A DNA stretch of 59,312 bases from Kofleriaceae bacterium (GTDB lineage: Bacteria; Myxococcota_A; Polyangia; Haliangiales; Haliangiaceae). A program made the translations under genes and the position numbers. Below, in pieces: positions 1 through 59,312 of the stretch. Location: assembly GCA_018058095.1 (NCBI GenBank), contig JAGPCO010000034.1, positions 1 through 59,312 of the forward strand, read 5' to 3'. Below the pieces are notes generated by a model. That model had not been told where the DNA came from. It ran no database searches and saw nothing but the letters and a program-made list of their open reading frames with translations. The first letter of the stretch is position 1. Each line of letters begins with the position of its first letter.

Positions 1-2
1 AG

Positions 3-731
3 TCGAACCACCACCACACGGTCATCTTCGACCGGCACGGCAACGTGTCGCTCTTCATGCATCACTTCCACCGCCTGCTCGCGCGCTGCCAGAACGTCCT
101 GCGCGGCCGGTGCGAGAACCTGTGGGCCGCCGAGGAGCCGTGTGTCACCCGCCTGCTCGAACCGGAGACCGTCGTGGCCAAGCTGGTCTACGCGGCCGCC
201 AACCCGGTCAAAGACCACCTCGTCTCGCGTGCCGTGCAGTGGCCTGGCGTCAACACCTACAAGCAACTCAAGGCCGGCAAGCCGCTGCGCGCGCGGCGGC
301 CTCGCTTCTACTTCGCCGCTGACGGTGACATGCCGGCCGAGGTCACCCGCCCGCTCACCATTCCACCCGAGCTCGGTCCACGCGATCAGGTGATCGCCGC
401 GGTCGTCGCCGGGGTCGAAGAGGTCGAGCGCGCCGCGCGCGCTGGCCTGAGCAAGTCGGGCGAGCGGGTGGTCGGGCGACGCGGCATCCTGCGTCAGTCA
501 TGGAGGGCTCGACCGTCGTCGCCGCGTCCGGTCCGTCACCTGCGTCCGCGCTTTGCCGGCAAGGAATCGGTGCGCCGGCTCGCGCTGGCGGGATATCGCG
601 ACTTTCTGTCTGCCTACCGTGCTGCACGCCGCGCATGGTTGGCCGGCATCGACGTGATCTTCCCGGCCGGCACGTACCAGCTCGCGCGGTTCGCGCCGAT
701 CAGGGTCGCGCCACTCATCTCCACCGGCTAG
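3..731 (+). CDS. RAYT-like (REP-associated, IS200-type) transposase, 5' end outside window
   Basis: The reading frame is open to the left edge, so the N-terminus is missing; 242 codons plus the stop remain. The visible start, SNHHHTVIFD, matches the NHxH (HUH) metal-binding motif of Y1-type single-strand transposases. The segment YAAANPVKDHLVSRAVQWPG resembles the NPV..GLV....WPWSS block of RAYT proteins. The C-terminal FAGKE...FLSAYRAAR and FPAGTYQLARF pattern is typical of a transposase subfamily common in myxobacterial and planctomycete genomes. Such proteins nick and join single-stranded hairpins. No flanking palindromes can be assigned because the left side is cut off. It may be a domesticated single-copy gene rather than an active element. 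Confidence 0.75.
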   Translation, partial: SNHHHTVIFDRHGNVSLFMHHFHRLLARCQNVLRGRCENLWAAEEPCVTRLLEPETVVAKLVYAAANPVKDHLVSRAVQWPGVNTYKQLKAGKPLRARRPRFYFAADGDMPAEVTRPLTIPPELGPRDQVIAAVVAGVEEVERAARAGLSKSGERVVGRRGILRQSWRARPSSPRPVRHLRPRFAGKESVRRLALAGYRDFLSAYRAARRAWLAGIDVIFPAGTYQLARFAPIRVAPLISTG

Positions 732-1162
732 CGCCACGACCGTTGCGCTGTGAAAGTTGGCTCCTTTCGGCCAGATTCCGCCTCACGGTTCGGAAGGGTG
801 CGGCGGGGAAGCACCTCCGGTGCGCACGCCGTGGCCGCCGTGTGATCCGCGCTCCTGTCGATTAGGACCTCTGATTCGACACTCTCTCCGAGCGCGCGCT
901 GGCGCAGCTCGGTGCCGCGCATTCCGGACGTTGGTCGCTACCGATCTGCGCGTCCACCTGGTCGATCCTCCTTCGTTTCGAGATCGGCGGTGGCTGAGCT
1001 GGCCAGCGTGGGTGTCCTGTAGGGGCGCAACCCCGTTGGGGACGGGGCGCCTTGCCGGGCCGCCTTGCGCCGGGGCCTGCCCCAGCGTCGGCGGGAGGCC
1101 TGTTGGGGGCGGGTAGGTGGTGTGGGCGAGGGGGACGCCTGTCGGCGCGGGCGGCGCACGGG
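732..1162. other. 431-bp intergenic stretch, no gene seen
   Basis: This lies between the plus-strand transposase and the 3' end of holA on the minus strand. It has short GC-rich inverted pieces, for example CCCC-GTT-GGGG near 1032-1042 and GGCGC...GCGCC around 1048-1073. These could help terminate holA transcription, but no convincing hairpin plus U-tract is present. No reading frame has recognisable homology. Confidence 0.4.
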
Positions 1163-2197
1163 TCATGCGGCTGAGGTGACCAGTTCGCGGACGAGGCGCT
1201 CGAGGACGAGGCGCTCGGCCAGGGTGCGCCCGAGTGTCTTGACTTGAGCCGCGGTCACGGCCCCGGTGATGGACGGGTCCCCCTTGAGGGCGCGGTCGGC
1301 GGCAGCGAGCCGGCTGGTCGTGCGCGCCAACGCCGGTGCGCTGTAGCGTCGGGCCTGGGCCGCCAGCTTGTCGACGACGAACGGCGGTACTCCCAGCGCC
1401 GAGGGGTACTCCGTCCGGCTGGCGCCGCTCTCGCGCAGCTGGTGCACCATCCCAAGCTGACGCACGTAGCGGGCCAGCATGACGATCACACCAAGCGCGC
1501 TGTCGCGCTGATCGCACAGCGAGTCGACCGCCCGCAGGGCACCTCCCAGGTCCCCGGCACCGATGGCATCGGTCAGCTCGAACACCGACCGCTCGCGGGT
1601 CTCCGCTACCAGCTCGTCCACATCGTCGACGCTGATGGCCCGCTGCCCGGCATACAGGCCGAGCTGCTCGACTACCAGGCTAAGTCGAGACAGGTCGTTG
1701 CCCACTGCATCGGCCAGGCGCTCCCCCGCCCCTGCACCCAACTGGACCCCGGCCCGTTCGGCCTCTGTCCGGATCCACGCCATCGGATTCCGCGGCGCTT
1801 CGAGCACGTGCAGGAAGCCCTTCTTGTTGGCCGCCGCGTACAGTTTGAGCCGCTTGTCGAGCTTGCTGGTGTAGGCGAACAGCACCGTGCTCGGGCACGG
1901 ATCGTCAAAGTATGCGATCAGCGCCGGCGCCTCGTCAGCGGGGAGCGGCCCCAGGTCACGAACGTAGATCATGCGCCGGGTCGCCATCATCGGAAGCGTT
2001 TGCGCGTAGGCAAGGATGCGCTGCGCGCTCGGCTTGCCCTCGATCACGTCGTAGTTGAACCCACGCGCCGAAGGCGGCACGGCTCCATCTCGGACCGCCG
2101 CCAGCAGGCGGTCGACCAGCACGGGCTGGTCAGATGAAACGATGTAAACCGGCGCGAGCTTGCCTGCGCGCGCCTGGGTCAGCAGGTCCTCCGCCAT
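1163..2197 (-). CDS. holA: DNA polymerase III subunit delta
   Basis: A 344-residue protein matching the clamp-loader delta subunit, which opens the beta sliding clamp during replication. The N-terminus (AEDLLTQARAGKLAPVYIVSSDQPVLVDRLLAAV) has the family pattern 'P.Yl..G.e..L......'. It is followed by YDVIEGK, RRMIYVRDL and a helical C-terminal collar domain with ERSVFELTDAIGAGDL, a well-conserved family signature. The ATG at 2197 is chosen because homology begins there; an in-frame upstream extension looks unlike protein. No strong ribosome binding site is visible (GCGGCC precedes the ATG). It is a housekeeping gene with no apparent link to the chemotaxis genes. Confidence 0.9.
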   Translation of the reverse strand: MAEDLLTQARAGKLAPVYIVSSDQPVLVDRLLAAVRDGAVPPSARGFNYDVIEGKPSAQRILAYAQTLPMMATRRMIYVRDLGPLPADEAPALIAYFDDPCPSTVLFAYTSKLDKRLKLYAAANKKGFLHVLEAPRNPMAWIRTEAERAGVQLGAGAGERLADAVGNDLSRLSLVVEQLGLYAGQRAISVDDVDELVAETRERSVFELTDAIGAGDLGGALRAVDSLCDQRDSALGVIVMLARYVRQLGMVHQLRESGASRTEYPSALGVPPFVVDKLAAQARRYSAPALARTTSRLAAADRALKGDPSITGAVTAAQVKTLGRTLAERLVLERLVRELVTSAA

Positions 2198-2293
2198 GGC
2201 CGCGACGTTAGCAGACCCCGCGCAGGACGGCGCTCCGGCCGGTTCGTGCAGCGTCCACGCAGGGACGGCCACTGAAGAACCTCGGGCGGGCGG

Positions 2294-2545
2294 GACTCCG
2301 GGGGCAGGTTCCTGGCCGTGGGGCTCCGGGGTTAGGCTCGGAGCCGTGTGGCTCCGGGGTTAGGCTCGGGGCCGTGGGACTCCGGGGGCAGGTTCCTGGC
2401 CGTGGGGCTCCGGGGTTAGGCTCGGGGCCGTGGGGCTCCGGGGTTAGGCTCGGGGCCGTGTGGCTCCGGGGTTAGGCTCGGGGCCGTGGGGCTCCGGGGT
2501 TAGGCTCGGGGCCGTGGGGCTCCGGGGTTAGGCTTGGGGCCTGGG
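2294..2545. repeat. 28-bp tandem repeat, nine copies
   Basis: Nine head-to-tail units of exactly 28 bp start at 2294, 2322, 2350, 2378, 2406, 2434, 2462, 2490 and 2518. The main unit begins GGCTCCGGGGTTAGGCTCGG. Units 1 and 4 are a second variant (GACTCCGGGGGCAGGTTCCT...), so a two-type mosaic has been copied in blocks. The period is not a multiple of three and no frame across it looks coding. It lies about 100 bp upstream of the holA start on the opposite side of its promoter region. It is a minisatellite, not CRISPR, because no spacers separate the units. Confidence 0.95.
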
Positions 2546-3046
2546 TTGGAGTCGTGGGACTCCAGTGCCCGTGTCGTCCCCCGCTCGGGTTGCCTCTCGG
2601 CCTGGCGTTCGGGCTGCCTATCGGGTCGGCAGGCACGCCGTCGTGGGCCCCGCCGTGGCGCTCGACCAACTTGCCGCCTGCGGGCGACCGGATCAGCCGA
2701 CCGAAGCCTGACTCCCGAGCAGACCGCGCACGTGCGGCTCATCGATCACGAGCTCGCAGCAGGCCGCGCGGTGACCGTCGAGGCTAGCAGGCGTCGGTCG
2801 TGCCTCGGTCCGGCCTCGCCCCCGCCGGGTCCCGGCAACGCGCCCATGCCCGGCCACATGACGTGGCCCCCCTCCGGCAGATCGACGTAGGCGTAGTCGA
2901 TCGGACTGCCGCGCCGGCGCAGCAGGTCGGACCGCGGTGGTGTCGCCCGGGCGCGCCGCCACCACCATCTGCCGGATATGCTCGCGCAGCGGGATGAGGC
3001 GGTGGATCCACGGCAGGAGCGCCGCCGCGCCGTCGCGACGGTCGGG
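2546..3046. other. Intergenic stretch holding only a decayed gene remnant
   Basis: Sequence between the 28-bp array and the 3' end of the first cheR. Part of it (about 2800-3040, minus strand) looks like a frameshifted coding remnant listed separately. The rest has no recognisable gene, RNA or promoter. Confidence 0.4.
2790..3040 (-). pseudogene. Possible frameshifted remnant of a hydrolase-like gene
   Basis: Two minus-strand frames read in succession look protein-like. The first reads LLPWIHRLIPLREHIRQMVV and the second, after a shift near 2930, reads GSPIDYAYVDLPEGGHVMWPG before running into low-quality sequence and a stop. The second piece resembles the C-terminal His region of alpha/beta-hydrolase-fold proteins (YvdlPegGH). 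There is no complete frame, no start and no ribosome binding site. It could equally be chance in GC-rich DNA, so the call is tentative. Confidence 0.2.
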
Positions 3047-3859
3047 TCACGCCCGCCGGTAGATCGTCCCGGTCACTGGCGCCAGGGGCACGGGGAGGCC
3101 GGTCAGCGCCTCGGCGTGGCCGACCACGAGGATCCCCTCCGCGTCGAGCAGGCGCGCCAGCGCGGTCAGGACCCGGACCCGCGTCTCCCGGTTGAAGTAG
3201 ATGAGGACGTTGCGGCAGAAGATGACGTCGAACGGCCCTCGCACCGGGTACGGCGGCGCCACCAGGTTGAGCGACTCGAACGTCACGAGCCCTCGCACCG
3301 GCCCGACCTCGTACGTGCGATCGCGGGCGTCCCCGCAGCGCCGCAGGTGGGCGTGGCGCAGCGCCAGCGGCACCGGCGCCACGTCACGCTCCTCGTAGCG
3401 GCCGGCCCGCGCTTCGGCCAGGGCCTTGCTGGAGATGTCGGTCGCCAGCACCGCGACATCGACCGGCTGGCCGCTGGCGGCGTCGGCCGCCACCATCGCC
3501 ATCGAGTACGGCTCCTGCCCGGTCGAACACGCGGCCGACCACAGGCGCAGGCGCCGCGCACCGCGCTGGACCCGGGCCCGCAGCACCCAGTACAGGTGCT
3601 CGAAGTGGTCGGGCTCGCGGAAGAAGCCGGTGACGTTGGTGGCGATGGCGTCGATGAAGTGCTGCCGCTCCTGGCCGTCCGGGTCGGCCAGCACGACCTT
3701 GAGGTAGTCGCGTGGCGTCGCCATGCCCAGGGCTCGCATGCGCGGCCGGATGCGCGCCTCGATGAGCGACCGCTTGTCGCTGGCGACGTCGATCCCGGCG
3801 TGGTTACGCGCCAGCGCCTCGAACTCGGCCAGCGTGGCGGAGCCGAGCGCGCGGGTCAT
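3047..3859 (-). CDS. cheR: CheR-type chemoreceptor glutamate methyltransferase
   Basis: A 270-residue SAM-dependent methyltransferase that adds methyl groups to glutamates of chemoreceptors during adaptation. The N-terminal helical domain includes ATNVTGFFREPDHF, where the N-T..FFR motif is invariant in CheR. The SAM-binding core shows WSAACSTGQEPYSMAM and the C-terminal FDVIFCRNVLIYFNRE block. It is the last gene of the minus-strand operon. Its ATG overlaps the stop of the receptor gene upstream (ATGA), so it is translationally coupled to that receptor and probably modifies it. Two further cheR genes lie in the window. Confidence 0.93.
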   Translation of the reverse strand: MTRALGSATLAEFEALARNHAGIDVASDKRSLIEARIRPRMRALGMATPRDYLKVVLADPDGQERQHFIDAIATNVTGFFREPDHFEHLYWVLRARVQRGARRLRLWSAACSTGQEPYSMAMVAADAASGQPVDVAVLATDISSKALAEARAGRYEERDVAPVPLALRHAHLRRCGDARDRTYEVGPVRGLVTFESLNLVAPPYPVRGPFDVIFCRNVLIYFNRETRVRVLTALARLLDAEGILVVGHAEALTGLPVPLAPVTGTIYRRA

Positions 3860-5982
3860 CAGAAGTCGCCGAGCGGCTTGGCGCGGGCGTGGCCCTTGCC
3901 GGCGCTGCCGCCGCTGCTGCTCGGCGCGCCCGACACCGCGTCGAACGCGGCCAGGTCCTGCGTGCCCTTGCGGGCGTAGCGAGTCGGGCGAACCTCGCCG
4001 CCGGTCACCGCCGGCAGCACCGGCGACGACCCACGGGCGATGGTGTGGCCCTGGCCGTGGCTCGGGCCGTGGCCATCACGCTCGATGCGGTAGGTCGAGA
4101 CCAGGCTCGCCATCTCGCGCGCCTGCGCCGACAGCTCCTCGCTGGCGCCGGCGCTCTCCTCGGCGTTGGCCACGTTGCGCTGCATCACCATCTCGATCTG
4201 CGACACCGCCTTGTTGAGGTGCTCGATGCCGCGCGCCTGCTCGTCGGAGGCGTTGGAGATGTCGCCGACGATGCCGGTCAGGCGGCCGACCTGGCCGTCG
4301 ATCTCGCCCAGCGAGGACGCGACCTGGCGGGCGATGTCCTGGCCGTGGTCCGACAGCTGCATCGACTCGCGGATGAGGCTCTCGGTGTTGCGCGCGGCCT
4401 CCTTCGACCGCAGCGCCAGGTTGCGGACCTCCTCGGCGACGACCGCGAAGCCGCGGCCGGCCTCGCCGGCGCGGGCGCCCTCGACCGCGGCGTTGAGGGC
4501 CAAGAGGTTGGTCTGGAACGCGATCTCGTTGATGTCCGAGATGATGGCCGCGGTGGCCTGAGCGGCGGTCCGGATCTTCTCCATCGCCTCGGTCATCTGC
4601 ATCATCGCGCTCGACGCCTGCTGCGAGCTGTCGCGCGCCGACTGCACCAGCGAGTTGGCCTCGCGGGCGTTGCCGGCGTTCTGCTTGGTCATGACCGACA
4701 TCTCCTCGATGCTGGCCGCGGTCTCCTCGAGCGAGGCGGCCTGCTGCGACGACCCGGCCGCGACCGACTGGTTGGAGTTGGCGATGTTGGTCACGGCGGC
4801 GGCGACCTCGTCGGCCGCGCCGGCGACCTGGGCCAGGCCGTCGTGGATGGTCTGGGCCGCGGTGTTGACCGCGCCGCGCATCGTGCCGAACTCGCCGACG
4901 TAGTCGCCGGTCATGCGCGCCACCAGGTCCCGGCTGGCGATGCGCTGCAGCACGTCGGACGCCTCCTCGATCGGCGTCTGCACGGCCGTGACCATGGCGT
5001 TGAGGCCGGTCACCACCTCGCCGTACGCGCCGGTCGCGGACCAGCCACAGCGGCTGGAGAGCTCACCCTTCTCGAGCGCCGCGGCCAGCCGCTTGCACTC
5101 GGCGACCAGCCGGCCGACGGCCTCGCTGGCCTGGTTGACGCCGAGCGACAGCTGGTCACGCGACGAGCGCGGGGTGGCGCGGGCGGTGATGTCACCGGCC
5201 GCCAGCGCGTTGGCGGCCCGGGTCACGCCCTGCATGTAGTCGAGCGTGCCGCGGATGGCCTCGATCATCTCGCCGATCTCGTCCTTGCGGTCGTAGTCGA
5301 TGCGCTGCTCGGTGTCGCCCTCGGCGGCGCGCAGGGCGGCGTCGCGCACCGCCTGCATCGGCCGCAGCACGCTGCGGGCCATGAGGTAGGACGCGCCGGC
5401 GGCGAGGAGCAGGGCGATCGCGAAGACCGCGATCATGATCCACGGCCGCGTCGAGGCCAAGCCGGCGACGGTCTCGCCGTGGCTCTTGATCCGCATCTCG
5501 GTCGCGGCCACCAGGGCGGCGATGGCGGCTTCCTCCGCGTGGTAGGCCGGCTCGACCTTGGCCTCGAACACCTCGACCGCCTTGGCCGGGCCCTCGGTCA
5601 CGGCCGGGATCAGGTCGCGGAACACCGCGTCGAAGAAGACGCGCCCGGCCGCGAGCGCCGTATCGAGCTCCCGGCTCGGCTGGGTCCGCTGCCAGTGGGC
5701 GGCGCGGGCGTCGTAGGCGCTGCGCAGCTCGCCCAGCTTCTTCTCGATGGCGACCCGGTTGCCCGGGTCGCTCATCAGGTGGAGCGCCTGCGCGAACGCC
5801 TCGAGGCCCGACATCGGCGGTGGGACGATGTCGGCGAACAGCTCGTTGTCGAGGCGCAGCTCGACCACGGACGGGCCGTCGGGTCCGATCGCGCGCACCG
5901 TGGTGACCGCGGTGATCGCCGCCACCACCAGGGCGACGGCGATGATGCCGGCGGTCAGGATGAACTTGGTCTTGATGGTCAT
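3859..5982 (-). CDS. Transmembrane methyl-accepting chemotaxis protein
   Basis: A 707-residue receptor. TM1 spans about residues 7-27, an extracytoplasmic helical sensing domain spans 30-180, and TM2 is around 181-202. A HAMP domain follows ([21 protein letters not shown]), then further HAMP-like linker, then a long coiled-coil signalling domain. The tip hairpin reads [22 protein letters not shown], with Gly where most receptors have Ala (VEAARAGE). The C-terminus ends PLGDF, which lacks the aromatic pair of the NWETF-type CheR/CheB tether. The start ATG at 5982 has AGGAGAGG just upstream and overlaps the cheW stop (ATGA). The ligand cannot be inferred. Confidence 0.93.
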
Positions 5983-6497
5983 GGCCTCTCCTCGTGTTCC
6001 ACGGGCTGGGCGGCGCTGGCCGCGGTGGGGTTGATGTCGACCAGGCCCGCGATGTGGGTCAGGCACCGATCGAGATCGACCATGAACAGCAGACGTTCAC
6101 CCTGCGCCGCCATGCTGAGGACGAAGTCCTGGCCGATCGCCATGCCCAGCGTGGGGCGCGGCCGCAGCATGCCGGTCGTGATGTCGAGCACCTCGAGCAC
6201 CTCGTGGACGATGAGCCCGACCGAGCCGCTCGAGCCGGCGTGGACGATCAGGATCACCGTCTGCTCGGTGTCGGGGGTGGGGCCCAGGCCGAGCGCGTCG
6301 GCCAGGTCGATCGCCGGCATGACCTTGCCGCGCAGGCTGATGACGCCGCGGATGCAGCGCGGCTTGCGCGGCAGGCGGGTCACCGGCAGCAGCCGGACGA
6401 TCTCGCGGATGGCCAGCACCGGGATGGCGTACAGCTCGGTGGCCAGCCGGAACGACATGTACTTGCCGGCCAGCTCGGGGGGGGGTGGGGCGCTCAT
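5979..6497 (-). CDS. cheW: CheW coupling protein
   Basis: A 172-residue CheW-domain adaptor linking chemoreceptors to the CheA kinase. Family blocks are [22 protein letters not shown] at the start, then [22 protein letters not shown], then [14 protein letters not shown]. The ATG at 6497 is chosen because AGGAG precedes it by six bases and homology starts a few residues later; the Pro run after the start (SAPPPP) is a short linker. It lies between cheA (47 bp upstream) and the receptor gene (4-bp overlap), so kinase, adaptor and receptor are made from one message. Confidence 0.93.
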
Positions 6498-6544
6498 GCG
6501 GCTCCTGTGCGGACGCGATCGGAGGTGGGGAGGTCGGGGGCGGG

Positions 6545-8926
6545 TCAGGCGGCCATGGGGGACGCGGTGCACGCGGCCACCAGGTTGTCGAGGTGCAGGA
6601 TGAGGCCGATGCGGCCGGACGCCAGGATGGCGGCGCCGGCCAGGAACTTGCTGCGGGCGTAGACGTCGTCGAGCGGCTTGATCACCACCTGCTGGTGCGC
6701 CACCACCTCGTCGACCAGGATGCCGACCTTGCGGCTGTCGACCTCGGCGACGACGACGATGTGGTCGCGCGGGGCGCTGGCATCGACCACCACCTCGGAT
6801 GGCGGGCCGCCGAGGCCACCGAGCAAGCCGCCGAGCCGGATGATGGGCAGGACCTCGCCACGCAGCTGAAGCACCTCGTCGGAGCCGCGCACGCTCTGGA
6901 TGGCGCCGGGCGCCGGCCGCAGCGTGCCGAGCACCGACACCGTCGGCACCACGTACGAGGCGCCGCGGCTGGCCACGACCAGGCCGTCGATCACCGCCAG
7001 GGTCAGCGGCAGGCGCAGCTTGAACTCGGTGCCGCGACCAGGGGTCGAGCTCAGATCGACCCGGCCGCGCATCTGCTCGATGGCGCGCTTGACCACGTCC
7101 ATGCCGACGCCGCGCCCCGACAGCTCGCTCACGGTGGCGGCGGTCGAGAACCCGGGCGCGAAGATGAGCTGATCGATCTGCTCCGGGCTCATCGTCGAGC
7201 TGGTGGGGAGCAGGCCCTTCTCCACCGCCTTGCGGCGGATGCGGTCGCGATCGAGGCCCTTGCCGTCGTCGCTGAGCTCGATGACGATCGAGCCGCCCTG
7301 CTGCGAGGCGGCGATGCGGATCGTCGCCTGCTCTGGCTTGCCGGCGGCGGCTCGGTCGGCCGCCGACTCGATGCCGTGGTCGACCGCGTTGCGCAGCATG
7401 TGGACCAGCGGGTCGTGCAGCTGCTCGACCATGCTGCGATCCATCTCGATGCCGTCGCCGATGGTGACCAGGGCGACGTTCTTGCCGGTCTGGCGCGACA
7501 GCTCGCGCACCATGCGGGCCAGCTTCTGGAAGATGCCCTGGAGCGGCACCATGCGCAGGCGCAGGGCCTGGTCCTGCAAGGTCCGGGTCAGGCGGCTGAG
7601 CTGGGCCAGCTGGCCGGCGACCCGGGCCGCGCCGAGGGCGGCGATCTCCGGGGCGTGCGCCACCATGGCCTGCAGCGTGATCAGCTCGCCGATCAGCTCG
7701 ACGAAGGTGTCGATGCGCTCGACGTCGACCTTGAGCGTCTCGCGCAGCCCGGCCGGGGCGCGTGCCCCTGGGGCCGGCCCCTTGCTGGCCCCGGCCAGGC
7801 CGGCCAGGCCGGCCGCGGCTGGCGCGGCCGAGGTGCCGACCGGCGCGGCGGCGGCGACGACCGGCGCGGCGTCGGTGGCGCCTGGCGCGCCGGCGGTTGC
7901 GGCGACGGGCGTGGGCGTTGACCCCGTCGGCGCTTGCTCGGCGGCACGGGCCGCCGCCGGCGCGGGTGCCTCGGCCGGCTCCTCATCGAACAGGACCACC
8001 CCGGCGGCTGGCGGCGCGGTCGGCGCGCCGACGGCCTTCGGCTTGCCCGACAGGGCCTGCGCCAGCCGGGCCACCAGCGCCTGGACCCCGCTGGTCACGG
8101 CCAGGGGCTGACCGGTCGAGGCCGCGGTCTGCAGCGCCTCGCACGAGGCCCGCATGGCCGTGCTGGCGTCGAACAGCAGCTCGATGGCCGAGCGGTCGAG
8201 CGCGCGGGCGCCGTCGCGGATGGCGTCCAGGAGCGACTCGGTGTGGTGGGCGATGTCCGTGATCTCGCGCAGGCCGATGAAGCCGGCCACCCCCTTGATG
8301 GTGTGGAAGGCCCGGAACAGCTGGTGCACGTCGTCGCGCTCGATCGCCGCGCCTTGCTCGGCCCGTAGCAAGATGCCATCGACCCCGGACAGCGCGGCGC
8401 CTGACTCCCCGAGGAACTCGCCGACGAGCATCATCGTGTTCTCGTCACGCTCGAAGTCGGTCGGCGCCGGCTCCTTGGCCACCACCGGCGCCGCCGTCGC
8501 CGCGGCCGCGACCTTGCCGCTGGCCAGCGCGGCCAGCAGCGGCGCGACCGCCTGGCTGTGCGCCAGCGGCTCGGCCCGGTCGACCGCGGTCCCGACCAGG
8601 GTCAGCAGCTCGCGCAGCACGTCGGCGGCGTGGATGATCAGCGTCTGCTCGTCGGCGGTCAGCTCGCGCGTGTCTCGCCGCGCCTGGTCGAGCAGGCTCG
8701 ACGAGGCCAGCGCCACGTCGGTCACCTGGACCAGGCCGATGTACGCGGCGACGCCCTTGATGCCGTGCAGGGCCTTGTACATGGCCGTCGTGTCGCTGGC
8801 CTCGGCCTGGCCGGCGTCGGCTCGGAGCAGCGCGCTCTCGACCTCGCCGAGGCTGGCCGTGGCCTGGGTCAGGAACTCCTTGACCAGGGCCAGGGTCGTG
8901 CTGTCGCGGCGAAAGTCGGCGCTCAC
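6545..8926 (-). CDS. cheA: CheA histidine kinase with two phosphotransfer (HPt) domains
   Basis: A 793-residue chemotaxis kinase. There are two tandem HPt domains, the first with its phosphorylatable His at residue 54 (ALHGIKGVAAYIGL) and the second at residue 208 (AFHTIKGVAGFIGL). An Ala/Pro-rich linker of about 100 residues follows, with no recognisable P2 CheY-docking domain. Then come the dimerisation helices, the ATPase domain (MLRNAVDHGIE, DDGKGLD, GRGVGMDVVK) and a C-terminal CheW-like regulatory domain. It stands 7 bp downstream of cheX. Doubled HPt domains suggest more than one phosphoryl acceptor, but no cheY lies in this operon; the nearest are in the plus-strand cluster. Confidence 0.95.
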   Translation of the reverse strand: MSADFRRDSTTLALVKEFLTQATASLGEVESALLRADAGQAEASDTTAMYKALHGIKGVAAYIGLVQVTDVALASSSLLDQARRDTRELTADEQTLIIHAADVLRELLTLVGTAVDRAEPLAHSQAVAPLLAALASGKVAAAATAAPVVAKEPAPTDFERDENTMMLVGEFLGESGAALSGVDGILLRAEQGAAIERDDVHQLFRAFHTIKGVAGFIGLREITDIAHHTESLLDAIRDGARALDRSAIELLFDASTAMRASCEALQTAASTGQPLAVTSGVQALVARLAQALSGKPKAVGAPTAPPAAGVVLFDEEPAEAPAPAAARAAEQAPTGSTPTPVAATAGAPGATDAAPVVAAAAPVGTSAAPAAAGLAGLAGASKGPAPGARAPAGLRETLKVDVERIDTFVELIGELITLQAMVAHAPEIAALGAARVAGQLAQLSRLTRTLQDQALRLRMVPLQGIFQKLARMVRELSRQTGKNVALVTIGDGIEMDRSMVEQLHDPLVHMLRNAVDHGIESAADRAAAGKPEQATIRIAASQQGGSIVIELSDDGKGLDRDRIRRKAVEKGLLPTSSTMSPEQIDQLIFAPGFSTAATVSELSGRGVGMDVVKRAIEQMRGRVDLSSTPGRGTEFKLRLPLTLAVIDGLVVASRGASYVVPTVSVLGTLRPAPGAIQSVRGSDEVLQLRGEVLPIIRLGGLLGGLGGPPSEVVVDASAPRDHIVVVAEVDSRKVGILVDEVVAHQQVVIKPLDDVYARSKFLAGAAILASGRIGLILHLDNLVAACTASPMAA

Positions 8927-8933
8927 CGGGGCC

Positions 8934-9389
8934 TCACTTGCTGTGGATGACGGTCACGGCGACCGGCGTGCCGGCCAGGTCGACCTGGATCGACTGGATG
9001 CTGGTGGCGTCGGTGGTATTGACGACCCCCTCGAACAGGATGGGCAGGCCCAGGGCCAGGTCGCGGTTCTTGTCGGGGCGGGACGCCTTGCTCATCCCTG
9101 CGACCATGTTGGCGATCTCGCCGAGGGCGTCACGAATCTCGTGGTCGGACGGGACCTCATGGTCCTCCATCTGGAGCATGCGCCGTGCCAGCACGACGCA
9201 GGTCGGCCGGTCGGCGGTGACGCCGATCTGGACCGAGTCGTTGGTGCCGACCAGCGGCACGAACGCCCCCTGCAGGCCGGTCGGGCAGCGCGCCTCCACC
9301 TTGCCCGCCATGGACAGCGAGGTCGCCGCGACCTTGCAGAAGCTGACCGCCGCCACGTTGAGCCACTGATCCGCAGAAAGTTCAGACAT
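8934..9389 (-). CDS. cheX: CheX-type chemotaxis phosphatase
   Basis: A 151-residue protein of the CheC/CheX/FliY fold, which dephosphorylates CheY-P. The diagnostic helix is ALGEIANMVAGMSK, which carries the E..N catalytic pair of CheX. The C-terminal beta strands (SIQVDLAGTPVAVTVIHSK) fit the family. The ATG at 9389 has GGAG upstream and overlaps the end of cheR by 8 bp in another frame. Since no cheZ is present, this is the likely signal-termination enzyme of the first chemotaxis operon. Confidence 0.8.
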   Translation of the reverse strand: MSELSADQWLNVAAVSFCKVAATSLSMAGKVEARCPTGLQGAFVPLVGTNDSVQIGVTADRPTCVVLARRMLQMEDHEVPSDHEIRDALGEIANMVAGMSKASRPDKNRDLALGLPILFEGVVNTTDATSIQSIQVDLAGTPVAVTVIHSK

Positions 9390-10233
9390 AGTTCGCTCCG
9401 AGGTTGGGCTGGGGGCCACGGGTTGAGGTGCTCCGCCAGGCCACCGTCCGGCCCAGGGTCACGCGTTCGTAGCGGTCGTCGACGCCCTGCAGCGACTCAC
9501 CGCTACCCACGAACAACACGCCATCGCTGCGCAGGACCCGGCGCACGCCGGCCAGGATCGAGCGCTTGGTCTCGAGGTCGAAGTAGATGAGCACGTTGCG
9601 CAGGAACACCACGTCGACCTGGGCCGGCACCGCGGTCCAGGTGCTGATGAGGTTCATCTCGGTGAAGGTCACCATGCGGCGAACGTGGGGCTTGAGCACC
9701 CAGTCGCCGCCCTGCTGCTCGAAGTGCTTGACCAGCATCACCGCCGGCAGGCCGCGGTTGACCTCGAACTGGGTGTAGCGCCCGGCCTTGGCCTTGCTGA
9801 TGGCCTCGCGCGACAGGTCGGTGCCGACGATGCGCACCAGGGGCGCCAGCGCCGGGTGGTGCTCGAGGATGGTCATGGCCATGGAGTAGGCCTCTTGCCC
9901 GGTCGAGGCAGCGGCGCTCCAGATCGTGATCTGGCCGCCGCGCTTGGCCAGGGCCGGCAGGACGTGCTGGCGCAGCGCGTCGAACGGCTGGACGTCGCGC
10001 AGCCAGCTGGTCTCGTTGGTGGTCATGCTGTCGACCACGGCGCGCAGGAGCTCGCCGGCCGGCTGCTTGCGCAGGCGGGCCAGCAGCTCGGCCATGGAGG
10101 GCAGCTCGAGCTCGCGCGCGAGCCGGGTCAGCCGGGTCTCGCACAGGAACTCCTTGCCGGGCTCGAGCACGATCGCCGACTCGCGCCGGACCAGGGTGGA
10201 CAGGAACTGGAAGTCGTCACTCGTGAGGGACAT
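9382..10233 (-). CDS. cheR: CheR-type chemoreceptor methyltransferase
   Basis: A 283-residue methyltransferase. Motifs are TTNETSWLRDVQPFD (the N-T region, with WLR in place of the usual FFR), WSAAASTGQEAYSMAM for SAM binding, and VDVVFLRNVLIYFDLE. The start at 10233 is chosen because homology (SLTSDDFQFLSTLVRRESAI) begins there. It overlaps the 3' end of the truncated cheB by 17 bp. The pairing cheB-cheR is the usual methylation/demethylation couple, but here the CheB partner is broken (see 10217-10657). Confidence 0.92.
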   Translation of the reverse strand: MSLTSDDFQFLSTLVRRESAIVLEPGKEFLCETRLTRLARELELPSMAELLARLRKQPAGELLRAVVDSMTTNETSWLRDVQPFDALRQHVLPALAKRGGQITIWSAAASTGQEAYSMAMTILEHHPALAPLVRIVGTDLSREAISKAKAGRYTQFEVNRGLPAVMLVKHFEQQGGDWVLKPHVRRMVTFTEMNLISTWTAVPAQVDVVFLRNVLIYFDLETKRSILAGVRRVLRSDGVLFVGSGESLQGVDDRYERVTLGRTVAWRSTSTRGPQPNLGANYV

Positions 10234-10657
10234 GGGAGGCTTCCACCTGGGGGCGAAGGGTGGCGAGGAGGCGATGGCTGATGGCGGAGGCGAGGGCCTC
10301 GGGCGGGCCGACCAGGTCGGCCAGGCCGTTGCGGGCCACGGCGCCCGGCATGCCCCAGACGGTCGAGCTGTCCTGGTCCTGCACCATGATGGTGGCGCCG
10401 GCGGTCGCCAGGAGCCGACAGCCATCGAGGCCGTCGACGCCCATGCCGGTCAGGACCACGGCGAGCGCGCGCCCGCCCCAGACCTCGGCGGCCGACTTGA
10501 AGAGCACGTCGACCGCCGGCTTGACCGAGTGGACGAGCGGTCCGTCGTCGAGCACCAGCTCGACCGCGTCGCCGCGCCGGACCACCCGGAGGTGGACGCC
10601 GCCGCGGGCGATGTAGACCACCCCAGGCCGGACCCGCTCGGCGCTGGCCTCGACACG
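10217..10657 (-). pseudogene. cheB: CheB methylesterase, C-terminal half only
   Basis: What remains is the last 146 codons or so of the CheB methylesterase domain: RVRPGVVYIARGG, then HSVKPAVDVLFKSAAEVWGG, then VVLTGMGVDGLDG, which carries the catalytic Asp. The whole receiver domain and the half of the esterase carrying the catalytic Ser and His are missing. Recognisable sequence stops at about 10650-10657, directly against an oppositely oriented fragment of another receiver-domain gene. A GTG at 10621 could start a 134-residue peptide, but it could not be an active esterase. The frame itself is undamaged, so the truncation looks recent or is an assembly join. Confidence 0.85.
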
Positions 10658-10659
10658 CG

Positions 10660-11070
10660 CTGCAGAAGCCGTTCGACGCCTCGGCCATCGACGACTTCCT
10701 CGGTCGCTACTTCGACGCCAAGGACGTCCTGACCCTCGAGGGCAACCTCATCACCGCTTGCAAGGTGAAGACCAAGGACGACAAGGTCGATCGCTACTTC
10801 TCGCGGGCTCGTTCGGTCGCCAAGGAGTTCCTCGAGAAGCTGGCCTCGGCTTGCTACGAGGAGGCCATCGTCGACATGACCGAGATTCCGCTCAAGTCCG
10901 ACAAGCTGGTCCGCATGCTGGTCGACTTCGACAAGGACGCCAAGGGGCTCGGCATCGAGCTGCGCCTGGTCGGGACCCCGGCCCTCAAGCAGGTGCTCGG
11001 CTCCGTCGTCGAGACCGCGTCCATCCCCTTCTTCCCCTCCGTCAACGAGGCGCGCGCCCTCGCGGCGTGA
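10660..11070 (+). pseudogene. Response regulator remnant: end of receiver domain plus STAS-like domain
   Basis: The frame opens with LQKPFDASAIDDFLGRYF, the conserved end of a CheY-type receiver domain (the invariant Lys-Pro and last helix). The phosphorylated Asp and all upstream strands are missing. Next comes about 90 residues resembling a STAS domain (EEAIVDMTEIPLKSDKLVRM...GIELRLVGTPALKQVL...IPFFPSVNEARAL). No ATG with a ribosome binding site exists at the new 5' end; the first in-frame GTG is 10765. The frame is clean to its stop, 15 bp before the HDOD gene. It is the first visible gene of the second chemotaxis cluster. Confidence 0.75.
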
Positions 11071-11085
11071 GCCCGAGGTCAGTCG

Positions 11086-11925
11086 ATGCCGCACCCGGTC
11101 GCCTCCGAACTCGAGCGCATCATCCTCGACCGCATCGCGGCCGACCGGCTGGTGCTGCCGGCGCTGCCGGACATCGCGCAGCGGAGCCTGGGGGTGATGC
11201 GCGACAGCAACTTCCAGCTCGGCGCCCTCAAGACGGTGCTGGCCGGCGATCCGCTGATGGTGGCGTGGATCATGCGCGCGGCCTCGGGCGCGGCCTACGG
11301 CGGCAGCGCGCCCAGCCTCGACCAGGCGCTCAGTCGCCTCGGTGCCCAGAAGCTGCGCGGGGTGATCGTCGAGTTCGCGGCCCGGCAGCTGTTCCGGTCG
11401 CCCGACCGCGACGTCAACGCCGCCACCGCGCGCCTGTGGGAACACTCGGTCGCGGTGGCCCAGCTGGCGCGTGACCTCGGCGCGATGGTCGGCTGCCCGG
11501 ACGCGGAGGGCTGTTACCTGGCCGGCCTCCTGCACGACATCGGCAAGCCGCTGGTGGCGTCGATGCTGCTCGAGGCCGAGCGCAAGCTCGGCAAGGGCAA
11601 GCGGTTCATGCCGCTCGACGACTGGCGCGAGTCGATCGAGGTCACCCACCGCAGCGTCGGGGTGGCGCTGGCCACCAAGTGGGGCCTGCCCGAGCAGGTG
11701 GTGGCCGCGATCCGCGAGATCTCCGACTACGACGGGGGTGAGCGCACCAGCGTCGCCAACGTGGTCCGGCTGGCCAACGCGCTCATCAAGCGCGAGGGCC
11801 TGCCGACCTGGAAGACCGATGAGGCCGACGTCGACGCCATGGTCATGGTCGGCCTGTCGATGCTGGGGGCCGAAGACGAGGTGGCCCGACGGCTGACGAC
11901 GAACGTCCGTGCTCGGCTGGCGTAG
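11086..11925 (+). CDS. HDOD-domain signalling protein
   Basis: A 279-residue HDOD protein (PF08668 type). It has LPALPDIAQRSLGVMRDSNFQLGAL at the start, the long helical core, and AGLLHDIGKPLV with the HD pair kept. The C-terminal part has HRSVGVALATKWGLPEQVVAAI, a standard HDOD/HD-GYP block. HDOD proteins act as non-enzymatic or phosphodiesterase-like output modules and often sit with chemotaxis and flagellar genes. Here it lies between a receiver-STAS remnant and cheA, so it was probably part of that signalling unit. GAGG lies 9 bp before the ATG. Confidence 0.85.
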   Translation: MPHPVASELERIILDRIAADRLVLPALPDIAQRSLGVMRDSNFQLGALKTVLAGDPLMVAWIMRAASGAAYGGSAPSLDQALSRLGAQKLRGVIVEFAARQLFRSPDRDVNAATARLWEHSVAVAQLARDLGAMVGCPDAEGCYLAGLLHDIGKPLVASMLLEAERKLGKGKRFMPLDDWRESIEVTHRSVGVALATKWGLPEQVVAAIREISDYDGGERTSVANVVRLANALIKREGLPTWKTDEADVDAMVMVGLSMLGAEDEVARRLTTNVRARLA

Positions 11926-11972
11926 CCGAGGGAGAAGGTGGCGCGTGGAGGGAAAGGTGCACGGTGGGAGCC

Positions 11973-14231
11973 ATGAGTGACGACGGCCTCGATCTGGAGA
12001 TGATTCCGGAGTTCCTGCAGGAGAGTCGAGAGCACCTCGACCGGATGGAGCAGGACCTGCTGGTCCTCGAGCGTGATCCGACGGCGTCGGCGCCGATCCA
12101 CTCGATCTTTCGCGCCATCCACACCATCAAGGGCACCGCCGGCTTCCTCGGGCTGGCCCGGCTGCAGCGCCTGGCCCACAACGGCGAGCACCTGCTGTCC
12201 CGCCTGCGAGACGGCCGGGTCACGCTGACCGCGGTGACCACGTCGCTCCTGCTCGAGCTGTGTGACCTGACCCGGGCCGCGCTCACGCACATCGAGGAGC
12301 ACCACGCCGAGAGCACGGCCGACCACGATGGCCTCATCCACCGGCTGGCCGCGGCGGCCGAGCCGGCCCCGGCCCCAGCCCCGGCCCCGGTCGCCGGGCC
12401 GGACGCCGCCGTGGCGGCGCCTCGGACGGTCGCGGTCGCCGCGTCGGCGCCGAGCGAGCCCGCGCCACCGCCGGCGCCGGGCCCGGCGGCGGTCACCGCG
12501 CCGGCCGGCGACGCCGCGCCGCCCAGCCCGCCGGCCCCGGTCGCGAAGACCGCCACGTCGCCGGACCGCGGGCCTGGTCACGCCGGCGGTCACGCCGCCG
12601 ACGCCAGCGTGCGGGTCGACACCACGCTGCTCGACGACCTGGTCGACCTGGCCGGCGAGCTGGTGCTGGCGCGAAGCCGGCTGGGCCAGTTCGCCCGGTC
12701 GTGGGCCGATCCGGTCCACGTCGCCACCTGGCAGCGGCTGTGCGCGATCTCGACCCGGCTGCAGGAGCAGGTGATGAAGACCCGGATGCAGCCGATCGGC
12801 ACGGGCTGGTCGAAGCTGCCCCGGACCGTGCGCGACCTGGCCGGCGCGTGTGGCAAGCAGGTCCGCATCGAGCTCGAGGGCCAGGACACCGAGCTCGACC
12901 GCGGCCTGATCGAGGCGATCCGCGACCCGCTGACCCACGTCCTGCGCAACGCGGTCGACCACGGCATCGAGCCGCCGGCGACGCGGGTCGCCGCCGGTAA
13001 GGCGGCCGAGGGGGTGATCACGCTGCGCGCCTTGCACGACAGCGGCAACGTGGTGATCGAGATCCGTGACGACGGCGGCGGGGTGCGAGCCGACCGGGTC
13101 CGGGCCAAGGCGATCGAGCGTGGGCTGATCGACGAGGTCGGCGCCGCGGCGATGACCACCGCCGAGCTGCAGCAGCTGGTCTTCCTGCCCGGCTTCTCGA
13201 CCGCCGAGGCGGTCACCGCGGTGTCCGGGCGCGGCGTCGGCATGGACGTGGTGCGCTCCAACATCGAGAAGATCGGTGGTGTGGTCGCCTTGACCTCGCG
13301 CGAGGGGGCCGGCACCGACATCCGCATCACGATCCCGCTGACCCTGGCCATCCTCCCGGCCCTCGTCGTCGAGGCCGGGGCGCAGCGCTACGCGATCCCG
13401 CAGGCGGCGCTGCGGGAGCTGGTCAAGATCGGTGGCGACCGCCCCCTCGAGCGGGTGCACGACGCGCTGGTGTTCCGGCTGCGCGAGCGGCTGATCCCGG
13501 TGGTCGAGCTGGCGCCGGCGCTGGGCGGCCCGGCGGCCAGCGCGCCCGGCCTGCTGCTCATCGTCGAGTCCGACGGCGTGCTGTTCGGGCTCGCGGTCGA
13601 TGGCTATCACAACACCGAGGAGATCGTCGTCAAGCCGCTCGATCGCCACGCCCGAACCCTCGGCAGCTATGGCGGGGCCACCATCCTGGGCGATGGCAAG
13701 GTCGCGCTCATCCTCGACGTGCGCGCGCTGGCCCGGGCCAACCGCATCGCCGCGCGCACCGGGTCGGTCGCGCCCGCGGCGGCGGCGTTGGCCGGGCTGG
13801 TGCCCGAGGCCGAGGCCGGGGCAGGGCCGGAGTCGCTCATCCTCATCCGTCAGGGCGACGGCGGGCGGTACGCCGTCCCGCTCGCCTCGATCGAGCGCAT
13901 CGCCGACGTGGCGGCCGAACAGATCGACCGCAGCGGCGGTGGCGAGGTGGTCCTCCTGGGCGGCGAGGTGGTGCCGCTGGTCCGGCTCGGAGACCTCCTG
14001 CACGTCGGCAGCGTGGCCGGCGACGGGCCGATCAAGCTCCTGGTCTGCGCGGGCGCGCACCGGGTCGGGGTGGTGGTCGACGCGGTCGAGGACGTGGTGC
14101 AGGAGTGCGCCTCCGTCGCGGGTGGTCCGGACGGGCGCACCCCGGCCATCCTGTGCGGCGACCGCGTCATCGACGTGCTCGACCCCCGGGTGCTGCTGGC
14201 CGCGCGGGCCGGCCAGGAGGCGTGGTCGTGA
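11973..14231 (+). CDS. cheA: CheA histidine kinase with two C-terminal CheW-like domains
   Basis: A 752-residue kinase. The N-terminal HPt carries His50 (AIHTIKGTAGFLGL). An Ala/Pro-rich linker of about 90 residues has no P2 domain. Dimerisation helices, then the ATPase domain (VLRNAVDHGIEPP, RDDGGGV, GRGVGMDVVRSNIEKIGG) follow. Two tandem CheW-like domains close the protein, the first from about ALVVEAGAQRYAIPQAAL and the second from about SLILIRQGDGGRYAVPLASIERI; one is usual. GGGAG precedes the ATG at 11973, preferred over an in-frame GTG at 11964. Its stop overlaps the GTG of cheW (GTGA). Confidence 0.93.
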   Translation: MSDDGLDLEMIPEFLQESREHLDRMEQDLLVLERDPTASAPIHSIFRAIHTIKGTAGFLGLARLQRLAHNGEHLLSRLRDGRVTLTAVTTSLLLELCDLTRAALTHIEEHHAESTADHDGLIHRLAAAAEPAPAPAPAPVAGPDAAVAAPRTVAVAASAPSEPAPPPAPGPAAVTAPAGDAAPPSPPAPVAKTATSPDRGPGHAGGHAADASVRVDTTLLDDLVDLAGELVLARSRLGQFARSWADPVHVATWQRLCAISTRLQEQVMKTRMQPIGTGWSKLPRTVRDLAGACGKQVRIELEGQDTELDRGLIEAIRDPLTHVLRNAVDHGIEPPATRVAAGKAAEGVITLRALHDSGNVVIEIRDDGGGVRADRVRAKAIERGLIDEVGAAAMTTAELQQLVFLPGFSTAEAVTAVSGRGVGMDVVRSNIEKIGGVVALTSREGAGTDIRITIPLTLAILPALVVEAGAQRYAIPQAALRELVKIGGDRPLERVHDALVFRLRERLIPVVELAPALGGPAASAPGLLLIVESDGVLFGLAVDGYHNTEEIVVKPLDRHARTLGSYGGATILGDGKVALILDVRALARANRIAARTGSVAPAAAALAGLVPEAEAGAGPESLILIRQGDGGRYAVPLASIERIADVAAEQIDRSGGGEVVLLGGEVVPLVRLGDLLHVGSVAGDGPIKLLVCAGAHRVGVVVDAVEDVVQECASVAGGPDGRTPAILCGDRVIDVLDPRVLLAARAGQEAWS

Positions 14232-14659
14232 GCCGCTACTGCACGTTCTTCGTCGCCGGCCACCTGCTCGGGCTGGAGGCGACCCGGGTGGTCGAGGTGG
14301 TCCCCCTGCGCGAGGTCACGCCCGTGGTCGGGGCCGGGGCGCACGTGCGTGGGCTCATCAACCTGCGCGGGCGCATCGTCACCTGCCTCGATCTGGCCGA
14401 GCTGCTCCGGTTCCCGGCGCGAGGGACTCCCGCGATCGCCATGGTGGTCGAAGATCATGGCAGCGTCACCGCCCTGGCCGTCGATGCCATGGATGACGTG
14501 CTCGAGATCGCAGACGAGACCCTCGAGCCAGCCCCCAGCAACGTCGACCCGGCCCGCGCCCGCCAGCTGGTCGGGACCGCGCGCCTGCCGACCCGCCTGC
14601 TCCTGATCCTCGACGTCCAGCGCGTGCTGGACGACTCCACCCCGGTCCAAGAGGTCTAA
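14228..14659 (+). CDS. cheW: CheW coupling protein
   Basis: A 143-residue single CheW domain. It contains YCTFFVAGHLLGLEATRVVEVV, VRGLINLRGRIVTCLDLAELL and VTALAVDAMDDVLEI. The GTG at 14228 overlaps the TGA of the second cheA, so the adaptor is translationally coupled to the kinase it bridges. It differs clearly from the CheW at 5979-6497 and probably serves the receptor at 15955-17658. Confidence 0.92.
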   Translation: MSRYCTFFVAGHLLGLEATRVVEVVPLREVTPVVGAGAHVRGLINLRGRIVTCLDLAELLRFPARGTPAIAMVVEDHGSVTALAVDAMDDVLEIADETLEPAPSNVDPARARQLVGTARLPTRLLLILDVQRVLDDSTPVQEV

Positions 14660-14665
14660 GCCAAG

Positions 14666-15031
14666 ATGCGAGCACTGGTGATCGACGACTCCCTGGTCAT
14701 GCGCAAGATGATCGGCAAGATCCTCAAGCAGGTCGGCTACGAGCCGACTGACGCCAAGAACGGGGAGGATGGCCTGGCCGTGCTCGCAGCCGGTGGTGTC
14801 GACCTGTGTATGGTCGACTGGAACATGCCGGTCATGGACGGCCTGGCCTTCATCAAGGCGGTCCGGGCCGACCCGCGCCACGCCGGTCTGCCGGTCGTGA
14901 TGGTGACGTCCGAGGCCGAGGCCGAACGGGCGGCCGAGGCGATGGCGGCCGGCGCGACGGCGTACATCGTCAAGCCGTTCGACGCCGACACCGTGCGCGG
15001 CACGCTGCAGGGCCTGGGCGTCGCGGCCTGA
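14666..15031 (+). CDS. cheY: CheY-like single-domain response regulator
   Basis: A 121-residue stand-alone receiver domain. Acidic pocket Asp7/Asp8, phospho-acceptor Asp51 (CMVDWNMPVMDG), Thr81 and Lys103 (YIVKPFD) are all present. It lies 6 bp after cheW and upstream of cheR, so it should receive phosphate from the CheA at 11973-14231. It has no output domain and is expected to act on the flagellar switch or another chemotaxis partner. Confidence 0.93.
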   Translation: MRALVIDDSLVMRKMIGKILKQVGYEPTDAKNGEDGLAVLAAGGVDLCMVDWNMPVMDGLAFIKAVRADPRHAGLPVVMVTSEAEAERAAEAMAAGATAYIVKPFDADTVRGTLQGLGVAA

Positions 15032-15057
15032 CGGTGTGAGCGCGACGAGTGGCTGGC

Positions 15058-15087
15058 CAGGGGACGAGGGACGAGGGACGAGGGACC
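15058..15087 (+). repeat. Period-7 purine-rich repeat at the cheR ribosome binding site
   Basis: The leader just before the cheR ATG reads GGGACGAGGGACGAGGGACG and on to AGGGACC, a GGGACGA heptamer repeated three times plus a partial copy. Each unit offers a GAGGG Shine-Dalgarno-like core. Loss or gain of units would keep a binding site but alter spacing. Confidence 0.6.
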
Positions 15088-15951
15088 ATGACCATCACCG
15101 ACGACGATCGCCAGTTCCTGCTCGGGTTCGTGCGCCGGCACGCGGCGCTGGCGATCGAGCCGGCGCAGGAGTACCTGCTGGCGACCCGGCTGGCCCCGGT
15201 CCTGGCGCAGCATCAGCTGCGCGGCCTTCCGCAGCTGGTGGCGCGGCTCCGGGTGGTCACCTCGACCGATCCGCTGGTTCGTGACCTGACCGACGCCCTC
15301 ACCACCAACGAGACAAGCTTCTTCCGCGAACCGCACGTGTTCGACGCCCTCACCTCGGACGTGCTGCCGAGGTTGGCCCGGGCTCGCCCCGGGCGCAGCC
15401 TCACGTTGTGGAGCGCGGCCTGCTCGAGTGGACAGGAGGCGGTCAGCCTGGCCATCGCCATTCGCGAGCGGGTGCCGGACCTGACCGGCTGGCGGGTCCG
15501 GATCGTCGGCTCCGACCTGTCCTCGCGGATGGTGGCGCGGGCCAAGGCCGGCCGCTTCACCGCGGCCGAGGTCCGCCGCGGCCTGCCACCCGACCTGCTG
15601 GCCCGCTACTTCGTGCCGATCCCGGCCGGCGCGGCGTCCGGTCCCGGTGAGTACCAGGTCCGGCGCGAGCTGCTGGGGGAGCTCGAGTTCCACCCGGGGA
15701 ACCTGCTGACCGACCCCGGCCCGGCTGGCGGCTACGATCTCGTGCTGCTGCGCAACGTGCTCATCTACTTCGATGACGGGGCGCGCCGGCGCGTGCTCGA
15801 CAACGTGCTGCGCGGCCTGGCCGCCGACGGGGCGGTGGTGCTGGGCGCCTCGGAGCTCACCACCCACTCCGAGCTTGAATTTGTCCGAAGTGGCCGAATC
15901 GGCCTGTACCAGCCACGACGAAGGTTGCCGCGGAGCGCGGAAGGAAGGTGA
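15088..15951 (+). CDS. cheR: CheR-type chemoreceptor methyltransferase
   Basis: A 287-residue methyltransferase, third of the window. It has ALTTNETSFFREPHVFD, WSAACSSGQEAVSLAIAI for SAM binding and YDLVLLRNVLIYFDDG. The start at 15088 is preferred because the upstream in-frame residues are translated from a heptamer repeat. It ends 3 bp before the receptor gene, implying co-expression with that receptor. No cheB accompanies it in this cluster. Confidence 0.92.
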   Translation: MTITDDDRQFLLGFVRRHAALAIEPAQEYLLATRLAPVLAQHQLRGLPQLVARLRVVTSTDPLVRDLTDALTTNETSFFREPHVFDALTSDVLPRLARARPGRSLTLWSAACSSGQEAVSLAIAIRERVPDLTGWRVRIVGSDLSSRMVARAKAGRFTAAEVRRGLPPDLLARYFVPIPAGAASGPGEYQVRRELLGELEFHPGNLLTDPGPAGGYDLVLLRNVLIYFDDGARRRVLDNVLRGLAADGAVVLGASELTTHSELEFVRSGRIGLYQPRRRLPRSAEGR

Positions 15952-15954
15952 GTC

Positions 15955-17658
15955 ATGAGGTCCATCAAGTCGCTGTTGCAGGTGTTGACGTTGGCGACCG
16001 GCCTGGTCATCGCCGGGGTGGTCGCCCTGGCCGTGTGGCGGCTCGAGGTGATGAGCGGCGAGGTGGAGGCCGCGCACCAGCGCGAGGTCGCCGCCGACGC
16101 CTTCGCGCAGCTCGACATGATGCATGACGCCCTGCGCGGCGACGCGCTGGCGGCGATGCTGGCCCCGGACGCCGTCGCGGTGGGCGAGGCCAAGGCCTCG
16201 GCCGAGAGCCACGGCGCTTGGATGGAGCGGGCCGCGAGCAGCTTGGCCGCCGCCAGGTTGCCGGCGGCGGCCCGGCGCGCCCTCGACGAGGTGCGCCCGC
16301 GCCTGACCGGCTACATCCAGGCCGTCAGCGCCACCATCGCCGCCGCCGGGACCGATCGCACCGCGGCCATCGCCCGGCGGCCGGCCCTGGAGTCCGAATA
16401 CGCCGCCCTGGAGGGACCCAACCGGGCCATCGGCGAGCTGCTGGTCCCGCCCGACGCCGAGCTCGCCGGCGCGGTCGCGTCGGCAGGGCGGACGCGCAAC
16501 CTCCTCCTGGTGATCGGCGTGGTCGCGGTGCTGGCCCTGGTCATCGGTGGCGCCATCGTCGGCCGACGCCTGGTCCGCGGCGTCGGACGCACGGCGGCCA
16601 TGCTCGACCTGCTCGCCCGCGGCGAGGTCGGCAAGCGGCTCGAGGTCGACGACGACAGCGAGGTCGGGCAGATGATGCGCTCGCTCAACGCGACCCTCGA
16701 CCAGCTCGAGGGGGTGCTGACCGAGATCGACGCCGCCGCCGGCAAGCTCAACTCGACGTCGGCGCAGATGCAGGGCTTCGCTGGCGAGCTGACCGACAAC
16801 AGCGAGCGCACCCTGCAGAAGAGCGGCAGCGCCTCGGCCGCGACGTCCCAGGTGTCCGCGTCGGTCCAGACCGTGGCGGCCGCGACCGAGGAGATGGCCG
16901 CCACCATCCGCGACGTGGCGCGCAACGCCCGCGAGGCGGCCCGGGTCGCGACCTCCGCGGTGGGGATCGCCGAGAGCTCGAACGCCAGCATCGGCCGCCT
17001 GGGCGCGTCGTCGGTCGAGATCGGCGCCGTGGTCGACGTCATCACCAAGATCGCCGAGCAGACCAACCTGCTCGCGCTCAACGCCACCATCGAGGCCGCG
17101 CGCGCGGGTGCGGCCGGTCGCGGCTTCGCCGTGGTGGCGACCGAGATCAAGGAGCTGGCCAAGCAGACCGCGATCGCGACCGAGGAGATCCGGGCCAAGA
17201 TCACCAGCATCCAGCGCGAGACCACGGCGGCGGTGGGTGACATCGAGCAGATCGGGCAGGTCATCCGGCAGATCGACGGCATCCAGCAGTCGATCGCCAC
17301 CGCGGTCGACGAGCAGGCCACCGTGACCGGAGAGATCGGCCGATCGATCGCCGAGATCGCGGTCTCGGCCAACAGCATCGCCAGCGAGGTCTCGACCGCG
17401 ACCGAGGCGGCGCGGGACAGCGCGCGGCTGGCCGGGCGGGCCGGAGGGGCCGCGGGCGAGCTCGACGGTGTGTCCGGGCGGTTGACCCGCGCCATCGGCC
17501 GCTTCCGCCTGCGCACGCGCGACCACACCGGGGCGATGCCGATCAGCGCCGGCGAGGAGCCGGTGGTCGAGGGCGTCAGCGGGCCGATCGAGGTCGTGTA
17601 CGGGGAGCGGCGCAAGGTGCGTCGTCCGGCCCCGGGCCGCGGCCGCCCGCACGCGTGA
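15955..17658 (+). CDS. Transmembrane methyl-accepting chemotaxis protein
   Basis: A 567-residue receptor. TM1 spans about residues 9-28, a periplasmic helical domain spans 30-180, and TM2 is about 182-204 ([20 protein letters not shown]). A HAMP domain follows, then the signalling coiled coil with tip [20 protein letters not shown] and [19 protein letters not shown]. The tail is basic ([16 protein letters not shown]) and has no NWETF-type pentapeptide. The tip differs from the receptor at 3859-5982, consistent with each receptor using its own CheA/CheW set. The ligand is unknown. Confidence 0.93.
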
Positions 17659-17688
17659 CGCCAACGTCCAGCCGCCACGAGGTCCGCC

Positions 17689-18072
17689 ATGACACGCATC
17701 CTCATCGTCGACGACTCGTCCAGCATCCGCATGCACCTGTCGCAGGTGCTCGGCAAGGCCGGCTACGCCGTGGTCCAGGCCATCGATGGCGTCGACGCCT
17801 TGACCAAGCTGGAGCCCTGCCCGGACGTGGTCCTGTGCGACGTCAACATGCCGAGGATGGACGGGCTCGAGTTCCTCGAGCACCTCCGCCGCGACCCGCG
17901 CTGGCGGCGCCTGCGGGTGCTGATGTTGACGACCGAGGGTGACCCGGCCCTCATCGCCCGGGCCCGGCAGCACGGCGCGTCCGGCTGGATCGTCAAGCCG
18001 TTCGAGTCCACCGCCTTGCTCGGCGCGTTGAGCAAGCTGGTCGGGCCGGCCGGGGCCGACGCGGTCCGGTGA
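17689..18072 (+). CDS. CheY-like single-domain response regulator
   Basis: A 127-residue receiver domain with Asp8/Asp9, phospho-acceptor Asp51 (VLCDVNMPRMDG), Thr81 and Lys103 (WIVKPFE). It is the second CheY-like protein of the cluster. It sits between the receptor and the soluble receptor-like protein, and its stop overlaps the GTG of the latter. Which of the two CheY proteins binds the flagellar switch and which acts as a phosphate sink cannot be told from sequence. Confidence 0.92.
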   Translation: MTRILIVDDSSSIRMHLSQVLGKAGYAVVQAIDGVDALTKLEPCPDVVLCDVNMPRMDGLEFLEHLRRDPRWRRLRVLMLTTEGDPALIARARQHGASGWIVKPFESTALLGALSKLVGPAGADAVR

Positions 18073-19055
18073 GGAAGAGCGGGATGCGCTGGTGGCGTCG
18101 CCCACCGCCCCCCGCGCCGGCCAGCCCCGCGCCGGCGGCCACCGAGGGCGTCTTCGAGGTGCTGGCGACGCTGCGGGCCCGGGTGGTCGAGCGGATCCGC
18201 TCGGTCAACGCCCGGACCGAGCAGCGGGCGCTCGCGGCGGGCCGCGCGCTCGACCGTGTCGTCGACGCCGGGCGAGCCCACCTCGACACGGTCGAGCGCG
18301 CGCTCGGCCGTCACCGCGGTGGCGCCGACGCGGACCTGGCCGCGGCGATGACCCGGCACGCGAGCCTGCTGCGGACCGAGCTGGGCGACGTCGGGGTCCG
18401 CTTCCAGCGCCACTGTCAGGAGGTCGAGGGCGCGGCCACCGGCGCGGCCCAGATCACCACCGCCGCCAACGCGATCGGTCGGCTCGCCGGCGAGGCCCGC
18501 TCGCTCGCGCTCAACGCCCGGATCGAGGCCGCGCGGGGTGGTGACAGCGCCCGCGGCTTCGCGGTCATCGCCGACGAGATGCGGCGGCTGTCCGACGCCA
18601 TCGCCGCCGCCAACGCGACGATCGGGGCGCTGGCCACGACGATGGGAGGAAGCCTGCCCGCGCTCCTGCAGGAGAGCCGGGAGCTCGGGCAGGTCGTCGC
18701 TACGCTGGCGGCTGACATGCCGGCCAGCCTGGCCTCGCTCGAGGGGCAGGTGCGCGAGCTGCAGCGGTCGGTCGCCGGGGTCCTGCGCGACAGCGGTCAC
18801 ACCGTGCAGGAGATGGTCGCGGTGACCCACCAGGTGCTGTCGCAGCTGCAGGTCCAGGACGTGTGCGCGCAGGAGCTGCTCGGCATGGATCAGTGGCTGC
18901 ATGACGCCCAGCGTGCGCTGGTGAGCCAGGCCGAGGTGGCCGCGGTGGAGGCGCCGGCCCAGCCCACGCCGGGCCCGGCCCGCGGCCCGACGCCGGTGAG
19001 CGCGCCCGGGGCGGATCAGGCACGACCGGGGGCTGGCGAGGTCGTCCTGTTCTGA
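18069..19055 (+). CDS. Soluble receptor-like protein with partial MCP signalling domain
   Basis: A 328-residue protein with no membrane segment. After a Pro-rich start (RRPPPPAPASPAPAA) it is almost all helix. The centre carries a divergent receptor tip (AGEARSLALNARIEAARGGD, then SARGFAVIADEMRRLSDAI), and the second half has LSQLQVQDVCAQELLGMDQ, typical of short cytoplasmic MCP-like proteins. The usual sensing and HAMP domains are absent. The GTG at 18069 overlaps the preceding TGA; an ATG at 18084 is an alternative start. It probably joins the CheA/CheW array of this cluster. It ends 8 bp from the convergent lipoprotein gene. Confidence 0.75.
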   Translation: MRKSGMRWWRRPPPPAPASPAPAATEGVFEVLATLRARVVERIRSVNARTEQRALAAGRALDRVVDAGRAHLDTVERALGRHRGGADADLAAAMTRHASLLRTELGDVGVRFQRHCQEVEGAATGAAQITTAANAIGRLAGEARSLALNARIEAARGGDSARGFAVIADEMRRLSDAIAAANATIGALATTMGGSLPALLQESRELGQVVATLAADMPASLASLEGQVRELQRSVAGVLRDSGHTVQEMVAVTHQVLSQLQVQDVCAQELLGMDQWLHDAQRALVSQAEVAAVEAPAQPTPGPARGPTPVSAPGADQARPGAGEVVLF

Positions 19056-19063
19056 TCGCGGGG

Positions 19064-21700
19064 CTACCGCGCCGCCGGCAGGCCGCTGCCGGCCGCATCG
19101 GCCAGGCACTCGCCTGGACGCGCGGCCTCACACTGCGCCAGCACCTGGACCGCGGCGCCGGTCGCGAGGTCGACCACCGCCGCCAGGTCGGGTACGCCGT
19201 CGCCATCGAGGTCGCCGATGTGGAGCTGGGTCGGCGGCCCGGCCAGCGTGCCGAGGGTCCGGGTGGCCCAGCCGGTGGCCGCGTCGGGGCGGACGGCGTA
19301 GACCCGGGCCGACGGACGGGCGTCGTCGGTCAGGCAGCTGATCGCCAGCGGCTCGGCGCCCCGTCCGAGCGCGGCGGCGGCGGTGCAGCGCAGGGCGACG
19401 CCGGAGTCCGGATCGCGCAGCGTGCGGGTGTCGAGGATGGGCGGCCCCAGGCCACAGCCGGGGTCACCGGCCGCGGCGATGCTGCCGCCGCCGACGGGGT
19501 AGATGACGATCCGTGGCGCCGCCGGGTCGAGCGTGACCGCCAGCTCGTCGAGGCCATCGCCGCCGAGGTCGATCACCGTGGCGGCGAGCAGCGTGGCGTC
19601 GGCCTCGAGCACGCTCCAGGCCAGGGTCGCGCACGCGACCGGGGCGGCCGGGCCGCCGCCGCCGCGGTAGCTGGCGACGAGGGTGTCGGGCAGGTCGCCG
19701 CGCGTGGCCTCGGGCTCGGAGGAGAGGAGGAAGACGTGGCTGGCGGTCGGGCCGCGGCCCGCCAGCGCGGTCGGGCGTGAGCCCGCGGTCCGGGTCACGC
19801 CGTCGACGGTGGCGTTCCACGCCGTCGAGCCGACCCGGGCGTCGGCGCCGTCCCACAGCCACAGGTCCGCGCCGCCGGTGACGCTGGCCGGCGCCAGGTC
19901 GAGCTGGCCACCGGGGATGAGGTCGGCCGCGGTGACGACGTTGGGCATCGGCGGCTTGCCGGCCGACGCCAGGCCGGGCCAGTGGATGGTGAACAGCAGG
20001 CGCGACACGCTGCCGAACAGGACGGCGAGCTCGCGGGCGCCACCGGCGGTGAACCGGACCACCGCCAGGTCGTCGATGCCGTCGCTGGTGCTGGGGGTGG
20101 GCCCCAGGCGCCGGCCGAGGTAGCCGATGGCCAGGGTGGTGCCTGGGCGCGGCGCCACCACCTCGGCCGCACGCGCCAGCGGGCCGGCCCGGCTGCCGAA
20201 CCACACCATGGCGCGGTCGCCGGCGGCGCCGAGGCGCTCGATCTGGGCCACGTCGCCGACGCCGTCGCCGTCGAGGTCGGCGCCGACGAGCTGGGCGCTC
20301 GGGCGCGCGGTCGCGACCCGGTACGGGGCGAACGCCAGGTCGCGCGCGCCGCGCAGCACGGTGAGGTCGTCGCGCTGGCCCGCCGCGGCCACCACGTCGT
20401 CGAGCCCGTCGCCGTCGACATCGGCGACGGTGGCCAGGCCCCAGGCCGGCGCGGGCAGGAAGACGGAGCTCCAGCCCAGGCCGGGCCTGTCGGCCAGCAC
20501 GACCGTGTCGGCGATCAGCTCGTCGGCGCCGTCGCCGTCGAGATCGGCCGCGGCCAGCAGCGTGGTGAGCGCGGCGCCGCCGAAGTTGACCCCGAGCAGC
20601 CCCGGCGGCTCGGTCAGCGCGCAGCCAGGGCCGGCGTCGACCCTCGCCACCCCTCCGTTGCTGCTGGCGTAGGCGAGCTCCAGGCACGGGTCGGGGTCGA
20701 GGTTGGCCATCACCGCGGGCCGGTGGGAGGCGGCGACGAGCTCGCCGGCGCTGGCGAGGGTGGTGCGAGTCAGGCGCCACGGGGTCGCGGGGGGCCCGGG
20801 CTGGTAGTGACACACGACGACGCTTTCGGCCGCCAGCGGCACGAGCAGGGCGAACTGGCGCCGGTCACGGGCGACCACCGGCGGCAGCATCGGCAGCCCG
20901 CCGGCGAGAGCACACGGCGGGAGGGCGGGGAGCTCGGTCCCGTCGGGGTCGAACCATCGCACCGTGATCCCGCCCGGGCCCTGACGCGCGTAGAACAGGC
21001 CGTCGCCGGAGTCGCCACCCAGGTGAGGCGGCGGGGTGACGACGAACGGGAACACGTCGCCGACCTCGGCCGGCAGCGGGGTGAAGTCGAGCACCGGGCG
21101 GAAGCCGACGCCGTCGCCGCGCAGGAGCGCCAGGCCACCCTCGACCGGGGCGGCGAGGTCCGGCAGGCCGTCGCCGTCGAGATCGGCGATGACTCCGGGC
21201 CCGCTCGCCGGCGGCGTCGCCAGGTCGAGCACGACCCCGAGGTCGGGCCCCGACAGGATCTGGATCCCGGTCTGGCTCAGCCCGACCAGCTCGCTCCGTT
21301 GATCCTGCTCGACGTCAGCCACGGCCACGGTGCCGCCGGCGAAGGACACCGGCGTGGTCGCGGCCCGGAACCCGCCCGACGGGGCGCGGCAGATCGCGTC
21401 GACGCCGCAGGTGTGGCCGGCCGGGCAGTACGCCACGGTGCCAGCGCTGTCGGTGCCGGCGACCACGTAGTCGGGTGGGGGGGCCTCGTCGCCGTCGACG
21501 CACACCAGCCGGCACTGGTCGTCGCACAGGCTGGAGACGCCGTCGCAGGCCTCGCCCCGGCTGGCCTCGACCACGCCGTTGCCGCAGCGGCCGAGCTCGG
21601 GCAGCTCGGCGCAGCCGGCGGCGAACAGGCCGAGGGCGAGCGTGGCCAGGGCGGGCGCGACCACGTAGGCGCGGATGGACGGCCGGGGCGCGTGGGGCAT
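19064..21700 (-). CDS. Secreted FG-GAP/VCBS-repeat lipoprotein with Cys-rich motif
   Basis: An 878-residue predicted lipoprotein. It has a basic start, a hydrophobic stretch (residues 11-29) and the lipobox LFAAGC. The CGNGVVEASRGEACDG motif follows, a Cys-rich module common in myxobacterial surface proteins. Further Cys pairs come next (SLCDDQCRLVC, YCPAGHTCGVDAICR). The rest holds many FG-GAP/VCBS units of the DLDGDGVPDLA type, which bind calcium and form a beta-propeller in integrin-like proteins. It is probably displayed on the outer membrane. Its role is unknown; it is downstream of the flagellar genes on the same strand but has no family link to flagella. Confidence 0.8.
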   Translation of the reverse strand: MPHAPRPSIRAYVVAPALATLALGLFAAGCAELPELGRCGNGVVEASRGEACDGVSSLCDDQCRLVCVDGDEAPPPDYVVAGTDSAGTVAYCPAGHTCGVDAICRAPSGGFRAATTPVSFAGGTVAVADVEQDQRSELVGLSQTGIQILSGPDLGVVLDLATPPASGPGVIADLDGDGLPDLAAPVEGGLALLRGDGVGFRPVLDFTPLPAEVGDVFPFVVTPPPHLGGDSGDGLFYARQGPGGITVRWFDPDGTELPALPPCALAGGLPMLPPVVARDRRQFALLVPLAAESVVVCHYQPGPPATPWRLTRTTLASAGELVAASHRPAVMANLDPDPCLELAYASSNGGVARVDAGPGCALTEPPGLLGVNFGGAALTTLLAAADLDGDGADELIADTVVLADRPGLGWSSVFLPAPAWGLATVADVDGDGLDDVVAAAGQRDDLTVLRGARDLAFAPYRVATARPSAQLVGADLDGDGVGDVAQIERLGAAGDRAMVWFGSRAGPLARAAEVVAPRPGTTLAIGYLGRRLGPTPSTSDGIDDLAVVRFTAGGARELAVLFGSVSRLLFTIHWPGLASAGKPPMPNVVTAADLIPGGQLDLAPASVTGGADLWLWDGADARVGSTAWNATVDGVTRTAGSRPTALAGRGPTASHVFLLSSEPEATRGDLPDTLVASYRGGGGPAAPVACATLAWSVLEADATLLAATVIDLGGDGLDELAVTLDPAAPRIVIYPVGGGSIAAAGDPGCGLGPPILDTRTLRDPDSGVALRCTAAAALGRGAEPLAISCLTDDARPSARVYAVRPDAATGWATRTLGTLAGPPTQLHIGDLDGDGVPDLAAVVDLATGAAVQVLAQCEAARPGECLADAAGSGLPAAR

Positions 21701-21734
21701 GGCCCCAGGCTACCGCCCCGGCCCGGGCCCCGTC

Positions 21735-22238
21735 TCAGAACAGCATCACTTCGGACTCGGCGCCGACGATCGGCAGCGGCTCGCCGTCGAGGGTCAGGCC
21801 AGGCGCCCAGTCGGCCTCGACCCACACGCACACCGCGTCGGCGCCGGCCACCGCGCAGCTCGGCTCCGGGGCCACGCTCGGCAGCCGCGGGACCGGCGCC
21901 AGGTGGTTGCCGCGCATGACGATCGGGGTCGACAGCCAGACCTCGATGCCGCGCCCGAGCAGGCGCCGCTTGAAGCGCCCGCCCAGCTGGTTGGTCAGCT
22001 CCGCGATCCACGGTCGGGGTGAGCCCGGGCCGAGCGGGTTGGAGCGCTCGATCGTCGCCTGGCTGGCGGCGAGGACGAGGGCCCCGGCCAGGCGCTCGCT
22101 GGTGAAGCCGATGATCCCGCACAGGTAGAACGCGGCGTTGGTCTCGAGCGGGCTGATCGGGGTGATCGGCGTGTCGTACGCCGCGAACAGCTCGAGGCAC
22201 GCGTCGCAGGCCAGCTGGTGCAGCGTCCCTTCCAGCAT
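21735..22238 (-). CDS. CheX-like protein at the end of the flagellar operon
   Basis: A 167-residue protein of the CheC/CheX type. Its diagnostic stretch is AELTNQLGGRFKRRLLGRGI, the same E..N helix plus Gly pattern seen in CheX (here NQLGG), preceded by GIIGFTSERLAGALVLAAS. The ATG at 22238 is chosen because a purine-rich GCAGGGAG site lies upstream. It comes 30 bp after the putative fliT. A CY-P phosphatase role at the flagellar motor is likely, but the sequence is far from the CheX at 8934-9389. Confidence 0.6.
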   Translation of the reverse strand: MLEGTLHQLACDACLELFAAYDTPITPISPLETNAAFYLCGIIGFTSERLAGALVLAASQATIERSNPLGPGSPRPWIAELTNQLGGRFKRRLLGRGIEVWLSTPIVMRGNHLAPVPRLPSVAPEPSCAVAGADAVCVWVEADWAPGLTLDGEPLPIVGAESEVMLF

Positions 22239-22268
22239 CGCATCGCTCCCTGCTCCCACCGGCCGGGC

Positions 22269-22631
22269 TCAGCCTGCGCGCTGGTAGGTGCGGGCCCGCC
22301 GCACGCCGCCGAGCTGGGCCCCGACCTGGCGGTGTGCCTCGTCGAGCGCGCTCAACCAGGCCCGCTCGCGCGCGCGCAGCTCGGCCAGCAGCGCGGTCGC
22401 GTCGGCCGAGCGCGGCGCGGGTGGCGCGGCCGACAGGGAGGCGACGATCGGGCCACGCGCGGCCATCACCGCGGCGAAGCCGTCGAGTACGGCCTCGGGC
22501 TCGAGCGCTGCCGGTGGCAGCGGGGTGGCCGCCAGCAGCGCGGTCAGCACCGGGACCCGGGGGTCGGGGTCGCGCGGCCCGGCCGCGGCGTCGGCGTCGG
22601 CGATGTCCTCGACGTCGATCGATCCGGTCAT
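22269..22631 (-). CDS. FliT-like flagellar chaperone (putative)
   Basis: A 120-residue mainly helical protein. Its ATG overlaps the fliS stop (ATGA), the normal place for fliT. Low-complexity N-terminal residues (VEDIADADAAAGPRDPD) are followed by amphipathic helices (LDGFAAVMAARGPIVASL, LLAELRARERAWLSALDEAH). Sequence identity to FliT is too weak to see by eye, so the call rests on position, size and helicity. FliT holds the FliD cap protein before export. Confidence 0.45.
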   Translation of the reverse strand: MTGSIDVEDIADADAAAGPRDPDPRVPVLTALLAATPLPPAALEPEAVLDGFAAVMAARGPIVASLSAAPPAPRSADATALLAELRARERAWLSALDEAHRQVGAQLGGVRRARTYQRAG

Positions 22632-23005
22632 GGTGCCACCGCGCCGTGGGTCTGGGCGAAGGCCTCGCGCAGCTGGGCCATGACCCCTTGGGCCGAGGCC
22701 AGCGGCGCCGGGTCGAGCCGGAGGTTGGCGTCGGTCAGGCGGTCGACGACGTAGTCGTACAGCGCGGCCAGGTTGGCGCACAGCTCCGGGGCGGCGCCGT
22801 GGTCGAGCGCGGCGCGCAGCTCGATCACGATCTGCAGCGCGTGGTCGAGCGCCGCCGCCTTGGCCTGGATGTCGCGCGCCGCCAGCGCCTCGCCGGCCCG
22901 AACCAGGTCGAGGTCGAAGCGGGCGAACAGGCGGTCGAGGATCTGCGTCTTGGGGGCCGACTCGAGGTCGACCTTCTTGTACATGCGTGCTGCGTAGGCC
23001 GACAT
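22628..23005 (-). CDS. fliS: FliS, flagellin export chaperone
   Basis: A 125-residue four-helix protein matching FliS. It has AARMYKKVDLESAPKTQILDRLFARFDLDL near the start, ALQIVIELRAALDHG in the middle and ANLAALYDYVVDRL, a well-conserved FliS block. It binds the C-terminal helix of flagellin in the cytosol and stops early polymerisation. AGGAG lies upstream of the ATG, 11 bp after the fliD stop. Confidence 0.92.
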   Translation of the reverse strand: MSAYAARMYKKVDLESAPKTQILDRLFARFDLDLVRAGEALAARDIQAKAAALDHALQIVIELRAALDHGAAPELCANLAALYDYVVDRLTDANLRLDPAPLASAQGVMAQLREAFAQTHGAVAP

Positions 23006-23015
23006 GGTGGAGCTC

Positions 23016-24323
23016 CTAGAGGATCGCGCTGAGGTAGCTGCTCTGGCTCTGCAGCTGGGCCATGGCCTGCTCGAGCGCCGAGAACTGCCGCTCGAGGCGG
23101 GCGCCGAGGTCGGTCGCCGCCTTGTCGATGCTGGCGATCTGGTTGTCGTACAGCTTGATGCGGGCGTCGATGCCGGAGGTCTTGCTGGCGAGGATGCCGT
23201 CGCCGCTCCGGGTGTACTGCTCGGTCAGCTCGGTCAGCTTGGTGGCCAGCCCGCCGGTCACCATCAGCTTCTCGACCGCGTCGCCGTCGGCCTCGAGCGC
23301 CTTGTCGAAGGCGGTGGTGTCGATGGTCAGCTTGCCGGTGTTGTCGCGCTTGACGCCGAGCCCGGACAGGGTGGCGCCGCCGTGGGAGGACGTGGTCACG
23401 TTGCCGAGCGCCAGCTGCAGGCCGCGCAGCATGGAGTCGCCGAACAGGGTGGCGGTGGTCTTGGTCGTGCCGCTGTAGCTGAGCTGGCCCTGGATCTGGC
23501 TGTTGATGGCGTTGTGGGCGTCGACCAGCTTCTGCAGCTTGCCGCGCGCGCCCTCCTTGTCGAGGACGATCGGCAGCACGCTGTCGGCGTCGCCGACCTC
23601 GTGCTCGTCCTTGAGGGTGAAGGTCACGCCGGTCAGGGCATCGGACACCACGTTGCTGCCGCGGGTCATGGGGATGCCGTCGAGCGTGAACGCGGCGTTG
23701 CGGCCGGGGGTCATGACCCCGGCCGGGTTGGCCAGGTCGAGGCCATCACCGCTGTCGACGAAGGTCGGGGCGGCGGCCGTGCCGGTGTCGCGGGCGCTGA
23801 CGACGAGCCGGTAGCTGGAACCGTCGTAGAGCACCGAGGCGTCGACGCCTGCCCCGGAGCCGCGGATACGGTTTGCCACGTCAGCCAGCGAGTCGCTGCT
23901 GCCCCACGACACCGACACTGGGTCCCGCCCCGCGCTCGAGATCGTCACGCCGCCAGCCGAGAGCACGCCTGCATCCTGGCTGGCGAACGTCTTCGACGAC
24001 ACGACCTGAGCGCGAGCCGTGGTGGTCACCCGCATGGTGTGGGTGGCCGTCGCCGCGGTGCCGGAGGCGGCGACCGCGACGTGAGGATCATCGGTGACCT
24101 GGGCCTTGACCGAGCGGACCTCGGACGCGGTGTCGATCGCCTTGACCGCATCCGCCAGGGCGCGCAGGTTGCTGCCCAGGTCGGTCACGATTGACTTCTG
24201 GCGGCCGAGGTTGGTCTTCTGCGTCTCGAGCGGGGTCGCCGCCGCCCGTTGCGCCGCCACCAGCTGATCGATCAGGCTGCCGGTGTCGAGGCCGCTGATG
24301 AGTCCGGTGAAGTTGATGGCCAT
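23016..24323 (-). CDS. fliD: FliD, filament cap protein
   Basis: A 435-residue hook-associated protein 2. The N-terminus (FTGLISGLDTGSLIDQLVAA) carries the FliD signature GlaSGlDt..ii..lm. The end (YDNQIASIDKAATDLGARLERQFSALEQAMAQLQSQSSYL) is the conserved C-terminal coiled coil. It forms the cap that folds incoming flagellin at the filament tip. fliD, fliS and the fliT-like gene follow closely. A hairpin at 24365-24387 separates it from fliC, so it may be read mostly by leakage or from its own promoter, which I could not identify. Confidence 0.93.
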   Translation of the reverse strand: MAINFTGLISGLDTGSLIDQLVAAQRAAATPLETQKTNLGRQKSIVTDLGSNLRALADAVKAIDTASEVRSVKAQVTDDPHVAVAASGTAATATHTMRVTTTARAQVVSSKTFASQDAGVLSAGGVTISSAGRDPVSVSWGSSDSLADVANRIRGSGAGVDASVLYDGSSYRLVVSARDTGTAAAPTFVDSGDGLDLANPAGVMTPGRNAAFTLDGIPMTRGSNVVSDALTGVTFTLKDEHEVGDADSVLPIVLDKEGARGKLQKLVDAHNAINSQIQGQLSYSGTTKTTATLFGDSMLRGLQLALGNVTTSSHGGATLSGLGVKRDNTGKLTIDTTAFDKALEADGDAVEKLMVTGGLATKLTELTEQYTRSGDGILASKTSGIDARIKLYDNQIASIDKAATDLGARLERQFSALEQAMAQLQSQSSYLSAIL

Positions 24324-24364
24324 CGGGGAGGTGCCTCGGGTCGTCAGAGGGAGTGCGCTGAGTG

Positions 24365-24387
24365 GGCGGCTGCGCGGGGCAGCCGCC
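24365..24387 (-). terminator. Hairpin between fliC and fliD
   Basis: A perfect 9-bp inverted repeat, GGCGGCTGC and GCAGCCGCC, around a 5-nt loop, 110 bp downstream of the flagellin stop. There is no U-tract, so it may be an attenuator or mRNA-stabilising end that lets fliC be expressed far more than fliD. Confidence 0.45.
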
Positions 24388-24497
24388 GGGTCAGAGCACT
24401 AGGGTCCCGCGCGAGGGCCCCGGAGGCGGTGTCCACGCGCGGGCGAGTAGGCCCGGACCGACGGCGGAGGCCGCGGCCGGGCCGGGGCGCCGAGCAG

Positions 24498-25340
24498 CTA
24501 GCCGAGCAGCGACAGCGCGGCCGACGGCAGCTGGTTGGCCTGGGCCAACACCGCCAGGCCGGCCTGGCTGAGGATCTGCGACTTGGTCAGGTTCGCGGTC
24601 TCCGAGGCGACGTCGACGTCGCGGATGCGCGAGTTGGCGGCCGACAGGTTCTCGTGCGCGGTGCTCAGGTTCGAGATCGTCACCTGCATGCGGTTCTGCA
24701 CGGCGCCGACCTTGGAGCGGGCGGTCGACAGCTGCTCGATGGCCTTGTCGAACACGCCGAGGGCGTTGCGGGCGCCGGTCACGGTCGACAGCGTGGCCGA
24801 GGCCACGTGGAGCGAGGTCGAGCCGAGCGTCGACGCCGTCAGCTTGGTCACGCTCATCGACAGGCGGTCGTTGGCGGTGTTCTGCATGCCGACCTGGAAC
24901 GACAGGCCGGCCGAGGCCGAGCCGTCGAGCAGCTTCTGGCCGTTGAACTCGGTCACCGCCGAGATGCGGTTGACTTCGTTCCGGAGCTGGCCGAACTCGG
25001 TCTGGATGTAGCCGCGCTCGGTCGAGCCGAGGGTCTGGTTGGCCGACTGCACCGCGAGCTCACGCATGCGGGTGACCAGGCCCTGCATCTCGTTCATGCC
25101 GCCTTCGGCCACCTGCGTGAGCGAGATGCCGTCGTTGGCGTTGCGCTGGGCCTGGGCCAGGCTGCGGATGTCGGACTTGAGGTTCTCCGAGATGCCGAGG
25201 CCGGCGGCGTCGTCGGCCGCGTTGTTGATACGCAGACCCGACGACAGCTTGCCGATCGAGCTCTGCAGCGAGCTCTGGGTCTTGGCGAGGTTCTTCTGGG
25301 CAAAGAGGGACGGGACGTTGGTGAGGACTGAGATGGCCAT
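24498..25340 (-). CDS. fliC: Flagellin
   Basis: A 280-residue flagellin. The N-terminal D0/D1 helices (LSSGLRINNAADDAAGLGIS, QRNANDGISLTQVAEG) and the C-terminal block (NLSTAHENLSAANSRIRDVD, then QILSQAGLAVLAQANQLP) are highly conserved. Only about 50 residues separate these halves, so surface domains D2/D3 are lacking and the filament should be smooth and thin. GGAGAAG precedes the ATG at 25340. It stands alone in a 266-bp upstream and 174-bp downstream gap, as expected for a strongly expressed late gene. Only one flagellin gene is seen here. Confidence 0.96.
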   Translation of the reverse strand: MAISVLTNVPSLFAQKNLAKTQSSLQSSIGKLSSGLRINNAADDAAGLGISENLKSDIRSLAQAQRNANDGISLTQVAEGGMNEMQGLVTRMRELAVQSANQTLGSTERGYIQTEFGQLRNEVNRISAVTEFNGQKLLDGSASAGLSFQVGMQNTANDRLSMSVTKLTASTLGSTSLHVASATLSTVTGARNALGVFDKAIEQLSTARSKVGAVQNRMQVTISNLSTAHENLSAANSRIRDVDVASETANLTKSQILSQAGLAVLAQANQLPSAALSLLG

Positions 25341-25379
25341 TTTCTTCTCCGGGGGTTGGGTGCGTGCTCTTGGTTTCCT

Positions 25380-25406
25380 GACTCGGCTGGGTCCGGGAGT
25401 TGTGTA
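25380..25406 (-). promoter_or_regulatory. Candidate sigma-28 promoter of fliC
   Basis: On the minus strand, TACA, then 15 bases, then GCCGAGTC. This has the exact spacing of the FliA consensus TAAA-N15-GCCGATAA, with 8 of 12 positions matched. It would give a leader of about 33 nt containing the GGAGAAG site. It is weaker than the flgM promoter but in the right place. Confidence 0.4.
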
Positions 25407-25606
25407 GCCCTCGGGCGCTCGTGGTTGGCACGGCCCTGCCTGGAGGGCGGTGGCCCGGGCCGGGGCGTTGGCCTGGCCCGGCGCCAGCACCGGCGCGGCG
25501 ACCCGGGCACGACGACGTCGCGGCTGAGGCCTTGCGGCGACCTCGCGATTCGCCGTCCTCGCGACGGCGTGGCCAACGCGCCAGCGACAACGCCAGCGCC
25601 CGGAGT

Positions 25607-26479
25607 TCAGCCGGCCGCGAACAGCGAGATGACCTTGGCGGTCACCTGGCGCGAGGCCTCGAGCGCGGCGCTGCGCTGGGCCATGTCGCTGGCGGCGTCG
25701 ACGAAGTCGGACTCGACCGAACGCGCGATGATGCGGTCGAGCGAGATCTCGAGCGAGTCGCGCGCGTCGTTGACCTGATTCAGGCTGCCTGCGGCCGAGC
25801 CGGCGAACGAGCGCGCCCGCGACACCTGACCGACCGCCTGCTGCATCACGCCGAGGCCGGCCTGGATGCCGGGCACGTCGTTGGTGTCGAGCGCGACGGC
25901 CAGGGCCTCGAGCGCGGGCAGGATGTCGACGCCGGACGCCGCGGTCAGGACCTGGCCCGACACCGAGACCTGCTGGGTCGCGCGTTCGCTGGTCTCGATG
26001 AAGCGGACCGCCCCGTCGCCGGCGTAGGCGCCGGTGGCGTCGAACGGGGCCGTGTCGCTCTGGGCGCCGGCGAAGACGTACTCGCCCTCGCTGGTCTGGG
26101 TGTTGGCCGCGGCCAGCGCCTCGCCGAACAGCGAGCGGACCTCGAGGGCCAGGGCGGCGCGCTGGTCGGGGCCCTGGATGGCGTTGGCGGCCGAGATCGC
26201 GATCTCGCGGGCTCGGCTGACCACCCCACCGACGACGTCGAGCGCGCGATCGGTCTCGACCAGGCGCTCCTTGGAGCGGGCGATGGCGTCGCCGCGGCCC
26301 TCCGACAGGGCCTGGCGGATGCTGGCCCGGCGCCCCTCGATCCACGCCGCCGGGTCGTCCGATGGCACCACCACGCGCATGCCCGACGACAGCTCCTCGG
26401 CCTTGTCGCCGACCTCGCCCTGGATGCGTTGGTTGGCGGCGGCGGCGAGCTCGATGATGCGGTTGCCGGTGATGCGCAT
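25607..26479 (-). CDS. flgL: FlgL, hook-filament junction protein
   Basis: A 290-residue protein with flagellin-like ends. The N-terminus MRITGNRIIELAAAANQRIQG...ELSSGMRVVVPSDDPAAW fits FlgL, and the C-terminus (VNDARDSLEISLDRIIARSVESDFVDAASDMAQRSAALEASRQV) is the conserved D0 helix. In the middle YVFAGAQSDTAPFD is the FlgL YlFsG.....PF motif. It is 24 bp after flgK and the last gene of the flgM-N-K-L unit. Confidence 0.93.
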   Translation of the reverse strand: MRITGNRIIELAAAANQRIQGEVGDKAEELSSGMRVVVPSDDPAAWIEGRRASIRQALSEGRGDAIARSKERLVETDRALDVVGGVVSRAREIAISAANAIQGPDQRAALALEVRSLFGEALAAANTQTSEGEYVFAGAQSDTAPFDATGAYAGDGAVRFIETSERATQQVSVSGQVLTAASGVDILPALEALAVALDTNDVPGIQAGLGVMQQAVGQVSRARSFAGSAAGSLNQVNDARDSLEISLDRIIARSVESDFVDAASDMAQRSAALEASRQVTAKVISLFAAG

Positions 26480-26503
26480 GGGGTCGTCTTTCGGCGGAGC
26501 AGG

Positions 26504-27877
26504 CTACAGGCGCGCGATCATGTCGCCCAGGAGCTGGTCGACCGTCGACACCACCCGGGTCATGGCCTCGGCGGCGTGCTGGAACCGGGCCAGCTGGGTC
26601 ATCTCCTCGTCGAGGTCGACCCCGGCGAAGGCATCGCGCAGGCCGGCCAGGTGGGTGCCGACGGTGCGGTCACGCTCGTAGGCCGCGGTGGCGTCGGCGG
26701 CGATCCGGCCGACGCCGGCCGACAGGTCGATGGCCGCGTCGGTCAAGGTCCGGGTGCCGCCGGTGGCGACGCGCTGGCCGGCCACCTGGTTGAGCGCCAG
26801 CGCCCCGCTGTTGTCACCGACGCCGGCGCCGACGGCGGCCGAGGCCAGGAGGTCGCTGTCGGCGGCCACGGTCGGGTCGACCTCGAACGCCAGGGCCGCG
26901 CCGGTCGGGCCGGCCGCGGGCACGAACAGGTCGCGCCCGGTGCCGCCGTCCAGGCCGGCCCCGGTGCGGTGCACGTTGTTGTAGGCGGTGCTGACGTCGA
27001 ACGCCAGCGCGTCGAGGCTGGCCGCCGCCGCGGTGGAGGCGTCATCGCGGAAGGCCAGGTCGCCGCCGACCTGGCCGGCCCGCAGCTCGCGGGTGACGTC
27101 GCGCCGCTGGTTGCCCGACACCACCTCGACCTGGGCGAACCCGGTCACCGGGTCGGCGCTGGTGCTCAGGCTGGCGGCGTGGACGCCGTCGACCAGCACC
27201 GCGCCACCATCGAGGACGAAGCGCATGTGGCCGTCCGGGTCGATCCGGGCCCGGCCGCCGACGAGGTCGGCCAGCTGGGTCGCCAGCTGGTCGCGCCGGT
27301 CGCGCAGCGTCGGGTCATCGGTCATGGCCAGGCTGCGGTTGGCCTCGGCCAGCTGACCGGTCAGGGTGTTGGCGACCGAGGTGTTGGCGATGATCCGCGC
27401 GTCGGCGTCGTCCTGGCTGGCATCGATCGACTCGGCCCGACGCCGGATGTTGGCGGCCAGGTCGCCGGCGGCGGCGACCGCGGCGTCGCGCAGGTTGCGG
27501 TCGAGCGGCGCGGCCGCGACCTCGCCCAGCTTGGAGGACAGGGCCGCGAGCGACTGCTCGATGCCCGGCCCGGCCGACGCGACCAGGTGCTCGAGGTCGA
27601 GCATGGCGCGGTGGAACGCCGAGGACATGCCGAGCGCGCCCGAGGCGGTCCGCATGCGGCCCGACAGCATCTCGTTGGCGTAGCGCTGGGTCGCCTCGGC
27701 CCGGACGCCCCCTGGCAGGACGCGGTTGGTCATCGGCTCGGCCCGGAGGTCGACCCGCTCGCGCGAATAACCCTCGGTGTTGACGTTGGCGACGTTGTTG
27801 GCGGCGACGCTGACCCCCGCGTTCTGAGCGGCGATGCCGCTGGCGCCGAGGCCGAGCAGGGACAGCAGGTTGCTCAT
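26504..27877 (-). CDS. flgK: FlgK, hook-filament junction protein
   Basis: A 457-residue hook-associated protein 1. It starts MSNLLSLLGLGASGIAAQNA, then VAANNVANVNTEGYSRERVD, the family signature. It ends DEEMTQLARFQHAAEAMTRVVSTVDQLLG, the normal C-terminal helix. The middle has DRRDQLATQLADLVG as in other FlgK proteins. The ATG at 27877 is set by this signature; no clear Shine-Dalgarno site precedes it. It joins the hook to the filament with FlgL. Confidence 0.94.
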   Translation of the reverse strand: MSNLLSLLGLGASGIAAQNAGVSVAANNVANVNTEGYSRERVDLRAEPMTNRVLPGGVRAEATQRYANEMLSGRMRTASGALGMSSAFHRAMLDLEHLVASAGPGIEQSLAALSSKLGEVAAAPLDRNLRDAAVAAAGDLAANIRRRAESIDASQDDADARIIANTSVANTLTGQLAEANRSLAMTDDPTLRDRRDQLATQLADLVGGRARIDPDGHMRFVLDGGAVLVDGVHAASLSTSADPVTGFAQVEVVSGNQRRDVTRELRAGQVGGDLAFRDDASTAAAASLDALAFDVSTAYNNVHRTGAGLDGGTGRDLFVPAAGPTGAALAFEVDPTVAADSDLLASAAVGAGVGDNSGALALNQVAGQRVATGGTRTLTDAAIDLSAGVGRIAADATAAYERDRTVGTHLAGLRDAFAGVDLDEEMTQLARFQHAAEAMTRVVSTVDQLLGDMIARL

Positions 27878-27920
27878 GGTGGATCGGGGGGTGGGGTGGG
27901 TGGCGTCGGGGCGGGTGTCG

Positions 27921-28460
27921 TCAGATGGTGGCGATGATGCGGAGCGGGCGGGTCTGCGCCGTGCGCTTGGCGTGCTTGTCGTAGCCGTCCTCGACCTCGC
28001 CCAGGGCGGCGGCGATGGCCTCGCGCGCGGCGGCGATGAGGAGGCCATTGGCCTGGCCCTCGGCGCGGACCAGGCGGACCAGGGTCGCGACCTGGTGCCG
28101 GCGCTCGGGGCTGGCCGGGTGGGCGACCCGGGTGCGGCCGGCGCGTTCGGTCAGCGACTCCAGGCCGGCGATGACCCGTCGCTTGTCGTCGTCGACCAGG
28201 CGCATGAGGTCGGGGTCGAGCGCGGCGATGGCCTGGCGCTCGCGCCCGAGCGCGGCGCGCATCTGCTCGGCCAGGTCGGCCAGCTCGTCGAGGTGGGCCG
28301 GGTCCTCGATCAGGTCCCACAGCGGGGTGGCCGGATCGGCCCCGGTCGGCGACGCGTCACCGTCCGCGGTCGCGCGCTCGCCGGCGGGCGAGGCGGGACC
28401 ACGCGATGGGGCCGAGCGGCGCAACGCGGGCGGGAGCTTGTAGGCGTGGGCTGAGGACAT
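27921..28460 (-). CDS. flgN: FlgN-like export chaperone
   Basis: A 179-residue protein placed between flgM and flgK, as in most flagellated bacteria. Residues 45-130 form helices with LAEQMRAALGRERQAIAALDPDLMRLVDDDKRRVIAGLESL, which fits the FlgN pattern (E...L..gd...l......K..l...l). It has an extra low-complexity N-terminus of about 45 residues. FlgN holds FlgK and FlgL before export. Family assignment rests on position plus this block. Confidence 0.75.
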   Translation of the reverse strand: MSSAHAYKLPPALRRSAPSRGPASPAGERATADGDASPTGADPATPLWDLIEDPAHLDELADLAEQMRAALGRERQAIAALDPDLMRLVDDDKRRVIAGLESLTERAGRTRVAHPASPERRHQVATLVRLVRAEGQANGLLIAAAREAIAAALGEVEDGYDKHAKRTAQTRPLRIIATI

Positions 28461-28501
28461 GCGGGGGCGCCTCCTTGGCGGCGGTGCACCCTCGACGGGA
28501 C

Positions 28502-28759
28502 CTAACGACTACGCGTCAGGTCGTCATCGACGATGCGCTCGGCCAGCTTGTCGAGGTCGACAGCGTACTGGCCGGTGGAGATGAGCTCGCGGACCCGCGC
28601 GATCCGCTCGGCGATGCCGGATTCGATCGCCGACCCGCCGTCGCTGGACGCGGTCAGCTCGACCACGCTCGACGGCGTGGACCGATCGCGCTCGGCGGCT
28701 CGGGGGTCGCGGGGCTTGGGCTCGGTGATCGGGGCTAGCTTGCTTGGGTCGATGCGCAT
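28502..28759 (-). CDS. flgM: FlgM, anti-sigma-28 factor
   Basis: An 85-residue protein. The end (ERIARVRELISTGQYAVDLDKLAERIVDD) is the FlgM sigma-binding region (i..lk..i..G.Y.vd..kvA..il). The start has the usual disordered, charged form. The ATG at 28759 has TTGGAGG upstream. FlgM holds FliA inactive until the hook is complete and FlgM is exported through it. It is preceded by a near-perfect FliA promoter (28778-28804), giving negative feedback, and it leads the flgM-N-K-L unit. Confidence 0.9.
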   Translation of the reverse strand: MRIDPSKLAPITEPKPRDPRAAERDRSTPSSVVELTASSDGGSAIESGIAERIARVRELISTGQYAVDLDKLAERIVDDDLTRSR

Positions 28760-28777
28760 GGGCGCCTCCAACCGTGT

Positions 28778-28804
28778 GTATCGGCCGGGGCCGCTCATCC
28801 TTTA
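28778..28804 (-). promoter_or_regulatory. Sigma-28 (FliA) promoter of flgM
   Basis: On the minus strand TAAA, exactly 15 bases, then GCCGATAC: 11 of 12 consensus positions (TAAA-N15-GCCGATAA). The -35 TAAAG starts with the TAA stop codon of flgJ. The expected transcript starts about 11 nt before the flgM ATG. This is the clearest late-class promoter in the window. Confidence 0.85.
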
Positions 28805-29659
28805 GGGGTGATCGTGCGGGTCCGGGGCGGCGCCCGAGGGCGCGGCGCCGGTGAGGTAAGGCCTTGGATCGACGGCGGTTCCGTCCTGGCGCACCTCGAA
28901 GTGCAGGTGTGGCCCGGTCGACCGGCCGGTCGAGCCAACCTTGCCGATGGCGACCCCAGCCTCGACCTTGGCACCCACCTCGACGGAGATCTCCGACAGG
29001 TGGGCGTAGCGGGTCGTCATGCCATCGCCGTGGTCGACCACGATCAGGTTGCCATAGGTCCCTGCTGCCTCGGCCCGCACCACCGTCCCCGCCGCCGCCG
29101 CGACCACCGGGGCGCCGGTCGGCGCCGCGATGTCCTGGCCGAGGTGTCGACTGACGTCACCCGTCAGCGGATCATGACGGGTGCCGAACACCGAGCTGAG
29201 TCGCCCGACTGCTGGGACGGTGAGTCGGCCATTCTCTGAGCCGATGAAGCCGGCCGGGACCGGCGCCGGCGCGGGCCGCTCGCCCCGGTGCAGCACGGCG
29301 GTGGCCGGCGCCGGGGCCGGGCCGACCACCTCGGCGCTCGGGTCGAGCTGGGCGATGAAGGTCTGGGCCAGGCCGACGCCACCGGCGCGGCTCATCGACT
29401 CGGTCAGGGAGTCGTCGAGCATGTTGCGGAAGGTGTCGCCGGCGAAGCCGCCCGACAGCAGGGCGTCTCCGCCGCTGGCCCGGGCCTCGCGCAGGAGCTG
29501 GCGCAGGAAGAAGCCCTCGAGGTGGCCGGCCGCGGTGGCGGCGTCGTCGCGCACCTCGGGCGCGTCGGCCCGGGCGCCGCGTTCGCTCGGGCCGGCCAGC
29601 CGGACCGGACCGAGCGCGGTGGCAGCCGCGGCGGTGCTGCCGATCGGCGCCGCGGTCAC
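28802..29659 (-). CDS. flgJ: FlgJ-type rod-binding protein fused to an M23 peptidase
   Basis: A 285-residue protein of two parts. Residues 40-110 are the rod-binding domain (HLEGFFLRQLLREARAS, FAGDTFRNMLDDSLTESMSRAGGVGLA), as in the FlgJ N-terminus. Residues 150-275 are a LytM/M23 metallopeptidase: SSVFGTRHDPLTG...RHLGQDIAAPTGAPV, then HGDGMTTRYAHLSE and GPHLHFEVRQDG. These keep the Zn ligands of the H...D and HLH motifs. In enterobacterial FlgJ the second half is a glycoside hydrolase instead. It should open peptidoglycan for the growing rod by cutting peptide cross-links. The GTG start overlaps the flgI stop. Confidence 0.88.
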   Translation of the reverse strand: MTAAPIGSTAAAATALGPVRLAGPSERGARADAPEVRDDAATAAGHLEGFFLRQLLREARASGGDALLSGGFAGDTFRNMLDDSLTESMSRAGGVGLAQTFIAQLDPSAEVVGPAPAPATAVLHRGERPAPAPVPAGFIGSENGRLTVPAVGRLSSVFGTRHDPLTGDVSRHLGQDIAAPTGAPVVAAAAGTVVRAEAAGTYGNLIVVDHGDGMTTRYAHLSEISVEVGAKVEAGVAIGKVGSTGRSTGPHLHFEVRQDGTAVDPRPYLTGAAPSGAAPDPHDHP

Positions 29660-30789
29660 AGCACCTCCAGGTCGGCGCGCAGGGCCCCGGCCGCCTTGAG
29701 GGCGCCCAGGATCGACACCAGGTCGCGCGGCTTGACCCCGAGCGCGTTGAGGGCGGCGGCGACGTCGCCGACGCTGGCCGCGCCCTCGATCACGGTGAGC
29801 TGGCCGCCCTGCTCGTCGACCTTGACGTCGGTGGCGGGGGTGACGGCGGTCTTGCCGCCGCTGAGCGGGCCCGGCTGCGACACCGCGCTGGCCTCGTTGA
29901 TCTGGATCGTGATGCCGCCGTAGGCGATGGCCGCCTTGCCGAGCCGGACGTGCTCGCCGACCACGACGGTGCCGGTGCGCTCGTCGACGATGATCTTGGC
30001 GCCGGCGTCGGGCGCGACCTCGAGCGCCTCGAGCTGGGCGATGAGCGCGGGCACCTTGCCGCGCTGGCCGGCCCCGAGCGGCACGACCACGGCGCCGGCG
30101 TCGCGGGCGCGCGCGCTGCCCGGGCCGAGCGCGGCCTCGATGGCGGTGGCGATGCGGGTGGCGGTGGTGAAGTCGGGGCTGGCCAGCACCAGCACCAGCT
30201 CGCGGCTGGGCAGGGTGGTGGGGGCGCCGGCCTCGACGGTGGCGCCGCCGGGCAGCCGGGCCACGGTGACGTGGTTCTTCTTGCTCGACGAGCCGGACCC
30301 ACCCTCGGCCGCGAAGCCGCCGACGGTCAGCGCGCCCTGGGCCAGGGCCCAGGTCTGGCCGTCGGCGCCCTTGAGCGGGGTGGCGATGAGCATGCCGCCG
30401 CCCAGGCTCTTGGCCGACCCCATCGACGCCACCGTGACGTCGAGGGCCTGGCCGGGGCGGGCGAACGGCGGCAGCTCGGCGGTGATCACCACCGCCGCCA
30501 CGTTCTTGGCCTTGATCTCGCCGGCGTCGATGGTGACGCCGAGCCGCTTGAGCATCTTGGCCAGGCTGCGCCGGACCACCGGCGAGCGGGCGTCGTCGCC
30601 GGTGCCATCGAGGCCAACGACGATGCCGAAGCCGGTCAGCTGGTTGGCGCGGACGCCTTCGATCGTGACCAGCTCCTTGAGCCGGTCGGCCCGGGCCGGC
30701 GCGCCGGCGCTGGCCAGCACGGCCAGGGTCAGGGCCAGGGCGTGGGCGAGGACGCGGCCGAGGCGAGGGGGAGCGCGGTGGCGGGACAT
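29656..30789 (-). CDS. flgI: FlgI, periplasmic P-ring protein
   Basis: A 377-residue precursor with a signal peptide (LGRVLAHALALTLAVLASAGAPARA, cut before DRLKEL). The mature part starts DRLKELVTIEGVRANQLTGF and has GIVVGLDGTGDD, then the conserved ending VSILGALKAAGALRADLEVL. It forms the bushing around the rod in the peptidoglycan layer. GGAGG precedes the ATG at 30789. It stands 44 bp after flgH. Together with FlgH it shows a diderm (Gram-negative) envelope. Confidence 0.95.
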   Translation of the reverse strand: MSRHRAPPRLGRVLAHALALTLAVLASAGAPARADRLKELVTIEGVRANQLTGFGIVVGLDGTGDDARSPVVRRSLAKMLKRLGVTIDAGEIKAKNVAAVVITAELPPFARPGQALDVTVASMGSAKSLGGGMLIATPLKGADGQTWALAQGALTVGGFAAEGGSGSSSKKNHVTVARLPGGATVEAGAPTTLPSRELVLVLASPDFTTATRIATAIEAALGPGSARARDAGAVVVPLGAGQRGKVPALIAQLEALEVAPDAGAKIIVDERTGTVVVGEHVRLGKAAIAYGGITIQINEASAVSQPGPLSGGKTAVTPATDVKVDEQGGQLTVIEGAASVGDVAAALNALGVKPRDLVSILGALKAAGALRADLEVL

Positions 30790-30833
30790 GGGACCTCCGG
30801 GGCTTGGGGGCATCGGCGTCGGCGCGAGCGTGG

Positions 30834-31529
30834 TCACAGCGGCCACAGCCGGGCCATGAGGCGCGATAGCCAGCCGCGCCGCTGCTGGTCGGTCACGTCG
30901 CCGCGCCCGGTGTATTCGATCTCGGCGTCGGCCAGGCGCGAGCTGGGCACGCTGTTGTCCTCGCCGATGTCGCGCCGCCGGACCAGGCCGCTGACGTAGA
31001 TGTGGTGCTCCTCGTTGCCGACCAGCACGACCTTGGTGCCCTCGACGAACAGGTCGCCGTTGCCGAGCACCTCGCGGACCCGGACCGGCAGCGTGGCCGA
31101 CAGCTGGCCCTCGCGCTGGTGCGAGCCGGCGCCGGTGAACTTCATCTCCGACTCGCTGGCGAACAGCTTGGAGGGGTCGAGGTCGGGGTATTGCCGCTGC
31201 AGCGCGGCGAGCAGGCCGACCGCGGCCGGCATGCCGTAGCTGGCCTCGTCCTTCTTGCCGAGCTTGGTCGAGGCGTCGCGGCTGGCCGAGTCGCGCTCGT
31301 CGATGCGGATGACCAGGATGTCACCCAGGCGGCTGGCGACGTCGTCCTCGAACATGCCGGCGCCGGCGGCGTACAGGCTGCCGTCGCGCGCGCGGGCCGG
31401 GCCGGCCACGTCGCCGTGGGCGAAGTGGCGCCGCTTGGCCTGGTACGGAGTGATGTGGGTGGCACAGCCGGCCAGGGCCAGGCCGACGGCGAGCGCCAGG
31501 GTGGTGACGGGACGGCGGCGGCGGTTCAT
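30834..31529 (-). CDS. flgH: FlgH, outer-membrane L-ring lipoprotein
   Basis: A 231-residue lipoprotein with the lipobox ALAGC at residues 18-22. It has GSLYAAGAGMFEDDVASRLGDILVIRIDERDSA, the FlgH signature (slf......l..D...r.vGDivtv.i.e...a), and the ending YTGRGDVTDQQRRGWLSRL. It forms the L ring in the outer membrane. The ATG overlaps the flgA stop (ATGA). Confidence 0.95.
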   Translation of the reverse strand: MNRRRRPVTTLALAVGLALAGCATHITPYQAKRRHFAHGDVAGPARARDGSLYAAGAGMFEDDVASRLGDILVIRIDERDSASRDASTKLGKKDEASYGMPAAVGLLAALQRQYPDLDPSKLFASESEMKFTGAGSHQREGQLSATLPVRVREVLGNGDLFVEGTKVVLVGNEEHHIYVSGLVRRRDIGEDNSVPSSRLADAEIEYTGRGDVTDQQRRGWLSRLMARLWPL

Positions 31530-32224
31530 GGCAGCTCCACGGCGAGAGTGGTGCGGTCGATCAGGGTCCCGCGCACGGAGGCGCCGCTGGCCAGGCGCGC
31601 GGTGGCGGTGGTGCCAGGCCGGGCCGCCGCCACCAGCTCGCCGCTGGTCGACACGGTGAGCCGGCCGCGCGCGACCAGGATCCGCAGCGCGGCGCCGCGG
31701 GCGACCGGCGCCGGCAGCGTCACCGCGGCGCGCGCCACGTCGGCGCCGGCGGCGAGGTCGCGCGCGGCCACGCTGCCGACCAGCTCGGTCGGGCTGCTGG
31801 CCAGGCGCGCCCGCTCGCGCGCGCCGCCGACGCGGTGGTCGACCCGCAGGTCGGCCGGGCCCAGCACCTCGCCGGCGGCGACGGCCCGGGTGGTGACGAC
31901 GACGTCGACCGGCTGGCCCAGCGTCAGGGTGGCCCAGCCGCGCCGGGTCGGCGCGCGCCCGGTCGGCGCGACCTCGACGCGGACGCTGACCCGGCCGGCG
32001 CGCGGGGCGCGCAGCCAGCGCAGCGAGACGGCCTCGGCCGGGACGTCGAGCGCGGCCCAGCCCCTCGGCAGCTCGAGCGCGCCGATGGCCAGCGCGGGCG
32101 GCAGCTCCTCGCTGGCGAGGGCCGACACCAGGTCGGGCAGGGGCTCGGCCGCGACCGGGCCGGCCAGCAGCAGGGCCGCGGCGGCGGCCAGGGACGCGGT
32201 CGAGACGGGGCGGGAGGGCGTCAT
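31526..32224 (-). CDS. flgA: FlgA, P-ring assembly chaperone
   Basis: A 232-residue protein with a signal peptide (residues 1-26, ending VAAEP). The second half is a SAF domain and FlgA C-terminal fold: TRAVAAGEVLGPADLRVDHR, then VGSVAARDLAAGADVARAAV and GRLTVSTSGELVAAARPG. It assists FlgI polymerisation in the periplasm. It lies 8 bp after flgG and overlaps flgH. Confidence 0.9.
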   Translation of the reverse strand: MTPSRPVSTASLAAAAALLLAGPVAAEPLPDLVSALASEELPPALAIGALELPRGWAALDVPAEAVSLRWLRAPRAGRVSVRVEVAPTGRAPTRRGWATLTLGQPVDVVVTTRAVAAGEVLGPADLRVDHRVGGARERARLASSPTELVGSVAARDLAAGADVARAAVTLPAPVARGAALRILVARGRLTVSTSGELVAAARPGTTATARLASGASVRGTLIDRTTLAVELP

Positions 32225-32232
32225 GGCAGGCC

Positions 32233-33018
32233 TCAGCGGAGGTTGGCGGTGGCGGCCAGCATCTCGTCGCCGGCCTTGATGACCCGGGTGTTGACCTCGT
32301 ACGCGCGCTGGCCGGAGATGAGGTCGATCATCTCCTCGACGACGTTGACGTTGGACAGCTCGAGCGTGCCCTGCATCAGCCCGCCGGCGCCGTTCTCGCC
32401 CGGCGCGCCCAGCACCGCGGTGCCCGAGGCCTGGGTCTCCATGAACAGGGTCTTGCCCATGGCGGCCAGCCCGGCCGGGTTGACGAAGGTCGCGACCTGG
32501 AGCTGGCCGATCTCGACCGGCTGCGGATCGCCGGGGACGATGGCGCTGACCGTGCCGTCGGCGGCGATGTTGATGGACGTCGCCTCGGGCGGCACGGTCA
32601 GCTCGTCGCCGATGGCGTAGCCCTCGGAGGTGACGATGCGGCCCTCGCTGTCGAGCTGGAGCGCGCCGTTGCGGGTGTACGCGGTCTCGCCCGACGGCAT
32701 GGTCACCGGGAAGAAGCCGTCACCCTCGATGGCGACGTCGAGGGGGTTGCCGGTCTGGCGCAGCTCGCCCTGGCTGTAGGTGCGCTGGGTGGTGGTGACC
32801 CGGGTGCCGAGCCCGACCTCGAGGCCGGACGGCGCGGCGGTGCCGGCGCCGGTGGCCGCGCCCGGGGCGCGCAGCGTCTGGTACATGAGGTCGGCGAACT
32901 CGGCCCGGCCCTTCTTGAAGCCGGCGGTCGACACGTTGGCGATGTTGTTGGCGGTGACGTCCAGCTTGGTCTGCTGGGCTTCCATTCCCGAGGCGGCGGT
33001 CGATAGTGCTCTGAGCAT
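32233..33018 (-). CDS. flgG: FlgG, distal rod protein
   Basis: A 261-residue rod protein. It starts MLRALSTAASGMEAQQTKLD, then VTANNIANVSTAGFKKGRAEFADL, matching FlgG almost residue for residue. It ends VNVVEEMIDLISGQRAYEVNTRVIKAGDEML, also canonical. AGGAGA precedes the ATG. It forms the distal rod between FlgF and the hook. Confidence 0.96.
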   Translation of the reverse strand: MLRALSTAASGMEAQQTKLDVTANNIANVSTAGFKKGRAEFADLMYQTLRAPGAATGAGTAAPSGLEVGLGTRVTTTQRTYSQGELRQTGNPLDVAIEGDGFFPVTMPSGETAYTRNGALQLDSEGRIVTSEGYAIGDELTVPPEATSINIAADGTVSAIVPGDPQPVEIGQLQVATFVNPAGLAAMGKTLFMETQASGTAVLGAPGENGAGGLMQGTLELSNVNVVEEMIDLISGQRAYEVNTRVIKAGDEMLAATANLR

Positions 33019-33062
33019 GTCGTCTCCTGGGCAGCAGTGGGTGGTGGGGGGACAGGCCGCCG

Positions 33063-33773
33063 TCAGCGGCCGCGGCCGAGGTCGCGCGCGGCGCGCTGTT
33101 CGATCTGGGAGAAGCCCTCGATGACGCGCATGAGGGACTCGTACGTGCGCGAGACCTTGACCAGGTCGACCACGCCGCGCACGACGTTGACGTTGCTGGC
33201 CTCGAGCAGGCCCGACACCACCTTGGGCGGGTCGCCGGCCTGGGGCTGGCCGCGGGCGATGAGCAGGTTGCCACCGTCGTGGCCGAGCTGGTTCGGGGCG
33301 AACCGGGCCAGCGCCAGCTTGCCGACCACCGCGCCGTCGGCGCTGATCGTGCCGTCGTCGCCGACGGCGATGGCGCTGGCATCGGGCGGGATGATGAGCT
33401 CGCCGTCCTCGCCGCGCACGGCCAGGCCGTCGCCGTTGACCAGGCGCCCGCCGTCGTCGAGCGTGAAGTTGCCGGCCCGGGTGTAGCGCAGCCCCTGTGG
33501 GGTCTCGATCGTGAAGTAGCCCTCGCCGTCGAGCGCGAGGTCGAGCGGGTTGCCGGTCGCGGCCAGGGCCCCGGACGAGGCGTCGATCGCGCTCGGCGAC
33601 GCGCCGACCAGCTGGGTGTCGGGCGACCGGGCCTGGGCCAGGGCCTCGCTGAAGACCATGCGGCCGCCGCGGAAGGCCGGGGTGGCCGCGTTGGCGACGT
33701 TGTTGGCGGTGACGTCGAGCGCCTGCGACTGCGCGACGGCGCCGGCGGTGGCGATGTAGATGCCGCTGCCCAT
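33063..33773 (-). CDS. flgF: FlgF, proximal rod protein
   Basis: A 236-residue rod protein. It starts MGSGIYIATAGAVAQSQALD, then VTANNVANAATPAFRGGR, and ends EASNVNVVRGVVDLVKVSRTYESLMRVIEGFSQIEQRA. Divergence from FlgG (VKVSRTYE, not LISGQRAYE) marks it as FlgF. Its ribosome binding site (GAGGAG, 8 nt before the ATG) is contributed by the last copy of the 83-bp repeat, so its translation is tied to those micro-ORFs. Confidence 0.92.
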   Translation of the reverse strand: MGSGIYIATAGAVAQSQALDVTANNVANAATPAFRGGRMVFSEALAQARSPDTQLVGASPSAIDASSGALAATGNPLDLALDGEGYFTIETPQGLRYTRAGNFTLDDGGRLVNGDGLAVRGEDGELIIPPDASAIAVGDDGTISADGAVVGKLALARFAPNQLGHDGGNLLIARGQPQAGDPPKVVSGLLEASNVNVVRGVVDLVKVSRTYESLMRVIEGFSQIEQRAARDLGRGR

Positions 33774-33775
33774 GG

Positions 33776-33856
33776 TCAGCTCTCCTCGTCGGTCATGTCG
33801 GGATCGCCCACGTGGGTGGGCGGGTCGTCGAGGACGAGCCCGTGCGGATTCGCCAT
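33776..33856 (-). CDS. 26-codon micro-ORF, copy 3 (next to flgF)
   Basis: Encodes MANPHGLVLDDPPTHVG followed by DPDMTDEES and stop. The last ten residues equal those of FliA. GAGGAG lies 8 nt before its ATG, inside the preceding copy, and its own end supplies GAGGAG for flgF. It has no known family. It could be a coupling cistron whose translation carries ribosomes to flgF, or untranslated duplication debris. Confidence 0.45.
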   Translation of the reverse strand: MANPHGLVLDDPPTHVGDPDMTDEES

Positions 33857-33858
33857 GG

Positions 33859-33939
33859 TCAGCTCTCCTCGTCGGTCATGTCGGGATCGCCGACGTGGGT
33901 GGGCGGGTCGTCGAGGACGAGCCCGTGCGGATTCGTCAT
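33859..33939 (-). CDS. 26-codon micro-ORF, copy 2
   Basis: Same peptide as its neighbours except Thr instead of Ala at position 2 (MTNPHG); its second base difference, in the Val codon before GD, is silent. Start, stop, spacing and the GAGGAG site are intact. Two changes with no loss of frame hint at either recent origin or selection on the frame. Confidence 0.45.
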   Translation of the reverse strand: MTNPHGLVLDDPPTHVGDPDMTDEES

Positions 33940-33941
33940 GG

Positions 33942-34022
33942 TCAGCTCTCCTCGTCGGTCATGTCGGGATCGCCCACGTGGGTGGGCGGGTCGTCGAGGA
34001 CGAGCCCGTGCGGATTCGCCAT
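33942..34022 (-). CDS. 26-codon micro-ORF, copy 1 (next to fliA)
   Basis: Identical in sequence to copy 3. Its ATG lies 2 bases after the fliA stop codon (TGACCATG), with GAGGAG from the fliA end as ribosome binding site. It would therefore be translated by ribosomes finishing fliA. Confidence 0.45.
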   Translation of the reverse strand: MANPHGLVLDDPPTHVGDPDMTDEES

Positions 34023-34024
34023 GG

Positions 34025-34771
34025 TCAGCTCTCCTCGTCGGTCATGTCGGGATCGCCGTGGTGCGGGTCGATCTCCGTCCGCAACCGGGCGATGGCCCGG
34101 CCGTGCAGCTGGCACACCCGCGAGGTGGTCACGCCCAGGACCTGGGCGATCTCGCCGTAGGTGAGCTCCTCGTTGTAGTACAGCGACAGCACCAGCACGT
34201 CGCGCTGCGGCAGGCGGCCGAGCGCGGCCCGCACCTTGCGCATGGCCTCGCGCCGCTCGGCCTCGTGTGCCGGCGAGGCGTCGCCGGAGGTGATCGACGA
34301 GGCGTACGGGCGCTCGTCGGTGGTGTCGAGCACGCCGATGGTGACGTGGACCAGCTGCTCGAGGCGCTCGCGGTAGACCTCGACGGTGACCCCGAGCGCA
34401 GCCGCGACCTGCTCGTCGTCGGGCGTGCCGCCCAGGCGCTTCTCGAGGTCGGCGATGGTGGCGCCGACCTTGCGCGCCATCTGCCGCACCCGGCGCGGCA
34501 TGATGTCGCCGCGGCGCAGCTCGTCGAGCACCGCGCCGCGGATGCGCTTCTCGGCGAAGACCAGGAACGGCTCCTGCCGGGTGTCGTCGTAGCGGTCGGC
34601 CGCCTCGGCCAGGCCGAGCATGCCGGCGGCCACCAGGTCCTCGCGCGCGATCCAGTCGGGGCAGCGGCGCGCCATACGCAGCGAGATGCGGCGGGCGATC
34701 TCGATGTGATCGGCGATCAGGCGGTCGCGCTCGGCGGACGGGCGGCGGGCGGTCTGGGCGTAGGCCTTCAT
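34025..34771 (-). CDS. fliA: FliA, flagellar sigma-28 factor
   Basis: A 248-residue group-3 sigma factor. Region 2 has REDLVAAGMLGLAEAADRYD and FLVFAEKRIRGAVLDELRRGD, with RRVRQMARKV after it. Region 4 has LPQRDVLVLSLYYNEELTYGEIAQVLGVTTSRVCQLHGRAIARL, the FliA form of the -35 recognition helix-turn-helix. The tail GDPDMTDEES is duplicated in the repeats downstream. The ATG overlaps the flhG stop. It should direct transcription from the flgM and fliC promoters. Confidence 0.95.
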   Translation of the reverse strand: MKAYAQTARRPSAERDRLIADHIEIARRISLRMARRCPDWIAREDLVAAGMLGLAEAADRYDDTRQEPFLVFAEKRIRGAVLDELRRGDIMPRRVRQMARKVGATIADLEKRLGGTPDDEQVAAALGVTVEVYRERLEQLVHVTIGVLDTTDERPYASSITSGDASPAHEAERREAMRKVRAALGRLPQRDVLVLSLYYNEELTYGEIAQVLGVTTSRVCQLHGRAIARLRTEIDPHHGDPDMTDEES

Positions 34772-35643
34772 CGAACGTCTCCTTGCGACTCGGACAGGAA
34801 GCTGTTCCGCCAGAAGCGGCGGGGGGCATCGTCGGACGTGGCGGAGGCGCGGGCGTCGAGCGCACGCGCGACCTGGCGGATGGCCCGGGCGGCCGGGCTG
34901 TCAGGGCGATGGGCCAGGAGCGGGACCCCGGCGTGAGCCGCCTCCGGCACCGCCGGATCGTGCGGCACGGCCGGCAGCGGGATGAGCTCGAGGTCGAGGA
35001 AGCGGCTGACCAGGGCGGCCAGGCGGCCGACGATCTCGTCGGCCTGGGCCCGCGACGTGACCCGGTTGGGTACGACGTAGGCGGTGGTGACGCCGTACTC
35101 GACGGCCAGCACCTTGAGGCAGGCGTAGGCGTCCGCCAGCGACAGCGGCTCGGGGTCGACCACCACCACGCGGTCGGACGCGGCCGCGGTGAAGGTCGAC
35201 TGGTTGGCGGCGATGCCGGCGGCGATGTCGAGCACCACGGTGTCGAACCGATCACTCAGGCTGTCGACCAGCTCGAGCGTGCGCTGCCGGGTCGGCCCGG
35301 CCATGTTGGCCAGGACGTAGCTGCCGTTGAGCGCCGGCAGCAGGGTCACGCCGTGGGCGCTGACCAGGACCTCGTCGATGCTGGCGCCGTGGATGGCGTC
35401 GAGCAGCGAGCGCTCCGGGGCGACGCCGAGCAGCAGGTTGAGGTCGGCCATGCCGAGGTCGGTGTCGACCAGGAGGGTGCGTGCTCCGCCGCGGGCGTAG
35501 GCCAGGGCCAGGCCGAGCGAGAGCGTGCTCTTGCCGATGCCGCCCTTGCCGCCGCTGACGGCGAGGGCGCGGTGTCGGCGCGCGCGCAAGGCGGTGACGC
35601 CTTGGTCGCGCAGGGCACGGAGGGTGGCGGCTTGATCACTCAT
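34768..35643 (-). CDS. flhG: FlhG (FleN/YlxH), MinD-like flagellar number ATPase
   Basis: A 291-residue ParA/MinD-type ATPase. It begins MSDQAATLRAL, the DQAxxLR motif by which FlhG stimulates the FlhF GTPase. The deviant Walker A is GGKGGIGKST and LLVDTDLGMADLNLLLG follows. FVVLDIAAGI-type Walker B (TVVLDIAAGIAANQ) keeps the family form. It limits the number of flagella and in some bacteria binds the sigma-54 activator. It sits between flhF and fliA. Confidence 0.93.
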   Translation of the reverse strand: MSDQAATLRALRDQGVTALRARRHRALAVSGGKGGIGKSTLSLGLALAYARGGARTLLVDTDLGMADLNLLLGVAPERSLLDAIHGASIDEVLVSAHGVTLLPALNGSYVLANMAGPTRQRTLELVDSLSDRFDTVVLDIAAGIAANQSTFTAAASDRVVVVDPEPLSLADAYACLKVLAVEYGVTTAYVVPNRVTSRAQADEIVGRLAALVSRFLDLELIPLPAVPHDPAVPEAAHAGVPLLAHRPDSPAARAIRQVARALDARASATSDDAPRRFWRNSFLSESQGDVR

Positions 35644-35652
35644 CGCGGGGGC

Positions 35653-36828
35653 TCAGGCGGCGATCCGCAGGGCGGACGAGCGGGGCGCGGGACCGGGGGC
35701 GGGCGCCGGGCGCGGGGCCAGGCCGCGCTCGGCCAGCTCGAGCAGGCGGGTCGGCGACACCTCCTCGATGTCCTCGGGGACGGCCTGCCCCGTGGTGACC
35801 CAGGTCACCGGGAGCTCGAGGCGGTGGCCGGCGCGGATCAGCTCGGGCGCGGCCGACACCTCGTCGATCTTGGTCCACAGCAGGCGGCGCAGGCCGAGGC
35901 CGGCGTAGCGGCGGTGCAGCTCATCGACCATCGCCGGCGCGGTGCCGGCGGCGATGGCCAGGTGGACCTCGACGTGGCGCAGCGGGCGAACGGCGCGCTC
36001 GAGCTCGTCGAGCGCGGGCTGGTCGAGCGGGCTACGGCCGGCGGTGTCGATCAGCACCAGGTCGTAGTCGGCCAGGCCCTCGAGGGTGGCGGCCAGCGTG
36101 CGCGGGTCGTCGACCACCGACAGCGGCACGCCGATGAGGTCGGCGAAGGTGCGGATCTGGTCGACCCCGCCGACCCGGTACGAGTCGAGGGTGACGATGG
36201 CGACCCGGCGGTCCTCGACCAGGGCGGCGCGGGCCGCGATCTTGGCGATGGCGGTGGTCTTGCCGACCCCGGTCGGGCCGACCAGCATGACGACCGCGCC
36301 GTCGCTGCTGGCGGTGAGCCGCGCGTCCCGCGCCAGCTCGGCCAGCGGTGGGGGCGGGACCCCGGGGCCGCCGCCGCTGCTGTCACGCGCGCTCAGCTCC
36401 TCGATGGAGCGGCGCAGCGCGGCCAGCTCGGTCCGGAGCTCGCCCGGCATGCGCTGGTCGCCGGCGGCCCGCACCAGGGCGCGCAGGGTGCGCAGCTCGG
36501 CCCGCACCGGCGCGACCAGGCGCTCGACGTCGGCCTCGCTCAGGCTGCTGGTCGGCGCCGCGCTGGCGCCACCCAGGGCCGACTGCCGCAGCGCGGCCGG
36601 GACCGGGGCCGGGGTGGTCGGGCCGACCGGGCCGCCGCCGTGGCGCGGGCGCGGGCCGTCGTCGAGGTCGTCGTCGTCGTCGATGGCGGCGGCGATCTCG
36701 TACGCGGTGCCGAGCAGGCCGCGCCGGATCTGTCGGGTCGACACCACCACCGCCTGGTCGCCCAGCTCGGCCTTCACCTTGGACAGGGCCTCGCGCATGG
36801 TCGCGCCTTCGAACTTCGTGATCTTCAT
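35653..36828 (-). CDS. flhF: FlhF, SRP-type GTPase that places the flagellum
   Basis: A 391-residue protein. The start MKITKFEGATMREALSKVKAELGDQAVVVSTRQIRRG is the FlhF N-terminal block. A variable, Pro-rich B region spans about 60-160. The SRP-like NG domain has VGPTGVGKTTAIAKIAARAA (P-loop), then LDSYRVGGVDQIRTFADL and LIDTAGRSPLD. The end contains TKIDEVSAAPELI. With FlhG it sets the site and number of flagella, which suggests polar flagellation. GGAGG precedes the ATG; 79 bp separate it from flhA. Confidence 0.95.
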   Translation of the reverse strand: MKITKFEGATMREALSKVKAELGDQAVVVSTRQIRRGLLGTAYEIAAAIDDDDDLDDGPRPRHGGGPVGPTTPAPVPAALRQSALGGASAAPTSSLSEADVERLVAPVRAELRTLRALVRAAGDQRMPGELRTELAALRRSIEELSARDSSGGGPGVPPPPLAELARDARLTASSDGAVVMLVGPTGVGKTTAIAKIAARAALVEDRRVAIVTLDSYRVGGVDQIRTFADLIGVPLSVVDDPRTLAATLEGLADYDLVLIDTAGRSPLDQPALDELERAVRPLRHVEVHLAIAAGTAPAMVDELHRRYAGLGLRRLLWTKIDEVSAAPELIRAGHRLELPVTWVTTGQAVPEDIEEVSPTRLLELAERGLAPRPAPAPGPAPRSSALRIAA

Positions 36829-36907
36829 GGGGCCTCCGTGGCGGTGATGGCGGTGGCGGGGTCGGGGTCGGGCGCGCGCGGCGCCGGAGCGAGGGTGGGC
36901 ACGCGGC

Positions 36908-39010
36908 TCATGCGGCCTCCTGGGCGGTGATCACGCCGCGGGTGATGAACGGCACCGCCGAGTCGACCTCGCGGTAGCTCATGACCACCAGGCCAGGCAC
37001 GTGGCGGCCACACACTGCGGCCACGGTGCGGCGGATGTCGGGCGCCACCACCAGCAGCGGCGGCTCGTCGCGCGCGGTCAGGTCGCGGGCGCGGGCGCCG
37101 ATGTCCTCGGTCAGCTTGGCCAGGGCCCGGCCGCTGCGGCCGCTGCCGTCGCGGAACAGCGCCTCGGCGCGCGGGTCGAGCACGAGCGGCTTGAGCGCGC
37201 CGCCCTCGGCCAGGTTGGCGCGGGTGATGCGGCGGGCCAGGCGCTGCCGCACCAGCTCGCACAGGTCGTCGGGGTTCTTGACCGCGCCGGCGTGGTCGGC
37301 CAGCGCCTCGAGGATCGTGCGCAGGTCGCGGATCGAGACCTGCTCGCGCACCAGCCTGCGCAGGACCTTGATGAGGTCGCCCATCGATAGCAGGTGGGGG
37401 ATGAGCTCCTCGACCACCTTGCCGTGCTGCTTGCCGGCGATGTCGAGCAGCTCGCCGACCTCGCGCCGGCCGAGCAGCTCGTGGGCGTTGCGGCGGATGA
37501 CCTCGGTGACGTGGGTGGCGATGACCGCCGAGGCGTCGACCACGGTGCAGCCGGCGGCTTCGGCCCGGCCGCGCTCCGACGGCGAGACCCACTTGGCGGG
37601 CAGGCCGAAGGTCGGCTCGGTCGTCGGGTCGCCCGGCAGACCGCGGCTGGCGGTGCCGGTCGGGTCGATCGCCAGCAGGCGGTGCGCCATGACCTCGCCC
37701 TCGGCGATGGCCACCCCGTTGAGCAGGACCCGGTACGCGCCGGGGCGCAGGCGCAGCTCGTCGCGGATGTGGATGGGCGGGACGATGACGCCGAGGTCGG
37801 TCGCCATCTGCTTGCGCAGGCCGGCGATGCGGCGCAGCAGCTCGCCGCCGCGGGCGGCGTCGACCATGCCGAGCAGGTCGAGGCCGACCTCCATCGACAG
37901 CAGCTCGATGGGCAGGACCGACTCGATCTCGCTGTTGCCGCTCTTGCCCTTGTCGGCCGGCTTGTTCGGCTCGGTCCGGTCGGCGGCGGCGGCGGCGGCG
38001 GCGGCCCGCTCCGGCCCACCAGCCGCACCGACGCGGGGCTCGGCCCCGAGCGCCGCCGCCCGCTTGAGCGCGAACCAGGCGACGCCGGCGGCCAGGCCCA
38101 GGAACAGCACGTGCGGCATGCCGGGCAGGAGGCCGATCGCCGCCAGCAGCATGGCGCTGATCATGAGCGGGCGCTGGCGGCCGAGCAGCTGGGTGGTGAG
38201 GGCGCCACCGAGCGCGGCGTCGTCGCCGCGGGTGGTGAGCAGGGCGGCGCCGGTCGAGACCAGCAGGGCCGGGATCTGCGAGACCAGGCCGTCGCCGATC
38301 GACAGCATCGTGAAGGTCGAGGCGGCGTCGCCGAAGGACATGTCCTTCTGGGCCACGCCGATGATGATGCCGCCGACGACGTTGATGGCCAGGATGAGCA
38401 GGCCGGCGACGGCATCGCCGCGCACGAACTTGGACGCGCCGTCCATGGCGCCGTGGAAGTCGGCCTCGCGCTGGATGGTGCGGCGGCGCTCGCGCGCGTC
38501 CTTCTCGGTGATGAGCCCGGCACCGAGGTCGGCGTCGATGGCCATCTGCTTGCCCGGCATCGAGTCGAGGGTGAAGCGGGCCGACACCTCGGAGATGCGC
38601 TCGGCACCCTTGGTGATGACCACGAAGTTCACCACCACCAGGATCAGGAAGATGATGGCGCCGACCACGAAGTTGCCGCCGATGGCGAACTCGCCGAACG
38701 CGGCGATGACCGCGCCGGCCGCGTGTTCGCTGTCGCCGCCGTGGGTCAGGATGAGGCGGGTCGACGCCACGTTGAGCGACAGCCGGAACAGGGTCACGAA
38801 CAGCAGCAGGGCCGGGAAGGCCGAGAAGTCGGTGGTGCGCTCGACGTAGAACGCGACCAGGAACGTCAGCGCGGCCATGGCCAGGCTGACGCCGATGAGC
38901 AGGTCGAACATCACCGGCGGCAGCGGGGCGATGGCGATGGCGAGGATGCCGACCAGGGCGATCGCCATGGTCACCTCGCCGCGGGCGGCGGTGCGGGCCA
39001 GCACGCTCAC
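36908..39010 (-). CDS. flhA: FlhA, export gate protein
   Basis: A 700-residue membrane protein. Eight hydrophobic segments lie in residues 15-330, with the conserved FHIPEP-family blocks VVITKGAERISEVSARFTLDSMPGKQMAIDADL and MDGASKFVRGDAVAGLLILAINVVGG. The cytoplasmic half binds chaperone-substrate pairs and has LPIELLSMEVGLDLLGMVD and VIRRNAHELLGRREV. The GTG start overlaps the flhB stop. With FlhB, FliP, FliQ and FliR it forms the export gate driven by proton motive force. Confidence 0.96.
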   Translation of the reverse strand: MSVLARTAARGEVTMAIALVGILAIAIAPLPPVMFDLLIGVSLAMAALTFLVAFYVERTTDFSAFPALLLFVTLFRLSLNVASTRLILTHGGDSEHAAGAVIAAFGEFAIGGNFVVGAIIFLILVVVNFVVITKGAERISEVSARFTLDSMPGKQMAIDADLGAGLITEKDARERRRTIQREADFHGAMDGASKFVRGDAVAGLLILAINVVGGIIIGVAQKDMSFGDAASTFTMLSIGDGLVSQIPALLVSTGAALLTTRGDDAALGGALTTQLLGRQRPLMISAMLLAAIGLLPGMPHVLFLGLAAGVAWFALKRAAALGAEPRVGAAGGPERAAAAAAAADRTEPNKPADKGKSGNSEIESVLPIELLSMEVGLDLLGMVDAARGGELLRRIAGLRKQMATDLGVIVPPIHIRDELRLRPGAYRVLLNGVAIAEGEVMAHRLLAIDPTGTASRGLPGDPTTEPTFGLPAKWVSPSERGRAEAAGCTVVDASAVIATHVTEVIRRNAHELLGRREVGELLDIAGKQHGKVVEELIPHLLSMGDLIKVLRRLVREQVSIRDLRTILEALADHAGAVKNPDDLCELVRQRLARRITRANLAEGGALKPLVLDPRAEALFRDGSGRSGRALAKLTEDIGARARDLTARDEPPLLVVAPDIRRTVAAVCGRHVPGLVVMSYREVDSAVPFITRGVITAQEAA

Positions 39011-40107
39011 GGGCGCGGCCTCCGGTCAGGCGTGGTCGCCCCGGCCGCCGCGGTGGCGGCGCGGGCCAGCCCCGGGCGCAGCCGGTACACGTAGGCCAGG
39101 ACCTCGGCCACCGCCTTGTACAGCGGCGCCGGGACCTGGCCGCCCTCGGCGACCTTGAACAGGGCGCGCGCCAGCGGCGGGCGCGACAGGATCGGCACGC
39201 CGGCCTGGCGGGCCAGGGCCCGGATGTGCTCGGCCACCTCGTCGGCGCCCTTGGCCACCACCCGGGGCGCGGCGTCGCTGTCGGCGCGGTAGCGCAGGGC
39301 CACCGCGTAGTGGGTCGGGTTGACCACGACCACGTCGGCCGCCTTGACCTCGCTCGCCATGCGCCGCTTGGCCAGCTGGCGCATGCGGGCGCGTCGCTTG
39401 CCCTTGACCATCGGGTCGCCCTCCGACTCCTTGTGCTCGCGCTTGATCTCGTCGGGCGTCATCTTCATCTTCGCGCTCATGCGGCGCTTGGCCAGCACGA
39501 AGTCGATGGCGGCGAGGGCGCCGAGCGCCATCACCGCGGCGATGCCGATCCGCACCGCGGCGGTGAACAGGCGCTGACCGAGCTGGCTGGCGTCGACCAC
39601 GGTCAGGCCGCGGTCGAGCTCGGCCACCAGCACCGCGGTCACCACCGCCCCGACCGCGGCCAGCTTGCCGACCGCGGTGAACAGGCGGCGCCCGGCCGCC
39701 TTGAGCGACAGCGCCTCGGCCAGCGCGCCACCCGGCAGGAGCCGGGACAGGTCGAAGCTCGGCTTGCGCAGGGCCGGCGGCCAGCCGATCTGGGCCAGGC
39801 CGGCCAGCACGCAGCCGGCCAGCGCGCCGATCAGGGCCGGGCTGACCGCGCGCACGAAGCTCCAGGCCGCGGCCGGGGCCAGCTCGGCGCCGACCGCGCC
39901 ATCGGCGCTGCGGGCGGCGCGTTCGGTCAGGCTGGTCAGGGCCGCGCCGCTGACGCCGGCCAGGGCGACCATCGCGACCGCGCCCGCGCCGAAGGTGGCG
40001 ATGGCGACGAGGTCGCGCGAGGTCGCGATCTCGCCGCGCTGGCGGAACTCGCGGATCCGCTTGGGTGACGCCGGCTGGGTGCGCTGGCCGCTGCTGCCGT
40101 CGCTCAC
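39007..40107 (-). CDS. flhB: FlhB, export switch protein
   Basis: A 366-residue membrane protein with four hydrophobic segments in the first 215 residues, after ERTQPASPKRIREFRQRGEI-type start (here QRTQPASPKRIREFRQRGEI). The cytoplasmic domain carries VVVNPTHYAVALRY; NPTH is the self-cleavage site used for the switch from hook to filament export. The tail of about 25 residues is Ala/Pro-rich. The GTG start overlaps the fliR stop. Confidence 0.95.
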   Translation of the reverse strand: MSDGSSGQRTQPASPKRIREFRQRGEIATSRDLVAIATFGAGAVAMVALAGVSGAALTSLTERAARSADGAVGAELAPAAAWSFVRAVSPALIGALAGCVLAGLAQIGWPPALRKPSFDLSRLLPGGALAEALSLKAAGRRLFTAVGKLAAVGAVVTAVLVAELDRGLTVVDASQLGQRLFTAAVRIGIAAVMALGALAAIDFVLAKRRMSAKMKMTPDEIKREHKESEGDPMVKGKRRARMRQLAKRRMASEVKAADVVVVNPTHYAVALRYRADSDAAPRVVAKGADEVAEHIRALARQAGVPILSRPPLARALFKVAEGGQVPAPLYKAVAEVLAYVYRLRPGLARAATAAAGATTPDRRPRP

Positions 40108-40847
40108 GGCGCACCTCCCTGCAGCACCGCGGCGGCGGTGCGGCCGGCCTCACCGACCCGGCCGGCCAGGTCGTGCGCGGTCGACCACAACACCAGCGCG
40201 CCGACCAGCAGCACGACGGTGAAGTTGATCGCGAACACGTGCAGGGCCGGGGCCGCGCGCTGGGCCAGGGCCATGCCGAGGTTGATCACGAGGGCGGCGA
40301 ACAGGGCCGGGGCGGCCAGGGCGACGCCGTCGGCCAGGACCGCGGCGGCGCGATCGATGAGGACTGGGCCCAGGCTGGCCAGGTCGAGGCCGGTCACCGG
40401 CGGCGCCGCGACCGCGCGGACCAGGGCCTCGAGCCCGCCGGCGGCGAGGAAGCCGAGGCCGGCCAGGGCGGCGATGAGCTGGCGCACCACGCTGGCCGAC
40501 TCGCCCGCGCTCGGGTCGTACTCGGAGGCGAAGCCGAGGCCGACGGCCAGGCCGACCAGCTGGCCGCCAGCGGCGACGGCGTGGATGGCCAGGCGGGCGA
40601 TCCAGCCGATCACCAGGCCGGCCGCCAGCTCGAGCAGGCCGATCGCGGCGACGTCGGCCAGCGGCGTGGCGGGGATGACCGGCGCGACCGCGGCCGCCGT
40701 CGCCAGCACGAACACCAGCCGGGCCCGGACCGGCGTGGTCCCATCGCCGATCACCGGCGCGGTCAGGGCCAGGCCGGTGGCGCGCGCCGCCGCGAGCAGG
40801 AACGCGCCGAGCGTGCTGGTGTCGATCAGGGCGCTACCGGCGGTCAC
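40104..40847 (-). CDS. fliR: FliR, export gate protein
   Basis: A 247-residue membrane protein with about six hydrophobic helices. It has RATGLALTAPVIGDGTTPVRARLVFVLATA near the start, QLVGLAVGLGFASEYDPSAG in the centre and GMALAQRAAPALHVFAINFTV at the end, all typical FliR blocks. The GTG start overlaps the fliQ stop (GTGA). Confidence 0.92.
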   Translation of the reverse strand: MTAGSALIDTSTLGAFLLAAARATGLALTAPVIGDGTTPVRARLVFVLATAAAVAPVIPATPLADVAAIGLLELAAGLVIGWIARLAIHAVAAGGQLVGLAVGLGFASEYDPSAGESASVVRQLIAALAGLGFLAAGGLEALVRAVAAPPVTGLDLASLGPVLIDRAAAVLADGVALAAPALFAALVINLGMALAQRAAPALHVFAINFTVVLLVGALVLWSTAHDLAGRVGEAGRTAAAVLQGGAP

Positions 40848-41221
40848 GGCGTGCCTCCGTCCGCGCCCGGGGCGACGGTCGGGCTAGCCTGGGCGGTCTG
40901 GGCGGGCGGAGCCGGCGGCCCGGGCCGGGTCGCGCCTCGCGTGGTGACCAGATCGGGGCCGGGGTCGGCGGCGGCGGTGATGGCCGCGGTGGTGAAGCGG
41001 CCGAGGCGGTCGAGCAGGAAGTGCCCGCCCAGGGCCAGCACGACCAGGGCGGCGACCAGCTTGGGCACGAAGACCAGGACCTGCTCCTGGATCTGGGTCG
41101 CGGTCTGGATCAGCGCGACGCCGACGCCGACGACCAGGGCGGCGATGAGGAACGGCGCCGACACCACGGCGACGTGGATGAGGCACTGCCGCCACAGGTC
41201 GAGCACCGACATGCCGTTCAC
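40844..41221 (-). CDS. fliQ: FliQ, export gate protein with long C-terminal tail
   Basis: A 125-residue protein; FliQ is usually about 89. The two membrane hairpins and QTATQIQEQVLVFVPKLVA match the family. About 35 extra residues at the end are Pro/Ala/Thr-rich (TRPGPPAPPAQTAQASP). The GTG at 41221 overlaps the fliP stop; an ATG at 41212 is the alternative start and fits the family start better (MSVLDLWRQCL). Confidence 0.9.
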   Translation of the reverse strand: MNGMSVLDLWRQCLIHVAVVSAPFLIAALVVGVGVALIQTATQIQEQVLVFVPKLVAALVVLALGGHFLLDRLGRFTTAAITAAADPGPDLVTTRGATRPGPPAPPAQTAQASPTVAPGADGGTP

Positions 41222-42006
41222 AGCGCCCCCCGCAGCAGCGACTCGACCACCAGGTGCCAGCCGTCGATGACGACGAACACCAGCAGCTTGATCGGCAGGG
41301 CCACGACCTGGGGTGGCAGCATGACCATGCCGAGCGAGGTCAGGACGGTGGCGGCGACGAGGTCGATGACCAGGAAGGGCAGGAGGATGGCCAGGCCGAT
41401 GCGGAACGCGGTGCGCAGCTCCGACAGGATGAAGGCCGGGACCGCGATCCGCAGCGGGACGTCGTCGGCGCTTGCCGGGCGCGGCGCCGAGCCGAGCTCG
41501 TAGAACAGCTGCAGGTCGGTCTCGGCGGTGCGCTCGAGCAGGAACCGGCGCAGCGGCGGCGACGCGGCGTCGAGAGCCTGACCCTCGGTCATGGCGCCGG
41601 CCAGGTACGGGCGGCCGCCCAGCTCGTACATCTCGTTCGCGACCGGGGCCGACACGAAGACGGTCATGAACAGGGCCAGCCCGACCAGGACCTGGTTGGG
41701 CGGCGCGGCCGGCGTCGACAGGCCGGTCCGCACGAAGCCGAGCACGACGATGAAGCGGACGAACGAGGTGCAGGCCAGGACGAAGGCCGGGATGAGGGTC
41801 GCCAGCGTCAACAGCGCGACCATGCCGAGCGCCGTGCTCGGCGTGGCCGAGGCCGGCGCCGGCGCCGGGCCGACGGCGGCCGGCACGACCGGCGCCGCGG
41901 CCTGGGCCAGGGCGTCGCCGCAGGCGGCGAGCACGGCCAGGCCGAGCAGGGTCGCCAGCGCGGGGCGAAGCCCGCGGCGGCGGCCGATGGCGCGGAGCAG
42001 GTTCAA
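41218..42006 (-). CDS. fliP: FliP, export gate protein
   Basis: A 262-residue protein. A signal-like hydrophobic start (LATLLGLAVLAACGDALAQ) is followed by LLTLATLIPAFVLACTSFVRFIVVLGFVRTGLSTPAAPPNQVL and the ending FLVIDLVAATVLTSLGMVMLPPQVVALPIKLLVFVVIDGWHLV, highly conserved in FliP. The start is a TTG at 42006 overlapping the fliO TGA (TTGA); no ATG or GTG is available between there and the conserved region that would keep the signal segment. Confidence 0.93.
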   Translation of the reverse strand: MNLLRAIGRRRGLRPALATLLGLAVLAACGDALAQAAAPVVPAAVGPAPAPASATPSTALGMVALLTLATLIPAFVLACTSFVRFIVVLGFVRTGLSTPAAPPNQVLVGLALFMTVFVSAPVANEMYELGGRPYLAGAMTEGQALDAASPPLRRFLLERTAETDLQLFYELGSAPRPASADDVPLRIAVPAFILSELRTAFRIGLAILLPFLVIDLVAATVLTSLGMVMLPPQVVALPIKLLVFVVIDGWHLVVESLLRGAL

Positions 42007-43184
42007 CGCCGGCCCCCGGTGGCGGCCAGGATCTCCTTGGCCCACTGCTCGTCGGCCTCGGGGTCGCCGCTCGGCTCGCGATCGGCCGCGGTCAGCTGGC
42101 CCAGGCGCTCGCGCAGGCGGAGGATGCCCGACACCGCCGGGCTGCTGGCCGCGCTGGCCCGGCCCGGACCGACCAGGCTCAGGTGCGGGCGGCCGCCCAG
42201 CTCGTCGCGCCCGGCCGCGGCGGCGCTGCCCGCCGGCGCCTCGTCGTCGACCAGCGGCAGGTCGCGCGTGCCGCGCGCGGTCGGGCCAAGCGCGGCGCCC
42301 GCACCGGCGCGCCACTGGCCGAGGATCTGCACGTTCTGCCCGGTGACCGCGACCACCATCTCGCGCTCGCCCGCGGCCAGCCACACGACACGCGCCTTGC
42401 CGCCGAGCGAGCGGCTGGCCAGGACGTCGAGGCTGGTGGTGGCGAGCGGGCTGGTGCGGCGGCGCCGGAGCACGGCCACGGCGCCGATGGCGAGCGCGGC
42501 CAGGACGACGACCAGGGTGGTGGTCGGCACGCCGCCGCTGCCGCCGCGCGGGCTGGCCAGCGCGCTGGCGGCCGGCGCGCCGGGCGCGCTGGCGGGTGCG
42601 GCGGCCGTGGTTGCTGCCGCGGCGAGGGCGGTCGGCGGCGCCGCCGCCATGACGGTCGCGCCGGGGCGCTCGGTCGTCGACGCCGGCGCGAGCGGCGCGG
42701 TCGGCGCGACCGGCGGGGTGATCGACGCGACCGCGGTCGGGGTGGTGGCGGTCGGCGTCGGCGTCGGCGCCGGAGCCGGCGCCGGCGGCGGCGGCGGGCT
42801 GCGCGGGATGGTGACACGCAGCGCGTCTCCTTCCTGCTGCAGCCGGACCCGCGGCGCCAGCGCCACCACCGCGTCGTGGTCGACGAACAGCTTGATGCTG
42901 AGGATCCGCTGCGACCGGCCGCGGATCTCGATCGACTTCACGGTCGGGTCGCCCGGGCGCACCTCGCGCCCCTCGGGGCGGCCGCGCAGCGGCACCTCGA
43001 GGCGCTGACGCACGACCTCGGCCGTGAGCGTGGCCGCGGTCGCGCCGGGGATGACGACGTCGACCGCGTCACCGCGGTCGGTCACCAGGAAGCGGCTGGC
43101 GCTCGGGCCCGCGCTGGCGCGGGACGGCGCCAGGCCGAGCGCGGCCAGCACCAGGGCGAGGACGGTCAGGCGACGGGGCGTCAT
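42003..43184 (-). CDS. fliO: FliO, export gate assembly protein (large form)
   Basis: A 393-residue protein, much longer than usual FliO (about 100-230). It has a signal peptide (residues 1-25), an AMIN-like domain (30-130, with VDVVIPGATAATLTAEVVRQ and IEIRGRSQRILSIKLF), and a Pro/Ala/Thr-rich stretch. A transmembrane helix follows (VPTTTLVVVLAALAIGAVAVL), then the FliO core with LDVLASRSLGGKARVVWLAAGEREMVVAVTGQNVQIL. The AMIN part probably sits in the periplasm and may bind peptidoglycan. It is 2 bp after fliN. Confidence 0.88.
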   Translation of the reverse strand: MTPRRLTVLALVLAALGLAPSRASAGPSASRFLVTDRGDAVDVVIPGATAATLTAEVVRQRLEVPLRGRPEGREVRPGDPTVKSIEIRGRSQRILSIKLFVDHDAVVALAPRVRLQQEGDALRVTIPRSPPPPPAPAPAPTPTPTATTPTAVASITPPVAPTAPLAPASTTERPGATVMAAAPPTALAAAATTAAAPASAPGAPAASALASPRGGSGGVPTTTLVVVLAALAIGAVAVLRRRRTSPLATTSLDVLASRSLGGKARVVWLAAGEREMVVAVTGQNVQILGQWRAGAGAALGPTARGTRDLPLVDDEAPAGSAAAAGRDELGGRPHLSLVGPGRASAASSPAVSGILRLRERLGQLTAADREPSGDPEADEQWAKEILAATGGRR

Positions 43185-43186
43185 GG

Positions 43187-43465
43187 TCAGGGCTCCTTGC
43201 CGATGATCTCGAGGATGCGGATGCCGCAGCGCTCGCCGACCGCGACCGCCTCGGCCCGCGCGACCAGGCGCGAGTTGACGCGGACGTCGAGCGGCGCGCC
43301 GGTCGGCTTGTCGAGCGTGATGAGCGAGCCCGCGCCGAGCCGGCCGGCCAGCTCCGACAGGTTCATCGTGATCCGGCCCAGCTCGACGGTGAGGTCGAGT
43401 GGGACATCGGACAGGAGATCCTCGAGCGCACGCGGATCGAGGACGTCGGCGGGGTCGTCGCTCAT
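43187..43465 (-). CDS. fliN: FliN, C-ring switch protein
   Basis: A 92-residue SpoA-domain protein. It has DVPLDLTVELGRITMNLSEL, then LGAGSLITLDKPTGAPLDVRVNSRLVARAEAVAVGERCGIRI, matching FliN throughout. It forms the base of the C ring together with FliM. The ATG overlaps the fliM stop (ATGA). Confidence 0.95.
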   Translation of the reverse strand: MSDDPADVLDPRALEDLLSDVPLDLTVELGRITMNLSELAGRLGAGSLITLDKPTGAPLDVRVNSRLVARAEAVAVGERCGIRILEIIGKEP

Positions 43466-44406
43466 GGCTTACCTCGGCGGGCAGGGGGGACGCTGGACAC
43501 CTCGACCGCGAGCACGCCGCGGCTGACCACCGGCTTGCCCCAGGCCTTGATCACGTTGCCGCAGTAGACCGGGACCGGCGTGTCGACGAAGGTCGGCAGC
43601 GTCAGCGTGGTGCCCACGGCCAGGCGGCGCAGCTGCGACAGGCGGATGCGGATGGCGCCGAGCTCGACCCGCAGCTCGATCGGCACGGTGCCGAGCGCGG
43701 TCGCCACGGTGGCGGCGTCGGGCCGGTTCGCGGCCAGCGCGACCACCGGCGGCAGCAGGGTCTCGGGGCGGGCGAACAGGCGGATCTGGCCGCTGACGTT
43801 GCCCGACAGCATGATCGTCGCGCCCAGCAGCAGGCCGTCCTCGAACATGGGGTGCGGCGTGTCGAGCCCGAGCGTCTCGGCGGCGAGGACCTCGTCGTGC
43901 CGCTCGCGCCACGACCGCGCGACCAGCTCGACCAGGGCGGTGCCGGTGGTGCGGAACAGGCGCAGCGCCAGCGCCGACGGGTTGCGACCGGTCGGCGGCT
44001 CGTCCTTGGAGCCGCAGCGGCGGGTCGAGGCGGCCTCGATGACCGAGCCGGTCACCGCCACCAGCAGCTGCCCGGCGCGGCCGGCCGGCTGGGTCGACGC
44101 GATCCACATCGTGCGCTGCTCGTCCTTGAGCGCGGCACCATCGACCACCTCGGCGTCGACCGCGTCGGCCGAGAACTCGGCCGGGATGAACGAGCGGATC
44201 ACCCGCTCGACGCCGCGCGCCACCGTCTGCGCCAGCTGCATCAGGATGGGGCGGGCGGTCTGGGCGTCACGATCGGCGGCGATGAGCGCCAGCGGCGAGG
44301 TCTCGACGTCGTCCTGCTGGCTCGGCGCGGTGCGGACCGGCCCTGACTGCCGGATGGCCGCTTGCAGCGCCGCAAGCTCGGCAGGATCCAGCGGGGAGTC
44401 ACTCAC
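43462..44406 (-). CDS. fliM: FliM-like C-ring switch protein
   Basis: A 314-residue protein. A short N-terminal segment (LDPAELAALQAAI) stands where FliM has the CheY-binding LSQAEIDALL motif. A CheC-like middle domain follows without an obvious GGxG motif, then a C-terminal SpoA domain (VPIELRVELGAIRIRLSQLRRLAVGTTLTLP). The start is a GTG with no Shine-Dalgarno site, 12 nt after a sigma-54-type element. Because the docking motif is changed, CheY binding may differ from the enterobacterial model. It leads the fliM-to-fliA gene run. Confidence 0.88.
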   Translation of the reverse strand: MSDSPLDPAELAALQAAIRQSGPVRTAPSQQDDVETSPLALIAADRDAQTARPILMQLAQTVARGVERVIRSFIPAEFSADAVDAEVVDGAALKDEQRTMWIASTQPAGRAGQLLVAVTGSVIEAASTRRCGSKDEPPTGRNPSALALRLFRTTGTALVELVARSWRERHDEVLAAETLGLDTPHPMFEDGLLLGATIMLSGNVSGQIRLFARPETLLPPVVALAANRPDAATVATALGTVPIELRVELGAIRIRLSQLRRLAVGTTLTLPTFVDTPVPVYCGNVIKAWGKPVVSRGVLAVEVSSVPPARRGKP

Positions 44407-44418
44407 GGCGGTCGGTAG

Positions 44419-44434
44419 AGCAACCCGCGGGCCA
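44419..44434 (-). promoter_or_regulatory. Sigma-54 promoter of the fliM operon
   Basis: The minus strand reads TGGCCCGCGGGTTGCT, matching TGGCACG-N4-TTGCW at 11 of 12 positions with the obligatory GG-N10-GC. Transcription should begin about 2 nt before the fliM GTG, giving an almost leaderless message. Exactly the same 12-nt distance is seen at flgB. Confidence 0.8.
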
Positions 44435-44550
44435 GGGGCAAGTGGTCAACATCGTTCGACTTGGCCCGCGCGGACCACCCGGCTGTCGGCGGCGCTGACG
44501 GGCCGGCGCGGGCTTCGGTGGCAGGCCTACATGAAGGCGCGGGCGTGCTC

Positions 44551-44571
44551 CGAGCCGGCTGCCCCGGCTCG
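44551..44571 (-). terminator. Hairpin downstream of flgE
   Basis: An 8-bp perfect inverted repeat, CGAGCCGG and CCGGCTCG, with a 5-nt loop, 247 bp after the flgE stop and upstream of the fliM promoter. It has no U-tract. It may end the flgB-to-flgE transcript. Confidence 0.45.
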
Positions 44572-44817
44572 ATCCGGCGCACCTGCGCCCGGGCGGGCGA
44601 GCAGGGGGACGGCGATGTGGCCAGGCGGCACGCACCGGCGGCGACGGGGCGCGGTCGAACCGGCCGGTCGGCCGATGGTCCGGCGCCGCGCGGGCCAGGT
44701 CGTGGCCGCGACGCGCGGCCGGCGGCGCTCGGGCCCGACCGCCCACGCGTGGTGAGCGTGGCCCGGCGACGAAGCAGGCAGGTGGGCCGGCGTGGGCCGG
44801 CGCGGGCCGGCCGGCGA

Positions 44818-46107
44818 TCAGCGCTTGATGTTCGCGACCTCGGCCAGCATCTCGTCGGCGGTGGTCACCGTGCGGGTGTTGGCCGAGAACGCGCGCTGGT
44901 AGGCGATGAGCGTGACCAGTTCCTCGCTGAGGTCGACGTTGGAGGCCTCGAGCGCGCCGCCGGAGATGGCGCCGCGCCCGCCGCTGCCGGCGACGTCGAC
45001 CAGCGGCTGGCCCGAGGTCGAGCTCTCCGCGTACAGGCCGTCGCCGGCCCGGGTCAGGCCGGAGTCGGCCGCGAACGTGGCCAGCGCGACCTGGGCCAGC
45101 TCCCGGGTGTCGCCGTTGTCGAACACGCCGGTGATGGTGCCGTCGTCGGCGATGGTCAGGTCGACCAGGGCGCCGGTGGCCCGGCCGTCGATGTCCAGCC
45201 CGATCACGGACGGCTCACCGGCGGTCTGGGTGGTGCCGACCCGGCCGGTCCCGCCATCCGTGGTGATGGCGTCGCCGAAGTCGAAGGTGATGGCCTGGGG
45301 CCCGTTGGCGCCGATGAAGTTGGCCGCCGAGACGGTCTGCACCTCGGTGTCGAGCGCGCCGGCGCCGTCGAAGCCCAACGTGCCGGTGGCGATCTCCGTG
45401 AGCGTGCCCGGGGTACCGCCGGTGACCTCGCCACCGTCGACCATCGCGTGCCACTCCCAGGCCCCGCCGCCGTTGTTGCGGAAGAACATCTGCACGTCGT
45501 GGGCAGCGCCGAGCGAGTCATACACGGTCGCCTGGGTCTGGTAGCTGAACGTGTTTCTGTCGGTCGGGTCGAACGCCGTTGCCGCCGGCACTGCCGCGGC
45601 TCCGGAGTCGAGGTGGACGCTCATCGCCGCCGAGGTCGTCGCCACCGGCGGCGCCGACAGCCCAGCCAGCTGCAGGTCGCTCGGCGCGGTGGCGCGGACG
45701 CCGGCCGGATCGATCAGGTAGCCCTGCAGGCGCAGCCCGCCGGGGTTGACCACGTAGCCGCTCTGGTCGAGCGCGAAGCGGCCATCGCGGCTGTAGTAGT
45801 TGGCGGCCTGGCCGTTGTGGTTGCCGCTCACGACGAAGTAGCCGTCGCCGCGCACCGCCATGTCGAGCATGCCGCCGGTCTGCTGGACCGAGCCCTGCTC
45901 GAACTGGGTCTGCAGCACGCCCGAGCGCACCCCGGCGCCGAGGCGCTGGCTGCCGAGGTTGCCGCCGAGGACGTCGGCGAAGCCGGCCCGGGTGCGCTTG
46001 AAGCCGGTGGTGGAGACGTTGGCGATGTTGTCGCCGACGACGCCGATGGCGTTGCCGTGGGCGGTCATGCCGCTGGCGCCGGTGAACAGGCTGGTGAGCA
46101 GGCTCAT
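44818..46107 (-). CDS. flgE: FlgE, hook protein
   Basis: A 429-residue hook protein. It starts MSLLTSLFTGASGMTAHGNA, then VVGDNIANVSTTGFKRTRAGFADVL. It ends EASNVDLSEELVTLIAYQRAFSANTRTVTTADEMLAEVANIKR, the FlgE C-terminus. The middle contains the FlgE D2 region (NTFSYQTQATVYDSLGAAHDVQMFF). AGGAGG just before the ATG is the best ribosome binding site of the locus, as fits an abundant protein. Confidence 0.95.
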   Translation of the reverse strand: MSLLTSLFTGASGMTAHGNAIGVVGDNIANVSTTGFKRTRAGFADVLGGNLGSQRLGAGVRSGVLQTQFEQGSVQQTGGMLDMAVRGDGYFVVSGNHNGQAANYYSRDGRFALDQSGYVVNPGGLRLQGYLIDPAGVRATAPSDLQLAGLSAPPVATTSAAMSVHLDSGAAAVPAATAFDPTDRNTFSYQTQATVYDSLGAAHDVQMFFRNNGGGAWEWHAMVDGGEVTGGTPGTLTEIATGTLGFDGAGALDTEVQTVSAANFIGANGPQAITFDFGDAITTDGGTGRVGTTQTAGEPSVIGLDIDGRATGALVDLTIADDGTITGVFDNGDTRELAQVALATFAADSGLTRAGDGLYAESSTSGQPLVDVAGSGGRGAISGGALEASNVDLSEELVTLIAYQRAFSANTRTVTTADEMLAEVANIKR

Positions 46108-46170
46108 GGTCCTCCTGGGGGAAACGGGTGGCGAACGAGGGAGCGGAACGAAGGGTGGTGGTCGGTGCGT

Positions 46171-46932
46171 TCAGCTCGCGGTCGGCAGCGCGAGCGGATC
46201 GGTCGGCGTGGTCGGGCTGGTCTGGGTCGGGCGCGGTGGGATGATCGGCGGCAGCGACGGCGACGCCTGGGCGATGGTCGACACCGCCGCCGGCGACACC
46301 CGGGCCCCGCCGATGCCCAGGCGTGGCCCGGCGGCGGTCAGCTCGATGCGATCGATCACGCCGGTCAGTTGCGGGCTGCCGGCCACCGCGGCGCCGTCGC
46401 GACCGGTCAGCGTCACCTCGACGGTGTAGGTGCCGGGGGCGAGCTCGCGGCCGGCGGCGTCCTTGCCGTCCCAGCCCAGGCTGGCGCCGTCCTGGCCCGG
46501 CCCGAGCGTGAGGGTGCGGACGGGCTCGCCGTTGCCGTCGCGGACGACGACCTCGCCGCTGGCGTACGGGCCGCCGCAGTGGATGGTCAGCGGCGGCGGC
46601 GGCCCGTCGAGATCGAGGCTGGACGCGTCGGCGGTGCCGACCCGGCCGACCACCGCGGCCAGCCCGGCGGTGGCCGCGGCCGCCTGCTCGCCGGCCAGCG
46701 CGGCCAGCTGCTTGTTGGTCTCGACCGACTGCTCGAGGTCCGAGAAGGTGGCGAGCTGCGCGACCATGTCGGCTCCGCTCATCGGATCGAGCGGGTTCTG
46801 GTACTGCAGCTGGGCCACGAACAGCTTGAGGAACTCGCCGCGGCTCCCGTTCATGCCGCCGCTCGCGCCGGTGGTCGTCGGCAGCGACGGGGTCGTGGTG
46901 GGGGAGGGGGCGCTGAGGGGGTCGATGGCCAT
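46171..46932 (-). CDS. flgD: FlgD, hook-capping scaffold protein
   Basis: A 253-residue protein. Conserved FlgD start: EFLKLFVAQLQYQNPLDPMSGADMVAQLATFSDLEQS. It then has the Ig-like/FlgD domain (SGEVVVRDGNGEPVRTLTLGP, LGWDGKDAAGRELAPGTYTVEV). An extra Pro/Thr-rich tail of about 40 residues ends the protein. It caps the growing hook. Confidence 0.94.
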   Translation of the reverse strand: MAIDPLSAPSPTTTPSLPTTTGASGGMNGSRGEFLKLFVAQLQYQNPLDPMSGADMVAQLATFSDLEQSVETNKQLAALAGEQAAAATAGLAAVVGRVGTADASSLDLDGPPPPLTIHCGGPYASGEVVVRDGNGEPVRTLTLGPGQDGASLGWDGKDAAGRELAPGTYTVEVTLTGRDGAAVAGSPQLTGVIDRIELTAAGPRLGIGGARVSPAAVSTIAQASPSLPPIIPPRPTQTSPTTPTDPLALPTAS

Positions 46933-46977
46933 GGCTGCTCCGGTCGAAGAGGTGAGGGAGATGCGGCGTGGGGTGGC

Positions 46978-48309
46978 TCAGGCCAGCGCGATGACGCGCG
47001 GATCGGTCGGGGCGGGGCCGGGCGAGGCCGCGGCCTCCCCATGCGACGGCCGGCCCGGCCCGGCGGGCGGGCGCTCGGGATGCGGCGGTGCGTCGCGCCC
47101 GCCGGCGCCGGCATCGCGGCTGCTGGTGGTGACGTTGGCCAGGGTCAGGCCGTGCCCGCGCAGCGCGGCGTCGAGCTGGTCGAGCGAGCGGCCGAGCGCG
47201 CCGGCCAGGCCGTCGCTGCCGGCGCGCATCGTCACGTCGACGTCGTGGCCGCGGACCTGGATCGACACGACCACCCGGCTGTCGTCATCACCGACGACGA
47301 CGTGGGCGCGCCCGCCGCGCGTGCTGGCGCCGGCCTCGGCCACCTCGGCGCGGGCAGCGGCGCGATCGGCCGCGTCGGCGGCGGCGAGGCCGGGGTCGGG
47401 CCGTGGCGCTGCCGCCGCGGCGGCGCGGTCGCTGGCCCGTTCGGGCCCGGCGGCGACCGGCCCAGGGCGATCGGCCGCGGTCGCCTCGGCGCGGTCGCCG
47501 CCCAGCAGGCCGGCACCGACGTCGGCGCCGTGCTCCCCTTCGCTGCCGCGGTCGTCGTCGTCGCTGGCCTCGGTCGTCGCCGTGGTGGCGGCGGCAGCGG
47601 CGCCGGCGGGCGCGACGCCGGGGCCGCCCGGCGCGGGCTCGGTCGCGCTCGTCGCGGCGGCGCTGCCTCGGCCGTCGGTCTGGGCCTCGGCCATGGCCTG
47701 GCTGATCACGTCGACCAGGCCGGCGTCGGTCTGGGTCGAGGTGGCGGCGTCGGCGCCGACCGCACTGGCCGTGCCGTCAGGCTCGAGCTGGACCACGACC
47801 CCGGCCACGCCGGGTGGTGCAGCCGCGTCGGCGCTACGGCCAGGCCCGGGTGTTGGCGCGTCGACGGTGGCGTCGCCCTGCGGTGCGCCCTCGGCGGGTC
47901 GTGCCGGGTTCGTGGGCGCCGCCGTCGCGTCGCCGCGGTGGGGGGCCGCCGTGCGGGGCGTCGTCGCCCTGGCCGCCTGGTCGCCCGGGCCGCGCGGCAC
48001 GTCCGCGGCCGCGTCTGGCCGCTGGCGGGGCGATGCCGGCGTGGCGACCGCCACCGTGCGGGGCGCCGTCGCCCCGGCCGTTGCGTCGCGGTCGTCGCGC
48101 TGCGCCTCGCGCCGCGCATCGTCCTCGCGCTGCGCCTCGCGCTGCGCCGCCGCGTCGCGCCACACCGCCGCGTCGCGCGGACCCGCCGCGCTGGCCTGGC
48201 CCAGGTCCTGGCGGAAGCTGCGCTCGCGCGCCGGCTCGCTGCGCGGCCCCGGCGCCCGCGCCAGCTCGGTCGCGTCGGCCGCGGCACCGAGGCCGACCAG
48301 CCGGGTCAC
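46978..48309 (-). CDS. fliK: FliK, hook-length control protein
   Basis: A 443-residue protein. Most of it is Ala/Arg/Pro-rich low-complexity sequence, as expected for the molecular ruler part. The last 130 residues include DSRVVVSIQVRGHDVDVTMRAGSDGLAGALGRSLDQLDAALRGHGL, the C-terminal Flg_hook domain that flips FlhB specificity. The GTG at 48309 overlaps the fliJ stop (GTGA). Position between fliJ and flgD supports the call. Confidence 0.8.
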   Translation of the reverse strand: MTRLVGLGAAADATELARAPGPRSEPARERSFRQDLGQASAAGPRDAAVWRDAAAQREAQREDDARREAQRDDRDATAGATAPRTVAVATPASPRQRPDAAADVPRGPGDQAARATTPRTAAPHRGDATAAPTNPARPAEGAPQGDATVDAPTPGPGRSADAAAPPGVAGVVVQLEPDGTASAVGADAATSTQTDAGLVDVISQAMAEAQTDGRGSAAATSATEPAPGGPGVAPAGAAAAATTATTEASDDDDRGSEGEHGADVGAGLLGGDRAEATAADRPGPVAAGPERASDRAAAAAAPRPDPGLAAADAADRAAARAEVAEAGASTRGGRAHVVVGDDDSRVVVSIQVRGHDVDVTMRAGSDGLAGALGRSLDQLDAALRGHGLTLANVTTSSRDAGAGGRDAPPHPERPPAGPGRPSHGEAAASPGPAPTDPRVIALA

Positions 48310-48743
48310 GGCGCCCTCGGGCGCGCCGCCAGCTCGTCGCTGGCGACCTGCTCGGCGCGGGACTCCGCCTCGGTCCGGGCCTCCTGCAGGCGCTCGGCCA
48401 CCCGGTCGACGGTGCGCAGCGCGCGCTCGCGCGTGCGCAGCTGGTCGGCCGCCTGGCGCGAACGGTCGGCCGCCTGGTCGGCCGAGGTCGCGGCCTCGGC
48501 CACGACCCGTCGCTCGAGGTCGACCGCGGCGATGACCCGGATGACCTGGCTCACGCTGGTGGCGCCGGCCAGCTTGTCGGGCGCCGCCGCCAGGTGGGCG
48601 TCGAGCACGTCGGTGGCCGAGACCAGGTCGCGGCTGGCCAGGTCGGCCTCGGCGCGCCGGTGCGCGTGTTCGGCGGCGGCGACGTCGCGCAGGTGGGCGC
48701 GGGCGGCGCGCACCGCGCGCACGACGCGAGGACGGATGGTCAT
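48306..48743 (-). CDS. fliJ: FliJ, export ATPase stalk protein
   Basis: A 145-residue, almost wholly coiled-coil protein that follows fliI with an ATGA overlap. Helical heptads run from VVRAVRAARAHLRDVAAAEH to RERALRTVDRVAERLQEARTEAESRAEQ. FliJ is poorly conserved in sequence; length, coiled-coil form and gene order make the case. Confidence 0.75.
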   Translation of the reverse strand: MTIRPRVVRAVRAARAHLRDVAAAEHAHRRAEADLASRDLVSATDVLDAHLAAAPDKLAGATSVSQVIRVIAAVDLERRVVAEAATSADQAADRSRQAADQLRTRERALRTVDRVAERLQEARTEAESRAEQVASDELAARPRAP

Positions 48744-50053
48744 GACGAGGCCTCCTCGCCCAGCGCGGCGCCGAGGCCGGCCAGGGTTTCGGGGTAGGTG
48801 GTGATCGCGGTCGGTGGCTGCCGGGCCCAGGCGTCGAGCTTCTCGCCGACGGCCAGGGCCTGGTCGAGCGTGGGGTTGGCGCCCGGGTGGTAGGCGCCGA
48901 GGGACTGCAGCTCGAGCGCCTGGCGGCGCCGGGCCAGCTGCTCGCGCGCGCCCTGGGCCAGGCGATGTGCGCCGACCGCGGTGACCTTGCCGGCGACGCG
49001 CGAGGCCGAGGCCAGCACGTCGACCGCCGGGAAGTGGCCGCGCCCGGCCAGGTCGCGCGACAGCACGACGTGGGCGTCGAGCAGCGAGCGGGCCGAGTCG
49101 GCGATCGGATCGGCCAGGTCGTCACCCTCGACCAGCACGGTATAGAAGCCGGTGATCGATCCGCCGCCGGCGCGCGGCGCGACCCGCTCGAGCAGGCGGG
49201 GCAGTGTGGCGAACACGCTGGGCGGGTAGCCCTTGGTCGCCGGCGGCTCACCGAGCGACAGCCCGACCTCGCGCAGGGCCATGGCGTAGCGGGTCAGCGA
49301 GTCGAGCACGAGCAGGACGTGGCCGCCGCGGTCGCGGAAGTACTCGGCGATGGCGGTGGCGGCCAGGGCGCCGCGCACGCGCTCGAGCGGGGAGCGGTCG
49401 GCGGTGGCGGCGACCGCGACCAGGCGGGCGCCGTGGGTGCGGGCCAGCAGGTCGCGTACCTCGCGGCCGCGCTCGCCGATGAGGCCGATGACCACGACGT
49501 CGGCCGCGCTGTGGCTGGCGATCTGCTCGACCAGGACGCTCTTGCCGCAGCCGGCGCCGGCGAACACGCCGATGCGCTGACCGCGCCCGCACGTGAGCAG
49601 GCCGTCGATGACGCGGATGCCGGTGTCGAACCGCTGGGTGACCTCGGCTCGCAGGTGGACCGGCAGCGCGGGCTGGTCGAGCTCGACGCGGTCGCGGCAG
49701 CGCGGCGGCGGCAGGCCGTCGAGGGGCGCGCCGAACGGATCGACCAGGCGACCGAGCAGCTCGTCGCCGACGGCGAGCTGGCCGATCGCGGGCTGGCGCA
49801 GCGCCGACGCGCCCGGGCCGATGGCGCGCGACGCACCGAGCGGGACCAAGAGCACGTCGTCGTCGCGGAAGCCGACCACCTCGCACCGGATCGGGCCGTC
49901 ACCGCCGGCGACGACGACGACGTCGCCGATCCGCGCGCCCGGGGTCGAGGCCGAGATGACCAGGCCGGTCATGCCCTGGACCCGGCCGGCCACCTGCGGC
50001 CGGGCCAGGCGGCGGGTCAGGGCGGCGGCGGCGGCGCGCACGGAGGCGGTCAC
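48740..50053 (-). CDS. fliI: FliI, flagellar export ATPase
   Basis: A 437-residue F1-like ATPase. Walker A is GVFAGAGCGKSVLVEQIA. Next come VVIGLIGERGREVRDLL, VLLVLDSLTRYAMALREVGLSLGEPPATKGYPPSVFATLPRLLERV and GSITGFYTVLVEGDD. All are FliI blocks. The GTG at 50053 overlaps the fliH stop; an ATG further in would cut the N-terminal oligomerisation segment. The message order fliH-I-J gives the ATPase with its regulator and stalk. Confidence 0.95.
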   Translation of the reverse strand: MTASVRAAAAALTRRLARPQVAGRVQGMTGLVISASTPGARIGDVVVVAGGDGPIRCEVVGFRDDDVLLVPLGASRAIGPGASALRQPAIGQLAVGDELLGRLVDPFGAPLDGLPPPRCRDRVELDQPALPVHLRAEVTQRFDTGIRVIDGLLTCGRGQRIGVFAGAGCGKSVLVEQIASHSAADVVVIGLIGERGREVRDLLARTHGARLVAVAATADRSPLERVRGALAATAIAEYFRDRGGHVLLVLDSLTRYAMALREVGLSLGEPPATKGYPPSVFATLPRLLERVAPRAGGGSITGFYTVLVEGDDLADPIADSARSLLDAHVVLSRDLAGRGHFPAVDVLASASRVAGKVTAVGAHRLAQGAREQLARRRQALELQSLGAYHPGANPTLDQALAVGEKLDAWARQPPTAITTYPETLAGLGAALGEEASS

Positions 50054-50976
50054 GACGCCGGCTCCTCGTCGACGCTGGCCAGCAGCAGCTCGTCGACCCG
50101 GGCGTCGCCGCTGACCGCGTCGGTGTCGTCGGTCCGCGCCGCCTCGGCCAGCGCGGCGCTGGCCAGGGCGTCCGACTCGGCGTCGCCCTCCGTGGCGGCG
50201 GCCTCGGGCGGCGGCGCCGGCTGCAGGTCGGCAGGCGGCGTCGGTGCTGGCTCGGCCGCGCTGGCGGCCGCGGCCGCGGCCTCGGCGGCGGCCCGGGCCT
50301 GATCGACCAGGGCCAGCAGCGGCGCACGCAGGGCCGCGACCCGGGCGGTCAGGCTGGCGTCGACGATGCGCCGGCGCGTCTCGGCCCGGCACTCGCCCGG
50401 CGCCAGCAGCGGATCGCCCTCGACGGGGATGCCGCCCGGCAGCTCGGCGCTGACCAGCTCGACCTGGCTCGGGTGCACCCACAGGTGGGCGCCGGCGCTG
50501 GCATCGGCGGTGGTGAGCGCCGCCCGCGCCGCGGCCACGGCGGCGGCCGGGTCGAGCGCGAGGGCGGCGCCGGCCAGCCCGGTCGCCACGCCGAGCGCCA
50601 GCTCGACGATGAGCTCGGCATCGGCGTGGTGGACCGCGTGGATGGCGGCCTCGGCGGCGGCGCGCAGCGTCGCCGCCTGCTTGCGCGCGGCGGCGGTCTC
50701 GGCCAGGCCGGCGGCCCGGCCCTCGGCCCGGCCCTGCTCGCGCAGCGCGTCGAGCTCGGCCGGATCGAGGCGGGCCGGGGCCGGCGCTGGGGCCGGCGTG
50801 GCGCTGGCGTCGACCGGTGGATCGCCGGCGGCGCTGCGGGCCGTCGGCGGTGGCGGCGGCGGGGCCAGCCAGCTGGCGGCCGCGGCCGGGCCCAGCCGGG
50901 GCAAGGCCTGCCCGAGCGGCACCGGCCGGTCGTCACCCGGGCCGCTCGGCCAGGGCTGGCTGCCCGGGCGGGTCAC
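50050..50976 (-). CDS. fliH: FliH, export ATPase regulator
   Basis: A 308-residue protein. A Pro/Ala-rich N-terminus is followed by the coiled-coil ALREQGRAEGRAAGLAETAA and helices typical of FliH/YscL. The beta part has HLWVHPSQVELVSAELPGGI, the conserved v..nP.d...v motif, and GECRAETRRRIVDASLTARV. The C-terminal 80 residues are an extra Ala/Asp/Glu-rich extension. The GTG start overlaps the fliG stop. Confidence 0.85.
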   Translation of the reverse strand: MTRPGSQPWPSGPGDDRPVPLGQALPRLGPAAAASWLAPPPPPPTARSAAGDPPVDASATPAPAPAPARLDPAELDALREQGRAEGRAAGLAETAAARKQAATLRAAAEAAIHAVHHADAELIVELALGVATGLAGAALALDPAAAVAAARAALTTADASAGAHLWVHPSQVELVSAELPGGIPVEGDPLLAPGECRAETRRRIVDASLTARVAALRAPLLALVDQARAAAEAAAAAASAAEPAPTPPADLQPAPPPEAAATEGDAESDALASAALAEAARTDDTDAVSGDARVDELLLASVDEEPAS

Positions 50977-52007
50977 TCCTCACCCCCGCGCGGCGGCAGC
51001 TGCAGCTTGCCCTCGTCGGCGAGCCGCATGGCGAGGTCGACGATCTCGCGCTGGGCCTGCTCGACCTCCGACACCCGCTTCGGCGCCATCGCGCTCAGGT
51101 CGTCGCGGATGGTGGCGGCGGCACGCTGCGACAGCGCCGACAGGAAGTGGTCGCGCAGCTCCGGGCTGGCCGTCGACAGGGCCACGACCAGGGTCTCGCT
51201 CTGCACCGCCGACATGAGCGGGCCGAGCTGACGCGCCTCGACCCGGAGCAGGTCCTCGAAGGTGAACATCGCCTCCTTGATGCGCCCGGCCGCGGCCTGG
51301 TCGGTCTCGCCGATCTTCTCGAGCAGCGAGTCGCCGGTGGCCTGGGGCAGCTCGTTGATGATCGACGCCGAGAACTGCAGGCCGTCGAACTCGGCGCGGA
51401 CGTCGGCGTCGCCCAGGCCGCCGGTCGCGGCCAGGGCCCGGACCAGGATCTCGGTCGCCTCGGCGATGGCGTGGGCGGGGATGTCGTCGAGCGACGACAA
51501 CCGGGACAGCAGCTGGGCGGCCAGGGCGGGCTCGAGGTTACGCAGCACCTTGGCCGCGGTCCGGCTCGGGAGCTGGGTCAGGATGACGGCGGCGATCTGC
51601 GGGTGCTCCTCGGCCAGCAGGGTCGACAGCGTCTCGACCCGGGCGCTCTTGAGGAGCTCGAGCGGCGGCGGGCCGTCGACCCGGGGCGGCGCGAACAGCC
51701 GGTTGGCGCGCTCCTCGCCGAGCGCGGCGCCGGCCAGGCGGCGGACGTAGGCGCCGCCTCCGCCGCGGCCGACCGCGACCGGCCGCTGCAGCGCGCGCTC
51801 GAGCTCCTCGAGCACCGAGAACAGCAGCTCGTCGGGCACCACGTCGAGCTCGTCGACCGCGGCCGACAGCTTCTTCAGCTCGGCCTCGTCGAGGGAGCCC
51901 AGCACCGCGGTGGCGGTGGCCTCGTCGAGCGCGAGCACGGCGATGGCCGCCTTGTGGCGCTGCTGCAGCGACGAGGCGGGGGCGCGGGCGGGGGACGGAG
52001 TGCTCAT
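50973..52007 (-). CDS. fliG: FliG, rotor switch protein
   Basis: A 344-residue rotor protein. The middle domain has LLAEEHPQIAAVILTQLPSR with the EHPQ motif that binds FliM. The C-terminal torque domain has IKEAMFTFEDLLRVEARQLG and AMAPKRVSEVEQAQREIVDLAMRLADEGK, keeping the charged residues that face the stator. The ATG overlaps the fliF stop (ATGA). Kept torque residues imply that a MotA/MotB-type stator exists elsewhere in the genome. Confidence 0.95.
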   Translation of the reverse strand: MSTPSPARAPASSLQQRHKAAIAVLALDEATATAVLGSLDEAELKKLSAAVDELDVVPDELLFSVLEELERALQRPVAVGRGGGGAYVRRLAGAALGEERANRLFAPPRVDGPPPLELLKSARVETLSTLLAEEHPQIAAVILTQLPSRTAAKVLRNLEPALAAQLLSRLSSLDDIPAHAIAEATEILVRALAATGGLGDADVRAEFDGLQFSASIINELPQATGDSLLEKIGETDQAAAGRIKEAMFTFEDLLRVEARQLGPLMSAVQSETLVVALSTASPELRDHFLSALSQRAAATIRDDLSAMAPKRVSEVEQAQREIVDLAMRLADEGKLQLPPRGGEE

Positions 52008-53605
52008 GGGCGGGCCGCCGGGGGTTGTTCGGTGAGCCAGGTCGACAGGACGCGGGCGGCCTTGGGCACGTCAGCCCGGACCGCCTCGAGCACGCGGTCG
52101 TGCAGGGGGCGTGGCGGCGGCAGCGCGCCGGCGGTGTCCCCACCGAGCTCGGCCGGGTGGTCGAGCACGCGCTCGACCTCACCGATGGGGGCAGGCAGGG
52201 CCAGGCTGGGTTCGTGCGCGGTGGCGCGCTTGCGCCGCCGCAGCACCACCAGCAGCGCGGCGATGGCGGCCAGGGCGGCGCCGGCGCCGCCGACGAGGGG
52301 CACCAGGTTGCGCGCCGCCGGCTTGGCGACGATGGCCGGCGGATCGTCGGCCACGAACGGGAACGACTTGATCTCGATCCGGTCGCCGCGGGCGGCGTCG
52401 AAGCCGGCCGCCTCCTTGGCGATGGCCGCGAGCTGGTCGAGCTCGGCCTGGTCGCGCGCGGTCGGCTCCTCGCCGTCGACGCCCGGCTTGTAGTCGACCA
52501 TGATCGCCAGCTGCAGGCGAGTCAGCTTGCGCTCTGGCTCGATCGTGCGCCGCACCACCCGCGACAGCTCGTAGTTCTTGGTCTCCTGCAGCCGGCCGTC
52601 GGTGCCGGTCGCGCCGCCGCCGCCAGCCGCGGCGCCAGGCAGGTTGCCCTGCACGCCGGCCACGCCACCGGCGTTGGTGCCGGCCGCGGCCGGCGCCTGG
52701 GCGCCCTCGACGGTGCGGGCCTCGCTGCGCAGCACGGCGCCGTCCTTGTCGTACAGCTCCTCGGTCTGGTCGACCTTGCGCTCGTCGAGCAGCGTCGACG
52801 CCACCACCGCGACGCGGCCGGGGCCGACCACCCGCTCGAGCATGGCCCGGACCCGCGCGGCGATGGTCTGCTCGAGGTCGACCTGGCCACCCTTGCCCTG
52901 GGCCCCGGTGCCGAGCACCTCGCCGTGCTGGTCGATCACCACCACCGCGTCCTGGCGCAGGCCGTCGACGCTGGCCGCGACCAGCTGCTGGATGCCCCGC
53001 ACGGCCTCGTCCGACAGCACCTGCCCCGGGCCGACCCGCAGGGCGACCGAGGCCGACGGTGGCTCGTCGGCGTCCTTGAAGACCGAGCGCTTGCCCATGG
53101 CGATGTGGACCCGCGCGCTCTCGACCTGGGCCAGCGCCGCGATCGATCGGGCCAGCTCGCCCTGCAGGGCGCGCCGGTAGTTGATCTGCTCGGTGAAGCT
53201 CGACTGGCCCAGGCTCTGCCCGTCGAACAGCTCGAAGCCGGTCCCGCCGCGCGGCAGACCGGCGGCGGCGGCGGTGACCCGGGCCGTCGCCGCCTGGGCG
53301 TCTGGCACCTGCACGGTGCGGCCGCCGTCGCGCAGCCGGACGGGGATGCCGCGCGCGTCGAGCACGCCGATCAGCTCGGCCGCGTCCTCGCGCGAGGTGC
53401 CCTCGACCAGCGTGGTCCAGCGCTCGCCGCCGCGGCCGACCGCGATCCACGCCACGCCGGCCAGGACCACCGCGGCCACGGCCAGGGCGGCGACGCGGCC
53501 GGCGCGTGGGGCCCGGCGCCACAGGGCGCCGAGCTGTGCCAGCGCCTGCGCCGCGCCGGCGCTGGCGCCGGGCGGTGGGGTGGGGGGATCGACGGGAGGG
53601 GCCAT
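52004..53605 (-). CDS. fliF: FliF, MS-ring protein
   Basis: A 533-residue membrane protein. TM1 is near residues 37-57 (VAALAVAAVVLAGVAWIAV). The ring-building motifs follow with LPRGGTGFELFDGQSLGQSSFTEQINYRRALQGELARSI and VESARVHIAMGKRSVF. TM2 lies around residues 435-455. The C-terminal cytoplasmic tail that docks FliG includes VRADVPKAARVLSTWL. It is the base on which the C ring and export gate are built. Confidence 0.95.
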   Translation of the reverse strand: MAPPVDPPTPPPGASAGAAQALAQLGALWRRAPRAGRVAALAVAAVVLAGVAWIAVGRGGERWTTLVEGTSREDAAELIGVLDARGIPVRLRDGGRTVQVPDAQAATARVTAAAAGLPRGGTGFELFDGQSLGQSSFTEQINYRRALQGELARSIAALAQVESARVHIAMGKRSVFKDADEPPSASVALRVGPGQVLSDEAVRGIQQLVAASVDGLRQDAVVVIDQHGEVLGTGAQGKGGQVDLEQTIAARVRAMLERVVGPGRVAVVASTLLDERKVDQTEELYDKDGAVLRSEARTVEGAQAPAAAGTNAGGVAGVQGNLPGAAAGGGGATGTDGRLQETKNYELSRVVRRTIEPERKLTRLQLAIMVDYKPGVDGEEPTARDQAELDQLAAIAKEAAGFDAARGDRIEIKSFPFVADDPPAIVAKPAARNLVPLVGGAGAALAAIAALLVVLRRRKRATAHEPSLALPAPIGEVERVLDHPAELGGDTAGALPPPRPLHDRVLEAVRADVPKAARVLSTWLTEQPPAARP

Positions 53606-53616
53606 CGGGGTTCAGC

Positions 53617-53949
53617 TCAGACCTGGGTCGCCATCAGCTCGCGGTAGGCCTCGACCACCTTGTTCTTCAAGGTCGTCGCGTAGCGCAGGGCGATGCCGGC
53701 CTTCTCGCTGGCCAGCACCACCTCGTGGATCCCGATCTCGGGGTCGCCGGCGGCGAACCGGACCGAGGCGTCGGTCGACGCGCCCTCGAGGGCCCGGGCC
53801 TGATCGATGGCGTCGACCAGGGTGTCGGCGAACCCGGGCTGGCCCGGGCCGGCGGCGCTGGCGGTGGGCGCCGCGCGCGCGCGCTCGACCCCGAGCGCGC
53901 CCTCGGCGGCGGCGAGGCCCAGATCGGTCGGGGCGATCGGCATGGCCAT
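53617..53949 (-). CDS. fliE: FliE, MS ring-rod junction protein
   Basis: A 110-residue protein with the FliE end EIGIHEVVLASEKAGIALRYATTLKNKVVEAYRELM. It follows flgC by 5 bp. Both ATG codons (53949 and 53943) are possible starts. Confidence 0.93.
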   Translation of the reverse strand: MAMPIAPTDLGLAAAEGALGVERARAAPTASAAGPGQPGFADTLVDAIDQARALEGASTDASVRFAAGDPEIGIHEVVLASEKAGIALRYATTLKNKVVEAYRELMATQV

Positions 53950-53954
53950 GGCGG

Positions 53955-54392
53955 TCAGCGCCCGATCCCGAGCGCGCTCTCGGCCATCGACACCGCGGTC
54001 GACAGGGCGGTGACGCCGGCTTCGTAGGCTCGCGAGGCGGTGATCATGTCGACCATCTCCTCGACCGGGTTGACGTTGGGGTAGGCGACGTAGCCGTCGA
54101 CGTTGGCGTCGGGGTGGCCGGGGTCGTAGTCGAGGCGTGGTGGCGTGCCGTCGCTGGCGATCTGCCGCACGGTCACCCCACGGACCGCCTCGGCGAAGCC
54201 GCCGGCCTGGGCGCCGACCAGGCCGGGCGTGGTCGGCACGGACTCGAGGACGACGTCGCGCCGCTGGTACGGGCCGCCGCCGGCGGTGCGGGTGGTCGAG
54301 GCGTTGGCGAGGTTCGACGCCGACACGTTCATGCGCACGCGCTCGGCCGACAGGCCGGTGGCCGACACTTCCATCGCGGTGAAGAAGTCCAT
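53955..54392 (-). CDS. flgC: FlgC, proximal rod protein
   Basis: A 145-residue rod protein. It starts MDFFTAMEVSATGLSAERVR, then MNVSASNLANASTTRT, and ends YPNVNPVEEMVDMITASRAYEAGVTAL, both standard for FlgC. GGAGG lies upstream of the ATG. Confidence 0.95.
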   Translation of the reverse strand: MDFFTAMEVSATGLSAERVRMNVSASNLANASTTRTAGGGPYQRRDVVLESVPTTPGLVGAQAGGFAEAVRGVTVRQIASDGTPPRLDYDPGHPDANVDGYVAYPNVNPVEEMVDMITASRAYEAGVTALSTAVSMAESALGIGR

Positions 54393-54430
54393 CGCTGCCT
54401 CCGTGAAGGGTGCGGGGGGTCAGGAGCCGA

Positions 54431-54814
54431 TCAGCCGCCGTCGCCGGCCGCGTACTTGAGCAGGGCGGCCTTGCGCGACACCAGCTCGGTCGAGGTCGCG
54501 TAGCGGACCCGGTTGGCGTCGACCTTGGCCAGCTCGCGCTCGAGCGAGACCGCGTTGCCGTCGGGACCGGACAACGCGCCGCCGTCGTCGAAGGTGACGA
54601 CCCGGGCGGCGTCGCCGCCGGGCAGGGCCAGGTGGCCGGGCCGGGTCTGGTCGAGGGTCACCGCGCCGGCCGGGGTCGGCGCGCGCTCGAGGTCGGCCGG
54701 GCGGTAGCCCGGGGTGTCGAGGTTGGCGACGTTGCCGGCCAGCACCGCGTGGCGCTCGCGGTGAAACGTCATCGCCCCCTCGAGGCGGTTCATGACATCG
54801 AAGAGCTCGGCCAC
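54431..54814 (-). CDS. flgB: FlgB, proximal rod protein
   Basis: A 127-residue rod protein. It has HRERHAVLAGNVANLDTPGYRPADLERA, the FlgB signature, and ends ANRVRYATSTELVSRKAALLKYAAGDGG. The GTG at 54814 gives VAELFDVMNRLEGAM, which lines up with the usual FlgB start (mfd....le.al); an ATG at 54793 is a shorter choice. Neither has a Shine-Dalgarno site. It heads the long structural operon and lies 12 nt after a sigma-54-like element. Confidence 0.92.
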   Translation of the reverse strand: MAELFDVMNRLEGAMTFHRERHAVLAGNVANLDTPGYRPADLERAPTPAGAVTLDQTRPGHLALPGGDAARVVTFDDGGALSGPDGNAVSLERELAKVDANRVRYATSTELVSRKAALLKYAAGDGG

Positions 54815-54826
54815 GGCCAGGCCAGC

Positions 54827-54842
54827 TGCAAGCAGCGGGCCG
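54827..54842 (-). promoter_or_regulatory. Sigma-54 promoter of the flgB operon
   Basis: The minus strand reads CGGCCCGCTGCTTGCA, matching TGGCACG-N4-TTGCW at 10 of 12 positions, with GG-N10-GC and a perfect TTGCA. The predicted transcript begins about 2 nt before the flgB GTG. It shares GGCCCGC at the -24 side with the fliM element. Confidence 0.72.
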
Positions 54843-55001
54843 CCGCTATCGCCGCAGAATCGCGGGCGGGCCGGCTCGGTCCGGCACCGGTCGTCGGCAG
54901 GCTTGACGATGGCTCGGTGCTTCGACCGCGGCCGATCACCCAGCCGACACCCACATCGGTCCACCTGTGCTGGCGCCCAGAGCGGTCGACCTAGCGGGCT
55001 G

Positions 55002-56240
55002 ATGCTCGCCGAGCAAGCGGTCGCCGATACCGTGTTTGGGTTGCTGTTCGAGAGCGGCGCCGAGGCCGCGTTCGTGGTCAACCGCTCGAGCCAGGCCCTG
55101 GTGTCGTGCAACCAGCGCCTGCGCGAGATGCTGGGCTACCCCGACGACGCCGGCTGCCCACGCGGGGTGGTGTTCGCCCCCGACGATGGTGGCCGCGGCG
55201 ACCGCGAGATCCTCGAGCACGCCGGCACCTACGAGGACGTCGCCCTCATCCGCAGCGATGGCTACCCGCTGTACGTCCAGCTGACCGTGGCCCACGTCCA
55301 CCACGCCGAGCTGGGCCCGCTCGCGGCCTGCCTGGCCCGGGACACGACCGAGCGGCGCAACCTCGAGCGCGAGCTGGTGCTCAAGCACAGCGCCCTCATC
55401 GCCGCCCACGCCGAGCTCGAGCGGGTCGTCAACCAGCTGCGCGAGGCGCAGGTGCAGCTCGAGCAGCAGCACCGCGAGATCTCGCTGCTGGCCGGCGAGG
55501 TGTCGCGCTTCGGCTGGCGCGCCGCCGTCGGCGAGCTGTGCGCCGGCATCGCCCACCACCTCAACAACCCGGTCGGCGCGATGATCAGCACGCTGCGCAC
55601 GCTCAACCTGCGCGTGGCCGAGCTGGCGCCCGAACAGCGCATCGAGCTCGAGCCGCTGATCAAGCGCGCCCGCGACGTGGCGGTGCGGATCGAGACCAAC
55701 GTCAACGCGGTGGTGCGCACCCACAAGGCCGGGTCGATCGACAACCAGCCACGTCCGCTCGACCTGGCCGGCGAGCTCGACACCGCGCTGACGCTCCTGG
55801 CCGGTCGCCTGAGCGGGGTCGCCGTCGTTCGCGCCTACCGCGGGCCCATCCCGTGTGTGTTGCCGCAGGAGCCGCTCCACCACGTGCTGGGCCACCTGGT
55901 CGACAACGCGGTGCAGGCCATGGCCGGCGCCGGGACCCTGCGGCTCGAGGTCGTGGTCGAGCCGACGCTGTTGCGCCTGTCGGTGGCCGACAGCGGGACC
56001 GGCATCGACGACGAGATGCGGTCCCGCCTGTTCGACCCGATCCTGTCGGCCCGGCCTGGCCACGCCGGCCTCGGGCTGTCGACCGCGCAGCGCCTGGCCC
56101 GCCTGTGGGGCGGCGACGTGGTGTTCGCGGGCAACCGGCCGGGCGCCGGCGCCTGCTTCGACGTGATCATCCCGGTCGCCGCGCCGGCGATCGCCCCCGG
56201 CGCCGCGGCGCCGCCGTCGCCTGGCAAGGAGACCCCATGA
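55002..56240 (+). CDS. PAS-domain sensor histidine kinase divergent from flgB
   Basis: A 412-residue soluble kinase. A PAS domain spans about residues 8-115 (FVVNRSSQALVSCNQRLREMLGY, then CLARDTTERRNLERELV). A coiled coil follows, then the phospho-acceptor His185 in ELCAGIAHHLNNPVGAM. The ATPase part has HHVLGHLVDNAVQAMAG, SGTGIDDEMRSRLFDP and HAGLGLSTAQRLARLWGG. It has no membrane segment. It is divergent from flgB (187 bp apart) and overlaps the next gene. This is the place where FlrB/FlgS-type kinases of the flagellar sigma-54 pathway are often found, so a role in flagellar timing is plausible. Confidence 0.85.
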   Translation: MLAEQAVADTVFGLLFESGAEAAFVVNRSSQALVSCNQRLREMLGYPDDAGCPRGVVFAPDDGGRGDREILEHAGTYEDVALIRSDGYPLYVQLTVAHVHHAELGPLAACLARDTTERRNLERELVLKHSALIAAHAELERVVNQLREAQVQLEQQHREISLLAGEVSRFGWRAAVGELCAGIAHHLNNPVGAMISTLRTLNLRVAELAPEQRIELEPLIKRARDVAVRIETNVNAVVRTHKAGSIDNQPRPLDLAGELDTALTLLAGRLSGVAVVRAYRGPIPCVLPQEPLHHVLGHLVDNAVQAMAGAGTLRLEVVVEPTLLRLSVADSGTGIDDEMRSRLFDPILSARPGHAGLGLSTAQRLARLWGGDVVFAGNRPGAGACFDVIIPVAAPAIAPGAAAPPSPGKETP

Positions 56241-57685
56241 GATCCGTCAACATCCTGGTCGTCGACGATGACGACGACGTCCGCGCCGCGCTGGTCGACG
56301 AGCTGTCGCGCAGCTACACGGTCGAGGCGGCCTCGTCCGGCAGCGACGCCTTCGAGGCGCTGTCGACCCGACCGTACGACGTGGTCATCTCCGACCTGAA
56401 GATGCCCGACCACGACGGGATCGAGGTGCTCGACTTCGCCCGGCGGCACCAGCGCGACATCGTCCGCGTCCTCCTGACCGGTTACCTCGACGAGCGCGCT
56501 CACGTCGCGCTGCTGCGCCCCGACGCCCCGTACAAGGTCGGCAAGCCCTGGCACGACGAGATCGAGATCGTGCTGCGACGGGCGCTCGAGCACCGCGACG
56601 CCACCCGCCAGCTGTCGGCCTCGGTCGAGGACGCGCTCAGCCTGGCCACCCTCGATGACGAGCTGGCCCGGGCCGACGGCCCGGCCGCGGTGGCCGAGAT
56701 CCTCATGCAGCGCGCGGCCGCCGTCGAGGGTGTGACCTCGTGCGGCGTGGTCAGCCTCATCCACGGCAGCGAGCAGCAGGTGGTCGGCGCCCACGTCGGC
56801 AAGGACGCCCGGGCCGACGGCACCTGGCTGGTCGAGCTGCCGATCGACGACGAAGGCCTGTACCTGCTGCGGGCGCGGGGCACGGGCGACAGCGCGCGCG
56901 AGCTCATCGTCTACCTGGCCCACCGGGCCCAGCGCCGGGCCGGCCGGCGCGAGGCGCGCACGTCGGGCCGCGCGCTGCCCGGGCAGCGTGGCACGCGCTT
57001 CAACGAGCTGCTGCGCCAGGCCACGGTCGGCGCGCTGGCGTCGTCGCTGCTGCACGACCTGGCTTCGATCATGCAGGCGCTCGAGGGAGCGCTCGAGGAG
57101 GTGGCCGAGCTGTCGGCGCTGGCCAACGTGCCCGGGCTGTCCGAGGTGGCGCACGACGCCACCGCGGCCGGGGCCGAGGCGGTGTCGCTGTTCGTGGCGA
57201 TGCGCAAGTTCATCCGCGCCGGCGAGGTGTCGCCCAAGCCGATGGCCGCCAACCTGCTGGTCCAGCGCGCCGTCCGCCTGGCCGGCGGCTACCTGCGCGA
57301 GCGCGCCACCCTCAAGGTCGGCGACATCGCCGCGGTCGAGGTGCCGATGGTGGAGCCGCTGTTCCTGCAGGTGCTGGTCAACCTGCTGCGGAACGCCGCC
57401 AACGCCTCCCCCAAGGGCGGCACCATCGACCTCGAGGCGCGGGTCATCGGTGACCAGATTCACTTCAGCGTGACCGACGACGGCCCGGGTGTGGCGGACG
57501 AGATCGCCGATCACATGTTCGAGCCGTTCGCCTCGACCGGCAGCGAGGGGACCGGCCTCGGCCTCGCCATCTCCGCTTACGTCATTCACATCCACGGCGG
57601 CACCATCAGCTATCGGCGCGCCCGCGGCCGCGGCGCCTGTTTCACCGCGTCTCTTCCCCTGGCTCTGCCGCCGGCCGCCTCGTAG
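56237..57685 (+). CDS. Receiver-histidine kinase hybrid (REC-HisKA-HATPase)
   Basis: A 482-residue protein. Residues 1-120 are a receiver domain with Asp10-Asp14 cluster, Asp53 (VVISDLKMPDHDG), Thr81 and Lys103 (KVGKPW). The GYLDERAH..LL...PYKVGKPW segment is the form seen in RpfG-type regulators. A weak GAF-like region follows (150-250). Then comes a kinase core with a His in ASSLLHDLASIMQALEGAL, an N box (LVNLLRNAANASP), DDGPGVADE and GTGLGLAISAYVIHIHGG. AAGGAG precedes the ATG, which overlaps the kinase stop. It probably receives phosphate from its neighbour and passes it on to a regulator outside this window. Confidence 0.82.
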   Translation: MRSVNILVVDDDDDVRAALVDELSRSYTVEAASSGSDAFEALSTRPYDVVISDLKMPDHDGIEVLDFARRHQRDIVRVLLTGYLDERAHVALLRPDAPYKVGKPWHDEIEIVLRRALEHRDATRQLSASVEDALSLATLDDELARADGPAAVAEILMQRAAAVEGVTSCGVVSLIHGSEQQVVGAHVGKDARADGTWLVELPIDDEGLYLLRARGTGDSARELIVYLAHRAQRRAGRREARTSGRALPGQRGTRFNELLRQATVGALASSLLHDLASIMQALEGALEEVAELSALANVPGLSEVAHDATAAGAEAVSLFVAMRKFIRAGEVSPKPMAANLLVQRAVRLAGGYLRERATLKVGDIAAVEVPMVEPLFLQVLVNLLRNAANASPKGGTIDLEARVIGDQIHFSVTDDGPGVADEIADHMFEPFASTGSEGTGLGLAISAYVIHIHGGTISYRRARGRGACFTASLPLALPPAAS

Positions 57686-57707
57686 CACCGCTTCGCCGGG
57701 CCACCCA

Positions 57708-57730
57708 GCAAGGCTGCCCTTGAGCCTTGC
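57708..57730 (+). terminator. Hairpin after the kinase operon
   Basis: A perfect 8-bp inverted repeat, GCAAGGCT and AGCCTTGC, with a 7-nt loop, 23 bp after the stop of the receiver-kinase gene. There is no U-tract. It is the likely end of the two-gene signalling operon. Confidence 0.5.
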
Positions 57731-57797
57731 AGCCGTGCAGCGCCCGCCGCCGCTGCTGCTGCTGCTGCTGCTGCTGCACCGGCGGCTTTGGCTGCTG

Positions 57798-57932
57798 TGG
57801 CTGCACCTGCTGCTGTGGCTGCACCTGCTGCTGTGGCTGCACCTGCTGCTGTGGCTGCACCTGCTGCTGTGGCTGCACCTGCTGCTGTGGCTGCACCTGC
57901 TGCTGTGGCTGCACCTGCTGCTGTGGCTGCAC
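57798..57932. repeat. 18-bp tandem repeat, seven copies plus half
   Basis: Seven identical units TGGCTGCACCTGCTGCTG at 57798, 57816, 57834, 57852, 57870, 57888 and 57906, then a 9-bp partial copy. Preceded by a CTG run (57752-57777). On the minus strand one frame reads (VQPQQQ)n followed by a Gln run. Near-perfect identity of units shows recent expansion. Confidence 0.95.
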
Positions 57933-58376
57933 GTGCCGCGCCCGCTGTACGGGGGCAGGCCCTCCCAGATCCACGTCGGCCCCCCGTGCAGATCACCACC
58001 GCCGCCGGGCGCGGGTCCTGCCGCTTCGGCAAGGGTCCCTCATCCGCTCAGACATCCGCGGGCTGCCTAGAGCGTGGGGCCCAGGTGCGGAGCGAAGCAT
58101 GACGCAGTCCATGACGCCCGAACGAAGGCCCGCGGAACTCGCGACTGAGGGACCCGTTGCCTCCGCGTCACCCCCGCCCGGCGGCAGCCCACGGACCATG
58201 CGTGCCATCGCGGGCCGACGGCGTGGCACGCGTGGCTTTGCGCAGGACTGCGAGCCAAGCGCCGTCCCGACGGGCCCGGATTTCAGGGTGGACCGCGAAC
58301 CTCGGGCGGCCCGGGCGGCCCGCGGCCGGTGAGGGCGGCGCCGAGGCCCTGGGCCCCGGCGGGCGGGCCCGGCCCG

Positions 58377-58700
58377 TCAGTGGGTGAGCCTCCAGAGGAT
58401 GGCGCGCAGCTGGTCGAGGATGCGGTCGACGTCGGCGTACTGCTGCTCGGTGATGAGCCGGCGGGCGAGCGCCTGGCGCAGCGCGACCGTGAGTTCGCCG
58501 GCGCTGCCGTGGGCGACGCGGTAGGCGTGGCCGCGGTCGCCGCCGCGGCGGTGCCGGCCCTCGCCGAGGTTGAGCCCGATCGAGTCGCTGCTGCGAGCGA
58601 TCTCATCGGCGAGCTTCTTGCGGTGCGGGCGGACCGCGTCTTCGATGGGGGCGAGGTTGGCGGTGAGCTGGATGGCGAGTTCGATAGCGATGAAGGCCAC
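58377..58700 (-). CDS. Four-helix-bundle protein (23S rRNA intervening-sequence type)
   Basis: A 107-residue protein of the S23/IVS four-helix-bundle family. Signature stretches are VRPHRKKLADEIARSSDSIGLNLGEGRHRRGGDRGHAYRVAHGSAGEL and, later, ADVDRILDQLRAILWRL. The GTG at 58700 is chosen because AAGGAG lies 6 nt upstream. Relatives are found in 23S rRNA insertions and, as Avd, in diversity-generating retroelements. Here neither an rRNA gene nor a reverse transcriptase is in view. The members form pentamers that bind nucleic acid; function here is unknown. Confidence 0.85.
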   Translation of the reverse strand: MAFIAIELAIQLTANLAPIEDAVRPHRKKLADEIARSSDSIGLNLGEGRHRRGGDRGHAYRVAHGSAGELTVALRQALARRLITEQQYADVDRILDQLRAILWRLTH

Positions 58701-59035
58701 AGGAGACTCCTTTCGAGGTGGCCCCGACCGTCGGGGCCTCGCCCCAACGCCTCGCGACGCGCAGGAGGCGTGCTGGGGACCGCCTCCACCCTCCACGCCA
58801 CGCCACCGCCCGTCTCCGCGGCCACCTCCCACGCGCCCTCACGCGCCCACGGTCCCCGGCGCGCCTCGTGCGCGGGCGAGGCGGGGGCGGGCCCGACGGT
58901 CGGGGCCACCGAAAGGACCGGCCCTCATCGCGCCCTCGCCGCCGCCTCGCGCCCTCGGCGACGCGGCCTCCCACCTCCGCAGCCAGCGAGCGCAGCGCCT
59001 CATCGGGCACCGCGAGCCGCCGCGACCGCGCCACC
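58701..59035. other. 335-bp stretch without a recognisable gene
   Basis: Between the four-helix-bundle gene and the end of the Q/R-rich frame. It likely includes the promoter of 58377-58700, but no clear -10/-35 pair is visible. The phrase CGGGGCCNC, as GACCGTCGGGGCCTC (58727-58741) and GACGGTCGGGGCCAC (58895-58909), occurs twice in similar form. Confidence 0.4.

Positions 59036-59312
<277 letters not shown>

Follow-up and report, generated by a model that had tools for sequence, protein, structure and literature searches.

A lineage-specific tandem array at the fliA-flgF junction of a myxobacterium-like genome as a candidate translational relay

Between the flagellar genes fliA and flgF of an uncultured, myxobacterium-like bacterium, we identified three head-to-tail copies of an 83-bp unit, each carrying a micro-ORF. 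The arrangement is probably best explained as a relay through these micro-ORFs, which arose as a side effect of local duplication and which translational coupling renders harmless. The window analysed, a stretch of 59,312 nt, is one entire contig of a 7.57-Mb genome (227 contigs, 97% complete). Its flhA, flhF, MinD/FleN-type ATPase, fliA, flgF and flgG genes, recognised by sequence or position, form an ordinary flagellar cluster, and the identities originally predicted for fliA and flgF agree with their Pfam domains (Table 1).

Tandem repeat analysis (TRF) of positions 33770-34057 revealed a period of 83 with 3.5 copies, a 98% match and no indels, a repeat far beyond chance; the half copy within the 3.5 is the tail of fliA, whose final 36 nt make up this partial first copy. 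Each unit consists of ATG, 25 further codons (26 counting ATG), TGA and CC, and its translation up to the stop is MANPHGLVLDDPPTHVGDPDMTDEES. Units 1 and 3 have the same sequence; unit 2 departs from it in two places, GCG to ACG (Ala to Thr, giving a version that opens MTNPHG) and GTG to GTC (silent). At each of the four joints the stop and the following start are +2 nt apart, and every ATG, that of flgF included, is preceded by GAGGAG at a distance of 8 nt. Three units and two leading spacer bases thus account for the 251 nt between fliA and flgF. Both the layout of the copies and the differences among them had been read in the same way in the original prediction.

Table 1. Features of the fliA-flgF junction and of two further relays in the genome
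Feature	Position	Strand	Evidence
Three 83-bp tandem units	33774..34022	-	TRF + copy alignment
Unit 1 / unit 2 / unit 3	33940-34022 / 33857-33939 / 33774-33856	-	
fliA (sigma-28, 248 aa), upstream gene	34025..34771	-	ORF + Pfam Sigma70_r2/r3/r4
fliA tail segment common to each unit (GDPDMTDEES, TGA, CC)	34023..34058	-	100% match to unit positions 48-83
Micro-ORF 1, 26 codons, begins 2 nt past fliA stop	33942..34022	-	
Micro-ORF 2, 26 codons, Ala2 to Thr and one silent change	33859..33939	-	
Micro-ORF 3, 26 codons, same as micro-ORF 1	33776..33856	-	
GAGGAG, Shine-Dalgarno-like, for micro-ORF 1; within fliA	34031..34036	-	
GAGGAG site, micro-ORF 2	33948..33953	-	
GAGGAG site, micro-ORF 3	33865..33870	-	
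GAGGAG site, flgF; within micro-ORF 3	33782..33787	-	
flgF (236 aa), gene downstream of relay	33063..33773	-	ORF + Pfam Flg_bb_rod, FlgE/F/G D1, Flg_bbr_C
Second relay, FtsJ-like rRNA methyltransferase gene (rlmE-like) to Sua5/YciO gene (yciO-like)	L090 16639-17051, contig C4		Pfam
Third relay, DUF58-like gene to BatA/VWA gene	L208 1545-1713 and L159 62-234, ends of contigs C117 and C76		

Comparison of this junction in related genomes, suggested as a check alongside the original prediction, was carried out here. The named relatives nearest in FliA sequence (67-74% identity) are metagenome-assembled genomes (MAGs) labelled Kofleriaceae, Myxococcales or Deltaproteobacteria. In all 19 relatives having both genes, the two overlap: by 8 nt in 7 genomes, 4 nt in 10 and 1 nt in 2. 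None of the 19 has an array there. Because these relatives overlap the two genes without an array, the array is a lineage-specific addition splitting an ancestrally coupled junction. A more distant named MAG, likewise free of an array, shows a spacing of +20 nt with its own AAGGAG. In several relatives the flgF Shine-Dalgarno (SD) site is already located in the fliA tail; a duplication spanning the junction therefore carries SD, stop and start as one.

We propose that a lineage-specific tandem duplication of this junction, comprising the fliA stop and the flgF SD and start, created a relay resembling the mycobacterial interspersed repetitive units (MIRUs). Ribosomes ending FliA at its TGA would restart 2 nt further on, aided by the GAGGAG of the fliA tail they have just translated; they would read 26 codons, terminate, do so twice more and then start flgF. 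The array would in this way part two ancestrally overlapping genes while every stop-to-start step stays at +2 nt. In E. coli reporters of native pairs, a gap of about 38 nt abolishes 80-100% of reinitiation and one of +2 nt costs 5, 20 or 70%, and in Haloferax reporters reinitiation is almost gone at about 20 nt (PMC10666635). Since little coupling is left at about 20-40 nt and part of it survives at +2, only the micro-ORFs could keep fliA and flgF coupled: the 251-nt gap would uncouple flgF, whereas four +2 steps would not necessarily do so. If the published losses multiply, four such steps leave 0.81, 0.41 or 0.008 of coupling. Micro-ORF translation and the supply of flgF by reinitiation are predicted from sequence, and the earlier reading of the array as a chain of re-initiation cistrons from fliA to flgF fits the anatomy, the overlaps of the 19 relatives and this distance dependence. 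The 83-bp copies are too alike for reading-frame selection to show, and flgF may also start independently of the relay, via its own GAGGAG.

Two other functions for the array were considered and rejected. The micro-ORF products matched no Pfam family at E <= 1, which led us to discard a peptide function, and a structured RNA was discarded in view of a sole Rfam match, which lay on the opposite strand and scored below threshold (isrB, 19.5 bits versus 35). No internal promoter or terminator was found in the array.

The origin of the unit could be traced in part. The final ten micro-ORF residues equal the FliA C-terminus, and the unit shares 36 identical nt with the 3′ end of fliA. Within the non-shared stretch, the second half resembles the fliA tail through a 13-nt gapped match (1.1% of shuffles are as good), and the first ~24 nt matched no donor in flgF or elsewhere in the genome. 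Of the proposed derivation from the fliA 3′ end plus a leader, the fliA 3′ end is borne out and the leader is partly traced; the unit also contains the stop/SD/start of the fliA-flgF junction. Excluding the array and the fliA tail, the best match to the unit in the whole genome has an E value of 0.002 over 28 bases. In general, tandem duplication across a coupled junction yields an ORF of exactly this kind, running from the downstream gene's head, whole or partial, into the upstream gene's tail.

A survey of tandem arrays with a period of at least 40 bp, covering 2.07 Mb (27%) of the genome, uncovered two further relays feeding a co-directional gene (Table 1); very lax TRF settings returned mostly codon-periodic noise. 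The micro-ORFs of the second relay are 44, 32, 32 and 30 codons long, and each of the five joints is a GTGA overlap. They open with VSALRLHIE, the N-terminus of the downstream gene, three of them end in APR, as the upstream gene does, and the copies are only 88% alike, their lengths differing in multiples of 3. Its origin is clear, as 27 nt at the head are identical to those of the downstream gene. The third relay consists of 28-codon units with ATGA overlaps at the joints and endings that are the same or nearly the same as the upstream C-terminus DDLVLRIFRSGGFLR; the upstream gene, behind a MoxR-like frame, is a putative DUF58 gene as judged by sequence, position and neighbours. The two contig ends that carry this relay overlap yet hold differing versions of the DUF58-BatA array, which may reflect population variation or assembly trouble. 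The units of the three relays derive from the ends of their own neighbouring genes and, because they are unrelated in sequence to one another, the relays represent independent events of one kind. No rlmE-yciO array was seen in two relatives (G026 and G004), whose matches directly adjoin, and a search for the DUF58-BatA array gave a single gene-tail match in each of about 15 relatives. A 0.4-Mb sample of one relative (G019) contained no clear periodic relay.

Gene-tail duplication seems to be common in this genome. Four arrays of gene 3′ ends that include the stop codon have no coupled downstream gene: L121 (2694-3212) and L179 (7892-8236) lie between convergent genes, and L081 (3121-3323) and L169 (1250-1399) follow gene ends with no tightly following gene. 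Since such arrays also occur, the duplication itself is probably an ordinary mutation and no evolved regulator. L121 and L179 form chains of -4 overlaps by chance, although no gene is fed, so that finding an open chain within an array is by itself no proof. The open micro-ORFs are likewise less remarkable in light of a simulation of 50-120 bp duplications of the junctions of 16 relatives, in which the relay stayed intact in about 35%.

These observations, together with the GAGGAG that flgF has at the right distance, favour a neutral account, in which a recent duplication that left incidental micro-ORFs was tolerated through the complete SD and ATG of flgF, and translation of flgF has become independent of that of fliA. 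We regard this account as possible but rather unlikely, given that the overlapping junction is kept in 19 of 19 relatives and that folding predictions place most of the flgF SD in pairs (mean unpaired 0.20). Furthermore, relay competence is seen in each of the three arrays found at coupled junctions, one of which has diverged copies; the chance of this without selection is about 0.04 in this small sample. This result is at most suggestive of a filter acting at coupled junctions, as the relay proposal would hold: relay-competent duplications would survive selectively there, and others would uncouple the downstream gene.

An adaptive account draws on RNA folding. In the fliA array, pairing is possible between each SD and codons 6-10 of the micro-ORF after it, in a predicted hairpin of -19.3 kcal/mol. 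This pairing energy is matched in 0.4% of shuffles that keep dinucleotides and in 2.3% of permutations of the codons, and folding of the whole fliA array gave a z of -3.2. According to this folding model, SD masking would favour ribosomes coming from upstream. The array could then act as a variable-number contingency locus, in which the ratio of FlgF to FliA is set through units being gained and lost and the hairpin tightens dependence on the incoming ribosome. The identity of units 1 and 3, indicating recent exchange or expansion, is consistent with such a tuner, as are the differing DUF58-BatA versions, which may be variation or assembly. However, masking in the other two relays is no stronger than in shuffles, and we rejected the hairpin as a general principle; the flgF SDs of the relatives are also poorly accessible. 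Adaptive tuning of expression by the array is possible, but this tuner is improbable.

That the array is an assembly artefact, the true locus holding a different copy number, is very improbable: the assembly is fragmented into its 227 contigs and another such array (DUF58-BatA) lies at a contig break, but the fliA array lies mid-contig, in a contig of 59 kb, and the two private differences of copy 2 argue against simple assembler stutter.

For the proposed relay, the closest known case by anatomy is the MIRUs. These are described as short operon units with a small ORF coupled to its neighbours, inserting with little harm to the downstream gene (Supply et al. 1997, cited in PMC12548453 and PMC4213456), as three 77-bp units in senX3-regX3 of strain H37Rv (PMC4213456), and as interspersed homologous elements, thought mobile, with -4 nt spacing (PMC12548453). 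The fliA array similarly comprises short tandem intergenic units in an operon (83 bp x 3). The small ORF in each may be coupled to its neighbours, the stop-to-start spacing by sequence being +2 over four joints compared with -4 in MIRUs. Unlike a MIRU, the unit has no interspersed homologous copies, the whole genome having been searched, and whereas MIRUs are regarded as mobile and inserted at a start codon, it shares 36 nt with the upstream gene tail. This identity is what local duplication would leave and, with no further copy present, speaks against mobile insertion. Because the unit is not interspersed and derives from a local gene tail, we would not file the array as a MIRU.

Between genes of the same strand, stop-start distances from -8 up to about +10 nt are taken as predictive of coupling (PMC6728339, PMC10666635). 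The array joints, at +2 nt, fall inside this range and, as in termination-reinitiation pairs, the SD lies in the tail of the upstream gene; such pairs make a single step between genes, whereas the array makes four steps through micro-ORFs that are not genes. Bicistronic designs and short upstream ORFs (PMC12548453; PMC13255528) share a short ORF with an internal SD right before the target start, but those are engineered or single leaders, whereas the array presents three natural copies in series within an operon. The original statement that no described flagellar operon has such a device holds as far as literature searches reach, and does not extend beyond flagellar operons. Nor is the array unique, as two more operons of this genome have relays and MIRUs follow the same design (PMC12548453, PMC4213456).

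Coupled operons should resist interruption. The arrays suggest a general route by which a duplication spanning stop, SD and start brings its own bridge, letting genes drift apart with coupling intact, and offer an origin of MIRU-like elements without mobility. A broader proposal, which we advance tentatively and consider unlikely as a whole, is that coupled junctions duplicated in tandem have given rise, time and again in this lineage, to locally made relays of the MIRU type, with three unrelated examples in roughly a quarter of the genome. Such relays would be kept open by selection for coupling, and their changeable copy number could tune operon stoichiometry without touching either gene. 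The arrays also constitute a natural test of reinitiation through several micro-ORFs in series, measurable with simple E. coli reporters.

Other repeats were recorded in the window and elsewhere in the genome. The window contains further tandem arrays at 2292-2545 (28-bp units x 9), 57791-57936 (18-bp unit x 8, 99% identity) and 59050-59308 (long repeats at the contig end). A ~130-bp tandem array of tRNA-Met(cat) pieces lies at the end of contig C61 (L145 10203-10559), with one complete tRNA predicted at 10398-10469 and remaining copies that look partial. Related intergenic repeats occur on two contigs (L117 188-365 and L079 10515-10647) with GTTTACATAACGCCCCACTCCGCGACCCATCCCCTG in common, and one of them adjoins an ORF resembling a REP-associated transposase.
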